In this document: piece after piece, positions 1-64,000 of the stretch
Position numbering within the stretch: the stretch's first letter is position 1
Layout of the letters: each line of letters starts with the position of its first letter
Origin: an uncultured Bacilli bacterium
GTDB lineage: Bacteria; Bacillota_I; Bacilli_A; RFN20; CAG-449
DNA length: 64,000 bases
Assembly (NCBI GenBank): GCA_947588815.1
Contig: CANQAG010000002.1
Coordinates: 1-64,000, forward strand
Reading direction: 5' to 3'
Notes under the pieces: generated by a model
What the model was told of the DNA's origin: nothing
Seen by the model: the letters and a program-made list of their open reading frames with translations, nothing else
The model's database searches: none
Program-made: the position numbers and the translations under genes

Positions 1-1
1 C

Positions 2-928
2 ATGTCAAATATTGCACTCAGTGTTGTTGTCGCCATCCATGGTGTGGCTGAATATTTAAAAAAATGTCTTTCTTCGCTCGCCGAGCAAGATTTTTCTTAT
101 GCTTACGAAGTTATCTGCGTTAATGATAACCCGATTGATGATTCTCCTAATATCATCGATGAATTTGTGAAACAATATCCGACTATTTTTAAAAGAATCG
201 ATGTTATAAATAAAGACCTTTCTTTAACAAGAAACGATGGAATCAAAGTCGCTTTAGGAGAATTCATTTGTTTTGTTGATGGCGATGATTTTGTTTACCC
301 TTATTATTTAAAAGTTTTATATAGTTTAGTTAAAGACACAAATCTCAATATCGGTGTTGCCAATTATCAAGTATTGATGAATGGTCGAAAAAAGACTTTG
401 CTTTCCAATCGCCTTGCGTTAAGCGGAATGAAAAATCAGAATAAAGCTATCAAAGCTCTTTTAGGTGATATTAGATGTCGCGCTTACGCTTGGAATAAAA
501 TTTATCGTCGCGATTTTTTATTATCACATAATCTGCTTTTTAAACCTTCTAAAATTTATATTGAAGATACTATTTTCAATCTTGAAGGATTTCTTCATTG
601 TGAAAACATTATGTTTACTAAAGCAAAAGTTTATGTTTACGTATACCGAAATAACTCTTTGATGAATGAAGATTCTTCTTTAAAGGTGGTCAATAAGATT
701 CTTCATACCGCTTTCAAAATTCGTCAAATTGCCATTGAAAATCACATTTCTCGAAAAAAATTGAGATTTTACTTTTTTTCAAAACACATTTTATTTTTTG
801 CAATGTTTTACCTTCAAAAAGTCGCTTCTCCAAAATCAAAGTACAAAGATTACGTCAAAACTTTAAAGGCCATTTATAAGGTTTCAAATAACGAAGATTT
901 ATCAAAAATAAATTTATCGATTGATTAA
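2..928 (+). CDS. Family 2 glycosyltransferase (GT-A fold)
   Basis: N-terminal SVVVAIHGVAEYLKKCLSSLAEQ and FVDGDDFV (DxD-like) typical of GT2; ATG at base 2, so an upstream extension cannot be excluded. Confidence 0.85.
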   Translation: MSNIALSVVVAIHGVAEYLKKCLSSLAEQDFSYAYEVICVNDNPIDDSPNIIDEFVKQYPTIFKRIDVINKDLSLTRNDGIKVALGEFICFVDGDDFVYPYYLKVLYSLVKDTNLNIGVANYQVLMNGRKKTLLSNRLALSGMKNQNKAIKALLGDIRCRAYAWNKIYRRDFLLSHNLLFKPSKIYIEDTIFNLEGFLHCENIMFTKAKVYVYVYRNNSLMNEDSSLKVVNKILHTAFKIRQIAIENHISRKKLRFYFFSKHILFFAMFYLQKVASPKSKYKDYVKTLKAIYKVSNNEDLSKINLSID

Positions 929-992
929 ACTAGCATTGTTATATTCATTTAAGTTTTTTTATTGTATAATGAATACATAGTAGGAGATAAAT

Positions 993-1448
993 ATGAAAGA
1001 ATTTAACTTAATTTGTAAAGAAGTAGAATCGCTAAACGTTCTTGAATATACCGCGATTCTCGAAGAAAAAGCCACTAAGCTCATCCCGGCTTTAAACGCG
1101 ATAAGCGAAGATGAAATTCAAGGAACAGCGTTTTTTGCCGCGTTTATTTTAGGATCCATCGTCGCCGATAACAAAATCGACGAAAGCGAATACCTTTTGA
1201 TGTATCCATTGCTCAGTCTCTTTTTCGGTGAAAACGTCGACTATGAATCTTGTAAATTGATGGCCCGTTATTTTAGAAAAGAAAATAAAGAATTGAAAAA
1301 ATATCTCGATCTTGTAACTGATCTTTTAGGATTGCTTTCCGACGAATTAAAAGAAGATCTCATCGTAGTGTGTCTTCTTATTTGCGCCATTGACGGAAAA
1401 ATTTCGCTTAAAGAAAAGCGTTGGATTAAGCAACTGATTCGCGAATAA
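993..1448 (+). CDS. TerB/DjlA-like helical protein
   Basis: Two acidic motifs, VADNKIDESEY and CAIDGKISLKEK, resembling the TerB-fold ADGxhsxxE signature; RBS taggag upstream. Confidence 0.5.
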   Translation: MKEFNLICKEVESLNVLEYTAILEEKATKLIPALNAISEDEIQGTAFFAAFILGSIVADNKIDESEYLLMYPLLSLFFGENVDYESCKLMARYFRKENKELKKYLDLVTDLLGLLSDELKEDLIVVCLLICAIDGKISLKEKRWIKQLIRE

Positions 1449-1459
1449 AAAGTTAAAGC

Positions 1460-1503
1460 ACAAAAAAAACCGCTAAAAACTAATTGTTTTTACGGTTTTT
1501 TTT
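1460..1503 (+). terminator. Rho-independent terminator
   Basis: aaaaccgctaaaaac-taattg-tttttacggttttttttat hairpin with T tract. Confidence 0.8.
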
Positions 1504-1515
1504 ATTTTAAAATTA

Positions 1516-2022
1516 TTATTTTTTAGCTAGAAGTTTATTGATTACAGGAAGCAAAGCGAATAATCCGGCAATGATAAATAATATACCAGAAATAATCCAT
1601 CCTATTCCAAGACTATAACTTCCGGTTAATTGTGCAAGAGTAACCAAAGTATCGTTAGCGGATTTAAAAGCCGTCAATTCAAAGAATGTAAAGACACCGG
1701 CCACCACCAAAAGAATCGCAGCAATTAAATTTAACAATCCCTTAAATTTACCTAATACCTTAATATCAAAAACCGGAAATATAACTGTCACCACCAAAAT
1801 TAATAAAGCAACCAAAGATAAAACCCATGTAAGTATCCCTGCCCACGGCATTCCATATTTAGCATCTGAGCCACCGAATATTCCAGCAATGCCTGAAATG
1901 TTTTCAGAAGCATCACTGATTTTTAAACTATACGCCACAGATGGAGTAACCATCAATAAAATGAATGCTACTAAAGCGAATAAACAAGAAAGCAAACCTG
2001 AATATTTTAATAAGCTTTTCAT
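1516..2022 (-). CDS. Four-TM membrane protein, unknown function
   Basis: Hydrophobic segments; start moved to MKSLLKYSG because aaaggaggtgcc RBS lies directly upstream of that ATG. Confidence 0.6.
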   Translation of the reverse strand: MKSLLKYSGLLSCLFALVAFILLMVTPSVAYSLKISDASENISGIAGIFGGSDAKYGMPWAGILTWVLSLVALLILVVTVIFPVFDIKVLGKFKGLLNLIAAILLVVAGVFTFFELTAFKSANDTLVTLAQLTGSYSLGIGWIISGILFIIAGLFALLPVINKLLAKK

Positions 2023-2133
2023 AAGGCACCTCCTTTCTAAATTCATACGCAAGAGTCTGTATGATTTCCGCATTTTATTATGCAGTATTTACGACAATAT
2101 CGCAACAAATATTTTAACCAGAAGATCAAAAGA

Positions 2134-3078
2134 TTATTTTAATTCATTCTTAAAAAAAGATTCTAATTTATCAAAGGGAATGCGATCTTTGCGATCGTAA
2201 AGATCAATATGTTCAGCATCTTTAACCACATATAATTCTTTAGGTTCATCGGCCATTTGAAAGACATTTTCACTGAAAAATTTTGAATGAGCACGATCGC
2301 CAACGATAAGAAGAATCGGTCGCGGTGCAATCTCTTTTATATGATCGAGAATATTGAAATTGATCATCGCTAAATCGCTGGTTGTGGTAAATCCTCCAAG
2401 AGCATGTGGATGATGTCCTCTTTTAACCGCATAAAAACGTAACCATTCAGCATCTGGTTCTTTAACTCCCTCTGGAACTTTATCAAACGGCTCTTCAGGA
2501 AACGAAGGAAGATATTCTGTTTCTCCCTTTTCAAAATCTTCCCATCTTTTAAGCGATAATTCTTTTTTACGTTGAATTAATTCTTCAGGACTCATGAGTC
2601 GTACAGCGTCGCTCATCACATACATGCTTGCTGTAGCCACCGCTTTAATTCGCATATCACTTTGAGCGGCAGATAAAGCAAAACCACCGGAACCACAGAT
2701 CCCGATCACACCGATTTTATTTCGATCGACAAGCGGCTCTTTAACTCCAAGATAATCGACTGCTGCCGAAAAATTTTCAACAAAAATCGAAGGATCTGAA
2801 ACATGGCGAGGTTCGCCACCTGATTCCCCCATAAAAGATTGATCAAAAGTCAAAACGACAAAACCACGTTTTGCTAATTCATTAGCGTATACACATGGTC
2901 CTTGTTCTTTAGTACCACCATATGGCGCTCCGACAATTAGTGCTGGATGTTTTTCTTTGTCGTTCAAATCCTTTTTAATATAAACATCCGCGGCAATAGC
3001 CAATCCAAAGCGATTAAAATAGCGAACATGTTTACGACTGACTTCTTCACTCAATTTTGCAATATAACCAAATGGCAT
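2134..3078 (-). CDS. Alpha/beta hydrolase (dienelactone hydrolase/acetyl-xylan esterase-like)
   Basis: GICGSGG nucleophile elbow, PALIVGAPYGG, AEHIDLYD catalytic His region. Confidence 0.75.
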   Translation of the reverse strand: MPFGYIAKLSEEVSRKHVRYFNRFGLAIAADVYIKKDLNDKEKHPALIVGAPYGGTKEQGPCVYANELAKRGFVVLTFDQSFMGESGGEPRHVSDPSIFVENFSAAVDYLGVKEPLVDRNKIGVIGICGSGGFALSAAQSDMRIKAVATASMYVMSDAVRLMSPEELIQRKKELSLKRWEDFEKGETEYLPSFPEEPFDKVPEGVKEPDAEWLRFYAVKRGHHPHALGGFTTTSDLAMINFNILDHIKEIAPRPILLIVGDRAHSKFFSENVFQMADEPKELYVVKDAEHIDLYDRKDRIPFDKLESFFKNELK

Positions 3079-3108
3079 AAAATTCCTCCTTTATTTTCTA
3101 ATTAAATT

Positions 3109-3462
3109 TTAATTTAAACTCAGCGTTACTTCAACCTTGCCATGGCCGGCCCCTAAAAGTTTTTTTAATTCACTTATCGAATATCCTTCAATTCTTCCTA
3201 ATTTAGTAAAATTCCATGAATTGGTACCATAATACAAACAAATATTGTGTCCTTGATAAAGGATGACATCGCCTGGTGTAACTGCTATAATATGATCATT
3301 TGTAGGTAGTGTAAAACCAAGATCGCCGACTTTTTCAAATTGTCCATAATCATCGGCAATAAATGTGATATCTCCTTGCTTTAATATCTCAATAATCGCT
3401 GATACTGAGCTATTGTTGTCTAAAGCAACTTTTAATTTATGATTATAAATTGTAACATACAT
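3109..3462 (-). CDS. Cyclophilin-like fold protein
   Basis: 117 aa; VTPGDVILYQGHNICLYYGTNSWNFTKLGRIEG pattern of the bacterial cyclophilin-like family. Confidence 0.6.
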   Translation of the reverse strand: MYVTIYNHKLKVALDNNSSVSAIIEILKQGDITFIADDYGQFEKVGDLGFTLPTNDHIIAVTPGDVILYQGHNICLYYGTNSWNFTKLGRIEGYSISELKKLLGAGHGKVEVTLSLN

Positions 3463-3497
3463 CGATCGAAAATCCTCCTTGCTTTAATTATTATAAC

Positions 3498-4451
3498 TTA
3501 ATTCAAATCTTCTTTTAATTCTTTGTTGTTTTCCTCTACCGGAGAAGGATTTACATGAACCATCACGTGCTTCACCTTAGGAAATTTTTGTTCGATCGCG
3601 TTTTCCACTACACTAGCAATTTCGTGACTTTCAACAAGCGTAATCATCCGATTGACGCAGATTTCAATATCGACATAGATTCGATTGCCGAAAATTCGCG
3701 TATGAATCATATCGACTTTTAGCACTCCGTCTTGTTCTAAAGCACAATTCTTAATTTCTTGCTCTTGTTGTTCGTCACACGAACGATCGACCATTTTATC
3801 AATCGCATCCTTAAAGATATCAAATGACGCTTTAAAAATGAAAACTACGATAAGAAGACTAGCGATAGCGTCAAATAACGGAAATCCCATTCGCGCAGCA
3901 ATAACCCCTAACAACGAAGCCACAGACGATAAAGCGTCACTTCGATGGTGCCATGCATCGGCCATTAAGGCACCTGAATCGACCTTTTTAGCGTAATATC
4001 TTGTATACCAATACATTCCTTCTTTGACGGCAATCGAAACGATAGCGGCCACTAAAGCTATCATTTGCGGTACGACTACATTACTATCGTTTGCCATAAT
4101 TTGAAGCACAGCTTGATAACCGATGAAGATACCGCTGAAGATCAGAATTACCGCTAAAATAATGGCTGCGACACATTCGTATCGTTCGTGACCATAAGGA
4201 TGATCCTTATCGGAATCCTTCGCGGATATCTTCACTCCGATGATGACGATGATACTGCTAAAGACATCTGAAAGAGAATGAACGGCATCGCTTATCAAAG
4301 CCTGCGATTTTCCGAAAATACCGGCGATCATCTTAAAAAAAGAAAGGGCTGCATTGACGATAATACTTAAAAGCGAAACCTTAAAAACCACCTTAGTCAA
4401 AATCTTATTAGATTTTGTCTTACGCTTACGATTCATCTCATATTTCGTCAT
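3498..4451 (-). CDS. Cation diffusion facilitator (CDF) metal exporter
   Basis: SDAVHSLSDVFSS, HPYGHERYE, DAWHHRSDALSS CDF metal-site motifs and cytosolic C-terminal domain. Confidence 0.9.
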   Translation of the reverse strand: MTKYEMNRKRKTKSNKILTKVVFKVSLLSIIVNAALSFFKMIAGIFGKSQALISDAVHSLSDVFSSIIVIIGVKISAKDSDKDHPYGHERYECVAAIILAVILIFSGIFIGYQAVLQIMANDSNVVVPQMIALVAAIVSIAVKEGMYWYTRYYAKKVDSGALMADAWHHRSDALSSVASLLGVIAARMGFPLFDAIASLLIVVFIFKASFDIFKDAIDKMVDRSCDEQQEQEIKNCALEQDGVLKVDMIHTRIFGNRIYVDIEICVNRMITLVESHEIASVVENAIEQKFPKVKHVMVHVNPSPVEENNKELKEDLN

Positions 4452-4503
4452 CTTGTCACCTCACATCTAAATAATCTTATGCATTAAAAGAATAAATGAT
4501 ATA

Positions 4504-4540
4504 AAAATACCCACACGGCAATGTTTCACTGTCCTGTGGG
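4504..4540 (-). terminator. Intrinsic terminator of riboswitch expression platform
   Basis: Minus strand CCCACAggaCAGTGaaaCATTGccgTGTGGGtattttt hairpin plus T-rich tail; overlaps riboswitch 3' strand. Confidence 0.75.
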
Positions 4541-4604
4541 TCAATATACTCCACTGTTACAAGTAACCCGACTCCAAGCACTAAAACTCGGCCTGATCAG
4601 TTTC
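4526..4604 (-). promoter_or_regulatory. NiCo (czcD-type) riboswitch aptamer candidate
   Basis: Minus strand ACTGATCAGGC...AGTCGGGTTACTTGTAACAG...CCCACAGGACAGT closely matches the NiCo pattern ACUGAGCAGGC...AGCCGGGCUGC...AACAG...GGGACAGU and sits directly upstream of the CDF gene. Confidence 0.8.
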
Positions 4605-4664
4605 TATTCAATCTTACCAAACTTAAATTACTACAAAATACAAATAATGTCAACTTTCACTTTA

Positions 4665-6146
4665 CTAGCGTGGTTTCCACGTTCGATAGTTGAATAAAGC
4701 AAGAACCGGAAATAATTCAAGACGTCCGGTAATCATCGTCAGAGATAATACAAACTTTGAGAAGTTAGAAAAATCTGCAAAATTACCGGCAGGCCCAATC
4801 ACATTACCAAGACCCGGTCCAATATTGCTAATACAACTCAAAGAAGCGGTAAAATTAGTGGTCAAATCCATTCCATCAAAGGAAACTAGAAAAGTGCTTA
4901 AAAATAAGATAATCATAAATAAAACGATAAAGCTTTCCGCGCCTTCAACCACTTCTTCTTCGATAACCGTACCGCTTTCCTTCAACAGTTCGACTTTACG
5001 CGGGGAAACCATCTGCTTAATTTTACGGATAGCCGATTTAAACAGAATACTAATTCGCGACAATTTGATGCCACCACCGGTTGAACCGGCACAAGGTCCA
5101 GTGAGCATCAAGAAGATAATCACCATATAACAAATCGTCGGCCACGGAAATTGAACGGTATAATCGGTCGTCGCATATCCGGTTGTGGAAATCAAAGAAG
5201 TGACTTGGAAAAAAGCATGACGAAAACATTCTTCAAAGGTTGCATACACATTATTTAACGTTAAGGAAATGGTGATAATTGAAACACTGATAATAATAAT
5301 TGAAAGATAAAGTCGAAGTTCTTGGTTTTTAAAGACACTTTTGAATTTACCGATAAGAAGCAAATAAAATAAAGTGAAGTTAACTCCAAATAACATCATA
5401 AAAACGGCGATTACGTATTGCGAATACGGAGCATAGGAAGCAATTCCGTCATTTAAAACGCCAAAGCCACCGGTCCCTGCCGTTCCTAAAGATAGGGTAA
5501 TACTTGAAAATAAATCCATCTTAGAATCAGGTCCTAAAAATAAAAACAAGATTTCAATAATCGTCAAAGCCACATAGATCAAATATAAAATTCGCGCGGT
5601 CGCCGAAATCTTCGAAGTCAATTTACCGACTTGCGGTCCTGGCGATTCGGCGCGTAGAATGTGCATATTAGAACCATCTTGATTATCGGGAAATATCGCT
5701 AAAATAAAGACGATGACACCCATTCCACCGATCCAGTGAGAAAAGGAACGCCAAAATAGAACGCTATGAGGCATCGCTTCGACATCTCTTAAAATCGAAG
5801 CTCCGGTCGTCGTAAATCCGGAACACATTTCAAAAAAAGCATCGAAAAAATTCGGAATCGCTCCACTTATGATAAGTGGTAAACTTCCAAACAACGACAT
5901 CAATAGCCATGATAAAGTGACGATTATAAACGATTCACGCGGTAAGATTTTATGACTGCTGGCTTTTTTGATGTTCATTAAAATTCCGAGTAAAAATTCT
6001 CCAATAGCCGTAATCCCAAAAGCGAGAATGGTAGTCGATAGTGGTTCTTTATATATCAAAGCCACCACGAGCGGAAATAGCATAAATATCGCTTCAACTT
6101 TGAGTATTTTACCGATGGTATTAAAAATGTTTTTATAATTGTTCAT
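4665..6146 (-). CDS. trkH: TrkH family potassium uptake channel subunit
   Basis: FTTTGASI, GTAGTGGFG, STTGYATTDY, GPCAGSTGGGIK selectivity-filter P-loops. Confidence 0.93.
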   Translation of the reverse strand: MNNYKNIFNTIGKILKVEAIFMLFPLVVALIYKEPLSTTILAFGITAIGEFLLGILMNIKKASSHKILPRESFIIVTLSWLLMSLFGSLPLIISGAIPNFFDAFFEMCSGFTTTGASILRDVEAMPHSVLFWRSFSHWIGGMGVIVFILAIFPDNQDGSNMHILRAESPGPQVGKLTSKISATARILYLIYVALTIIEILFLFLGPDSKMDLFSSITLSLGTAGTGGFGVLNDGIASYAPYSQYVIAVFMMLFGVNFTLFYLLLIGKFKSVFKNQELRLYLSIIIISVSIITISLTLNNVYATFEECFRHAFFQVTSLISTTGYATTDYTVQFPWPTICYMVIIFLMLTGPCAGSTGGGIKLSRISILFKSAIRKIKQMVSPRKVELLKESGTVIEEEVVEGAESFIVLFMIILFLSTFLVSFDGMDLTTNFTASLSCISNIGPGLGNVIGPAGNFADFSNFSKFVLSLTMITGRLELFPVLALFNYRTWKPR

Positions 6147-6149
6147 ATT

Positions 6150-7502
6150 CTATTTTACGATTTCTGCCAAATCTTCCAATAATGTATCGGTGGTGATGAT
6201 GATGACGCTATCATCAAGTTCAATTGTGGTATTTCCATTAGGAATAATAACTTCTTTTCCGCGGATAATGCCGGCGATAAGAACATCGGATCTCAATTTA
6301 AGATTCTTTAGTGGAACACCGACGATTTTTCCCTTTTTCTTAACGTTAAACTCCAAAGCTTCCACTTTTTGATCGACTAATTTATATAGTGTTTTGACAT
6401 TACTACCACGCGTATTGCACTTAGCCCGAATGTACGATAACACTTGGTTGGCGATGATTTTTTGCGGTGAAAAAACACTCGCCATCCCAATCGTTTCCAT
6501 CATGCTATTAAGATTGGAATTGTTAACTTTGGTAATGATTTTTTTAGCGCCTTTTTTAGTGGCAAACATCGAAGTGATGATGTTTTCTTCATCGACACCG
6601 GTAAGCGCCAAAAACGCATCGACATTTTCAATTCCTTCGGATTCCAAAACATTTTGGTCGGTTCCGTCGCCTTCAAGAATTTCGACATTGGAAAATTGTT
6701 CGCTTAAATCACGACATCGATCATGATCTTTTTCAATTAACTTAATGTCGTAATGACTTTTACTCACCAATTGTAAGAAATAATACGAAATCTTGCCTCC
6801 TCCAATCATAAAAATCGAGTGCAATTTTTCTTTTTTATTGATTTTTTGAAAGAATTTATTCAAATCTTGTCGCGAAGCAGCGATGTAGATTTTATCATTG
6901 CTTTGAATTTCAAAATTTCCAACCGGAATGTAAACTTCTTCGCCACGAGTGACAGCACACACCAACACTTGGGTTTTTAACTTGCTTTGCAATTCACTTA
7001 AAACCAATCCGTCAAGAATACTGTTCTTTTCAACTCGCAATTCAACTAGTTCCATTTTACCTTCGGCAAAAATTTCGACATTTAAAGCACTGGGAAGCGC
7101 TAAATTACGGAAAATCGCTTTTGCCGATTCAAACTCGGGGTTAATCGACATCGATAAGCCAAGATCATCTTTCAAATATTGAAGTTGTTTCAAATATTGA
7201 GGATTACGAACTCTGGCGATAGTATCTGAAGCCCCTAACTTATGAGCCAACAAGCATGATAAAAGATTGATTTCGTCACTTGAAGTCACCGCAATAACTA
7301 AATCAGCATTTTGTATTCCCGCCTCTTTTTGAATTTCTAAACTAGCACCATTGCCGACAATTCCTTTTACATCAAAAGAATCAATCAACTTATTTACCAC
7401 TTTCGGATTACTGTCGATGATTGTGATATTGTGACCTTCTTGAGAGACACTTTGGACGATTTCTTGTCCGATTTTACCATTTCCGATAACAAATATCTGC
7501 AT
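6150..7502 (-). CDS. trkA: TrkA potassium uptake regulatory protein (two RCK N + two RCK C domains)
   Basis: Two Rossmann motifs (IGNGKIGQEIV, IGGGKISYYFL); 450 aa. Confidence 0.93.
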   Translation of the reverse strand: MQIFVIGNGKIGQEIVQSVSQEGHNITIIDSNPKVVNKLIDSFDVKGIVGNGASLEIQKEAGIQNADLVIAVTSSDEINLLSCLLAHKLGASDTIARVRNPQYLKQLQYLKDDLGLSMSINPEFESAKAIFRNLALPSALNVEIFAEGKMELVELRVEKNSILDGLVLSELQSKLKTQVLVCAVTRGEEVYIPVGNFEIQSNDKIYIAASRQDLNKFFQKINKKEKLHSIFMIGGGKISYYFLQLVSKSHYDIKLIEKDHDRCRDLSEQFSNVEILEGDGTDQNVLESEGIENVDAFLALTGVDEENIITSMFATKKGAKKIITKVNNSNLNSMMETIGMASVFSPQKIIANQVLSYIRAKCNTRGSNVKTLYKLVDQKVEALEFNVKKKGKIVGVPLKNLKLRSDVLIAGIIRGKEVIIPNGNTTIELDDSVIIITTDTLLEDLAEIVK

Positions 7503-7681
7503 GCTGTCCTCCTAGTTATCGCAATAAAAGTATATTAATCTATAAAATTTTGTACAAGCCTTTTCAAACGATTAATGCATAAAGTTTATACCTTATTTAT
7601 AATAATACTTTAATTTGATAGATTTATCTAAATTTAAGTTCTTTTTATTTTATAAATAAAAATCAATCGGTTTAAAACTTT

Positions 7682-7715
7682 AAAAAAGGGAATGATTTAT
7701 ACTCAATCCCTTTTA
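7682..7715 (-). terminator. Rho-independent terminator
   Basis: aaaagggattgagtataaatcattcccttttttta on minus strand. Confidence 0.7.
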
Positions 7716-7768
7716 GTTATTAAAAATTTATTTTCACATTTAATTTTTGAAAAATATAAATAAACCGA

Positions 7769-9157
7769 TTAATTAATGGAGGGAATTTGAACTGCCGCAG
7801 TGTTAACTTCAAGCTCATATTGTATTCCTTCGCCATCATCGATTCCATTAGCAGTAAGATGCACTAAAGATTTATCGGCAAAATTAATTACGATATTAAA
7901 CGGAACATAGAAATCTACGTCGAGCATCATCTCTACTGTTCCGCTACAGCTATCGCCATTGAAAGTAAAGGCTTGATAATTTTCCGCTAAATTGAGCCTT
8001 TCAATCACATCGCACAAGCTTTGTAAAAATTCAAATTTTTCTTCAAAAGCTTGTTGTTCCAATTCACTTTTCACATAGCTTTCTTCTGAACTATGTCTTA
8101 AATATTGATAAAAATGTTCACCATCTTGATCCAAAATTATTTCTTGATAATCTTCATTAGAATTATCCAAATCAGACATTCCTCCTTCAGATTTAGCAAA
8201 AATTCGCGTTTCATTTTCTTGTTTGACATCTAAAGTACTACCCAATATCGTTGCATGCAAGCAAAAATTATTAGCACTAAACGATGTGAAAATTTTCTGC
8301 CATTCAGCTTCAGTGATTTTATTAGAAGTATCACTACCGCTATTTTCATTAAAATCAGTCGGAATGGTCACCGTGGTGGTTCCAAAATCACTATATTCCA
8401 TAGTACCACTGCTACCATCAGATGAAGCTTGCGGAGTAGTAACAGAGACATAGGTGAGATTTTTATCGGCAAACTTGACAACTAAATCGACCGTGGTACT
8501 GATATTCGGCATCGGCGCGTATGAAATGGTCGCCACATATGCACCTTGCGCATCATCAAAATCAAAATTTTCATACATACCTTTTAACTCATAACTTTCA
8601 AACATTTGATTAATTTGAAGCACCGGACCGGCAAATGAATTTATACGAGCAGTAAAGGAAGTTTCATCTACTGAAGTTCTTGTATATTTATCTTCAGTAC
8701 TAGCTCTAGCATAAATGTAGTAATTGTTTCCATCTTTATATAAGATGTTTTCCGCATAAGACTGATCATTTTGAGTGTCATTGGTGATAGCATGTACTTT
8801 GGTCGCAGATTCTACTTTAAGAGACATAGTGCTTGTTCCAACAACTCTTGTACAAGTCGCATTTGTAGTAGTAAATCCGTCAAATATTTCTTGCCATTCA
8901 GTATCACTCACTGTTGCATCGCTTGTATCTTCTTGGCTTGATTCCTCGTTTTGAGAGTTCGAGGATGTGGCTTCTCCTTGAGACGATTCCTCACTTTGAG
9001 TGCTCGATGAAGCTTCCGATGAAGCGACTTCCGATTGAGACGACTCAGAAATCGATCCTTTATCTTGACTATCCGTCGAGTTCAAGTTTGAACCATCATT
9101 GCATGACGTTAAGCAGCCTATTAACATCATCGCTATTAAAAGTTTTGCTTTTTTCAT
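7769..9157 (-). CDS. Secreted lipoprotein with tandem-duplicated domain
   Basis: MKKAKLLIAMMLIGCLTSC lipobox, Ser/Glu-rich linker, two copies of a ~150-aa EWQ.IF..F domain; ATG chosen after RBS aaggagg. Confidence 0.7.
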   Translation of the reverse strand: MKKAKLLIAMMLIGCLTSCNDGSNLNSTDSQDKGSISESSQSEVASSEASSSTQSEESSQGEATSSNSQNEESSQEDTSDATVSDTEWQEIFDGFTTTNATCTRVVGTSTMSLKVESATKVHAITNDTQNDQSYAENILYKDGNNYYIYARASTEDKYTRTSVDETSFTARINSFAGPVLQINQMFESYELKGMYENFDFDDAQGAYVATISYAPMPNISTTVDLVVKFADKNLTYVSVTTPQASSDGSSGTMEYSDFGTTTVTIPTDFNENSGSDTSNKITEAEWQKIFTSFSANNFCLHATILGSTLDVKQENETRIFAKSEGGMSDLDNSNEDYQEIILDQDGEHFYQYLRHSSEESYVKSELEQQAFEEKFEFLQSLCDVIERLNLAENYQAFTFNGDSCSGTVEMMLDVDFYVPFNIVINFADKSLVHLTANGIDDGEGIQYELEVNTAAVQIPSIN

Positions 9158-9308
9158 GTTTTCCTCCTTAAATATGCTCACTTAATATGAAAATAAGCTT
9201 AATGTTAATTTTATTCTTCGAAGCGTTAAAAAAGCGTTTATTTTTTAACATTAAATAAATTTATAAAATACTTTTATTTTTCCTTTCTTGACGATATTAA
9301 AGAAATAT

Positions 9309-9341
9309 AAAAACTCACCCAATTTAAGTGAGTGAGTTAAT
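9309..9341 (-). terminator. Rho-independent terminator
   Basis: ttaactcactcac-ttaaatt-gggtgagtttttat on minus strand. Confidence 0.6.
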
Positions 9342-9371
9342 ATTTACTCTAAGCGATTATTTTAGTCCTTT

Positions 9372-10127
9372 TTATTTCAATTTTTTATAGTCATCGTCAT
9401 TAACTGGTTCTAACCATTCATTTGAGGTTTCATTTCCCGGCACTTCAACAGCCAAATGTGAAAACCAACTATCTTTTGCCGCACCATGCCAATGCTTTAC
9501 ACCAGATGGAATATTGATGCAATCTCCTGGATTAAGTTCGATTGCTTCTTTTCCAAATTCTTGATAATATCCCCTTCCTCCAATACAAATAAGAATCTGC
9601 CCGCCACCTGTTTTAGCATGATGAATGTGCCAGTTGTTGCGGCATCCCGGTTCAAAGGTTACATTAAATATTCCCACTTGATCTTTGGATACAGGATATA
9701 AATAACTTTGCCCAGTAAAATATTGTTTAAACCCATCATTCTTTTCGCCTATGGGGAAAATAATGGTGTTTTGATAAAGATCTTTTTCGCTGTTTTTCTC
9801 TGTCTTTTCATTCCAAACTTCTTTGGCTAAACGGAAAACCGCCCAAGCTTTAGGCCACCCGACATAAAATCCACAATGGGTGATAATCGCTGCGATTTCA
9901 GTTTGGCTGACGCCGTTGTTTTTAGCGTTTTGCAAATGATAGTTTAAAGAACTATCGGTTATCCCCGATGACATCAAAGCGACGACAGTGATTATGCATC
10001 TAGTTTTAAGATCGATATCTTGATTATTCCAATTTTCTCCAAACAGAATATCATCGTTGAAATGTGCAAAATCCGGTGCAAAATCACCTAATTGTTTTTT
10101 CCCAGCATCTTGTGTAATTTTTTTCAT
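9372..10127 (-). CDS. Carboxymuconolactone decarboxylase (AhpD-like) and cupin fusion protein
   Basis: N-terminal CMD pattern (KTRCIITVVALMSSGITDSSLNYHLQNAKNNGVSQTEIAAIITHCGFYVGWPKA); C-terminal cupin (GCRNNWHIHHAKTGGGQILICIGGRGYYQEFGK...PGDCINIPSGVKHWHGA). Confidence 0.9.
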   Translation of the reverse strand: MKKITQDAGKKQLGDFAPDFAHFNDDILFGENWNNQDIDLKTRCIITVVALMSSGITDSSLNYHLQNAKNNGVSQTEIAAIITHCGFYVGWPKAWAVFRLAKEVWNEKTEKNSEKDLYQNTIIFPIGEKNDGFKQYFTGQSYLYPVSKDQVGIFNVTFEPGCRNNWHIHHAKTGGGQILICIGGRGYYQEFGKEAIELNPGDCINIPSGVKHWHGAAKDSWFSHLAVEVPGNETSNEWLEPVNDDDYKKLK

Positions 10128-10143
10128 TTTACGTTTCTCCTTT

Positions 10144-10623
10144 TTATAAATTTAAAGTTTTCAACCACGCGGTTAACATGCTATCACTAAGATTACCATT
10201 TAATATTTTTCCTTCTTTGATAATGGTATCATCCGTTACACTTGCCTTTAAATAATCGATGGTTTTTCCAAAGTTACTTCCGCCGGATGTCGCAAACAAA
10301 ATGATAGTTTTACCTTTAAAATCATAGTCTTCCAAAAAAGTATTGATGATCGTAGGGGCAATATACCACCAAATTGGAAAACCTAACAAAATCACATCAT
10401 AACTCTTAAGATCAAGATTTTCTTTTATGATCTCAGGTCTTGAACTTTTGTCATTCATTTCTCGGCTAGATCGTGAATTTTTATCCATCCAATTTAAATC
10501 TTCCTTAGAATACGGAATTTTAGGGGTTATTTCATATAAATCGGACTTTGAAATGGATGCCAAACGCTTTGCAACTTCTTTTGTAGTACCACTAGCACTG
10601 AAATAAGCAATTAAACCTTTCAT
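10144..10623 (-). CDS. Flavodoxin
   Basis: YFSASGTTKEVAKRLA FMN P-loop; LLGFPIWWYIAPTIINTFLE; FATSGGSNFG. Confidence 0.9.
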   Translation of the reverse strand: MKGLIAYFSASGTTKEVAKRLASISKSDLYEITPKIPYSKEDLNWMDKNSRSSREMNDKSSRPEIIKENLDLKSYDVILLGFPIWWYIAPTIINTFLEDYDFKGKTIILFATSGGSNFGKTIDYLKASVTDDTIIKEGKILNGNLSDSMLTAWLKTLNL

Positions 10624-11072
10624 TATTTTTCTCCTCCATTTGAAATAATTTGTAAGTTTTGAACTAAATTATTTAAAATTTCTAAAACTTCTTTCGGATT
10701 TGGAATATTTTTATATGCTTCTTTTTCTCTATTGTATAAATCTTTTAATAGCATATCGGCATAAGTTTTACCGGATTCCGTTAAAACGATATTCAATTCC
10801 CTCCTTTGACCTTTTATTTGTCGTAAAGTAATATACTCTTTTTCTTCTAATTCTTTGATGATGGTATTCGCGGTACTTCTTGGAATTGACCAATCATCAC
10901 ATATTTGTTTTTGACTATGTTCTTTACCATCATTTAAGGAATATAAAATCCAAAGCAAGTTTGGTGAATTGATATGAGAGTTCTTTCCATATATTTCATA
11001 AACTCCATCAATTCGGTATATCAATTTACCTAGTTCATAAAAAAAATCTTTTTCATTCATAAAGTTCTCCAA
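10623..11072 (-). CDS. MarR family transcriptional regulator
   Basis: wHTH: QKQICDDWSIPRSTANTIIKELEEKEYITLRQIKGQRRELNIVLTESG. Confidence 0.85.
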   Translation of the reverse strand: MENFMNEKDFFYELGKLIYRIDGVYEIYGKNSHINSPNLLWILYSLNDGKEHSQKQICDDWSIPRSTANTIIKELEEKEYITLRQIKGQRRELNIVLTESGKTYADMLLKDLYNREKEAYKNIPNPKEVLEILNNLVQNLQIISNGGEK

Positions 11073-11170
11073 TAATTCTAATTCGTATTTTAATTATAAT
11101 TCATCCGCGTATTTATTTCAATAAAATATTTTCGTGTCACAAAATATTCTTTTATCATTCAATAAACGTT

Positions 11171-11206
11171 AAAAAAATGATCTCATAAAACGTTTTATGA
11201 GATCAT
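11171..11206 (-). terminator. Rho-independent terminator
   Basis: Perfect 28-bp palindrome TGATCTCATAAAACGTTTTATGAGATCA followed by T7 on minus strand. Confidence 0.85.
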
Positions 11207-11243
11207 TAGAATAATTAAAGAGCGACGAAATTAATCTTCATTA

Positions 11244-13034
11244 TTATTCGACATGGGGAGAAGTTCTATCTAAATCATATGCATCAATCCACATACGATA
11301 TTCAACATCATCATCCGATCCCATGTTAAATGGTGAAGTAAATCTTACAACGATATTATCTTTTTGATAGACATATCTCATATCACCATCAGTATCTTCA
11401 AATTCTTTAACAAATTCAAATCCGGCAGCAACAAGAAGTTCACCATATTCTTCAGCAAAGGTAGCCACACCATCTTCTTTAATATAAGCGATAGCAAATA
11501 CACCTTCGGCGATTGTTTCTTCATCAACGATGATACCGCTATCTTCATACATGATATTCCATCCATCAAAAGAAACCGGTTCAGGAATTTCCATACCTAA
11601 AACATCCATACATAAAGAGCCAAATGTCATCGAGCGAGAGAAAGTACTCGTTTCTCCAACATAGACAACAGGACCATTTTCCCATTTGAAAGTAAGATTT
11701 CCAAAGTCGATAGAATCACCACTTGCAATTCCTTCTTCATCGACAAAATCAAGATAAGCTTGTTTCATTTCTTCATCTAATCCTTCAGAGAATTTTACAT
11801 CTATCGGAGTCGAACTATTTATTTGACATTTTAATGAGGAAGCACCACTAGTAGTAACTTCTCCTTCGATGTAAGTTAAAGATAAGTTAATAGACATACC
11901 ATTCATTTTTGAACCATTGTAACTATCAGCAAATTCTTCTTCCCAAGTACTAACGTCAAAAATTTCATATGGTTCAATTTCCATTTCATCACCAATTGAA
12001 ACTAATTCAGCGTCTTTAAATACTACTGCGCCATTTTCGACATCAACCGTACCTTTTACGGTTATTTCTTTAGAGTAATTTGACCATGGATCAAGTACAC
12101 TAGCATCTGGGAAGTAGGTAGGAACACCATCACTGATGACTGTAGCGGAATTTCCCATATCAAGAATTGATGATAAAATACCGGTAAATTCTATTTCCAC
12201 ACCCTCATATAGTGCGTTACCTTCTTCACCTACTCTTAATAACATATAAAGCTCAGGATCTTTAATGTCCATTTCACCATTTGCGTATTCATGAACATAA
12301 TCGATTCTAGAAGTACCAATATCTCCTACAGTAATTCTATAAAAAACATTATCTTTCGGTATGCTAAGGATACCACCATCTAACATATCTGGATTAAAGC
12401 CCAAAAACTTGATTTGATCTAAACTTAAATCTTCATTTAGACTTATATCAATACCACCATGAGCATGACCAAAGTAATATGCAAGTGGGTGATTGGTTAA
12501 GTTTAGTAATCTTTGAATTGAGAATTCATCGTCAGTGTGGAAAGTCAACTTATCTTTAGTTTTAACAAAAGTATCAAGATTTAAAACATGGTCCAAATCT
12601 TTCATATAAGAAAGATGTAGCGGAAGATAATCTTCGCGACCATAATCATCAAATCCATCCCATTCGTTTGTAGCAAACTCCGGATAATATAAGTATGAAT
12701 GAACAGTGTCATTATCATTTGATACTTTCATATATCCGGAAATTTGTCCTGAATCCATAAAGGTTCCAAAATAGTTTTCGGAAACGACAGTTTTTCCAGT
12801 ACTTCCATCGTAACTGACACTATTAAGAGTATAGTTCTTTCCAAGTGATTCAATTGCCGTTTTTAAATCTTCAAGTGTAGCATTTGTTGTTTTTGAATCT
12901 TCAGTACTAGCACTAACTTCACTTGTTGTTTCATCTGCATTAGAAGATGAACTTGTTTTATCATTACTATTGTCACAAGCCGCCAACAATAAGAATGATG
13001 TAGCAATAATAAGAAGTGTCTTTGATCTTTTCAT
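11244..13034 (-). CDS. Secreted lipoprotein, unknown function
   Basis: LLIIATSFLLLAAC lipobox, Ser/Thr linker; C-terminal module shared with the 27576 and 32181 lipoproteins. Confidence 0.7.
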   Translation of the reverse strand: MKRSKTLLIIATSFLLLAACDNSNDKTSSSSNADETTSEVSASTEDSKTTNATLEDLKTAIESLGKNYTLNSVSYDGSTGKTVVSENYFGTFMDSGQISGYMKVSNDNDTVHSYLYYPEFATNEWDGFDDYGREDYLPLHLSYMKDLDHVLNLDTFVKTKDKLTFHTDDEFSIQRLLNLTNHPLAYYFGHAHGGIDISLNEDLSLDQIKFLGFNPDMLDGGILSIPKDNVFYRITVGDIGTSRIDYVHEYANGEMDIKDPELYMLLRVGEEGNALYEGVEIEFTGILSSILDMGNSATVISDGVPTYFPDASVLDPWSNYSKEITVKGTVDVENGAVVFKDAELVSIGDEMEIEPYEIFDVSTWEEEFADSYNGSKMNGMSINLSLTYIEGEVTTSGASSLKCQINSSTPIDVKFSEGLDEEMKQAYLDFVDEEGIASGDSIDFGNLTFKWENGPVVYVGETSTFSRSMTFGSLCMDVLGMEIPEPVSFDGWNIMYEDSGIIVDEETIAEGVFAIAYIKEDGVATFAEEYGELLVAAGFEFVKEFEDTDGDMRYVYQKDNIVVRFTSPFNMGSDDDVEYRMWIDAYDLDRTSPHVE

Positions 13035-13325
13035 AACAATTACCTCTTTCTTTTTGTTTTTATAAATATAAAATAAAAAATTCGAAAATAGAAGAATTTT
13101 TTTATATACGTGAATAATTATTCTTAAAATTAGGAATTTAATGGTAATAAAAAGCCAAAAATAGCTTTTAAATAATTATAATGATATTTAAAATGAGTTT
13201 CTAATTTAGCATTTAAACAATGATTATCAAATATAAATTCAAAATTATTTAATCTGCAAATTTAGAAAATACCCTTTCTATCTTCATTAGAATGGACGAT
13301 CATCAGTGTGAGCAAAATTCAACTT

Positions 13326-14135
13326 TTATTTTTTTAAATCGCAGTGAAATTTTTCAGAAAAATATGTTACTGAAATAGTATCCATAATCGCCAAAGTATA
13401 GGTAACTAAAGGTAAAATAATTATTAAGCTAAGTATTGCGCCAAAAATGGCAAAAGAAGCCAATACAACAACTCCTAAGCACATCAAAATAACGATAAAA
13501 CTCAGCAATAACGACACTACATTTCTTAAGTTTAAAAATCGTTTAAGTGGTTGTTGACGAAAATAAAGAAGCCATGTAGCGAAAAGATTTTCACAAATCA
13601 TCGCAAGAATCGCCATCAAGATTAAAGGAATTATTCCTAATTTCCAAAAGCTAGCCACTAGTGCATATAAGCAAAGAAAAAGTGAAATAGAAATAATTCT
13701 TAGCACAAAGGTTCCCCAAAAATTAGAGGAACGAATTTTTGGTAAATCATCACGAATTACTTTTTTACAAAGATAAGTCGCATAAGTAATGCTTAAAGAT
13801 AAAAATAAGATACCGATTAATACAATTATCACAAATATAACGATAAATTGACTGGTGTTGATATAAATGATTTGAAATATCTCTTTTAATAACACCGAAA
13901 AAGCTGATAAATCAATTAGTGTTTTTGATGGATTATTACTAAAGAATACCGTTACTTGCTCGTTTATTTCCGTAATCGCTTCTTGTGAAAGCGACTTAAT
14001 CAAACAAATTAAAATTCCACCGAGCGAATTAACGATAATCAAAAAGCTTAAATATATAACTCCACAGGTTGTAAAGAAACCTTTACCATTCGTAAAAAAT
14101 GCTTTGATAGATTTTCTAATCATAATTAAGTTCAA
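13326..14135 (-). CDS. Multi-TM membrane protein
   Basis: At least 5 hydrophobic segments; no recognised catalytic motif. Confidence 0.6.
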   Translation of the reverse strand: MNLIMIRKSIKAFFTNGKGFFTTCGVIYLSFLIIVNSLGGILICLIKSLSQEAITEINEQVTVFFSNNPSKTLIDLSAFSVLLKEIFQIIYINTSQFIVIFVIIVLIGILFLSLSITYATYLCKKVIRDDLPKIRSSNFWGTFVLRIISISLFLCLYALVASFWKLGIIPLILMAILAMICENLFATWLLYFRQQPLKRFLNLRNVVSLLLSFIVILMCLGVVVLASFAIFGAILSLIIILPLVTYTLAIMDTISVTYFSEKFHCDLKK

Positions 14136-14211
14136 TATAATCTTTTATATTGAGCGTACTCCTTTCAAAATTTTTATATTCAAATACTTGCACATTCGCA
14201 TTTATAGATTT

Positions 14212-15732
14212 TTATAATAAAGGTGAAAACATTCCAATAATGGCATTCAATAACAAAGCCGATTTACTCATTTTAAAGTTAGTTAATGTCACTTCTTGAG
14301 AAACTTTCATTATTTCCGTGAAATCATCTTTGATATCGCTTATGCAGGGAGTCTTATACATTATCGCGCCGCATTCATAATGATGCACTAAACTCCGATA
14401 ATCTAAATTTATCGTTCCCACAAACGCTATTTGATCGTCGGCTAACAACATTTTGGCGTGAATAAATCCCGGAGTATATTCGTAAATCTTGACACCGGTC
14501 TTTAAAAGATACGGATAATTGGATCGTGTAATATTGAAAACCATTTTTTTATCGGGAATATGCGGAGTGATAATACGCACATCTACTCCGCGAAACGCCG
14601 CATTACGTAACGCTGTGGTTAAATTGTAATCTAAAATAAGATATGGTGTGGTAATATAGCAATAACGCTTAGCGGCATTGATTAAATTGATGTAATTATT
14701 TTCTCCGATTTGTTCATCATAAATCGGTTTGGGGCCATCGCCAAAGGGATGAATATATCCTGCATTATCGAAAACTTGATGCTCGTTAACAAAGTATTTT
14801 TCAAAGTCGTCTTTGCTACTTTTGGCATTCATATCATACAATTCTAAAAAAAGCGCCAATAAATTATCTACTGCCCCACCTTCTACTTTTATCGCCGTAT
14901 CTTTCCAATGACCGAAACGATTAATGGCATTAATGTATTCATCCCCGATATTCACGCCACCGGTATACCCTACTTCACCATCGATAACCGTGATTTTTCG
15001 ATGGTCGCGGTTGTTATGAACGCCCGAGACCACAGGGCGAAAAGGATTGAATTTATAACATTGAATTCCTTCTTTTTGAAGTTTTTTACAAAAACCGCTT
15101 TTAACCGCTCCGACCGAACCCAAATCATCATACATCAAGCGCACTTCAACACTTTCTTGAACCTTTTGTACAAGAATCTCATGAATCGAGTTCCACATTT
15201 GCCCTTCATGAATAATGAAATATTCCATAAAAATATATTTTTTAGCTTTTTTTAACTCCATTAACAAATCTTTCCAAAAGTCTTCACCGATTTTAAAATA
15301 AGTGACGCGACTATTGGTCGAACCTTTAAAGCATCCATTGCTAGCAAGATAATTTTCTAATCCGAAATTATCATCAAGAAATGGTAAGCAATCTCCTTTA
15401 TTTTGCGTTGCCAATTTTGTTGTTTCATTTTGAATCGTCTTTAAACGAAAAGAGTCCTTTTTAGACATTTTAGTATTAGCAAACAAAATGTAAACCATGA
15501 TGGTGAAAAAAGGTACTACCGCCAATAAAACCAACCACGGGATCTTAAATTCCGGTGATTCTTTTTTGTTCACAATATGCAAGAAAATCATTAACGAAAT
15601 CAAAACACTGAACAGTTGAAAAATCGGGAAAATTTCTAGAAAAGTAAAAGCCAAGAAAATCAATGCCACTTGGACTAAAAAAAGTAAGATTATCACGATA
15701 ATTTTGCTAAATAATAATTTTAAAATTTTCAT
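14212..15732 (-). CDS. cls: Cardiolipin synthase (phospholipase D superfamily)
   Basis: HKD motifs HNNRDHRKITVIDGEVGYTGG and HAKMLLADDQIAFVGTINLDYRSL; two N-terminal TMs. Confidence 0.93.
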   Translation of the reverse strand: MKILKLLFSKIIVIILLFLVQVALIFLAFTFLEIFPIFQLFSVLISLMIFLHIVNKKESPEFKIPWLVLLAVVPFFTIMVYILFANTKMSKKDSFRLKTIQNETTKLATQNKGDCLPFLDDNFGLENYLASNGCFKGSTNSRVTYFKIGEDFWKDLLMELKKAKKYIFMEYFIIHEGQMWNSIHEILVQKVQESVEVRLMYDDLGSVGAVKSGFCKKLQKEGIQCYKFNPFRPVVSGVHNNRDHRKITVIDGEVGYTGGVNIGDEYINAINRFGHWKDTAIKVEGGAVDNLLALFLELYDMNAKSSKDDFEKYFVNEHQVFDNAGYIHPFGDGPKPIYDEQIGENNYINLINAAKRYCYITTPYLILDYNLTTALRNAAFRGVDVRIITPHIPDKKMVFNITRSNYPYLLKTGVKIYEYTPGFIHAKMLLADDQIAFVGTINLDYRSLVHHYECGAIMYKTPCISDIKDDFTEIMKVSQEVTLTNFKMSKSALLLNAIIGMFSPLL

Positions 15733-15945
15733 AAAGCTCCTTCTTGTTTTAAATCGAAAGTTACGATTAAAATGAATGCATAAATATTATACTTATTGAA
15801 AAACTTTAAGACAAGTGTGATAGGCAATGCTCTGATAAGAAACAATAAAGTAAGATTTTCTTTACCTTCATTTGCAATCATGAATATTGGTTTTCTTTAA
15901 TAATTATGCTACATTATTGTTGCAACTAGAATCAGGAGTCCTTTT

Positions 15946-16494
15946 ATGAAAAAGTTAGAATCAAAAATCCAAATTTTGCAAAAATATTTTTCTATCGACA
16001 ACAATATCGCTACTTTAGATCTCGTTTACGATACCTTCTCTGAATTGATTAATCCAAATTTCGGAGATGATAAAATCGAAAAGTTAAACGATAAACTATT
16101 TTCCGACATTCTTGAAGCGGTCTCATTATTGCCCTTAAAATATAAGCTTAATCTTCATATCGTGATAAAAGATTTCGGCGATTACAGCCGTGAAGAATGT
16201 GAAAAAATCATTATCCAAAACATCAAATTAGCGGCCTATAAAATACTAAAAGAACGTTACAAAAAATTGACAAGCGGATGGTCGTTGATTGGAATCGGAG
16301 CCGTAGTTTTGGTTTTAAGTTACTTTTTGCGCAACCAAAATTATGATTTGTGGTTTGATTTAATCAATATAAGTGGCACCCTCTTTGTATGGGAAGGTGT
16401 AAACATGGCTTTTATCGAGAAAAACGCTGAAAACAAAGCGACCAAAATTCTTGCAAAAACTATAAACTTAATTACCATTGAAGGGATGCAATAA
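15946..16494 (+). CDS. Hypothetical protein with C-terminal TM pair
   Basis: Full ORF with RBS tcaggag; GIGAVVLVLSYFL and YDLWFDLINISGTLFVWEGV hydrophobic. Confidence 0.5.
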   Translation: MKKLESKIQILQKYFSIDNNIATLDLVYDTFSELINPNFGDDKIEKLNDKLFSDILEAVSLLPLKYKLNLHIVIKDFGDYSREECEKIIIQNIKLAAYKILKERYKKLTSGWSLIGIGAVVLVLSYFLRNQNYDLWFDLINISGTLFVWEGVNMAFIEKNAENKATKILAKTINLITIEGMQ

Positions 16495-16649
16495 TCTCGT
16501 TTGATGGCTTTAATAAAAAAGTCTTTATTTTATATGATAATTTCTAGTTCGTATCTACTTCATAAAATCAATAAGGTTCAAAGATCCAAATGAAAAAGCT
16601 CACCCAAATTAACGAGTGAGCTATCGATTTTTTTTCTACATTGTAATTT

Positions 16650-17489
16650 CTACGCAACTTCAAAATGAGGCGTAAATTCAGCAAACTTTTTCAATTGTTC
16701 TTCCGTTCGGATGTAATATCTCTTTTGCTTATTAATCTTAGCAATTTCCTTCATATCATTTTCGTCCAATTGAAAATCAAAAATGTCGAAATTATCTTTG
16801 ATATGAATCGGATTTTTAGAACCCGGAATCACAATAAATCCCATATCTACATGCCATCTTAAAATGATTTGTGCCGGCTTTTTATTGTACTTTTTAGCTA
16901 ATTCTTGGAAAACTTTTTCATTTAATAATGAGGAATCTCCGTGCCCTAAAGGATACCAACTCATAAGTTTAATATCGTGTTTTGCTAAAGTAATTCTCAA
17001 TTCATCTTGAGTAAAATAAGGGTGCGCTTCAACTTGAATTACTTGCGGTTTTATTTCACAGTTTTCAAGAATTTCATCGATATATTTGTCTTCAAAATTT
17101 GAAATACCAATCGCCTTTATCTTTCCTTCTTTATAGGCTTTTTCAAGTTGCTTATACCCTTTTAGATAATTTCCGGCTGGTTGATGTAAAAATACTAAAT
17201 CGATATAATCTAGTCCTAGTCTTTCTAATGTTTCATCTACGGCGGTGTCTTTTTCATATTCACTGGGCCATAATTTAGTGCTGACGTAGATGTCTTTTCT
17301 TTGTTTATTTGCCTTTTTAATCGCTCTTCCGACCGCTCTTTCGTTGACATATGCATTAGCGGTATCAATTAAGCGATAACCCATATTCAAAGCTTCATAG
17401 GCGGAATTTTCGGCATCTTTCGGGCTTAACATGTAAGTGCCAATTCCTATTGCAGGAATAAAATTACCATTATTTAATTTGACTTCCAT
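16650..17489 (-). CDS. Aldo/keto reductase
   Basis: GIGTYMLSP, RLIDTANAYVNERAVGRAI, GISNF, HPYFTQDEL; start at MEVKLNNG after gcaaaggag RBS. Confidence 0.92.
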   Translation of the reverse strand: MEVKLNNGNFIPAIGIGTYMLSPKDAENSAYEALNMGYRLIDTANAYVNERAVGRAIKKANKQRKDIYVSTKLWPSEYEKDTAVDETLERLGLDYIDLVFLHQPAGNYLKGYKQLEKAYKEGKIKAIGISNFEDKYIDEILENCEIKPQVIQVEAHPYFTQDELRITLAKHDIKLMSWYPLGHGDSSLLNEKVFQELAKKYNKKPAQIILRWHVDMGFIVIPGSKNPIHIKDNFDIFDFQLDENDMKEIAKINKQKRYYIRTEEQLKKFAEFTPHFEVA

Positions 17490-17509
17490 AATCTTCTTCT
17501 CCTTTGCTT

Positions 17510-18013
17510 TTAAATCCATTGCTCAATTTTATTTTTTGCTTTAATGCAATCTTTACCTCTTATCGCAATACTATCATTTATAATATTGGCGCCGATACAA
17601 ATTCTTTTAAGATCTTTAACAACTTCACCCAATCCTGAGCCTTCATGAGTAGTAACGATTCTTACAATCTTACCTTTAAAATTTAAATCTTTGATGGCAG
17701 TTTCAATTTCAGGTGCATACGTTCCCCAATAAATGGGAGTCATAATATAGATTACCTCGTATTTTGAAATATCATTTATCTTATTTTCAATCGGTGCATT
17801 ATTAATTCTTTGTTTTGCTTCTTCAATGCATTTATCATAGACCTTACTATAAGGAACAAGCGGTTCTACTTTGAATAAATCAGCGTTTGTAAATTCTTTT
17901 ACATATTCAGCAATATATTCAGTGTTCCCTTTTTGAATATATCCAACTGCATAATTTTCATCAGCTCTAGAAAAATAAATTATTAAGCTCTTTTTATTTT
18001 TGTATATGCTCAT
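17510..18013 (-). CDS. Flavodoxin
   Basis: IIYFSRADENYAVGYIQKGNTEYIAEYVKE; YIMTPIYWGTYAPEIETAI; TTHEGSGLG. Confidence 0.85.
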   Translation of the reverse strand: MSIYKNKKSLIIYFSRADENYAVGYIQKGNTEYIAEYVKEFTNADLFKVEPLVPYSKVYDKCIEEAKQRINNAPIENKINDISKYEVIYIMTPIYWGTYAPEIETAIKDLNFKGKIVRIVTTHEGSGLGEVVKDLKRICIGANIINDSIAIRGKDCIKAKNKIEQWI

Positions 18014-18141
18014 TTCAAAACCTCCTAATAAAAATAAATGTGCTTCTATTTTTTCACTTAAATTTTATCAAAAAAAATGCTAAAAAATAAAATATCAAAA
18101 AGGTATTGTGGTATAATTAAAACGTATAGTGAGGTGCCATT

Positions 18142-18984
18142 ATGATTGAACTTTATTTATTAGAGTATTTAGTGAAATTTCATGAACTTGGAAATCTTAC
18201 CAAAGCAAGCGAAGCTTTATTTGTTTCCCAACCCTCTTTAACTCGTTCTATGCAAAAATTAGAAAACGACTTAGGAATTGAATTATTTAATCATGCAAAA
18301 AATAAAATTACCTTTAATGAAGCAGGTGAATTACTTGTTAGTTATGCACAAAATGTTTTAAAAGCACATGATTTAATGATTGAAAAAATGAACGATTATA
18401 AAAATTCTTTATCAACGATATCGATAGGAATGGTGGCTCCTGGACCTATTTTTAAATATGGTAACTTTTTATATACTAGTTTTACTCAAAAAAATGTTGT
18501 TACTTCGATAAAAAATGAAGAAACCTTAATAGAGGAATTGCTAAACGAAAAACAAACCATTATCTTTATTAATCATCCATTAGATAATAAAAATATTGTT
18601 TGTAAGAAATGCTTAGAAGAAAAATTATATTTATCAGTTCCAAAAAACCATTTTGTTGCCGGGATGAAAGATGGTATTTATTTTAAAGATATCGATGGTC
18701 AATCCTTTTTAATGGCTAGTGAAATCGGTTCCTGGAATGAAGTTGTGAAAAAACATTTACCTAATTCTAAATTTTTCTTAGAGAACAATGATAATTTAAA
18801 GGAACTTGTCAATTCTTCAATTATTTCCTCATTCGTTACTAATATTACAATGAATAATAGATTGAGTAATGATCGAATCTATCTTCCTTTTTTAGATGAA
18901 GATGCAATTATGCCATTTTATATCGCCTACCTTAAAAAGAATGAAAATAAACTGGAAAACTTTTTAAAAGCAATCTTAATTTAA
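18142..18984 (+). CDS. LysR family transcriptional regulator
   Basis: LEYLVKFHELGNLTKASEALFVSQPSLTRSMQKLENDLGIELF HTH; divergent from flavodoxin/AKR pair. Confidence 0.9.
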   Translation: MIELYLLEYLVKFHELGNLTKASEALFVSQPSLTRSMQKLENDLGIELFNHAKNKITFNEAGELLVSYAQNVLKAHDLMIEKMNDYKNSLSTISIGMVAPGPIFKYGNFLYTSFTQKNVVTSIKNEETLIEELLNEKQTIIFINHPLDNKNIVCKKCLEEKLYLSVPKNHFVAGMKDGIYFKDIDGQSFLMASEIGSWNEVVKKHLPNSKFFLENNDNLKELVNSSIISSFVTNITMNNRLSNDRIYLPFLDEDAIMPFYIAYLKKNENKLENFLKAILI

Positions 18985-18990
18985 CAAGCT

Positions 18991-19036
18991 GGTCTTAGAA
19001 AAAATGCACTAAATATACTTACTAAGATCTTTCTTT
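18991..19036. repeat. Repeat R1a (pairs with 22221-22270)
   Basis: ggtcttagaaaaaatgcac...cttactaagatctttcttta vs ggttctagaaaaatgcaac...cttactaagacctatttttcttta. Confidence 0.6.
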
Positions 19037-19147
19037 ATAATAATTTATTAAACTTTATAAAAAATTGACAAGTGAACGCAAATGAAAGCGGACTATAAAC
19101 AAAAACCACCAAAGTCATATTAGCTAGTGGTGGTTTATCAAATAGAT

Positions 19148-19191
19148 ATTTATACCTTTATTTTGCTCCCGTTTTTGAAGTGGAACTCTAT
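19148..19191. repeat. Repeat R2a (pairs with 21247-21290); possible 3' relic of a recombinase gene on minus strand
   Basis: 44 bp with 3 mismatches to 21247-21290; minus strand reads IEFHFKNGSKIKV-stop. Confidence 0.7.
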
Positions 19192-19236
19192 CGTTTTATC
19201 ATCATTAATAATGCATTTATCAATTGATGTAATCAA

Positions 19237-19791
19237 TTAATATTGCCTTTCCACTATTATTTTTTTCAAATCATCACAAGATTGAATTTCATCAGAAACA
19301 ATTGACTTTTTCCCTATTAATCTACGCATTACGAGCAAACCTGCCTCATGAGAACTTGGACCACCATTTGAATTGCAATAAGCAGTTAAAACTATTGGCA
19401 TAATGCCCTTTTCAAAGAGATCCGTTGCAGTTTTTAATACACAACAATCCGTATCAGCACCACACAAAAAAATATGAGTAGGAGTACTTCCATCGTTCAA
19501 TTCTTTAAGCAAGTTTATGAATGAATCATCCACACAAGTATAGATGTACTTATTAACAATTCTATCTGGTTTTAATCCATCCACAAGGTCAATATCTGGA
19601 CTATCAAGCAATCTATGCCAATTTAAAAACTTTATATACTGACTTCCCTCATGATTAAGAAATCTCGTGGCTACAATTGAATCAAACACCCCACTTTCAA
19701 TAAGTTTAATAATTCGTTGAACAAGATCTTTGGTCTGATTGTAACGAATAAACCCTTTTTGGAGATCAACAACAATCAATATATTTTTCAT
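19237..19791 (-). CDS. Isochorismatase-like cysteine hydrolase
   Basis: ILIVVDLQKGFI (catalytic Asp), GADTDCCVLKTATDLFEKG (catalytic Cys region), SSHEAGLLVMRRLIG. Confidence 0.85.
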   Translation of the reverse strand: MKNILIVVDLQKGFIRYNQTKDLVQRIIKLIESGVFDSIVATRFLNHEGSQYIKFLNWHRLLDSPDIDLVDGLKPDRIVNKYIYTCVDDSFINLLKELNDGSTPTHIFLCGADTDCCVLKTATDLFEKGIMPIVLTAYCNSNGGPSSHEAGLLVMRRLIGKKSIVSDEIQSCDDLKKIIVERQY

Positions 19792-19795
19792 AATG

Positions 19796-21133
19796 TCACC
19801 TATTCCTATAATTAAATATTATTGTTCCAACTGCAACCAACATCATTGCACCAAATATCACCCAATTCACCCAGGTAAACTCCCCTTTTATTAAATCGTT
19901 GATGGTTTTATATAATGATGATGCTGTAAAGACAGCTAGAAATAAATCCACTATTAACTTATTTTTTCTCTTCTTATCTTGGTAATGTGCTTCTTTAATC
20001 TTCTTTTGAGTTATTATTTGATTCAATACTGATTTATATAACTGCTTAACTTCAGATGTTTTTACCACCTGTGCAAAAATTCCCTTATAGAAAGTACTCA
20101 TGTTTGCACTAATTTCGTTATCAAGCTCAGCTTGGTAAAATTCGATGAGACTAGCAAGCCTTTGTAATTTTTCCATGCCTACATCGGAATTTTTATTTAC
20201 ATTGTCCATAGAGTTATCAGCTATGAACCATCTTGATTGTACATATAACTCAACCTTAATTAAATCAGCTACCACTGGATTTTCAAAAGCCTCTTCAACA
20301 TTTTCAAAAGCTTTTGGTGACTCAACCGCAACGGCTGACCACGAGTAATAGGTCATCGTTTCTCCAAATGATACCTGAGCTGGTGATTCTTCTGCCTCTA
20401 ATGTCATAATTGCAGAATTGATGGCATCCCACCTCGTGGGGTCGGTAACTCGACTAAAAAATGAGGACATCATCAAGTGATTAACTTCATTTTTTGACAA
20501 TTCTCCTTTTGTTAGCAAATAAATAGTCAACACATAGGAAAGTCCATTATTCTTGTAGGTTTTGGCGCCAGTATACTTTCGTAGGTGCATTATTTCTCCT
20601 TTTTTTGCTCCTTCAGAAACCAATTTCCAACACAACTCCCGAAATTCTAACATCTTATTTTCTTCTTCTAAAAAAACATCATCACCATTATATTTATTTA
20701 AAATGGTGGCTTGTGTAATTTTTTTTTGATAATTTACTATCAAAGCTTTATTGCATCTTGAAATAGTCGAATCCGTGTTTTTAAAAGCTATATCATCAAA
20801 GTCAGAAAGCAGAAAATTTCCAATTCCGTTAGCTAAAATAAAGCAAAATAGTCTTGGAGTTATTTTAGCGTAGCAAATGGCTTGTTCTGATAGTGTATTG
20901 CTTATATATTTTACACCTGTAACCATTTTTCTAGAATAAGACAAAGTTATATTCTTTTTAATGGTTATTTCCTTCGAAGCACATTCAGCACTAAGTTGCG
21001 TAACAAACTTATCTGCAAATTTTAAATTTTTGGAGTTATTCAAACTAAGGCAATCGAAAAAAGCACAACCTAAATCAAAAGGAATAATATGTAATTGTGG
21101 AACTCCTAGTCTTTCCATGCTCCTATTCTCCAA
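19796..21133 (-). CDS. Uncharacterised 445-aa protein with two C-terminal TM helices
   Basis: LIVDLFLAVFTASSLYKTI and WVIFGAMMLVAVGTIIFNYR; stop is 4 nt from the hydrolase start, so likely one operon. Confidence 0.65.
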   Translation of the reverse strand: MENRSMERLGVPQLHIIPFDLGCAFFDCLSLNNSKNLKFADKFVTQLSAECASKEITIKKNITLSYSRKMVTGVKYISNTLSEQAICYAKITPRLFCFILANGIGNFLLSDFDDIAFKNTDSTISRCNKALIVNYQKKITQATILNKYNGDDVFLEEENKMLEFRELCWKLVSEGAKKGEIMHLRKYTGAKTYKNNGLSYVLTIYLLTKGELSKNEVNHLMMSSFFSRVTDPTRWDAINSAIMTLEAEESPAQVSFGETMTYYSWSAVAVESPKAFENVEEAFENPVVADLIKVELYVQSRWFIADNSMDNVNKNSDVGMEKLQRLASLIEFYQAELDNEISANMSTFYKGIFAQVVKTSEVKQLYKSVLNQIITQKKIKEAHYQDKKRKNKLIVDLFLAVFTASSLYKTINDLIKGEFTWVNWVIFGAMMLVAVGTIIFNYRNR

Positions 21134-21246
21134 TCACTTTTTTATTTATATTACCATATTTAAACTAAAAAATCAAAGATATTACACATCTAGTTTTAGT
21201 TACCCTTTACAAATTTTTATATTGCTTAATTAAAATTAACTTTTAT

Positions 21247-21290
21247 ATTTATACTTTTATTTTGCTTCCGTTTTTGAAGTAGAACTCTAT
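21247..21290. repeat. Repeat R2b
   Basis: See R2a; minus strand reads IEFYFKNGSKIKV-stop. Confidence 0.7.
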
Positions 21291-21336
21291 AAAAAAAGAC
21301 TGACACATTGTATCAATCTGTTTCTTTCAATATGGC
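21282..21336. repeat. Repeat R3b, extra copy of the tRNA-His downstream terminator
   Basis: gaactctataaaaaaagactgacacattgtatcaatctgtttctttcaatatgg vs 22296-22348. Confidence 0.75.
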
Positions 21337-21360
21337 AAAAGAGTACCATTTTGATACAAT

Positions 21361-21400
21361 GCACGCAGTTGCACGCAAATGAACGCAATTGCACGTAAGC
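21361..21400. repeat. 10-bp-periodic repeat, 4 units
   Basis: gcacgcagtt gcacgcaaat gaacgcaatt gcacgtaagc. Confidence 0.65.
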
Positions 21401-21542
21401 AAAAAAGCCACAACCATATTTTTGGAGTGGCAGAAGCTTTATCTTCGAGTAGAGGATATTCTACTATTTTTTAACATAATAATAGAAACATTAAACTAGC
21501 CATGGTTATAAATTATCATATAAATACTTATTTCAATGACCT

Positions 21543-21938
21543 TTAAAATTTCATATCATTTAGATCAGCATTAAATTCTTTTGTTACTTCAAGAATGACT
21601 TTATCACCAATTGTTGTGATTTTAAAATTTTTAAGCACTGGAAACTTTTCACTTTGAAATTTTTTAACCATTTCTTTTGCTTCTTGTTCTGTTGTCAATT
21701 CAAAAGTTTCAACTGTTTTTAGAAGTTTCATATTGTTTATCCTTTCTAAGCCAAGCAAATTATCTGTAGTAGTATGAAAATACATGGCAAGTATAGGAAG
21801 CATAGAAATGTCAGGGCAATTTACATCATTTTCCCATCGTGAAACAGTTTGAATTGAAACACCCATTTTATCTGCTAATTCTTCTTGGGTAATTCTCATA
21901 GCATTTCTTAATTCTTTAATTTTAGTACCTATTTTCAT
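21543..21938 (-). CDS. XRE family HTH regulator
   Basis: IKELRNAMRITQEELADKMGVSIQTVSRWENDVNCPDISMLPILAMYFHTTTDNLLG. Confidence 0.9.
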   Translation of the reverse strand: MKIGTKIKELRNAMRITQEELADKMGVSIQTVSRWENDVNCPDISMLPILAMYFHTTTDNLLGLERINNMKLLKTVETFELTTEQEAKEMVKKFQSEKFPVLKNFKITTIGDKVILEVTKEFNADLNDMKF

Positions 21939-22143
21939 ATATTTACCTCCATTTAGCTCAATAATATTATCTAAAATCCTTTTAAAAATTTAATCACGTA
22001 GAATAATAAAAAATTTAACAAGTTTGTTAAGAATGAATAAAATTATGTTTGTTGTATTTCTTGTATTTATTGTATCATCTTTTTTACGTTCTATCTAATT
22101 ATTCATTACATTTGCAATAATCTCATAATAGTTTCAAAAATAC

Positions 22144-22193
22144 CCTTTCATCTCCTATCGTCGTCTTTCGTCATCTATCGTCTCCTATCGTCG
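22144..22193. repeat. 10-bp-periodic repeat, about 5 units
   Basis: cctttca / tctcctatcg / tcgtctttcg / tcatctatcg / tctcctatcg / tcg. Confidence 0.75.
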
Positions 22194-22220
22194 CAACCCT
22201 GATTTAAAACATCAAAAAAA

Positions 22221-22270
22221 GGTTCTAGAAAAATGCAACTTCTGCACTTACTAAGACCTATTTTTCTTTA
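22221..22270. repeat. Repeat R1b
   Basis: See R1a. Confidence 0.6.
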
Positions 22271-22302
22271 AAACTACATAGACGTTGAGAGTCGAACTCA
22301 AT

Positions 22303-22335
22303 AAAAAACAGACTGACACATTGTATCAATCTGGT
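22303..22335 (-). terminator. tRNA-His terminator (also part of repeat R3a, 22296-22348)
   Basis: Minus strand CAGATTGATA-CAATG-TGTCAGTCTG-TTTTTT, 10-bp stem. Confidence 0.85.
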
Positions 22336-22345
22336 TCTTTCAATA

Positions 22346-22422
22346 TGGGGCGAACGATGGGAATCGAACCCACGAGTGTCTGGTTCACAGCCAGATGTGT
22401 TAACCACTTCACCACATTCGCC
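22346..22422 (-). tRNA. tRNA-His (GTG anticodon), CCA encoded, G-1 encoded
   Basis: Minus strand ggcgaatgtggtgaagtggttaacacatctggctGTGaaccagacactcgtgggttcgattcccatcgttcgccCCA; cloverleaf arms complete. Confidence 0.96.
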
Positions 22423-22493
22423 ATTAGCGTTTTAATTCTAACCAAAGATAAGGTTTTTGTAAAGAGTTATTTTATCAAAAACCTAAAACGCTT

Positions 22494-23162
22494 TTATTCT
22501 GCATTGTCATTAACAAAAGAATCAAATTCGACTATGCTCTTTAATATTCCAATTACTAGCATTACATCATCTTTTTTTAATTTATCATTGCCTCTTGGAA
22601 TGAAAAAATCACCACCGCGAATTACACCCGCCACATTAACTTCGAACTTATTTCGAACATCCATTTCAATCAAAGTCTTAGCCATATCATGCTTTAGTTT
22701 TATTTGTAGCAAACTATAATCGTTTGTTACTTTATAATAATCAAGCACATTGTCGCTTGAAATATGGTTTGCCAAAGAAATTGCCGATGCCTCTTCTGGA
22801 ATAATAGTGTCGGTAGCTCCTAAACGTTGCATTACCGATTCATATTGTTCGTCATCGACGCGAACAGTGATTTTCTTAACACCTAATTCCTTAAGGTTGA
22901 TAGTCGCTAAAATTGTGGCTTGCAGATTATTGCCTATCGCCACTACGGCATGATCAATATTGCTGATTCCGATTTGTTTTAAAACATTGATTTTAGTAGC
23001 ATCACCGATCACACATGCATCTGTAAATTCATTTGCCTGTGCCACACAATCTTCATTGATATCGATCGCTAAAATATCCGCTTTCATTTCGGCTAAAGTT
23101 TTGACGATTGCTAAACCAAAACGTCCTAATCCGATAACCATAAAACTCTTTTTAGTTTTCAT
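22494..23162 (-). CDS. ktrA: KtrA/TrkA-type RCK potassium transport regulator
   Basis: VIGLGRFGLAIVKTLAEMKADILAIDINED Rossmann; ~220 aa single RCK. Confidence 0.93.
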   Translation of the reverse strand: MKTKKSFMVIGLGRFGLAIVKTLAEMKADILAIDINEDCVAQANEFTDACVIGDATKINVLKQIGISNIDHAVVAIGNNLQATILATINLKELGVKKITVRVDDEQYESVMQRLGATDTIIPEEASAISLANHISSDNVLDYYKVTNDYSLLQIKLKHDMAKTLIEMDVRNKFEVNVAGVIRGGDFFIPRGNDKLKKDDVMLVIGILKSIVEFDSFVNDNAE

Positions 23163-23174
23163 CCTTTTTCCTCC

Positions 23175-24509
23175 TTATCCGATGATAATTTTTTCTTCGA
23201 GATAACGAACCTCGCCTTGTGTTTCAAGATTCCATTTTTTATTCCATAAACTCATAATGGTAAGAGGTCCAACACGTCCTAAAAACATCGTAAGACAAAT
23301 CAATAGTTTCGCAACAACACTTAAACTAGAGGTAATTCCCATTGAAAGTCCTACCGTTCCAAATGCCGAAACCACTTCAAATAATATCGCATTTAACGGA
23401 AGATTTGAATCCGTAAAACTGATAACAAGCGCAATAAGCATAATGTACATTACTGAAATGGAAACAAGCGAAAATGCTTTGATAATCGTCTTATTAGATA
23501 AACTTTTGTAACCGATTCTCGGATTTTTACCTTTAGCAAAGGCGATGATTGCAAGAATAATCGCGAAGAAAGTTGTGGTTTTAACCCCACCGCCGGTCGA
23601 GCATGGCGAAGCACCGATAAACATTAGCATAATAATGACTATCAATCCCGAATTGGAAAGCGCCGCTAAATCGAATGAAGCAAATCCCGCGGTTCTAGAA
23701 CTAATCGAAGTGTTGAAAGCTTGAAACCAAGAGATTTGATTCCACATCGCAAGTTTAATAAATAAGGTACCAAATACAATCAATATGGCAGAACTGATAA
23801 GCACGATTTTCGAATGAACATTTAAGCGTTTTAAACTCTTTTTATCCAAGAAGTCGGTTATAACGATAAAACCGATGCCACCTAAAATGATCAAAAGATC
23901 CGTATTGATATTTAATAAAATATTATCATGCAATCCGATCATACTATCCCCCGTTCCGAAAATATCAAAACCAGCGTTATTGAAACTGGAAATAGCATGA
24001 AAAATCCCAACACCGATGGCTTGAAAGAAGTTATTATAATGTGGCCATAGAATCAAGGTGTTCAAAATGGCACCGATGGCTTGAATCGTCAATGAAATTA
24101 CGATAATACGCTTTATCAACTTACTGATGCCTTCGGTTTGATTTTGATTGAGCGCTTCTTTCATCATCATTCTTTTCGACATATTTAATTTCCGTCCAAA
24201 AATAATGAAAAAGAAGATTGCAATAGTAAGTATGGAAAGACCTCCGATTTCAATCAAGACGCAAATTACCGCTTTTCCAAACACCGTGAATGTGCTTTCT
24301 AGATTGGCGATAGTGCTTAATCCCGTCACGCAAACCGCCGACACCGTCATGAACAAAGCGTCTAGAAAATCAAGGCTAATGTTAGATTTAGTTGCAAAAG
24401 GCAATAACAATAAAAGAGTTCCCAATAAAATAATTGCTAAAAAACTAGCGACAATCCTTAAATATGGCGAACTTTTTCTTCCTTTTAACTTTAACTTTAA
24501 AAGCTTCAT
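23175..24509 (-). CDS. ktrB: KtrB/TrkH family potassium channel subunit
   Basis: SAVCVTGLST, NAGFDIFG, SRTAGFASFD, SPCSTGGGVKTTT filter motifs. Confidence 0.93.
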   Translation of the reverse strand: MKLLKLKLKGRKSSPYLRIVASFLAIILLGTLLLLLPFATKSNISLDFLDALFMTVSAVCVTGLSTIANLESTFTVFGKAVICVLIEIGGLSILTIAIFFFIIFGRKLNMSKRMMMKEALNQNQTEGISKLIKRIIVISLTIQAIGAILNTLILWPHYNNFFQAIGVGIFHAISSFNNAGFDIFGTGDSMIGLHDNILLNINTDLLIILGGIGFIVITDFLDKKSLKRLNVHSKIVLISSAILIVFGTLFIKLAMWNQISWFQAFNTSISSRTAGFASFDLAALSNSGLIVIIMLMFIGASPCSTGGGVKTTTFFAIILAIIAFAKGKNPRIGYKSLSNKTIIKAFSLVSISVMYIMLIALVISFTDSNLPLNAILFEVVSAFGTVGLSMGITSSLSVVAKLLICLTMFLGRVGPLTIMSLWNKKWNLETQGEVRYLEEKIIIG

Positions 24510-24668
24510 TTTAATCAGCCTCTTTAATGCTAATTATTATAGCACTATAAATATCAAAATCATAATTTGTAAAGTAAAATAATAAAAATCTATTATTTAA
24601 AACGAAAATAAATTAAAATTATATTTTGCCGATAACTTATGTTATAATGCTCGAAGAGGAGAATCCTA

Positions 24669-25541
24669 ATGTCTAATAAATATGTAATTATCACAGATAG
24701 TTGTTCTGATTTAACAACCGAAATTATCGAAAAATATCACTTGTACGTGATTCCGATGTCCTTTAATATTAAAGGAAAAAATTATCTAAATTACCCTGAT
24801 GAACGGGAAATAAAAACTCACGATTTCTATGAGATGATGCGTAACAAAGAAGTAGCCACCACATCACAAGTTGCACCTGGCGACTTTTTGAAAGTTTTTG
24901 AAAAATATCTTCAAGATGGTTACGATATTTTATCGTTATCATTTTCAAGTGCTCTTTCCGGAACCTATAATTCCTCTTTAGTGGCTAAAGATGTATTACA
25001 AGAACAATATCCGGAACAAAAAATTGTTTGTGTCGATTCCCTTTGCGCTTCGATGGGCGAAGGATTATTCGTGTATTATGCCGCGAAAATGCAACAAGAA
25101 GGTAAAACCCTTGAAGAAGTGGCCGCTTGGTTAGAAGAAAACAAACTTCATTTTGCCCACTGGTTTACGGTCGATGATATCGGAACCTTAAAAAGAGGCG
25201 GCCGTTTGTCGGCAACCAAAGCTTTTTTAGCGACTATTTTAAACTTCAAGCCGGTTCTTCATGTTTCAGATGAAGGTAAGTTAGTCCCGGCTTTTAAAGT
25301 CAGAGGTCGCAGAAAATCAATTATGACCATTATCGAACAAGTGAAAGCAACCATCACCAACCCTGAGGGGCAAACGATTTTTATTTCTCATGGCGATAGT
25401 TTTAACGAAGCCAAAGAAATCGGCGATGAATTGGAAAAAAGTTTAAAGGTCAAAGTTATCTACAATTCGATTGGTCCGGTAATTGGAGCACACTCCGGTC
25501 CTAACACTCTCGCCGTGTTCTTTTTAGGAAATAAACGATAA
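24669..25541 (+). CDS. DegV family fatty-acid-binding protein
   Basis: VIITDSCSDLTTEI, TSQVAPGDF, SFSSALSGTYNS, DIGTLKRGGRLS. Confidence 0.95.
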   Translation: MSNKYVIITDSCSDLTTEIIEKYHLYVIPMSFNIKGKNYLNYPDEREIKTHDFYEMMRNKEVATTSQVAPGDFLKVFEKYLQDGYDILSLSFSSALSGTYNSSLVAKDVLQEQYPEQKIVCVDSLCASMGEGLFVYYAAKMQQEGKTLEEVAAWLEENKLHFAHWFTVDDIGTLKRGGRLSATKAFLATILNFKPVLHVSDEGKLVPAFKVRGRRKSIMTIIEQVKATITNPEGQTIFISHGDSFNEAKEIGDELEKSLKVKVIYNSIGPVIGAHSGPNTLAVFFLGNKR

Positions 25542-25602
25542 TCTAGTTACTTAATATTTTTTTGAGTTATAATAACCATAGAGTCTATTTAGGAGGAATA
25601 CT

Positions 25603-27288
25603 ATGCCTGATAAAATAAAATTTTTCGCATTAGGTGGCCTTGACGAAAGCGGAAAAAATATGTTTGTCTTGGAAATAAATGGCGACATTTTTGTTCTTGA
25701 CGCCGGGTTAAAATATCCCGACAAGTACATTCCCGGTGTCGACACTATCATTCCAAAATACGATTATTTAAAAGAAAACAAACAACGTATCGTCGCTTTT
25801 TTGATAAGTCATGGGCACGATGATCAAATGGGGGCTTTGCCTTATATATATCAAGATATAAAGGCTCCGATTTATTGTTCCAAAATCACCTCTAAGATGA
25901 TCGATTTGACCACCAAAGAATTTAAGTTAAAAGGCAATAATTACGACTATCACTTTATCGAAGATGGTGACACGTTAAATATCAAAGGTCATAAAATTCT
26001 TGTAGCCGGGATGACACATTCAATTTCCGGAGCTTTTTCGTTTTGTTTTGATACCGATCATGGCTATATAGTATATACTGGTGATTTTATCGCCGATTAC
26101 GGTGCTCCCAAAAATCATCGAATGAATCTCGCTTTATTGGCGGAAGTCGCTTCTAAAGGAGTTTTGTTATTGCTCAGTGAATCAGCGGATGCCGATAAAG
26201 TCGGTCACACTTCACCCTATCATCGACTCACCCCACACATCGATTCGCTATTTACCGATTCGCCAGGGCGCATTTTTATCGCCCTTTATTCTCAAAATGT
26301 TTTTAATCAACAAGAAGTGATCGATCTTGCTAACCGCACTAACAAAAAAATTATTTTCTACAACGGCGATAACGAACTCGACCGTGTTACTGATTTGCGG
26401 GACAAAGGTTTGGAAAACATCGATACCAAGGTAGTCTATCCTTTCAATGAAATCGAACGACTTCGTAACCAAGATACTTTGGTATGCATTTCAGGATCCG
26501 GAGAAAAATTATTTGCTACTCTTTCTGAAATCGGAAATCAAGAAGACCGCGATCGCATTTTCAATATTGTCGAAAACGATACCTTCATCGTTGCTTGTCC
26601 TCCGGTACCCGGTACTGAAACTTGTGCGACACCGGCTCTTGACAGTCTCTATCGAACCGGTGCCAAAGTCATCAATTTGACGCGCAAAGACATCTTTTCA
26701 ATGCACGCTCGAGAAGAAGATCTAAAAATGTTAATATCATTATTAAGACCGAAGTATTATCTTCCTGTCAAAGGAGATTTTAAAAATTTGATGGCCAATG
26801 CCAAAATCGCCTTGAACATGAATATGCACTACAATCATTCAAATATATTCGTGTTTGATAACGGCATGATTTTAAATATCGATAATGGCATCGCCAAACC
26901 CGATTTCAAAAATCAAATTCCAGTCGGCGACATCATGGTCGATGGGATGGATGTCGGCAATCTTAAATCAAGTGTGATTACCGAGCGACAAAAAATGGCA
27001 AATGATGGTGTCATCGTCTTAGGGATTACCGTTTCATTAAAAGAAAAGAAAATCACCAATGGACCGGATGTTCAAATGCGTGGGTTTATCTTCTTGAAAG
27101 ACTCTGAAGCCATCGTTAAAGAAATCACCAATATCTTCGTCACCAATACCAGCAATTTTTTAAGCGGAGCTTCCCCCACCATCGAGGAAACTGAAAATAA
27201 AATCAGCGATAGAATATTCAAATATGTTCGTTCTCAAACCGGAAAAACACCTTTGATTATTCCACAGATTATCAATATCGATGAATAA
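25603..27288 (+). CDS. rnj: Ribonuclease J
   Basis: GGLDESGKNM, SHGHDDQMGALPYI (variant HxHxDH), beta-CASP region, C-terminal domain. Confidence 0.93.
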   Translation: MPDKIKFFALGGLDESGKNMFVLEINGDIFVLDAGLKYPDKYIPGVDTIIPKYDYLKENKQRIVAFLISHGHDDQMGALPYIYQDIKAPIYCSKITSKMIDLTTKEFKLKGNNYDYHFIEDGDTLNIKGHKILVAGMTHSISGAFSFCFDTDHGYIVYTGDFIADYGAPKNHRMNLALLAEVASKGVLLLLSESADADKVGHTSPYHRLTPHIDSLFTDSPGRIFIALYSQNVFNQQEVIDLANRTNKKIIFYNGDNELDRVTDLRDKGLENIDTKVVYPFNEIERLRNQDTLVCISGSGEKLFATLSEIGNQEDRDRIFNIVENDTFIVACPPVPGTETCATPALDSLYRTGAKVINLTRKDIFSMHAREEDLKMLISLLRPKYYLPVKGDFKNLMANAKIALNMNMHYNHSNIFVFDNGMILNIDNGIAKPDFKNQIPVGDIMVDGMDVGNLKSSVITERQKMANDGVIVLGITVSLKEKKITNGPDVQMRGFIFLKDSEAIVKEITNIFVTNTSNFLSGASPTIEETENKISDRIFKYVRSQTGKTPLIIPQIINIDE

Positions 27289-27310
27289 AGCGACAATCGT
27301 CGCTTTTTTT
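27289..27310 (+). terminator. Rho-independent terminator
   Basis: agcgac-aatc-gtcgcttttttt. Confidence 0.8.
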
Positions 27311-27360
27311 ATGAGTTAAATTAAAGCTTGTCTGTATCTTATTTAAATAACCATATAAAT

Positions 27361-27391
27361 GAGGTTCTATTTTACTTAACCTCTTTTTCCC
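27361..27391 (+). terminator. Second Rho-independent terminator
   Basis: gaggtt-ctattttactt-aacctctttttcc. Confidence 0.65.
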
Positions 27392-27575
27392 TTAAAAGAA
27401 GCAGATTGATGCAACAATCAATTTTTTTATGAAATCTCTTTTATTAACATTAAATTTTTTTAATTATAAATATTTTTGTTGAATATTATAAATAAAAGAG
27501 GTAGAATCTTGTACAAATTTACAATTTATTAACAATTGTAATTTCTATATCTATGTAGGATAAAAGGAGGAATTA

Positions 27576-28763
27576 ATGAAAAAAAGTTTTGGTATTATTT
27601 TACTCTCTACTATTTTCTTAATAAGTTGTCAACAGGCAACAAGTGAAGAAACCAGTGGAGTTTCCTCAAATAATTCAATTTCAAGCAGTGAAATTTCCGA
27701 AGATTTAAATTCATCTAATACATTCGAATTTGAATTTGATGTACACTATAAATCAACTACTTGGAATGAACAACTCTTAAAAGCGATTGCCTATTTCACA
27801 GGTGATGAAAATAGTGATCTAGTTCCGTCGGTGAATGCAGATAGCTATGAATATTACTTTACAGTTGACGAATATTCCGACGTGGAAATTCTTGTCATCA
27901 ATTGTAATAATATTAATCCTGATACAATCGTAGATACTTATGAAGAAAGTTTAATAGAAAACGGCTTTCAACTAGGAGAACAACCCTATGGATTTATGGA
28001 ACTCAATGTTACAGATGATTTAATGGTTCAATATGCCCTTGGAGAAACGAATCTACTCCATCCTTATCCATATTTAGAACTGATTGTCTACACATACGCG
28101 ACGAGAATGGTAGAATGGCCTAAAAATGCTATCTCTCTCATTACCGCGGAAGAAGTTCCAGAAGTTAAAGCAAAATCATATGAAGCCTTAGTAGATTTTG
28201 ATATTTATTATAGACCTAGATTAGATATTATTTGTTATAATACGGACTTTCGTTTTGTAAGTGAATATGAAGCAATTTTAGAAGACGCAGGTTATACCAT
28301 TGAAAAAAGTATCAATTTATCAACCGCGGTAACTGAAAAAGGGACAAGAATCATGTATTCCTTTGATACTTATAGTCATTCACTTACTCTATATGTCTCT
28401 AATGATTGGCCTTATGCGGATATCATGGCACTGCTAGGATTTGATCTTCCAAGATTAGATGTAAGTGGCGCAGAATTCTCTTTCCAATATTATACCTATG
28501 ATGATGGTTCAGAATCCTTAGCGTTATATTATGAGCCTGTTACCAAATCCTCTCTTGCGACTTATGGTTCATTACTTGAAGCTATTGAATTTAGTCAATA
28601 TGGTCAAGAAGCGACAGAAGTTTATAATGAAGGAACTTTAGAGCAACTTACAATCACTTCAAGAGATTATCTCATGAATGAAGGGGACGAAGAAAATGAA
28701 CATTGGATTCAACTCTTATATTGTGAAGAACAAAGTTCACTAGCAATTGTAATTTATTGGTAA
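27576..28763 (+). CDS. Lipoprotein with three copies of a W..LG.(D/E).P module
   Basis: IILLSTIFLISC lipobox; aggagg RBS; internal repeats read by eye. Confidence 0.75.
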   Translation: MKKSFGIILLSTIFLISCQQATSEETSGVSSNNSISSSEISEDLNSSNTFEFEFDVHYKSTTWNEQLLKAIAYFTGDENSDLVPSVNADSYEYYFTVDEYSDVEILVINCNNINPDTIVDTYEESLIENGFQLGEQPYGFMELNVTDDLMVQYALGETNLLHPYPYLELIVYTYATRMVEWPKNAISLITAEEVPEVKAKSYEALVDFDIYYRPRLDIICYNTDFRFVSEYEAILEDAGYTIEKSINLSTAVTEKGTRIMYSFDTYSHSLTLYVSNDWPYADIMALLGFDLPRLDVSGAEFSFQYYTYDDGSESLALYYEPVTKSSLATYGSLLEAIEFSQYGQEATEVYNEGTLEQLTITSRDYLMNEGDEENEHWIQLLYCEEQSSLAIVIYW

Positions 28764-28790
28764 TAAAAATATATGAAAGGAAAATAATTT

Positions 28791-31700
28791 ATGAAAAAAC
28801 GTCAAATATTTGTATTATCCGCGACAATTTTAGCCTTAGTCGCGTGTAATAATCCTGTACCAGAATCAACGACATCTAATGATTCTAGTACCCCTCTTAC
28901 TTCTGAAACCTCATCGAATAGTGAAGGTAATTCAAGTAATGGAGAAACATCAAGTTCTTCTAGTACAAGTATGACCCAAAATCAAGCATTAGCCTTATTT
29001 AATAGTGCATTACAAAAGAATTATAGTAATGTTACATTAGATAATACAATGTATGAAAGTGATTGGACCGATGAATATAATACTGTTCTAACATCTGAAA
29101 CCGAATTCATGAATGATGGCTATTTGTTACATTACAGTAACACCTTGGCTGAAGAAGGTTATCCAGCCGAAGATTGTTATTCTTTATATTATATTGATGA
29201 TCAAGATAGAAGCTATTTATATTTTGAAAGCGATTATTCTCATGCTTGTGCCGAATGGCAAGGTGGATATTTACAACAAGGATTGGGCAATGCAGATTTA
29301 TCCGTTTGGATTGCACATGTATATCTTCCCCACATTTTAAAGAAACTTTCTGCAGATGTAGTAAGATATGATGCTGCTACCGGTTACTACATGGTAACTG
29401 ATCAAACTGTAATCGACGCATTAAATGCTGATGGATTTGGCTTAGTTTCCTTTGATTTTGCTACTGTTGCATTAAGTATTGGTAGCAATGGTTACTTTAA
29501 CCAAATCATTGCTTTAGCGGATGGTAGTACATTAGATAATCCTGAACTCTACGTCAATGTTTCCTTGTCTAATTTTGGTACAACTGTATTTCCATCAAAT
29601 TACACAATCGAAAAACCATTTGCACCGGAAAATGTCAAAAGATACTATCAAATGATGGGCTGGGAACACGATTATGAAGATGCTTATTATAGTGAGGCAA
29701 CAGTATCTTTAAAAGCAGAACAAGATAAAGATTATACTACTGGAGCACCAGATGATTATGATGCTATCATGAACGTAGATGATGTAATTGATTTACAATA
29801 CGCCTTGACCCCTACCTCGTTTGAACCATGGCAAATCGAACATGATGCCGAAGTAGAATGGCATTGGACAAATGGAATGTTTAATAAAGTAAATGATAGT
29901 CTTTCCAATGGCAAATTTAGAGCCGTTAACGCTAATGGCGGAGATGGTGAAATTTGGGTCACATTTACCGGAGCTTATGGCGAACAAACATCCAATAAAA
30001 TTAAGATTAAAGTGAATGCCTTACCTGATCAAGATAAAACCGGAGCAATCTATGACTTTAATTGGACTAATATACAATTAAATTCCGAAGGTGGAAAAGA
30101 TAAAGAATTTAAGGAAATTACCGCTATTAATGAAGCGCCAAATTCTAAAGCTTTATACACCATTACTGCCGGTATGAATGTTAGTTTAATCGATGGAAAC
30201 AATGGTCAATTAGCAAATTACTTTGAATCCGGTAGACAATACTTAACATTTAGTCCAACCGCAAACGATGCCTTAAATCATGATCGAAAAGATGATTTAA
30301 TCTTCGATTTCGGTGAACAACAAGTCTCTAAGATTTCCTTCAAATATGGTTTCTTCTATGAAAATCATGCTACGAACAAAGATAAAATTAATCATGTATA
30401 CATTGAAACGAAAGATGATGATCAATGGTACAAAGAAGTTCCAGTGGAAGGTAGCGGAACAAAGACCGAGCCAATCTCACCAGACGAAGCAAAATGGTAT
30501 GTCGATATAGCTGACGAGATTAAAGCAAATATTTCTACAAGCTTCATGAAGACATATGAAGCCACATTTGAACCAACATCTCATGTTAGAATTGATATTC
30601 CTTTAGCAAATACTGTTGGAACACCATTACAAATTTGTATTGATTCTGTGTGTTTCTTTGCGGATGAAAATTGTCATAACTATGTTGCCCCGGAAGATCA
30701 ACCTGTAACAGGCATAAATCTTACTCCCGAAACAGCAACTGTATTTGTCGGTAAACAACAAACGATCAATGCTCAAGTCTTACCTCAAGGTGCGGATAGT
30801 ACATTAACATGGCATGTTGAAGAAGAAAAAGTCGACATCGTTGCAGTTGAAAACGGAAAAGTCACAGGAAAAGCTCCTGGTGTTGCTAAAATATGGGCTA
30901 CATCTGATAAAGGAGAAAATGGTCAAACCATCACCTCTAATCAAGTCACAATCACCGTTGAAAATGAACCTGATTTTACTGAATATGTCGGTAAAAAATA
31001 TAATGATTCACAAGTAGATGTTACCCTTACATTTGTGAATAGTAATACTATTGCATTAGATGGTATTCAGTCTGAAAAAATTACAGCAACCATCGAAAGT
31101 GTTGTAAAAAAGAATAATGAACCTTATTACACAATGAAAATTGCTGATGATGGAGGAACATTCCATTTAACAGTATCTAGCTCTAGTGCATTTATCACCG
31201 AATATCCGGGTTCATTGAAAACATCATATTCCTTTTCGGTAATTGGCGAGGTTAAATCTGCTTATTTAACTATGAGTGGAAATAGAGTAAATGAAAATCA
31301 AACATATGAGGTTTTCGCTAATGACAGTTCTAAATATCTTACAGTTAATCCGGACAATTCATCAGCTCCTTTTACAGTAGATGTACAATCTAGCGATTCC
31401 TCTGTAAATGTAAGTTATGAATCCAGTAACAAAACAATAACTGTTCAATTTACTCAAGCAAATGAAGAAGTGACGCTTACTGTTACTTTAACAGATGAAT
31501 ATAATAATGTAACCACGATGACAGTTAAGTTCAAAGTAAAAGAAAAAGTATACCCAACGTCTGAGGATGATTTTGAAATTACAACCGATAAAGATGTAGG
31601 AGAAATCAAAACCGGAAATACCGTTCAATTCTCTATCAATTGGTTAAATGAAAAAATTAATCAGAACAAAGATGAAGTTACATGGTCTGTTCAAAATGAA

Positions 31701-32156
31701 ACTGAAGGTGGAGATCCCCTTGCTACTATTAACTCAAAAACCGGTAAATTCGAAGCTATCGGCGAAGGAAATGTTATTGTCACTTGTACAGTTAAGGGTG
31801 AAGGAAGTACTACCATTTCTAAAACTATGACAATTACCATTCAAAAGAACGACGTTGAAAACGCTACACCAGGAGACATTTGGGGAATTTATACTGCAAC
31901 GGATGATTTTGATTACCATATTACTTTGAATATAGATGAAAATGGAGCAACGCTGACAATTGATGGTGGTACATCATATCATTTTACGTTCAGTAAAAAA
32001 GAGGGAAGTGACTATTTATTTACACTTGATGATTACCCAACGGGAATTTTGTATGTTAATGAGGGATCAATGTCGTTTAACGAAGAAGGAGCTTCATATA
32101 TTGATGAAATTGAAGGTACATACTTCTTATACGACAGTTCAATATTTTTTGATTAA
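28791..32156 (+). CDS. Large lipoprotein with Big_2-type Ig-like domains
   Basis: FVLSATILALVAC lipobox; VTGINLTPETATVFVGKQQTINAQVLPQGADSTLTWHVEE...VENGKVTGKAPGVAKIWATS. Confidence 0.8.
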   Translation: MKKRQIFVLSATILALVACNNPVPESTTSNDSSTPLTSETSSNSEGNSSNGETSSSSSTSMTQNQALALFNSALQKNYSNVTLDNTMYESDWTDEYNTVLTSETEFMNDGYLLHYSNTLAEEGYPAEDCYSLYYIDDQDRSYLYFESDYSHACAEWQGGYLQQGLGNADLSVWIAHVYLPHILKKLSADVVRYDAATGYYMVTDQTVIDALNADGFGLVSFDFATVALSIGSNGYFNQIIALADGSTLDNPELYVNVSLSNFGTTVFPSNYTIEKPFAPENVKRYYQMMGWEHDYEDAYYSEATVSLKAEQDKDYTTGAPDDYDAIMNVDDVIDLQYALTPTSFEPWQIEHDAEVEWHWTNGMFNKVNDSLSNGKFRAVNANGGDGEIWVTFTGAYGEQTSNKIKIKVNALPDQDKTGAIYDFNWTNIQLNSEGGKDKEFKEITAINEAPNSKALYTITAGMNVSLIDGNNGQLANYFESGRQYLTFSPTANDALNHDRKDDLIFDFGEQQVSKISFKYGFFYENHATNKDKINHVYIETKDDDQWYKEVPVEGSGTKTEPISPDEAKWYVDIADEIKANISTSFMKTYEATFEPTSHVRIDIPLANTVGTPLQICIDSVCFFADENCHNYVAPEDQPVTGINLTPETATVFVGKQQTINAQVLPQGADSTLTWHVEEEKVDIVAVENGKVTGKAPGVAKIWATSDKGENGQTITSNQVTITVENEPDFTEYVGKKYNDSQVDVTLTFVNSNTIALDGIQSEKITATIESVVKKNNEPYYTMKIADDGGTFHLTVSSSSAFITEYPGSLKTSYSFSVIGEVKSAYLTMSGNRVNENQTYEVFANDSSKYLTVNPDNSSAPFTVDVQSSDSSVNVSYESSNKTITVQFTQANEEVTLTVTLTDEYNNVTTMTVKFKVKEKVYPTSEDDFEITTDKDVGEIKTGNTVQFSINWLNEKINQNKDEVTWSVQNETEGGDPLATINSKTGKFEAIGEGNVIVTCTVKGEGSTTISKTMTITIQKNDVENATPGDIWGIYTATDDFDYHITLNIDENGATLTIDGGTSYHFTFSKKEGSDYLFTLDDYPTGILYVNEGSMSFNEEGASYIDEIEGTYFLYDSSIFFD

Positions 32157-32180
32157 TAATTAAGGAATAAAAATCAATTT

Positions 32181-33047
32181 ATGAAACGCATTATAGGTAT
32201 TGGTCTATTAATAACAACTCTATTTCTAGGGATGGGATGCAATCACACTATAGGGGATTCAACCGCGGTTGAATCTTCTAGTGATGCTCCCACTTCAGAA
32301 GTTATTAGTGAACCCTCTTTTCCGGACAGTAAATGGGGCACAGAGTATAATGAAACTATCATGGGCAATTTGGGCACAGATATTCCTTATATTTCCGTTC
32401 CGAATTATGAGGTTGTAGAAAGTGAAGATGATTTCGGCGATCCTCTTATCATCATTTATTTATACTTTGAAGAAAGTGAATTAGCTTCCAAACTAGAGGA
32501 ATATGCTCTTATTTGTCAAAATGAAGGATATGTTGTATCTCTAGAACAATCGGGATATGTAGATCCTAATAATGGAGATAGCTATACATACGATGTCTAT
32601 TTTGCAGATAAAGAAATCGATGATAAACTTGGCATAGAATTACAATTTCTTGAAGGACAAACCAAAGGTAAAGAATGTTTAGGTATCTTTGCATATAACT
32701 ATGTTGTAGATGATCCATATGCATGGCCTACAAATTTAGTCACTTCCTTGTTAGGTCATGATGTTCCTCATCTAGAGGATGAAGGTAACTATACCTACAA
32801 TGTTCACATCAATTCCGATGGCGCAGGTGGTAAATACATCGATATGATCATTCAAGGAGTTGCGACGACCGCGGAGGAAGATTATATAACCATTCTTGAA
32901 GCAGCAGGATATCATGTTGAAAAAGATTTATATGATCCTGAAACATATGAATATATGGGAAATATGGCTTATGATAAAGATATGAGTCATGTCATTCAAT
33001 TTGGTTTATCTCAATATGGACTCGAAATTTATATTTGGTTAATATAA
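32181..33047 (+). CDS. Lipoprotein, paralogue of 27576 (two modules)
   Basis: LLITTLFLGMGC lipobox; WPTNLVTSLLGHDVPHLE and ILEAAGYHVEK match 27576. Confidence 0.75.
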   Translation: MKRIIGIGLLITTLFLGMGCNHTIGDSTAVESSSDAPTSEVISEPSFPDSKWGTEYNETIMGNLGTDIPYISVPNYEVVESEDDFGDPLIIIYLYFEESELASKLEEYALICQNEGYVVSLEQSGYVDPNNGDSYTYDVYFADKEIDDKLGIELQFLEGQTKGKECLGIFAYNYVVDDPYAWPTNLVTSLLGHDVPHLEDEGNYTYNVHINSDGAGGKYIDMIIQGVATTAEEDYITILEAAGYHVEKDLYDPETYEYMGNMAYDKDMSHVIQFGLSQYGLEIYIWLI

Positions 33048-33069
33048 TCATTAAAATTTAGCATTTATG

Positions 33070-33105
33070 AAAAGTAGAAATAAGCAATTTATTTCTACTT
33101 TTTTT
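33070..33105 (+). terminator. Rho-independent terminator
   Basis: aaagtagaaataa-gcaa-tttatttctacttttttt. Confidence 0.85.
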
Positions 33106-33181
33106 GTGGAATTTTCTATTTAGCAAATAAAACACTTATAAAATCTTATTTATGAAACAATTTAGTCTTATATGACATTTA

Positions 33182-33210
33182 TAAAAACAGCATGAATAAT
33201 CATGCTGCTT
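33182..33210 (-). terminator. Terminator overlapping the stop codon of the 33200 lipoprotein gene
   Basis: Minus strand GCAGCATGA-ttatt-CATGCTGTTTTT; stop TGA lies inside the 5' arm. Confidence 0.8.
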
Positions 33211-33763
33211 TTTCTAATTCAATTGGAGTTCCTTCAAGATAGAGATAAGTTTCATTTATGATGGTCGCATTAGGATCATCAAGTACTTCGAGAGAATAAT
33301 TACCATAATTATCCCAAAATTCAATGATACACTCTTCATCGTCAGTTGCGACAAACGTAAAATAACCATTGCTTTCAGTATGATTATAATTTATCGCAGG
33401 ATTTGCACTTGCTTTACGAATTAAAGATAAAGAAACATTATCTTCATATACATTTGTTAAAGTAATGGCATCATCTGCTATTGCTAAAGTAAAATCACTC
33501 GAAGCAATATCATAACCATTATATGTTCCTAAAATAGATTGCCACTTAGCATCCCCTTTAATTTCATCCTCTGTTTTTTCACTGGATGTTGGAGTTTCTG
33601 AAACACTTGAAGAATCAAATGGATTAAATTCTAAACTGTTCTTTGAATCAATTAATTCTCCTTGTATGCTTTGTGATGAACTTTCAACACTTGCAATTTG
33701 TGTTTCTTGACATGAGATTAATAATAGACCTAATAGACTAAATAAGATGATGCGTTTTTTCAT
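33200..33763 (-). CDS. Small lipoprotein, last gene of MoxR/VWA operon
   Basis: ILFSLLGLLLISC lipobox; overlaps upstream VWA gene by 4 nt. Confidence 0.7.
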   Translation of the reverse strand: MKKRIILFSLLGLLLISCQETQIASVESSSQSIQGELIDSKNSLEFNPFDSSSVSETPTSSEKTEDEIKGDAKWQSILGTYNGYDIASSDFTLAIADDAITLTNVYEDNVSLSLIRKASANPAINYNHTESNGYFTFVATDDEECIIEFWDNYGNYSLEVLDDPNATIINETYLYLEGTPIELEKAA

Positions 33764-36348
33764 TTTCTTTTTCTCCTTCTTAAGGCTTTTAAATCGCTAA
33801 AGCGTAATTTACGAATCATGATATCTACGATAAATAAGATTACTATGACTAAGATTAGATATAAACTAATACTATCGTAGAATCGTGAACTTGCTTCATC
33901 ATAAGAGATGACATAATCATAATCTAACGCGACAATTCCGTTTTCACCGACAATTTGATATAAAAGTTCTTCGTCGGTAGAATGAAAATAATCATATTCT
34001 TTTGAGTAAGAAAAGTCAAAATATTTCGTATCACGATATGTATTTTCCCCATTATGGTAAATTAAATCTAAAGTATATAAACCAATTTGCTCTACGCTAA
34101 AGCTCATTTGATATGTAGTAACTTCATTTCTAAAGTATTTAGCTTCTTCTTTTGTGCCATCCGGATGAGTTAAAATGACCTCTAAATAGGCATTATTATT
34201 TAATAAATCAAGATTTATCGTACAATCGGCGCTATAGCCATTCGTGGATATTTCTACATCATAAATGGTCGATACTCTTTCACTCGGTTCTAGATAATGA
34301 ACCATATTATTTAATAACGCCCTTCCTCCAGAAGAGATGTATAGATCGCTTGCCCAAGAAGAATTTAAATCACTCGTAAAGGACATCACTTTACCCTTTC
34401 CAAAATTCCAGTAGGCTAATAAAGGAACTTCACGTTCACCACCTAGATCATTTGTATAAGTGACTGTATAAATCGTTGAGGCACTTCCTTTAATTCTTGA
34501 AAAGTTGTATCCATGAATAGAAGGTAAATTAGTCACATTTTCCATCAAAGGATCATTTTGATACTTATTATGAATTTCAAAAGTACCCTCAACACGCGTA
34601 TTGGTGATTTCATCCGCGACAGATTGTAAGATGACATCGACGATATCTTCACTTTGATTGATATAATAATAAGTTCCATTTCCCTCATTTGCTAAAGTGG
34701 ATAATAAGGCGTCTCCCTCTCTTGAGGAAATATTCAAGAAAGAACACGCAATATTATTTCTTGTCATATTGCTTACAGCCATGATTAAAGCATTGGGATC
34801 ATCCGCGGGTAAACCGTCGGATAAGACAATGACATTCTTTGTTTCGAAATTTGCATTGCGGAGTTGCGAATCTGCTTCTAATAAACCTCCACGCATATTT
34901 GTAGCGCTCGATGTTTGAATGTTATTGATTGCATTAATAATTTGTTCTCTATTTCTTGCACTTGTAAGGGGTTGAATAACATTGGTTTTGTCTCCAAAAG
35001 TGATCACAGTAACATAATCTTGTTCCCCTAGTAAATCTAAACAAGCAATCGCGCCTTCTTTAGCCTTTTGTAAACGATTTTGCTCATCCATTGATGAAGA
35101 GGCGTCAATGACTAAAGCGACGCATTTTGTATCATTTGTTTCAAATTGCACCGGTAACATATTGTTATATTTAGACATCGTTTCAGAACTGGTACCGGAA
35201 GCATAAGTTGTGCCATATGTGACTAAAGATTTTCCATAAGTCGCCACAACTTTTTCTAAATTCGTTACTAATTCTTCATGATGCGGTAAACCCACAATAT
35301 TTGCATTTGCAAATACAAATTCATCGTATTTACATAAATCTTCAAGAAGATAAGGAGTTTCCTCACGATTAAAGAAAGGATCAATCACACAATTTTCATT
35401 ATAAAGAGAAGCAATGGTATTGCAATCTGAATATTTATCTCCGACAATCATCACTTTATATTCATCTACAACTTCTTGAACAAAATATTTAATATTATTT
35501 CTTTCGTCATCTTGTTCATTTCCTTTTACTTCAAGATAATAAGAATGATTTCCCTTAGTTTCCGTATTTAAAGCAAACTCAATGATATTAATTCCCTTCA
35601 TTAAGCTTAAATTTTTTGTTTCTTTTACTTTATCATCTTCATAGAGGGTACATGGAACTTGCATTTGATTTCCTGCTTGAATAGAAGCTTTTACCGTTTC
35701 ATTTCGATCGATATAAGTTTTATTAATATAATCTAAACTATTAATTTGGACATCATAATCATGAACTTCATGATCTAAATAGATAGCGTCGACTTGAATA
35801 TTTTTGCTTTGAATATCGACCATGGCTCTTAAAACATGATTATCTGTTTCCCCGCCATCGGAGATGAGAATCATCTTTTTAAAGACATTATCATGATACA
35901 AAGTAGAGGTATATTGAATGGCACTTTCAATATTCGTCGCACTTTTATCTACACTAGATTCTTTAACACTTCTTAAAGCGCTGCCTAAAGGAGATAATAG
36001 TTCGTAATTTTTAGCAAAGGTTACAACACCCATCGAAGAATGATTATCTAAATGAGCATAAATCTTTTGAATTTGTTCATCGATTTTATCTAGTTCATCG
36101 TTATTGGATTCGGAAACATCGGCAAGAACATAGACTTCACTATCTTCATTGGACTTCAAAAAGGAAACGTCGACACACGCGGTAGTGATAAGTAAAGCAA
36201 TAAGCAGATGAATGATTAAGGAGATAATATTCTTAGGACTCTTCTTTCCTGCTTTCATACGAATAAAGGGCACTAAGATAAGCGCTAATAAGGGAATAAT
36301 TAATAAAAACAACCACGGATGGGCAAATTTAATATTGTTCATGAGCAT
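33760..36348 (-). CDS. Membrane protein with VWA domains (BatA/GATase-like architecture)
   Basis: VYVLADVSESNNDELD and ALVIDASSSMDEQNRLQKAKEGA (MIDAS); N- and C-terminal TMs. Confidence 0.8.
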   Translation of the reverse strand: MLMNNIKFAHPWLFLLIIPLLALILVPFIRMKAGKKSPKNIISLIIHLLIALLITTACVDVSFLKSNEDSEVYVLADVSESNNDELDKIDEQIQKIYAHLDNHSSMGVVTFAKNYELLSPLGSALRSVKESSVDKSATNIESAIQYTSTLYHDNVFKKMILISDGGETDNHVLRAMVDIQSKNIQVDAIYLDHEVHDYDVQINSLDYINKTYIDRNETVKASIQAGNQMQVPCTLYEDDKVKETKNLSLMKGINIIEFALNTETKGNHSYYLEVKGNEQDDERNNIKYFVQEVVDEYKVMIVGDKYSDCNTIASLYNENCVIDPFFNREETPYLLEDLCKYDEFVFANANIVGLPHHEELVTNLEKVVATYGKSLVTYGTTYASGTSSETMSKYNNMLPVQFETNDTKCVALVIDASSSMDEQNRLQKAKEGAIACLDLLGEQDYVTVITFGDKTNVIQPLTSARNREQIINAINNIQTSSATNMRGGLLEADSQLRNANFETKNVIVLSDGLPADDPNALIMAVSNMTRNNIACSFLNISSREGDALLSTLANEGNGTYYYINQSEDIVDVILQSVADEITNTRVEGTFEIHNKYQNDPLMENVTNLPSIHGYNFSRIKGSASTIYTVTYTNDLGGEREVPLLAYWNFGKGKVMSFTSDLNSSWASDLYISSGGRALLNNMVHYLEPSERVSTIYDVEISTNGYSADCTINLDLLNNNAYLEVILTHPDGTKEEAKYFRNEVTTYQMSFSVEQIGLYTLDLIYHNGENTYRDTKYFDFSYSKEYDYFHSTDEELLYQIVGENGIVALDYDYVISYDEASSRFYDSISLYLILVIVILFIVDIMIRKLRFSDLKALRRRKRK

Positions 36349-38158
36349 ACACCATCCAATCTAAAATAAAGAAAATAGCCCCAAGAAGAACAATGATCAT
36401 CAATTGATCGACAATCGAGGTATTTTTTATAATATTCGCATTTTCAACAAGGGCAAAAGAAGCGTCTTTTGTCACAGTGACATAACCTTCATCTTTAGAA
36501 AATCCAACATAAATAGGATAAGTTCTGGTTTCATTTTGTGAAGTGATTTGTATCTTATAAGTACCTACTTCTTTTAAACGATAATATTCAATATTTGAAT
36601 TAAAGGAAATATATTTTACATCTTCAGAAGGAGTCGTAATTCGCGCGCTTTCAAATCCTGAAGAGACATTGATTTGTAAATCATCTCCCGCGACATAATT
36701 TTTATCCTCAATAGGACTTGGTAAAGAATAATTTAATAAATTTCTCATCAAAGGAATAAAATCATATAGAATCGGTAGGTCACTATCATCAAGTGCAAAA
36801 GAGAAAACGACTTCTCTAGCGTTATCTTCTGTAGTACCGACAAATAATAAAGGAACAGAATCATAACTTAAAATCGTAGTAAAGGGTTCGTATAAACTAT
36901 ATTTATAATATTGATATAGCATCATTTGATTTTGATGAGTTCCTTCTGTGATTTGTCTATATAAAGGACTATCCTCTCTTTGATAACGGACACTATAAGA
37001 AGGCGAAGAAACGCGATGATCTTGAACTAAAAATCCTGAATGATCGACATTTTGATCAATATTGATAAACCAAACAGAACTATTTTCCGGTAATCTAGAT
37101 GGAGTATAACTATCAAAGATATATAAATCATATTCCCCTTCAACATAGGCTTCCGGGGCTATGATATCTAAATCATAAATTCCTATCGCGCGAATCATCG
37201 CTTGAATATAGAATGGAGACTTACTCACCAAAGCAATCTTTGATTTGTTCTTGTTCGTCAAAGGATAATAAGAATCTTCATTATCTAAAGCTAAACTATC
37301 TTCATTATTAATTTTAACACTTGCTTTTTCATATGTTCTTTTTACGACATCAAATTGGAAAGGAGTTTCGATATCTTTTAAAACGCTAATTTCTTGACTT
37401 CTTAATTCATTATCATCGAGTAATAAAGATAAAGATAATGTAGTATCTTCTTCGTAAGATAAAACATTTCCCTCAAAGATAAGACGATTGTTTTCTTCTT
37501 TAACCGAAAGATCATAAATCGCATAATTTTGTTCATGATTAGATAAATTCACCCATTCAACATTATCAATATGGGTATATGTTTTATCAGTATAAACGAT
37601 TAATTTAGATATCTCGCCATTTTGATAATAAGAAAGTGCAGTATCTAAAGCATCATCAAGTTCAATATAAGAATCTTCGGGAGTTAAGCGATTGCTTAAT
37701 TGATAAAAGATGTCTTTATCTTTAGCTCTTTTAGCAATAGTTTGAGACTCACTTCCGGCATAAATTAAAGTATACGTACTTCCTATTAAAGAAGAAGAAA
37801 CTGTGGAATTTATTTGTTCTTTTGCCTTTTCAAATCGAGATTTCCCATCTTGTGCAATATTCATACTTCCCGAAGCATCTAAAATAAAACAAATATTCTC
37901 GGCTTGATCAGGAAGATAAAAGACAGGATGAGCTAAAGAAATCGATAAGAATAATACCGCGATAATTTCAAAGATTAAACTTAATAAGCCTTCAAAACGA
38001 CGTAGAATCTTCTTTCTTTTTAAGAATTTTTCACTTAATTCAAATAAATAAGAAGAAGATACAATATGCTCTTTATATCGATTTCTTATAATGTAGATAA
38101 TGATTAAGATCGGTATTCCAATTAAACCTAATAAACCCCATGGATATAGAAAACTCAT
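36329..38158 (-). CDS. BatA-like VWA membrane protein
   Basis: FLYPWGLLGLIGIPILIIIYIIR N-terminus; FILDASGSMNIAQDGKSRFEKAKEQI MIDAS. Confidence 0.85.
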   Translation of the reverse strand: MSFLYPWGLLGLIGIPILIIIYIIRNRYKEHIVSSSYLFELSEKFLKRKKILRRFEGLLSLIFEIIAVLFLSISLAHPVFYLPDQAENICFILDASGSMNIAQDGKSRFEKAKEQINSTVSSSLIGSTYTLIYAGSESQTIAKRAKDKDIFYQLSNRLTPEDSYIELDDALDTALSYYQNGEISKLIVYTDKTYTHIDNVEWVNLSNHEQNYAIYDLSVKEENNRLIFEGNVLSYEEDTTLSLSLLLDDNELRSQEISVLKDIETPFQFDVVKRTYEKASVKINNEDSLALDNEDSYYPLTNKNKSKIALVSKSPFYIQAMIRAIGIYDLDIIAPEAYVEGEYDLYIFDSYTPSRLPENSSVWFINIDQNVDHSGFLVQDHRVSSPSYSVRYQREDSPLYRQITEGTHQNQMMLYQYYKYSLYEPFTTILSYDSVPLLFVGTTEDNAREVVFSFALDDSDLPILYDFIPLMRNLLNYSLPSPIEDKNYVAGDDLQINVSSGFESARITTPSEDVKYISFNSNIEYYRLKEVGTYKIQITSQNETRTYPIYVGFSKDEGYVTVTKDASFALVENANIIKNTSIVDQLMIIVLLGAIFFILDWMVYAHEQY

Positions 38159-39030
38159 TTTACAATCTCCATAGACATGAAGTCTTTAAAAAATACATCT
38201 TGCAAAGAACGCTCGACAGGAATTAATAAATATTTAGCATCCCGTATTTCACAATAATTTTTAATTCTATTTGTGACATACTTTACGGCTTCTTGATAAG
38301 CCTCTAAAACATTTTGTGTGATATTGTTTTTATAATATCGTTCATTATTTTCGCTATCGTAAAGAATCACTTTTCCCCTTTTCGAAGGATTTAATTCTTC
38401 TTGAGAAAGAACTTGTAAACATAAAACATCTCTTCTTTTTTCACGAAGGTGATCAATGGAATATTCATAAGGTAAGTCTGTGAGGAAATCAGAAATGATG
38501 ATCGAATTTCCATCCCCATATCCCACATTTGATTTTAGGATGGCTTCCAAAAGATTACTTTCTCCTTTAAACTCCACTTCATTTAATCTATTGATATAGT
38601 TTAAATACGAATCTTTTCCTACGACATTTTCCATGATGCCATATAATTGATTTTCTTGAACATAATAAATCGATACTTTGTCCATGTATTTGATAGATAA
38701 ATAAGCAAGTGACGCGGCAAGTTCTAACGCTCTTATGCCTTTAGAAAAATAGCCCATCGACGCTGAGGCATCAATATAGATCTTTGTATGTAATTGTCTT
38801 TCATCTAAAAACAGCTTTAAAAAGAGATTATCGGTACGCGCAAAAACACTCCAGTCGATTTTACTGACATCATCTCCAGGAATATATTCCCTATAATCAG
38901 CGAATTCTACTGAGGAACCATAACTTTTTGTCTTATGATTTCCTCCAAATCTTCCTTGAATGATATCGTGTATTGATAACTGCAGTAATTCGATTTGCTC
39001 TAAAAATTGATCATCGATAATCTGCTTCAT
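38155..39030 (-). CDS. DUF58 domain protein
   Basis: GNHKTKSYGSSVEFADYREYIPGDDVSKIDWSVFARTDNLFLKLF signature; VWA-like C-terminus. Confidence 0.92.
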   Translation of the reverse strand: MKQIIDDQFLEQIELLQLSIHDIIQGRFGGNHKTKSYGSSVEFADYREYIPGDDVSKIDWSVFARTDNLFLKLFLDERQLHTKIYIDASASMGYFSKGIRALELAASLAYLSIKYMDKVSIYYVQENQLYGIMENVVGKDSYLNYINRLNEVEFKGESNLLEAILKSNVGYGDGNSIIISDFLTDLPYEYSIDHLREKRRDVLCLQVLSQEELNPSKRGKVILYDSENNERYYKNNITQNVLEAYQEAVKYVTNRIKNYCEIRDAKYLLIPVERSLQDVFFKDFMSMEIVK

Positions 39031-39032
39031 AA

Positions 39033-40016
39033 TTAATGACCTTTTTTATTCTCTTGGATTAATAAAGAAATCACCTCATCACAAGATAGATGTTCATTAA
39101 TCGCATTGTAGTTAATCTTAATACGATGCCTTAATATAGGATAACAAAGAGCGTCGATATCTTCATAACTTACATTAAATCTTCCTTCGATTAAGGCTCT
39201 GATTTTTGCCGTGGTAATTAAAGCTTGACCCGCGCGAGGGGACGCACCATAACGGATATATTTTTTTGCCACTTCTGAAGTATCTTTTAATTCAGGGTGA
39301 CTAGAAGAAACTAGTTTCATGGCATATGTAACAATTTCAGGAAGAACCGGGACGTCTTTTGCTAATGCCCTCATTGCTAAAATGGTTGGTCCATCGATAA
39401 TTTTCGTCGCAACTTCATCCATCGTAACTTGTGTCATATTGACGATGTTTTCAAGCTCTTCATTGCTAGGAAATTCCATGACTAATTTAAACATGAAGCG
39501 GTCCATTTGGGCTTCCGGTAAAGGATAAGTACCATCTTGTTCGATGGGGTTTTCTGTTGCCATAACAAAGAAGGGTTCATCAATTTTATAAGTTTGATTT
39601 GAAACCGTGACACTATGCTCTTGCATGACTTCGAGTAAAGCAGATTGTGTTTTAGGGGTTGCTCTATTGATTTCATCGGCAAGAATTAAATTTGCAAAGA
39701 TGGGTCCTTTTTGGAATCTTGTATTGAGTTTTCCTTGTTCATCTTTTTCGATGATATTCATACCGATTAAATCTGATGGCATTAAATCTGGCGTAAATTG
39801 AATTCTTGAAAAAGGTAAACTTAAAGTTTGACTTAAAGAACGAACTAGACGTGTTTTACCAACGCCTGGAACACCTTCAAGAAGAACATTACCTCCTGCA
39901 AGAATCGCAATAATGACATTATCGATTACCTCTTCTTGACCGACGACATCCTTATGGACTTCTTCTTTGATCTTTTTGACTAATGTTGCAAATTCACTGA
40001 TTTCTAATTTTTTCAT
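39033..40016 (-). CDS. MoxR family AAA+ ATPase
   Basis: LLEGVPGVGKTRLV, IQFTPDLMPSDLIG, LADEINRATPKTQSALLEVMQE, ATENPIEQDGTYPLPEAQMDRF. Confidence 0.95.
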   Translation of the reverse strand: MKKLEISEFATLVKKIKEEVHKDVVGQEEVIDNVIIAILAGGNVLLEGVPGVGKTRLVRSLSQTLSLPFSRIQFTPDLMPSDLIGMNIIEKDEQGKLNTRFQKGPIFANLILADEINRATPKTQSALLEVMQEHSVTVSNQTYKIDEPFFVMATENPIEQDGTYPLPEAQMDRFMFKLVMEFPSNEELENIVNMTQVTMDEVATKIIDGPTILAMRALAKDVPVLPEIVTYAMKLVSSSHPELKDTSEVAKKYIRYGASPRAGQALITTAKIRALIEGRFNVSYEDIDALCYPILRHRIKINYNAINEHLSCDEVISLLIQENKKGH

Positions 40017-40954
40017 AGCATTCTCCTTTTTATCGCCATTTGTGGCTCACTATTTCCTTCGTTATTTTTACTTTGATCATATAATGATTTAAAGTAATCA
40101 TCTAGAATATCTTCAAGATCATCGGGGATATTTCCTTGTATTTCACCTTCGACGATTTGATTATAATAATCATCCAGAACATCGCCAAGTTCTGTAAATC
40201 CGTCTTTAGTAAAGACATGACCATCGCCATATTGGGTTTCTCCATCTCCGCTTTGTATGGAATTTGAAGAATCCGAGTTTTGGCTTGCACTATCGATATC
40301 TCCTGAATCGATTTCACTGGTTTCTCCGGATTCTACACTAGTTAAATCTCCGCTTTCAATTCCTGAATCGCTTCCTTGTTCTCCACCTTGCATTGAAGTT
40401 GACTCACTGGTCACTAAGCTTGTATCGATGGAGCTTGAATCAAGTGAACTATTCGAGCTAAGATCTTCTCTAAAAGGGGAATTAGGATTTAAAGGAATGA
40501 AAAAAGATCCTCCAACAATTAAAAGTGCTATAACTAAAGAAATATAATAACCAATAGGAATCACAATAGGTAATTCTTTAGTATCGCAATTCAGTAAAGA
40601 TAGCTTTGTATCTTCTTTTTGCTTAATTAAAATTTCATTGTCATTTGATGGATATTCTACCATCGTTTGAGTTTTTTCTTTTAAATGGTATGTTTCATCT
40701 AATCTTTTAGCAATGCTTTTTTCATCTGGCTGATGATTAAAATATACTAAGCAGACAAATATAATAGAAGCACCTAAGAAAATCAAAATATAAAAGATAA
40801 AGAATAAATCAATACCGATTAATTTAAAGGCACCAAAAATAAGAGCAGTAAAAATAGCGCCGAGAGAAATCCCTAATATCAGTGCTTTAATTAAATGTTC
40901 GAGTAAAATTTTCTTGCTAAACTTTTTAAATTCTTCTTTCATATCCACTTTCAA
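40013..40954 (-). CDS. Membrane protein with acidic Ser/Gly-rich extracytoplasmic linker, first gene of MoxR operon
   Basis: Three hydrophobic segments then SSLDSSSIDTSLVTSESTSMQGGEQGSDSG linker. Confidence 0.6.
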   Translation of the reverse strand: MKVDMKEEFKKFSKKILLEHLIKALILGISLGAIFTALIFGAFKLIGIDLFFIFYILIFLGASIIFVCLVYFNHQPDEKSIAKRLDETYHLKEKTQTMVEYPSNDNEILIKQKEDTKLSLLNCDTKELPIVIPIGYYISLVIALLIVGGSFFIPLNPNSPFREDLSSNSSLDSSSIDTSLVTSESTSMQGGEQGSDSGIESGDLTSVESGETSEIDSGDIDSASQNSDSSNSIQSGDGETQYGDGHVFTKDGFTELGDVLDDYYNQIVEGEIQGNIPDDLEDILDDYFKSLYDQSKNNEGNSEPQMAIKRRML

Positions 40955-41166
40955 TTAAGACTTTTATATTTATATAAAATATAAAATTTTGCGTTAATTA
41001 TAGCATATCTCCCTTTCTTTTCAAGAGAAAAAAATCGAATATGAAAATTCGTATCTTTAGAAAATAAATTAATCTTAAACACTTAACATCATTGAATTTT
41101 TTTTGGCAATTTATTTCATCTAGCAAAAATAATTGCTATAATAACAAAGTTTGAGGTGATTTTTAT

Positions 41167-42987
41167 ATGAAAATTAGAAATGTCGCCATCATCGCTCACG
41201 TCGACCACGGAAAAACAACCTTAGTCGACCAATTGTTACGAAAATCAGGAACATTCAGAGACAACGAAGAGGTTCAAGAACGGGCGATGGATAGCAATGA
41301 TATCGAACGGGAACGCGGAATTACGATTTTAGCCAAAACTACTGCGATCAATTACAAAGATTATCGCATAAATATTTTAGACACTCCAGGACACGCCGAC
41401 TTCGGTGGTGAAGTAGAACGAATCATGAAAATGGTTGATGGCTGTGTATTGGTCGTCGATGCACTAGAAGGAACGATGCCACAAACCCGCTTTGTCTTAA
41501 AAAAAGCTTTGGAAGCGCATATTCAACCCATCGTCGTCGTCAATAAAATCGATCGACCAAACGCCGATCCTTCAAGAGTCGTCGACGAAGTGCTTGACCT
41601 TTTTATCGAACTTGGCGCTCCGGATGAACTTTTAGACTTTAAAACGATCTATTGTTCAGCATTGAAAGGAACTTCCTCTTATAGCCCTCTTATCAGCGAT
41701 CAAAAAGAAGGTATGGATCCGATTTTTGAGACGATTATTAGTGAAATTCCCGAACCGCAATGCGATGAAAATGGTGAATTGCAATTTCAACCGGCCCTTC
41801 TTGATTATAACGATTACGTTGGAAAAATCGGAATCGGTCGTATCAATCGCGGAGTCATTAAAACTAACGACATGGTCACATGTTGCCGTTTAGATGGCAC
41901 GACTAAAAATTTTCGCATTCAAAAACTCTATGGTTTTTTAGGTCTAAAGCGACTTGAAATTCAAGAAGCTAAAGCCGGGGATATTGTTGCTATCGCCGGA
42001 TTACCCGACCTTTGTGTCGGTGAAACGATTTGCGAATTCAATAAACCTTGTCCTCTCCCTTTCATTCATATCGATGAACCGACCTTGCAAATGACTTTCG
42101 GAGTCAACTCGTCGCCTTTCGCAGGACGAGATGGAAAACAATTGACTGCCCGTAAAATCGAAGAACGTCTTTACAAAGAAACACAACGCGACGTCTCTTT
42201 GAAAGTCGAACGAATTCCAAATTCTGAAACTTGGATCGTCTCGGGACGTGGTGAATTGCATCTTTCGATTTTAATTGAAAATATGCGACGCGAAGGCTTT
42301 GAATTACAAGTTTCTAAACCCGAAGTTATCATTAAAGAAATCGATGGTGATCCTTGTGAACCATATGAAGACGTGCAAATCGATTGCCCGGAAGATTATG
42401 TTGGTTCCGTAATGGAAGCTTTAGGTTCCCGTGGTGCCGAATTGGTTCATATGTCATACAATGAAGATCAAGTTCGTGTCAATTATGTGATACCTTCGCG
42501 TGGATTACTCGGCTTCATGACTAATTTCATGACCTTAACCAAAGGATACGGAATTATCAATCACACTTTTAAAGAATATCGAAAGCAATTAAAACTAAAT
42601 GTCGGAGAACGTAAAATCGGTGTTCTAGTAGCCACGGACGGTGGTCAATCGACACCATATGCTTTACAACATGTCGAAGAGCGCGGCACGATGTTTATCG
42701 GGCCTGGAGTTGAAGTCTATGAAGGGATGATCGTCGGTGAAAATCGCTACGATATGGATCTAGGCGTTTCCGTGGTTCGCGAAAAGAATCTTTCCAATAT
42801 GCGTTCTTCTTCGAAAGATACGACCGTCGTTTTAAAAAGCCCTCGTCATCTTTCTTTGGAAGAAGCACTCGATTATATCAATACCGATGAACTCGTCGAA
42901 GTGACTCCAAATGCCTATCGGATGCGGAAAAAGATTCTCAATACCGCGGAACGAAAAAAATTTGAAGCGCATCATCGTCAAGATTAA
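41167..42987 (+). CDS. typA: Ribosome-associated GTPase TypA/BipA
   Basis: [44 protein letters not shown]; full length 606 aa. Confidence 0.97.
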
Positions 42988-43278
42988 AAAAAGATAACTA
43001 TATTCTATTGTTTTCCATAATTCTATTTCTCGTTATTTTTGTATAAAATTTATAAATTCCATAATTTAATACTTTTTATATTAACATTTTATTTGCTTTA
43101 TGTATTGCTTACATAGTAGATAATGTTATATAAGATACTGAATTTGACATATGTATTGTCAATATGCATTATTGGTTTTAATTGATTTTTTATTATTGAT
43201 AAACTATAATTACTATACAAAAATTAGCAGCAATAATTAGTGCAGTTTGAATATAGCATAAAACAATGAGGTAGATTT

Positions 43279-45825
43279 ATGGATGAACCTGAAGTATTTA
43301 TTTCATATCATGGAGATAGTCATGGCCAAAGTTCCTATGAAATGGCTGAACGGCTAAAGGAATTTTTAGAAACTCACCCAGGTAGGTCATTCAAATGTTT
43401 TTTATGTAGAAGAGAAAATAGTGATGATTTTTATGATGCAATTAATCATGCTTTAAACGTTACCGAACATTTTATTTTGGTTGCATGTGATAAAAATGGA
43501 CTATCTGATTGGGTTTCTGACGAGTTAAAACAATTTGATGGTTTACGCAAAACAGGTAAAAAAACTAATGCTTTGATAAATGCTTATATTTATGGCAATA
43601 TTCAATTAGATGATTTAATTTCTTTTAATACAGTTTTTTCTACAAAAGATATCGCAAGCGGAAGTAATGGATTTGAAAAACTTTACAATATGCTTATTAA
43701 ACGTAGTACATCTAATGAACGAGTGCTATCTTTTAATGCTGAATATAAATTTCATAATATAGTGTCTTTATGCCCCTTGTCATTTAGATTTAATGAAACC
43801 ATCAAAAATATTTTTCTTTCGGAAAAATTTGTCAATGTTGAAACTGATTTAGTTATGCGACGTATTATGGATGACATTACTGTTTTTGAGTGTTACATTT
43901 CTAAACAATTTGTAGAAAATATTCTAACACAAGGAGATTTATTAGTTTTACAAGTTCAAAATCCAACTGTCGTTGCTGAATATATAGTACAATGCACAAA
44001 AATGTACCATGTGCTAGCTTTATTATTTGATTATAATATAGATAATGTAAATATTATTACTGATGGCAAAATTATACCTGTGCCATCACTTAAGGATATT
44101 AGTTTTGCTTTTTATGATACTATTATTGCAATAAATAAGAATTATGAATATACCTTAGGAAATATCACATTTACAGCGAATGATATATCGTTTAAATTAC
44201 CAAAACACCCATTAAATGAATATGGTGAAATTAATTATTTTACCCGCAAAATAGGATTTGATGAATGGGAAACAAAAAAATGTAATATGTCTAACGCAAA
44301 GTTTTGCATATTTCTTCTTACTTCTTGTTATGAAAACATTGTACCAAAAGGCACTAAAGCTAGCGAAGAACTTGCTGATCAATTAGATTTTTGTAAAATT
44401 GAAATACCTGATGTTGAAGATTCTATCGTAGATACAGAAAAATTTTTAATCGAACAACATAACTTAAGTCTTAATAGAAATGAGTATTTATTAGACAAAT
44501 ACTACAAAAACATCAAAAGTGGATTAGATATGAAGGAAGAAGTTAAGGAATTACTTTCATCTAAATATAATGCTATAGCATATCTAATTCGTGATTACTA
44601 TGACAAGCATTCTTCGGAAATCTTTTCGAATATATTTAGCAAGTTGATAGAGTTTAAAAATTTCGAGAAAAATCAAGGGTCAATATCTCGTTACATGTAC
44701 TTATTGATTTTTATTTTTCAAATATACATACATAATATATACAGCGTTAAATTGGATGATGTTGATGAAATGGAGCTCTTTGAGGAAATTAAGTCTATTT
44801 ATCGCAATGAATATGTTCGCGAGTATCGTTTAAATTTATTTGCTCTTATTTGCTCATTCCAAAAGGAATTACTTTTTGGCGGCAAATTAGGTATCGGAAA
44901 TGTATATCGACAAGAAGTGCATCGAATACTTAATGACTTTGAAACATGTATTTGTAATATGACCCAAAGTTCTGACACAATTCAAGATAATAAATTTAAA
45001 GATAGCCTTTTGCTACTTTATCGTGAACGAGCTGTAATTTGGGAACAGTGTGGCGATAGTTCTATTTCTCACGAAGACAGAATAGCCTACTATAATCGAT
45101 GGAAATTAGATTGTGAAAAAGCTATAGAAATTTCCAAGCATTTTAGTTGCGATAAAGAGGTATTGGGTTGCGTATATCTAAATCTCGCCTCTTCTCTAAA
45201 TAGACTTTCCCGCGAAGAAAAAGATCCACGAACTACTTTAATGGATTGTCTTAAAAATCTCGACATGGCTATGGAATTATTTAAAACTAGTGTAAATGAT
45301 AGAAATATAGCTTATGCTTACTTGCATAAGAGTGATTGTTACGAAGCTTTACTTAAACTAGACGCTGCTAATGAATATTTTGAATTTAGTAAATTTGCAC
45401 CTCTTGCAAAAGAAATATGGCAAAATTCAGCGCGAGCAATGAATCTTTTTAAAGACACAGATGATAATGTTGCTAAATGTTGGGCACTTAGATTATCTAT
45501 TAAAGGTAAACTTTTTATGTCATCTGAAGCAAATACTTGCGACAATTTGCGTTGGAGTCTTAAATCCATAAATAAAGCATTCCACTACTGCCATGCAAGT
45601 AATTATGTTAATGGTATGGCTGAATGTGTAATGGATTTAACCATATACATTAATATTATTCGCCATTTCAATTTAACATCAGAACTTTTAGAAGAAATCA
45701 AATCTACTTTTTTTGACGAAATGGCAACATTCACATCTTTACTTAAAATGTTAGAACTGAATGGTGAAGATATTTACAATTTACAAAAACAAACTGAAAA
45801 ATTAGTTTCTAAACTTATTAAATAG
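43279..45825 (+). CDS. TIR-domain protein with TPR-like C-terminal region
   Basis: PEVFISYHGDSHGQSSYEMAERLKEFLE (betaA/alphaA), SDWVSDELKQF (candidate catalytic Glu), helical repeats in the C-terminal ~250 aa. Confidence 0.8.
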   Translation: MDEPEVFISYHGDSHGQSSYEMAERLKEFLETHPGRSFKCFLCRRENSDDFYDAINHALNVTEHFILVACDKNGLSDWVSDELKQFDGLRKTGKKTNALINAYIYGNIQLDDLISFNTVFSTKDIASGSNGFEKLYNMLIKRSTSNERVLSFNAEYKFHNIVSLCPLSFRFNETIKNIFLSEKFVNVETDLVMRRIMDDITVFECYISKQFVENILTQGDLLVLQVQNPTVVAEYIVQCTKMYHVLALLFDYNIDNVNIITDGKIIPVPSLKDISFAFYDTIIAINKNYEYTLGNITFTANDISFKLPKHPLNEYGEINYFTRKIGFDEWETKKCNMSNAKFCIFLLTSCYENIVPKGTKASEELADQLDFCKIEIPDVEDSIVDTEKFLIEQHNLSLNRNEYLLDKYYKNIKSGLDMKEEVKELLSSKYNAIAYLIRDYYDKHSSEIFSNIFSKLIEFKNFEKNQGSISRYMYLLIFIFQIYIHNIYSVKLDDVDEMELFEEIKSIYRNEYVREYRLNLFALICSFQKELLFGGKLGIGNVYRQEVHRILNDFETCICNMTQSSDTIQDNKFKDSLLLLYRERAVIWEQCGDSSISHEDRIAYYNRWKLDCEKAIEISKHFSCDKEVLGCVYLNLASSLNRLSREEKDPRTTLMDCLKNLDMAMELFKTSVNDRNIAYAYLHKSDCYEALLKLDAANEYFEFSKFAPLAKEIWQNSARAMNLFKDTDDNVAKCWALRLSIKGKLFMSSEANTCDNLRWSLKSINKAFHYCHASNYVNGMAECVMDLTIYINIIRHFNLTSELLEEIKSTFFDEMATFTSLLKMLELNGEDIYNLQKQTEKLVSKLIK

Positions 45826-45846
45826 ATTGGAGGATTTAATAAAAAT

Positions 45847-47013
45847 ATGTTTGATACGATTAAAGATTATTTAATTAAAAATAATATAGATGCATGGGTT
45901 ATTTATGATTTTGCATCGACAAATCCAGCATTTACAAAATTAGTTGGCAATGCTTTTAGCACACGCAAATGTTTTTTGGTTTTGGATAGGCAAAGTAAAA
46001 TTTTAATTTGCCATATCATTGATAAACCAGCATTGCAAAAATTAGTAGACAAATCATTTATATTTAAAACATTTCGCACTTGGAAAGAAATGGATTACAT
46101 ATTACAAGATACGATGAGCACATACAAATGTGTAATGATGGAAATTAGTGATAATGGCTTAATGCCTCGCTCATCCTATGTTGATTATGGAACAGTTTGT
46201 TCAATTAAGCGTTTTGTTAATGAAATTGTTTCTTCGGCAGATATGTTTCAAAAACTTACTGCTCCCTTTTCAGGAAAATCACTTGATTCTCATATTAAAG
46301 CGGCAAAAATCGTTAACGAAATAAAAAATGAAGCTTTTAAAAAAATTTCTACTGATATAAAATTGCATGGATATTCAGATGAATATGAAATTCAACAATA
46401 TATTTTGAAAAAATTTACTGAAAATGATATGGTTACAGATAGTTCTCCAATTGTTGCAATAGGAAAAAATGCAAGTAGTCCACATTACGAACCATCTACA
46501 AATGTTCACTCCCGTATTACAAAGGGAGATCTAGTATTGATTGATTTGTGGGCAAAGTTTAATGGCACTGATAATGTATTTGCAGATATTACTTGGATGG
46601 GTTTTGTTGGTAACGTAATTCCAAAACAAATTCAACATGTATTTAATGTTGTAAAAAAAGCTATTGATCTAGCTTTAGAATTTTTAGAAGAAGAACTACC
46701 TAAACGTCGTGTGTGTGGTTACGAAGTAGATGATATTTGCAATAATTACATTACCTCACAAGGATTCGGTGATTTTATTGTACACCGCACTGGCCATAGC
46801 ATTTCTTTAGGTGAAAGTGACCATGGTATTGGTGTAAACATTGATAATTTTGAGACGCATGATACTCGCGAAATAATCAATAATATTGCTTTTTCTCTTG
46901 AACCAGCAATTTATATGCCTGAATTTGGTTTACGTGAGGAAATAAATGTATATATAGATAATAAACATCCTATTGTTTACACACCTAGGCAAAAAAAGAT
47001 TGTTCTATTGTAA
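45847..47013 (+). CDS. M24 family metallopeptidase (prolidase/creatinase fold)
   Basis: Creatinase-like N domain; GDLVLIDLWAKFNGTDNVFADITW (two Asp ligands), VHRTGHSISLGE (His), FSLEPAIY and LREEINVYI (two Glu ligands). Confidence 0.88.
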   Translation: MFDTIKDYLIKNNIDAWVIYDFASTNPAFTKLVGNAFSTRKCFLVLDRQSKILICHIIDKPALQKLVDKSFIFKTFRTWKEMDYILQDTMSTYKCVMMEISDNGLMPRSSYVDYGTVCSIKRFVNEIVSSADMFQKLTAPFSGKSLDSHIKAAKIVNEIKNEAFKKISTDIKLHGYSDEYEIQQYILKKFTENDMVTDSSPIVAIGKNASSPHYEPSTNVHSRITKGDLVLIDLWAKFNGTDNVFADITWMGFVGNVIPKQIQHVFNVVKKAIDLALEFLEEELPKRRVCGYEVDDICNNYITSQGFGDFIVHRTGHSISLGESDHGIGVNIDNFETHDTREIINNIAFSLEPAIYMPEFGLREEINVYIDNKHPIVYTPRQKKIVLL

Positions 47014-47176
47014 TACTTGCAAACTAATAAAATGTACTTACGATATTTCACAATAAGCTATTGAAATTTTTATAATTACAATGAAATATAAAGTTTTTAA
47101 GTTTTAAAGATTTAAGTTTTTAATTTTTTATAAGAATTTTGATGCAACGTAGATTTTATTTATATATCTCAATATT

Positions 47177-49018
47177 TTATTGCTTGATTTTAATTACGAG
47201 ATTTCGCATCGCATTTAAAATAGCGATAAGCGCCACTCCAACATCGGCAAAGATTGCAAGAAACATGTTAGTGTAACCTAAAGTCGAAAGAATCAAAACT
47301 AAGATTTTTATCGCTATTGAAAAGATGATATTTTCTTTAACGATTCTTATCGTCCGTTTCGACAAGCTGTAGATTAAAGGAATTTTTTGAATATCATCGT
47401 TTAAAATGACGACATCGCTAGCCTCTAATGCAGCATCAGAACCAAGCCCCCCCATTGCAAAACCCACATCGCTTAACGCTAAAACCGGAGCATCATTCAA
47501 TCCATCGCCGACAAAAGCGATTTTACTATCATCATCCAATGATTCTTTTATCGTCTTGAAAATGCTGACTTTATCTTGTGGCATCAATTCGTAATGCACT
47601 TCGTCAAGTTTCAAATAAGATTGGATTTTTAAAGTATTTTCTTTTTTGTCTCCGGTAAGCATCACCGCTTTAATATTTTGATCGTGGAGTTTCTCGATTG
47701 TGGCTTTCGCCTCTTTTTTCACTTCATCACCGACCGTCACATAACCTAAATATTGATTATCATAAGCGACATAGATCGTCGTTCCAAATGAATCGTTTTT
47801 AGCATAGTTAATATTAAATTGCTCCATCAATTTGTCGTTGCCGGCGATAATAACTTTATCGTCTATTTTTCCTTTAAGACCCATTCCGGCAACTTCTTCA
47901 TATTCTTTTACTTCCTTCAATTCACCATCATAAGATGTGACAATAGCGTTAGCTAACGGATGTAAAGAATTATGTTCAAGAGACGCAAGAAGTTGCATCA
48001 TCCGTTCCTCATCAGCAGCACTTTTATTAATAATTGTAAAATTGCCTTTAGTTAAAGTTCCGGTTTTGTCAAAGCATATCGCTTTTAACTTTGCAATTTG
48101 TTCAATATATGTACTGCCTTTTATTAGGATTCCTTGTTTTGAAGCATAGCCGATTCCCGAAAAGAATGATAACGGAATCGATATCACTAAAGCACACGGA
48201 CACGAGACCACTAAAAATGATAGTGCCCGATGCAACCACATGGTCCATAATCCGTCAAACAAAGGTGGAAGTACCGCTAAAACAATTGCCAAAAGAACGA
48301 CAAGCGGTGTATAAATTCGCGCGAATTTTGTGATAAATTTTTCATTCTCCCCTTTAGTTGATGACGCCTCTTCGATAAGCGATAAAATTTTAGTAGCCGT
48401 CGAATTTTCATAGGTGCTCTTCACTCTAATTACAAGTCGCGAATTGAGATTGATCGTTCCGGAAAATACTTCGCTCTTTTTTAAAACCTTGACCGGTAGC
48501 GACTCACCGGTTAAAGAACTCATATCCAATAAAGATTCTCCCTCTTCAACTATGCCGTCAAGGGGAATTCTTTCACCCGGTTTTACAACCATAAGTTCAT
48601 CTAATTTCACTTCTGCAGAAGCGACTTCAAGTTCTTGATCTTCACGGATAACACGTGTAGTTTCCGGAATGAGATTCATCATCGCCGTGATCGATTTTCG
48701 CGATTTGTCGACGGCTAAATCTTGAAGTAATTCTCCGATTTGATAAAGAATCATCACCGCGATGGCTTCACTATACTCTTGTAATGCTAGTGCGACAAGA
48801 GAAGCAAGACTCATTAAGAAAAACTCATCAAGAAAAGCGTGAGGATCGTGAAAAATATTTTTGATGGCTTTAAAGATAATATCGTAACTGATAACAACAT
48901 AAGAGACTATAAAAATAATGACCTTAAAAACATTATCAATCGGCAAAAAGATTCCAAGTAATAGCAAGATAGAAGATAAGATGATTTTAACGATCGCGAC
49001 TATATTTTCTTTATTCAT
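47177..49018 (-). CDS. Heavy-metal P1B-type ATPase (Zn/Cd/Pb exporter-like)
   Basis: SCPCALVISIPLSFF (CPC), FDKTGTLTKG, GDGLNDAPVLALSDVGFAMG; no N-terminal HMA; start at MNKENIVAIV, where ATGA overlaps the upstream stop. Confidence 0.93.
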   Translation of the reverse strand: MNKENIVAIVKIILSSILLLLGIFLPIDNVFKVIIFIVSYVVISYDIIFKAIKNIFHDPHAFLDEFFLMSLASLVALALQEYSEAIAVMILYQIGELLQDLAVDKSRKSITAMMNLIPETTRVIREDQELEVASAEVKLDELMVVKPGERIPLDGIVEEGESLLDMSSLTGESLPVKVLKKSEVFSGTINLNSRLVIRVKSTYENSTATKILSLIEEASSTKGENEKFITKFARIYTPLVVLLAIVLAVLPPLFDGLWTMWLHRALSFLVVSCPCALVISIPLSFFSGIGYASKQGILIKGSTYIEQIAKLKAICFDKTGTLTKGNFTIINKSAADEERMMQLLASLEHNSLHPLANAIVTSYDGELKEVKEYEEVAGMGLKGKIDDKVIIAGNDKLMEQFNINYAKNDSFGTTIYVAYDNQYLGYVTVGDEVKKEAKATIEKLHDQNIKAVMLTGDKKENTLKIQSYLKLDEVHYELMPQDKVSIFKTIKESLDDDSKIAFVGDGLNDAPVLALSDVGFAMGGLGSDAALEASDVVILNDDIQKIPLIYSLSKRTIRIVKENIIFSIAIKILVLILSTLGYTNMFLAIFADVGVALIAILNAMRNLVIKIKQ

Positions 49019-49230
49019 ACGATTTTTACACCACCTTCGAATTTTGCACATTCTTGGCGAATAGTAGCTAGCACTGTTTCAAATTGATCATCGCACGATT
49101 CGATCGTCATCTTATTAAATAAAAAATTGATCGTAAGTTTTTGAACGCCATCGATTTTTTGAAGTTTCCGTTCTAATTTAGTAGCACATGACGGACAGTC
49201 TAATCCAATAACTTGAAATTTCTTAACCAT
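49015..49230 (-). CDS. Stand-alone heavy-metal-associated (HMA) domain protein
   Basis: VIGLDCPSCATKLERKLQKIDGVQKLTINF (CxxC). Confidence 0.9.
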   Translation of the reverse strand: MVKKFQVIGLDCPSCATKLERKLQKIDGVQKLTINFLFNKMTIESCDDQFETVLATIRQECAKFEGGVKIV

Positions 49231-49245
49231 AATTTTCCTCCAACG

Positions 49246-49263
49246 ATTAAACGTTTGTTTAAT
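49246..49263. promoter_or_regulatory. Perfect inverted repeat, candidate metal-repressor operator
   Basis: ATTAAAC-GTTT-GTTTAAT directly upstream of the HMA/ATPase operon. Confidence 0.5.
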
Positions 49264-49570
49264 TGTATATTCATTATATTCAGGTCAAGAAGCTTTTGCA
49301 ACTATTTTAAATTATTTATTTATTATTTGTTGCGATTAAGTCTAGTCGCACCCTTAAAAAAAAGAAGAATCACGAAGACACTAACTATATAAGCGATTGC
49401 AATTAATAGCATCTTCGATAGATTCATCTAAAATCACTTCCTATTATATCAATATGTAGATTTGTCGAAATTATTATAATTTTGTCGTATTTTATATTTA
49501 AATTGTCCCCATTCAATGAATACTGAATACAATTTTTATCTTTTAATTGGAACTTATTTATAACGTCACT

Positions 49571-50881
49571 CTAACACTTAGCTTCATCTATTAAAAACAT
49601 AGTCATATATAATGGATAACACTTCATTTTCGGATTAGAACAATTTACATTATTTGTTGATAGAATAATTCCATAATCTAATCTTTCCTTTTCAAGTATG
49701 GTTTTTAAGCTTGACGCTTTTATATTTTTACCAGACTTTACTTCTATTGGAACAATTTTTCCTTTCATATACGTCACAAAATCTATTTCCACAGTTTCAT
49801 TTTTTTGATAATAATATATAGGTAATTGATTATCAATTAAGCATTGCGCTATAGCATTTTCAAAAATGCCACCTTTAAATACACCTAAATTCCCATTAAT
49901 AATATCAAAACTAACATTTTGTTCATAAAAAGATAACAATAAACCTGTATCATTAAAATAAAATTTAAAAGCATTTAGATCTCTGTAGGCTTTAAGTGGA
50001 ATATCAAATGTTTTTAATCTATTTACTTTAATTCCTAATCCTGCATCTAAAAGCCAATTCAATGTACTTCCATAATACCTTGAAGTTCCACCCTGCTTAA
50101 CAACTTTATATTGAAATTTCTTATTATCTTTTGCAAGTTGTTCTGGAATTGATTCAAAGCATTCTCTAGCTTTTTCTCTCATCGTCTTAGTTGCATATTT
50201 TGCAATATCATTTTTATAATCTAAAAAAATATTTTTTTGAATATAAATCACTTGTTGCATATTCGAAGTTTCTATGTATTTTTTTACGGCAGCGGGCATA
50301 CCGCCTACTACAATATAGTGTAAAAATAATTCAATCAGTTTTTCATGAGTAGCTAATGGAACAACTTCATTTTTATCAAAGTATTCGTGTAAGCTTTGGA
50401 TTAACTCATCACTATATCCGTTAGCCCACAAAAATTCCTTAAAAGACATAGGTCTCATGTATAGTGATTCAACGTATCCCACCGGATAAGAGGAAACCTC
50501 ATGCATAATAATTCCAAGCATTGATCCAGAGGCAATAACATCAAATCGTCCATCTAAAGCAAAAACTTTTAAAGCAGTTAAAACCTGTGGACATCTTTGA
50601 ACCTCATCAAAGAATAACAAAGTTTTACCTTCTTCTATTGGTGTTGGTTGATAAGTTGTTAATTGCATTAAAAGCGTTTTAATATCCAAATTTCCAGAAA
50701 ATATATGCCTTGCATCCTCACTGAACTCAAAATTTATGGAATAGCAATATTTATAATTCTTTTTTGCAAATTCCTCAACTAAATAAGTTTTGCCTACTTG
50801 TCTAGCACCATATATGATGAGTGGCTTATGTCCGGGTTGTGACTTCCATTGTACTAATTTGTCGTACATACTTCTGCGCAT
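49571..50881 (-). CDS. AAA ATPase with DUF4143-type C-terminus
   Basis: LIIYGARQVGKTYLVEEFAK Walker A, LLFFDEVQRCP Walker B, VPIEVKSGKNIKASSL C-terminal nuclease-like motif; start at MRRSMYDKL after gaaagggg. Confidence 0.9.
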   Translation of the reverse strand: MRRSMYDKLVQWKSQPGHKPLIIYGARQVGKTYLVEEFAKKNYKYCYSINFEFSEDARHIFSGNLDIKTLLMQLTTYQPTPIEEGKTLLFFDEVQRCPQVLTALKVFALDGRFDVIASGSMLGIIMHEVSSYPVGYVESLYMRPMSFKEFLWANGYSDELIQSLHEYFDKNEVVPLATHEKLIELFLHYIVVGGMPAAVKKYIETSNMQQVIYIQKNIFLDYKNDIAKYATKTMREKARECFESIPEQLAKDNKKFQYKVVKQGGTSRYYGSTLNWLLDAGLGIKVNRLKTFDIPLKAYRDLNAFKFYFNDTGLLLSFYEQNVSFDIINGNLGVFKGGIFENAIAQCLIDNQLPIYYYQKNETVEIDFVTYMKGKIVPIEVKSGKNIKASSLKTILEKERLDYGIILSTNNVNCSNPKMKCYPLYMTMFLIDEAKC

Positions 50882-50918
50882 AAAATCAACCCCTTTCATA
50901 TCTAATTTTACCATAGTC

Positions 50919-50997
50919 TATAAAAATATGCAATTTCACTATAAAAATATGCCGAAAAATATGCAAAAATTAGTTTAAAAAATATATAAAAATCTGC
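50919..50997. repeat. Direct repeats TATAAAAATATGC upstream of AAA ATPase gene
   Basis: tataaaaatatgc at 50919 and 50940, aaaaatatgc at 50955, tataaaaatctgc at 50985. Confidence 0.6.
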
Positions 50998-51151
50998 ATA
51001 AAAATTTTTAAGCATTAAAAAAAGAATAAAATAATCACAAAGATATTTATTACAAAATTAAAGAAACTAAATTAAAAAAATATTTTTATATTTACAACTC
51101 ATCTTTAAGTTTTTTCGTTATTTCCTTTTAAAATACAATTTCCTAGTTAAT

Positions 51152-51182
51152 AAAAAAAGTGATCATAATCGACCACTTTTAA
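51152..51182 (-). terminator. Terminator of the dnaK operon
   Basis: Minus strand aaaagtggtcgattatgatcacttttttta. Confidence 0.75.
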
Positions 51183-51187
51183 TAATC

Positions 51188-52321
51188 TCATTTTTTAAAA
51201 GTTCGCTTTATTTTCTCAAAGAAACTTTCTCCGCGATTCGGTTTCTTTTGTTCTAACTCATTAAATTGTTCTAATAGCGCTTTTTCTTCGTTAGTGAGTT
51301 TTGTCGGAGTCAAAACTTTGATATGGACATAGTGATCACCTTGACCATTACCTCTTAAGTCCTTGACACCTTTGCCTTTCAGTTTAAAAATTTGACCGCT
51401 TTGTGTTCCTTCTTTAATCGTCATTTCTACCGGTCCGTACACCGTTTCAACATCGACGACACATCCTAATGCCGCGGCAACCATCGGAACTTCCAATTGT
51501 GAATGAATATCATTTCCGTCTCTTTCAAAACGTGGATCCCTTTCAACTCTAACTTCGATGAAAAGATCGCCGTTTGGACCTCCGTTAGATCCTCTTTCGC
51601 CTTTACCGCTGACACGAATTTGCTGTCCGTCATTGATACCCGCGGGAATATTGACTTCGACATTCTTTCTAACCCGGTTATATCCTTTGCCGTCACAAGC
51701 CGTACATTTATTTTTGATAATTTTTCCGGTTCCATGACACTCAGGACAAGTGGTGCTGGTTTCCATGGTTCCGAAAATCGTCTGTTGTCTTTGTTTTACA
51801 GTACCGGTACCATTACATCGCGAACACGTTTCAATGTCCGAAGAAGAATTTGCCCCCGTACCACCGCACTTGGTACATGGTTCATCGTAAGTGATTTGAA
51901 GATCGATCGTTTTACCATTGATTGCTTCCATGAATTTAATGCTGATGGTATCGCTGCGGTCGCGACCTCTTGTCGGTCCATTCCGTCTTTGAGAGCGACG
52001 TCCGCCACCGAAAAACGAACCGAAAAGATCACCTAAATCGACATCTTGGAAGCCACCAAAACCACCGCTAAAGCCCCCGAAACCGCCGGCTCCTTGTTCA
52101 AAGGCCGCATGACCGAATTGATCGTACTGGGCCTTTTTTTGAGCATCGGAAAGGACTTCGTAAGCTTCTTGTACTTCCTTAAACTTTTCTTCGGCACCCG
52201 GTTCCTTATTGAGGTCAGGGTGATATTTTTTAGCAAGTTTACGATATGCAGACTTTATTTCATCGTTAGAGGCATTCTTTGATACGCCTAAAACCTCATA
52301 ATAATCCCTTTTAGTCGCCAT
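51188..52321 (-). CDS. dnaJ: Chaperone DnaJ
   Basis: J domain with HPD, G/F-rich region, four CxxCxGxG zinc motifs. Confidence 0.98.
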
Positions 52322-52393
52322 ACCTACTCCTTTCTATACGCAAGATGGAGGTTAGGATCATTCCTAGCCTCCATAATAATTCTTAAAACTTTA

Positions 52394-54872
<2,479 letters not shown>

Positions 54873-55876
54873 TTAATTGTTTTTGAATGTATTCAAGTGC
54901 ATTCATCACTTTTTCATAGTCCATCCGTGTCGGACCCACAAGAGCGATTCTTCCTTCGTGGTCATCACTGATTTTGATTTTCGTGGTCACCATCGAAACA
55001 TCGTCAAATCCTTTGCCTTCTTCATCACGACCAATGAAAATTTCCACATCGTCATTCGCGTGCAAATACTCGGCCATCGTCTTTGGATTTTCAATCAAAC
55101 GCACCAAACGTTTTAACTTTTCGATATCCGTATTGAATTCCGGTTGCTCCAACAAATTATCGGTTCCGAAAAAGCTGATTCTTTCGGTAGCGAATTTTAA
55201 GAAGGTTTCAGCGAAGGCTCGATAAATGGCATCATTGTTTTTAAGATGTTGAGTGATAATCTCTTTTGATGCTTCCATTTTTTCGATGAGTCCCGATATC
55301 GGCGTTCCTCGCATCCGATCTTGGATGATTTTCACACATTTTTCGACATCTTTGATATCGACATGTTCGGGAAGGATAAAGGTTTTGTTTTCAACATAGC
55401 CTTTGTCGGTCACAAAGACCGCGGTCGCCGAATTTTCCGATAATGGAATCACTTGAACTGAAAGAAGATGTTCCTCATCGGCACTCGGCCCTAACACGAT
55501 CGAGGCCAAATTGGTCATATGTGACAAAATTTCGCAACTTTCTTTGATCACATCATCGATCGATTTTGATTTTTCGCTCAAAATTACCGCTAGTTGTTGT
55601 TTAATTTCTTCATCTACATCCCGTTGACGAAGATGTTCGATATAGTAGCGATAACCTTTAGTTGAAGGAACTCGACCTGAAGAAGTATGAGTTTTTTCGA
55701 TAAATCCTTCTTCTTCAAGTTCCATCATTTCATTACGTATCGTCGCTGACGAGTATGGAAGATCATATTGTTCAATAAGAGTATTGCTTCCAACCGGCGC
55801 CGCCGTTTTAATGAAATATTCAACGATGTATTTTAGAATTAGATCGCGTCTAGGCAAGGCCATTTCGTTCACCTCT

Positions 55877-55903
55877 TTAGCACTATTTTTATTCAAGTGC
55901 TAA
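55877..55903. promoter_or_regulatory. CIRCE operator (HrcA binding site)
   Basis: TTAGCACTA-N9-AAGTGCTAA; canonical TTAGCACTC-N9-GAGTGCTAA with the innermost base of each arm changed. Confidence 0.9.
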
Positions 55904-56016
55904 ATTTATTATACCCACTTTTTTAGCAGTGTCAACTGATTATTGCTAATTTTTGTATTAAATTTTATTTTAATATGACAAATAACCTAAGTTTGCATAA
56001 ATTCAAAATATTTTTC

Positions 56017-56049
56017 CAAAAAAAAATCCTCTTTAAGAAGGGGATTCTA
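56017..56049 (-). terminator. Terminator downstream of the lepA...RDD gene run
   Basis: Minus strand gaatccccttcttaaagaggattttttttt. Confidence 0.7.
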
Positions 56050-56069
56050 TCAAATTAAAATATTAATGT

Positions 56070-56477
56070 TTAAGATCTAATCGCGACCACTTTAGTATTC
56101 GTCAATTGATCGAAAATGCTGATTTCAGTATGTTTGGCAATCATGTAAATAGCATTTAAAGCCACGATAAGGGGAATTGAAATAAGCACCGAACGCATGA
56201 AACTTTCTTTTAAAGTCAATCTTTTATTATCGAAACGTTTAATGCGACTTCTGACTATGGCTTGGCCTAAACTCACACCATTAGTAGCCCAAATTAACAA
56301 AGTATTGATGATCGTAAAAATGATTATTTCAAAAATCATCATCCAGATCAACATCGTGAAAAATTCGATATTTACCGCGCGTGACAAATAATAATAAACC
56401 ACAAAAGAAAGAATGAAGGCAATCGCGGCATCGATTACATACGATATTACTCTGCGTTCAAAACCGACTATATCCAT
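56070..56477 (-). CDS. RDD family membrane protein
   Basis: GFERRVISYVIDAAIAFILSF; NGVSLGQAIVRSRIKRFDNKRLTLKESFMRS. Confidence 0.8.
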   Translation of the reverse strand: MDIVGFERRVISYVIDAAIAFILSFVVYYYLSRAVNIEFFTMLIWMMIFEIIIFTIINTLLIWATNGVSLGQAIVRSRIKRFDNKRLTLKESFMRSVLISIPLIVALNAIYMIAKHTEISIFDQLTNTKVVAIRS

Positions 56478-56485
56478 AAATCCTC

Positions 56486-57580
56486 CTAAAATAACAAGCG
56501 TCTTAAAACGTAATCTAAGATAAAAAAGTTTTCTTTTTTAACTTTGAGATTAATATCACTATACTCTATTAAAGATTCTTTTTGAAGTAATTCTATTTTT
56601 TCTCGATATTTATCGATAAAATTTTCGTGATATTTATCTTGAAATTTGTTTAAATCCAATCCTTCTTCTAATCGCAAGGCTAGCATGATTTCATAAAATT
56701 CCTGATCTTCTTTATTTAATATTTCTTCTTCTAGTTGATATTGATCCTGGCAATATTTGAAAAAATTTCGCGTATTGGTATAACGTTTTCCGTCAACATA
56801 ACCCGATGCCCCAAGTCCAACACCATAATATTCTTCGTTGCGCCAATAGATGAGATTATGTTTACTTTGATACCCTTTTTGAGCAAAATTAGAAACCTCA
56901 TATCGTTCATATCCCTTTTCGTGAAGGTAATTTACGATTAAATCATAATATGTACGCGCCAAATCATCGTCGATTTCTTTGACATTTTGATTGAAAAACA
57001 ACGTATGTGGGTGAATTCCTAGTAAATAAGTCGAAACGTGTGTCAAAGGTAATGAAGTCAACATTGATAGATCTTGGTTTAATGTTTTTAGATCTTGATA
57101 TGGTAAGCCATAAATCAGATCCCCGTTAATATCCTTAATATTATATTTGCGCAATAAGGAAATTACTTCTTGAACCTTTTTTAAATCATGGTTTCTTTTA
57201 ATGGTATTTAAAATTGCTTTTGAAAAACTTTGAATCCCTAAAGAGACACGATTGACACCACTTTCCGCCATCAAGGCAATTTTCGCTTCGTCAAGATTTT
57301 CAACATTGCATTCCATAGTAAACGATAAGCCCTCGTAAACATAGGGTTTAACGATATCAAAAAGGCGCTTTAATTGCGGATAAGAAAGCGCTGAAGGAGT
57401 TCCTCCACCAAGATAAAGCGTCGCTATTTTATCGATATTGTAAGAATCCAATTCACGTTGCAATGCTTCAAGATATTGAGAAGCAAACTCTTCGTTATAA
57501 AGCAATTTGCAATAATCGCAATAAGCACAAAACGAAGTGCAAAAAGGAATGTGAATATAAAGTCCTCGCGTTAACTCCAT
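56486..57580 (-). CDS. hemW: HemW-like radical SAM protein
   Basis: YIHIPFCTSFCAYCDYCKL; TLYLGGGTPSAL; RVSLGIQSF. Confidence 0.93.
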   Translation of the reverse strand: MELTRGLYIHIPFCTSFCAYCDYCKLLYNEEFASQYLEALQRELDSYNIDKIATLYLGGGTPSALSYPQLKRLFDIVKPYVYEGLSFTMECNVENLDEAKIALMAESGVNRVSLGIQSFSKAILNTIKRNHDLKKVQEVISLLRKYNIKDINGDLIYGLPYQDLKTLNQDLSMLTSLPLTHVSTYLLGIHPHTLFFNQNVKEIDDDLARTYYDLIVNYLHEKGYERYEVSNFAQKGYQSKHNLIYWRNEEYYGVGLGASGYVDGKRYTNTRNFFKYCQDQYQLEEEILNKEDQEFYEIMLALRLEEGLDLNKFQDKYHENFIDKYREKIELLQKESLIEYSDINLKVKKENFFILDYVLRRLLF

Positions 57581-57795
57581 TATTCTTTTGAATCGAGTTC
57601 GTCCTCGTTTGGATCTTCTTCTACTACTTTTTCATTTTCTTCTTTAGGAGTCACGATCAATCTTTCGATGTTGTCGCGTGAAATTTTTTCGGGATCTTCT
57701 TTTTCATTATCGGCTAAACCCGGAACAAAACGTCGAATCAACCAAACGACAAGTGCAATTGCGACTGCAACCGCTAAAAAATACAAAACCCACAT
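57580..57795 (-). CDS. Small single-TM protein with acidic tail
   Basis: LYFLAVAVAIALVVWLI then acidic C-terminus; tightly packed in operon. Confidence 0.6.
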   Translation of the reverse strand: MWVLYFLAVAVAIALVVWLIRRFVPGLADNEKEDPEKISRDNIERLIVTPKEENEKVVEEDPNEDELDSKE

Positions 57796-57798
57796 ATT

Positions 57799-59208
57799 TT
57801 AAATCCTTTCCTTCTCTTGAACCACAGGGGTATAGACAAATTTATTTCTGACTTTTTCTTTTTTATAGAAACCTAACAAAGCGAGATTTTCCATCGAGGT
57901 TCGCGCCGTTTCATAAGCCACATCCAACTCTTTTTTATATTGACCGATCGTATAATAATTTCCGACGGTACAATGTCTTGAATAAAAAGAAGCTTGTCCT
58001 TTTTTAAGTGACGGATACGTTTCTATCAAATGCTCGGCGATAATTTGGGCATCTTTTTCGTCCAATCCTGTTCGCATATGAGGTATCGCTACTTTACGCT
58101 CTAACTGAATGGTGGGAGCATTTTCTTCTTCATTAACTAAATTACTTACCACATTATTGGTGGTCTCTTTAGTATTATCTACCGCTACCACCGGTTTTTC
58201 AAGTTGATAATGCTCTTCTTTGAGTTGCTCGCGTTCAATCATCACAAAATCATCGGTTAAAGTTTTGACGGCCTCTTCGACATGGGTCAAAATATAATTT
58301 AAAATGTAAGTCATATCTAGTCCCATCTCAGTTTCTTCCATCATCGTCTTTCCAAGATTGTCTTTCATAATATCGATCAGTTTTTCAAGATTGAGAATCG
58401 AACCTATTTGATCACTATCTTCATGCGCCAAAACATATTTAAACGACAACAAGGCGACAAATTCATTAAAATATTCAAAAGGTTTAACATACATGATGTA
58501 ATAAAACGCGACGCTAGCTTTCACTAAACTAAACGTTTCTGTCTTCGCGACAAAGTCAAATAATTCATTTAGCATTGGAAGAATTTTATCTAAAGGAGCT
58601 CCTTCATAATGACGTTTCCCGAAGGTGTAATTAATACGTTCGTTTAAATCTGTCACTCGAAGATAAGTTTCCGGTTTATCTAATTCATACTCGGTACCGA
58701 CTAACGAAGAGTAAATATCAACTAGCACCTTTAGATTAAAAGGTGAACTGAAGCAACTTTCGTTTTTTTTCAAAGCAGTACAGTAATGAGAGATCATTAA
58801 ATATTCACTTGGAATATTCGCCAATGATTCATCGAAAATGGCTTTTAAGGTCTCATCGGCGATGTCAAATCCATAATATGAGGAAAAATCTTTTAAACAT
58901 TCTAGATATCGACGCTCCCTAAACTTTTGAAAAGAATCATTATCATGACGTAAACTATTATATGAGAAAAGCAGTTTACTCAACTTTTTTTCAAGTGAAA
59001 TAATCCGTGAAGAAACACTTTGAATCGTCGAAATGGTATAAGGAGATCTTTCAACATTGCGAACGGATAATTCCAATTGAAAATGACGCCGATATTCTTT
59101 GATTTTTTCCCACATCAAATCAATCGAAGAGATCTTTAAAATACTTTTCACATCATTTTTCGTGGCATACATACCATCGGTAAAGCGCATTTCTAAGTCT
59201 TGAGACAT
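57799..59208 (-). CDS. Fic-fold protein with degenerate active site plus C-terminal winged-helix-like domain
   Basis: GAPLDKILPMLNELFDFV...ASVAFYYIMYVKPFEYFNEFVALLSF aligns with Fic HPFxDGNGRxxR context; catalytic His and GNGR absent. Confidence 0.6.
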   Translation of the reverse strand: MSQDLEMRFTDGMYATKNDVKSILKISSIDLMWEKIKEYRRHFQLELSVRNVERSPYTISTIQSVSSRIISLEKKLSKLLFSYNSLRHDNDSFQKFRERRYLECLKDFSSYYGFDIADETLKAIFDESLANIPSEYLMISHYCTALKKNESCFSSPFNLKVLVDIYSSLVGTEYELDKPETYLRVTDLNERINYTFGKRHYEGAPLDKILPMLNELFDFVAKTETFSLVKASVAFYYIMYVKPFEYFNEFVALLSFKYVLAHEDSDQIGSILNLEKLIDIMKDNLGKTMMEETEMGLDMTYILNYILTHVEEAVKTLTDDFVMIEREQLKEEHYQLEKPVVAVDNTKETTNNVVSNLVNEEENAPTIQLERKVAIPHMRTGLDEKDAQIIAEHLIETYPSLKKGQASFYSRHCTVGNYYTIGQYKKELDVAYETARTSMENLALLGFYKKEKVRNKFVYTPVVQEKERI

Positions 59209-59307
59209 CGAATCACCTCATATTCCATATTTTACCGACTTTTTAAATGTAAGTCTATACCTAAAACTAATTAAATACTAATTTTCTACTAACAAATTTC
59301 GACCTAA

Positions 59308-59346
59308 AAATTAAATAAAAGACGAAGTTTTTTAATCTTCGTCTTG
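59308..59346 (-). terminator. lepA terminator overlapping its stop codon
   Basis: Minus strand AAGACGAAG-attaaaaaa-CTTCGTCTTttattt; GAT TAA stop in stem/loop. Confidence 0.75.
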
Positions 59347-61143
59347 AACTGACAAAATTGCCATGAATGCTTCTTGAGGCACTTCGACCGTGCCGATAGC
59401 TTTCATCCGCTTTTTACCTTCTTTTTGCTTTTCAAGCAGTTTTTTCTTTCGAGAAATGTCACCGCCATAACATTTGGCAAGGACATCTTTGCGAACTGCT
59501 TTGATATCGCTTCTGGCGATTATTTTATTTGATATCGCGGCTTGAACCGGCACTTCAAATTGTTGACGCGGAATGATATTTTTAAGTTTTTCAACTAGCA
59601 AACGTCCGCGCGAATAGGCAAAATCACGAAAAACGATACTCGATAAAGCATCGATCACATTGCCGTTAAGCATGATGTCTAACTTGCAAAGGCGGCTGGC
59701 GCGGTAATCCGATAATTGGTAATCGAAAGAAGCGTAACCTTTGGTATATGATTTCAATTTATCGAAAAAATTGTAGACGATTTCGGACAAAGGCAATTGA
59801 TAGGTAAGCACGACTCGCGTCGGATCAAGATATTCCATATCGATATAAATTCCTCTTTTTTCTTGAGAAAGTTTCATAATCGGTCCGATGTAATCTTTAG
59901 GCGTCATGATTTTAGCCTCGACGAATGGCTCTTGAATTTCTTTAATGAGCGTCATATCCGGAAGTTTTGAAGGATTGTCGAGTTCGATCATCGTTCCGTC
60001 ATTAAGATAAACATGATAAATGACACTCGGAGCCGTCAAAATCAAATCGATGCCATATTCACGTTCAAGTCTTTCTTCAACGACATCCATATGCAATAAG
60101 CCTAAAAAGCCACAGCGAAATCCAAATCCTAGCGCCGAAGAAGTTTCCGGTTCAAAGTGTAATGAAGCATCATTTAATGAAAGTTTCATCAAGGCTTCTT
60201 TAAGATCGAGATACTTATTGGAATCGCACGGATACAAGCCGCAATAAACCATCGGATTCATTTTTCGATAACCGGCAAGCGGTTGCATCGCTTTCTTTTT
60301 GGTAGAAGTGATCGTATCGCCGCAACGAACTTTATCGATTTCTTTTATTTGTGCCGCCACATAGCCAACTTCTCCGACATCTAAACGATCGACTTTGACA
60401 TCTTTTGGAGTTCTTATACCTAATTCAGTCACCAAATACTCTTCTCCGTTTGACATAAAGATGATCGTATCGCCGACTTCAAGGTATCCTTCTTTAATAA
60501 CTATCTGCGCGACAACACCGCGATACGAATCGTAGAACGAATCGAAAATCAACGCTTGCAAAGGGTTCTCCTCTTTGCCTTTTGGACATGGCACATATTC
60601 GACAATCGCTTCTAAAACATTTTCTACCTGATATCCCGTTTTAGCGGATATTTGCAATCTTTCATCGAAAGGTAAGCCGATATTATCCTCTATTTCACGT
60701 CGCGTGCGTTCGATATCCGCACTCGGAAGATCAACTTTATTGATGAGAGGAATCACTTCAAGATCATTTTCGATTGCTAAATAGACATTAGCCAAAGTTT
60801 GAGCTTCTACTCCTTGAGTCGCATCGACGACAAGAAGCGCACCTTCACAAGCCGCTAGCGAGCGACTCACTTCATAGGTGAAATCGACGTGACCTGGAGT
60901 GTCGATCAAATTGAAAAGGTAATCTTCCCCGTTTTTACTATGATAATTAAGACTAACCGCGTTTAGTTTTATCGTGATACCACGTTCCCGTTCAAGATCC
61001 ATCGAATCGAGCAATTGTTCTTTCATCTCTCGTTTAGAAACCGTTCCGGTCAATTCTAAAAGACGATCAGCCAACGTTGATTTACCGTGGTCGATATGAG
61101 CGATGATAGAAAAATTTCGAATATGTTTCAAATCGTAATCCAT
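59332..61143 (-). CDS. lepA: Elongation factor 4 (LepA)
   Basis: [51 protein letters not shown]; start at [10 protein letters not shown] after ggagg. Confidence 0.98.
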
Positions 61144-61198
61144 GGAAAGCCTCCGCACGTTATACCATACCGCATTTATGGTTTTGATTCAAATAAAT

Positions 61199-63532
61199 TT
61201 ATGAGTTCCAAAATTTTTGAACTTCTCTTTTAATATCTATCAAAGAAAATACTTTTCGATAATGCGCCCATTCTTTTTTAAACATCTCGCGATATTTTTG
61301 ATAAAGGAAGCGAGAATCGATCAATAAAACCACTCCTCGATCAGTCGCGGAACGAATCACTCTTCCGGCTGCCTGCATCACTTTGTTCATCCCGGGATTA
61401 GTATAAGCATAATCAAACCCATCATAACCATTCGCGCTATAATGTTCTTTTAATAAATCACGGTCAAATGAAATCGTCGGCAATCCGACACCGACGATAA
61501 TCGCCCCAATAAGGCGATCGGAAGTTAAGTCGATTCCTTCGGAAAAAGCACCGCCCAAAACTGCAAAACCGACGGTCGTCTCACTCGGCGTTTCAATAAA
61601 ATTGCTTAAAAATTCTTCTCTTTCCGCCTCTTTCATGTCACGGACTTGTTTGATGATTCGATAATCGCTGTCTGAAAAATATTGATAAATTTCGTCTAAG
61701 TATGCAAACGAAGGAAAAAACACCAAATAATTTCCAACCTTTTCTTTAACGACGGCTTTAATCGAATTAGCGACATCTACATAAGAAAGCGCACGATCTT
61801 TAAGGCGCGTTGAAATATCACCCCGAATCAATAGTAAAAGGTTTTGCGGTGGAAACGGCGAATTTAACGAGATATACGGACTGGTTTCATCGCCACCCAA
61901 TAAACCAATGTAATAATCTCTAGGAGTTAGCGTCGCCGAGAAATAAACAATCCCTTTAGCTTTCTTCAAAGTATGTTTTATAAGTTTTGAAGAATCTAAA
62001 CACTGAAGATGGGCAAACACATTACCATCCGTTTTTTCAAAATATGCCACAAAATCCGAAGAATAAAATTCACTGATCTTTAAAAATCTACTGATATCGT
62101 TAAAGATATCGCTGATTTTCTCACTGACAATTATCAAATCATTCTGTTGCGCATCATAAAAAGCTTTAAGCAAATTATCCAAAATCACATAAAATTCATC
62201 TGGAAAGCCGTTTTCTTGAATTTGACAATCTGTTTCGCCTTCTTTGACTTCTTCAAAAATAGCGACGAGTTTTTTTAATTGTCTTTTTAATTTTGGAAGT
62301 TTTTCTCGTTTTAACAAGCGTTTTAAAAATACTAAATCATTTAAATTTAAAATACACGAATACATATTTCTAGAACGATCCACGAGATTATGAGCTTCAT
62401 CGATAAGTAAAAGATATTGATCTTTAGCAATTTCAAAATAACCTTTTAGATAAACGATCGGATCGAAAACATAATTATAATCGCAAATGATTACGTCACA
62501 ATAATACGATAAATCCAATTGCAGTTCAAAAGCACACATTGAATTTTCAACGGCAATTTCGGAAATGTAATTTTTATCGTAAAGATCTTCACTTTCTAAC
62601 ATCATTTTTAAAACAGCTTTTAATTTATCATAATAACCTTTAGCAAACGGACACTCATCAGGATTACAATGTGCGATGTCATTAAGGCACATTTTATCTT
62701 TGGCAGTCAGGATAATCGCTTTAATAACAAGTCCTTTTTGATGCATCAATTTAAGTGCATCAAAAGCGATATCCTTTTGAGACGATTTAGCTGATAAATA
62801 AAAAATTTTATCATTACATTCATCGCTGAACGATTTGATTGCGGGAAATAACGTCGACATTGTTTTTCCAATACCGGTCGGAGCTTCGGCGAACAATAAA
62901 CCGCCGTCTTGAGCGATTTTATAAACGAATTTTGCTAATCTTCTTTGTCCCTCTCTAAAGGAAGGATAAGGAAACTCAAGCTCCGTGGCTGACTTTTGAC
63001 GAAGTAAATTATGGTCATCGATTATTTTATAAAATTGTAAATATTCCCTTATTAAATTTTCAATATCGTCTTTTAGTTCCTCCACTTTGAAAGTGAAGTT
63101 TTTGATCATCTTACTTCCATCGGTTTGCGAAATATATGTTAAACGGCACGATATTTTTTCAAGGTTATTGGCTAACGAATACATCAAAGCATAACATTTA
63201 GCTTGCGCTAAATGCCATTCTCCTTGCTCTTCATAAAATTCTTTTAAATCGGCGACTGTCGATTTGATTTCATCGACAATATAGCGCGTCGGTTCGACGA
63301 TTATGCCATCCGCCCGTCCGATTAAAATTACCTCAAAATCATCAACCTCAAATTTTTGTTGCAAAGGAACTTCAGAAAGGTAATTACCGCTTTGAATACT
63401 TTGATACCGTAAATGAATTCTAGTTCCTTCGGATAAGGTTCCATTATTAAAAACGCGGCTATCGATGCTTCCGCGACGCAACAAAAAATCGACAAGAGTA
63501 TGAACGGAAAGATTGATAAGTTTTTGCATCAA
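61199..63532 (-). CDS. Rad3/XPD-like (DinG-family) helicase with N-terminal Cas4/RecB-like nuclease-type domain
   Basis: GRADGIIVEPTRYIVDEIKS + QAKCYALMY (PD-(D/E)xK with QxxxY); EAPTGIGKTMSTLFP Walker A; Cys cluster MCLNDIAHCNPDECPF; LLIDEAHN; GRVIRSATDRGVVLLID. Confidence 0.85.
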   Translation of the reverse strand: MMQKLINLSVHTLVDFLLRRGSIDSRVFNNGTLSEGTRIHLRYQSIQSGNYLSEVPLQQKFEVDDFEVILIGRADGIIVEPTRYIVDEIKSTVADLKEFYEEQGEWHLAQAKCYALMYSLANNLEKISCRLTYISQTDGSKMIKNFTFKVEELKDDIENLIREYLQFYKIIDDHNLLRQKSATELEFPYPSFREGQRRLAKFVYKIAQDGGLLFAEAPTGIGKTMSTLFPAIKSFSDECNDKIFYLSAKSSQKDIAFDALKLMHQKGLVIKAIILTAKDKMCLNDIAHCNPDECPFAKGYYDKLKAVLKMMLESEDLYDKNYISEIAVENSMCAFELQLDLSYYCDVIICDYNYVFDPIVYLKGYFEIAKDQYLLLIDEAHNLVDRSRNMYSCILNLNDLVFLKRLLKREKLPKLKRQLKKLVAIFEEVKEGETDCQIQENGFPDEFYVILDNLLKAFYDAQQNDLIIVSEKISDIFNDISRFLKISEFYSSDFVAYFEKTDGNVFAHLQCLDSSKLIKHTLKKAKGIVYFSATLTPRDYYIGLLGGDETSPYISLNSPFPPQNLLLLIRGDISTRLKDRALSYVDVANSIKAVVKEKVGNYLVFFPSFAYLDEIYQYFSDSDYRIIKQVRDMKEAEREEFLSNFIETPSETTVGFAVLGGAFSEGIDLTSDRLIGAIIVGVGLPTISFDRDLLKEHYSANGYDGFDYAYTNPGMNKVMQAAGRVIRSATDRGVVLLIDSRFLYQKYREMFKKEWAHYRKVFSLIDIKREVQKFWNS

Positions 63533-63533
63533 A

Positions 63534-63566
63534 AAACCACCATAGTTATTATAACTAAAAGTGGTT
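63534..63566 (-). terminator. Hairpin terminator immediately before the helicase start codon
   Basis: Minus strand AACCACttttAGTTATaATAACTatgGTGGTTTTTT. Confidence 0.7.
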
Positions 63567-63599
63567 AAAGATTAAAGATTTTCACTCGTGGATTATCGA

Positions 63600-64000
63600 T
63601 TAGTGATACACTAAATAAAAAATCGCCAATTCGATTAATAGCAAAGCAGAAACCACTAATTGCAAATAGAAAATTTTACGATGCAACAATTGAGGTTCAC
63701 TTCCGCCTTCGATGTCTTTTACAATGTATTGTCTAGTAATTTTCTTACCTCCGCCATAAACAGTTAAACCGATACTGATTACCGCAAAGATAATGATGAA
63801 CACTAAAAAAGCACTGTTTATTTCTCGTCCATTATTTTGAAATAAGAAACTCATAATAAAGTAAGCGATAATTAACACAATATTGAAAATTAAAACCGGG
63901 TAACGCATTAATTTGATATTTAAAGCAATCGAAGTGATCTCTTTGGAAAGCTGATAATCTATTTTGACTTCACCGGTTATTAAATTAGCGTATTGCGTCT
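63600..64000 (-). CDS. Membrane protein, 5' end outside the window
   Basis: The reading frame stays open upstream of the listed Met (TQYANLITGEVKIDYQLSKEITSIALNIKLMRYPV...) to the window edge; three hydrophobic segments. Confidence 0.65.
   Translation of the reverse strand, partial: TQYANLITGEVKIDYQLSKEITSIALNIKLMRYPVLIFNIVLIIAYFIMSFLFQNNGREINSAFLVFIIIFAVISIGLTVYGGGKKITRQYIVKDIEGGSEPQLLHRKIFYLQLVVSALLLIELAIFYLVYH

Follow-up and report, generated by a model that had tools for sequence, protein, structure and literature searches.

TIR proteins are common to bacterial, plant and animal immunity, and their activation is a leading open question. In the 64,000 nt of DNA from an uncultured Bacilli bacterium analyzed here (the window), a gene for a TIR-like protein is followed by a gene for an M24-type peptidase, which raises the question whether the two genes form an immune system and what role a peptidase would have in it.

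Architecture of the two encoded proteins

The pair is flanked by typA and a metal P-type ATPase gene. This position, the two ORFs, the 21 nt gap and the ribosome-binding site of gene 2, all given in the initial annotation, were borne out by the ORF list and the sequence (Table 1). The higher AT content than that of typA also held, with GC contents of 0.29-0.31 versus 0.42 and GC3 values of 0.19-0.20 versus 0.37, although a few other genes of the window equal the pair in AT-richness. Two candidate sigma-70 promoters (TTGACA-17-CATTAT and TTGATT-17-TATAAT) were found 5’ of gene 1, where the count of sigma-70-like sites is no higher than in shuffled DNA. Elsewhere in the window (33760-40954), an operon encodes a MoxR-type ATPase, a DUF58-like protein and two vWA-membrane proteins, one member having a low GC3.

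Table 1. Features of the TIR-TPR/M24 locus in window coordinates.
Feature	Position	Strand	Basis
Accessory segment	42993..47174	.	blastn vs sister genome G164
Candidate sigma-70 promoters 5’ of gene 1	43144..43210	+	sequence
Gene 1, TIR-TPR protein P0001, 848 aa	43279..45825	+	ORF; full-length Borkfalkia homologue, 48%
TIR domain, P0001 residues 1-145	43279..43713	+	Pfam TIR_2; predicted TIR-like beta-alpha order; weak Foldseek SPARTA matches
Codon of E82, predicted catalytic Glu of W78xxxE82	43522..43524	+	invariant in three subfamily members; SARM1 register
Fast-evolving middle region, residues 151-565, candidate sensor	43729..44973	+	identity to Borkfalkia 30% then 43%
C-terminal TPR solenoid, residues 566-848	44974..45822	+	AlphaFold, Foldseek
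Gene 2 ribosome-binding site ttggagg	45827..45833	+	sequence
Gene 2, M24 X-Pro-type metallopeptidase P0002, 388 aa	45847..47013	+	Pfam, alignments

Residues 6-105 of P0001 match the Pfam profile TIR_2 (PF13676) with E=4.5e-5, which is under the gathering score. All three members of its TIR subfamily match this profile (best E=5e-7), and the relative P0006 of genome G736 scores above the gathering score; on the basis of the match across the domain we assign P0001 to PF13676. The W78xxxE82 motif is unchanged in an alignment of the three members. Residues 560-643 of SARM1 pair with positions 2-84 of the TIR profile in a weak alignment (E 1.7), and by arithmetic this places E642, the catalytic residue of SARM1, on E82. 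P0001 thus has the WxxxE motif with its Glu at the SARM1 E642 position that is expected of a TIR NADase, in a register taken from this weak alignment. The TIR-like N-terminus with a catalytic Glu position, as initially proposed, is therefore supported, and the domain is predicted to cleave NAD+. Similarly, in SpbK, Y188 and E192, which are four residues apart, are modelled at the NAD+ site (PMC12847820). An AlphaFold model of the TIR domain alone partly sustained the proposed fold: it has a TIR-like beta-alpha order and its best Foldseek PDB matches are SPARTA (TIR-APAZ) chains, which are weak (E 0.01-0.03, prob 0.85-0.97), whereas the model confidence is low (pLDDT 56.5, pTM 0.61).

P0006 (L015, 5938-8850) shares its TIR domain with P0001 at 52% identity over 139 aa, followed by a middle read as STAND-like from its degenerate P-loop, and ends in an HD_3 domain (E 4e-24). 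This TIR head thus occurs with more than one kind of enzymatic partner, a fused HD hydrolase in P0006 in contrast to a TPR tail and a separate M24 protein in the case of P0001. Fragments of another TIR/NTPase gene lie alongside P0006 in an apparently degraded immune cluster. The window’s own genome encodes two further TIR proteins, apparently fused to a methyltransferase (L062, 6987-8282) and to a GNAT acetyltransferase domain (L063, 4113-5237), with their C-terminal parts read from sequence.

The AlphaFold model of full-length P0001 was built on two sequences and is usable for the TPR part only, with a pLDDT of about 70-89 over about residues 600-770. The modelled C-terminus matches the TPRs of LGN/Pins (Foldseek, E about 2e-4). 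This alpha-solenoid of TPR-like helix pairs identifies P0001 as a TPR protein on AlphaFold and Foldseek evidence, with no Pfam TPR match, and agrees with the helical C-terminus described at the outset. No recognized fold was obtained from this model for the middle region. Identity to the Borkfalkia homologue described below amounts to 67% in the TIR domain, 30% in residues 151-400, 43% in residues 401-565 and 57% in the TPR part, so that the middle evolves fastest while TIR and TPR are conserved. With output domain and binding solenoid conserved and the middle variable, P0001 would follow a layout that is common among sensor-effector immune proteins.

P0002 matches Pfam M24 (E=6.7e-31), its closest solved structure is the Xaa-Pro dipeptidase 5xev (E 2.3e-54 with a two-sequence profile), and alignments showed all five metal ligands, D233, D247, H317, E352 and E365, to be present. 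This confirms the suggested prolidase/creatinase-fold peptidase as an M24 X-Pro peptidase, having both the fold and the ligands D, D, H, E, E. Since all expected ligands are retained, catalysis is predicted, and the enzyme looks catalytically complete. P0002 keeps the length and plain architecture of its single-gene M24 relatives, with no added domain, including nucleotide-sensing ones. Similarity to 5xev and other M24 X-Pro peptidases extends over the full length; unlike P0002, these have no known TIR neighbour.

Recurrence and accessory status of the pair

Among about 1,400 genomes and in one wider scan for TIR-TPR homologues, one other full-length homologue of P0001 was detected; it is 48% identical and comes from Ca. 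Borkfalkia avistercoris, a member of the class Clostridia. There, the TIR-TPR gene (L001, 9983-12538) is followed after 15 nt by an M24 gene (12554-13726) whose product is 66% identical to P0002 overall (58% and 70% by part), and the pair is located between deoC and hrcA, a site unrelated to that in the window. Gene order is the same in both pairs, with gaps of 15-21 nt, and the predicted catalytic residues of TIR and M24 are retained across this deep divergence. Both hosts are gut bacteria, mutually distant. In the samples of the window’s class and family and of the class, family and phylum of Borkfalkia, these are the only two full-length TIR-TPR proteins, and an M24 gene adjoins both. That the pair recurs in a second class, and at a site unrelated to the first, indicates a pairing beyond chance and implies that the two proteins probably act together. 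The GC3 of the Borkfalkia pair (0.71) is in line with that of its host, suggesting that the two copies separated long ago. Co-occurrence of the homologues, the check suggested at the outset, was found in two classes, but in two genomes only and with neither locus in a defence island; both TIR-TPR genes neighbour an M24 gene, while M24 genes of the wider family usually stand singly.

Neither tblastn of P0001 against plasmids and phages nor IMG/VR viral-contig scans with P0001, A1, A2 and A3 revealed relatives of the pair. P0002 matched only distant M24 proteins on plasmids, the two best in other contexts, and other TIR matches (L009, L010, L012 and L013) have different architectures and lack an M24 gene.

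The sister genome G164 of the same genus is collinear with the window up to position 42992 and from position 47175, with flanks of about 97% nucleotide identity in blastn, and has an unrelated 324-aa gene in place of the pair. This gene (L038, 10608-11582) encodes an N-terminal membrane segment, and the typA/ATPase junction is a variable site. Of 29 other loci from the Borkfalkia genus, about 10 have deoC close to hrcA (roughly 0.2-1.2 kb) and lack the pair; none of the 29 has a TIR or M24 gene in the examined flank. The pair is an accessory unit at both sites. A vertically inherited core operon was rejected, as G164 and the Borkfalkia relatives lack the pair at the site. The segment borders showed neither att-like sites nor repeats or ends of transposons, and no defence island surrounds the pair at the window or Borkfalkia site, the segment itself being accessory. 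Horizontal movement of the module, as part of the joint best explanation, is put forward tentatively. In Borkfalkia, a Mob/Pre-like relaxase gene, as read from sequence (L001, 19581-20618), follows the pair some 6 kb further downstream and is a possible mobile neighbour.

TIR biology and this accessory behaviour together suggest a function in defence, most likely against viruses. The lack of defence neighbours, the TIR-methyltransferase and TIR-GNAT proteins of the same genome and the location of M24 relatives next to peptide transporter and metabolic genes would also suit a regulatory or peptide-signalling TIR-TPR protein outside defence, with the M24 enzyme processing a peptide for signalling or nutrition; as the wider M24 family consists mostly of stand-alone housekeeping genes, the peptidase could be nutritional. 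We consider this unlikely, since the patchy distribution, the absence at the site in a ~97% identical genome, the fast-evolving middle and the sister TIR-STAND protein fit an immune module better.

Origin of the peptidase and its proposed role

In searches of 472 genomes with an M24 profile, strong matches outside the pair were single genes, which adjoin pyruvate kinase in Clostridia and sugar-metabolism and Hsp20-type genes (functions read from sequence) in the window’s order. The two M24 proteins of the pairs and one orphan form their own clade (support 99/98). Their position as a clade within a mostly single-gene family implies that the peptidase was probably recruited from housekeeping M24 enzymes. 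The orphan is a frameshifted pseudogene with no TIR gene beside it. Its locus (L045, 1-9452, genome G467) is a restriction-modification-type island, in which a double type II adenine methyltransferase and a gene of GmrSD type are its neighbours; a protein of 613 aa that weakly matches CARF-HEPN is also encoded nearby. Thus, this M24 clade can exist without TIR. TIR-TPR without M24 was not seen (n=2), whereas M24 without TIR was (n=1), an asymmetry that, with numbers of two and one, weakly hints at the direction expected for a toxin and its antidote.

On our best reading, the pair is a new variant within TIR-based immunity, probably directed against phage, whose TIR enzyme is under the control of a recruited proline peptidase. 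Gene 1 would unite sensor and effector in one chain: its TIR domain would cleave NAD+ or produce a signal of the ADP-ribose kind, the middle region probably senses the trigger, and the TPR solenoid would bind a peptide or protein partner. Gene 2 would encode a proline-specific exopeptidase, most likely acting on the TIR protein as antidote or gatekeeper, either by removing or trimming a peptide that the TPR groove recognizes or through binding to the TIR protein. Infection would release the TIR enzyme, and the cell would stop or die; we infer both phage as the trigger and the direction of peptidase control. Since TIR-TPR was kept beside a proline peptidase in both classes, a switch under peptide control is suggested. 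The narrower version, in which the exopeptidase destroys, trims or makes the peptide ligand of the TIR-TPR NADase and thereby sets its state, and peptide turnover is guarded against phage, is doubtful in these particulars.

To the whole explanation, a mobile two-gene immune module composed of a TIR-TPR sensor-effector and an M24 regulator, we assign a probability of roughly 0.4. It is favored by conservation of the pair at 48% and 66% in the same order at unrelated sites in two classes, by relatives without the pair at both sites, by the well-supported M24 clade and the retained candidate catalytic residues of both enzymes, by the variable middle and the likeness of the TPRs to peptide-binding LGN, and by the TIR subfamily also heading a TIR-STAND-HD protein and an orphan M24 among restriction-modification-type genes. 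Against it stand the two complete pairs on which the asymmetry rests, the missing defence island, the absence from phages, plasmids and viral contigs, and the low-confidence TIR model.

The M24 enzyme might instead be the executioner, activated by a TIR-made ADP-ribose signal. Joining TIR to a protease within an operon is an established principle: in type IV Thoeris, the TIR signal N7-cADPR activates a caspase-like protease (PMC12847820, citing Rousset 2025). P0002 is also predicted to be active. However, the plain architecture and length shared with single-gene relatives, with no nucleotide-sensing domain, speak against an executioner gated by a signal and favor a regulatory action on gene 1 or a peptide; moreover, toxicity of X-Pro exopeptidases is not obvious and gene 1 already resembles a sensor and effector, which makes this alternative improbable. 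A TIR gene acting alone with M24 as passenger, in line with the usually solitary M24 genes of the family and the orphan pseudogene in the clade, is likewise a poor candidate, given that the same M24 clade accompanies TIR despite divergence to 48%, at two unrelated sites and with intact catalytic residues.

Comparison with known systems

PADLOC called no system at the pair and neither did NCBIfam, in which ThcB4 reached 13.5 bits versus a cut-off of 220. The combination that defines Thoeris, a Thoeris-type TIR with ThsA or a type IV caspase-like protease, was not found, and membership of the pair in Thoeris was rejected on the PADLOC and ThcB4 results and because no such effector adjoins it. 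No paper describing a system of TIR and M24 peptidase was found in the open-access literature, so the claim of an undescribed pairing stands with respect to PADLOC and the literature searched. In view of these results we class the pair within TIR-based immunity, as a new variant with a predicted function.

SpbK, SPARTA TIR-APAZ and Swarozyc DUF4062 are abortive immune proteins with a TIR or TIR-like effector that cleaves NAD+, as is predicted for the pair; they differ from the pair in their sensor regions, and no M24 partner was found for them in the descriptions consulted. Type IV Thoeris (PMC12847820) resembles the pair in that one operon encodes both a TIR enzyme and a protease. There, N7-cADPR activates the protease, which is caspase-like, whereas the pair combines an M24 X-Pro metallo-exopeptidase with a TIR protein that carries its own TPR tail. 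If our reading is true, the pairing of TIR with proteases extends beyond caspase-like proteases.
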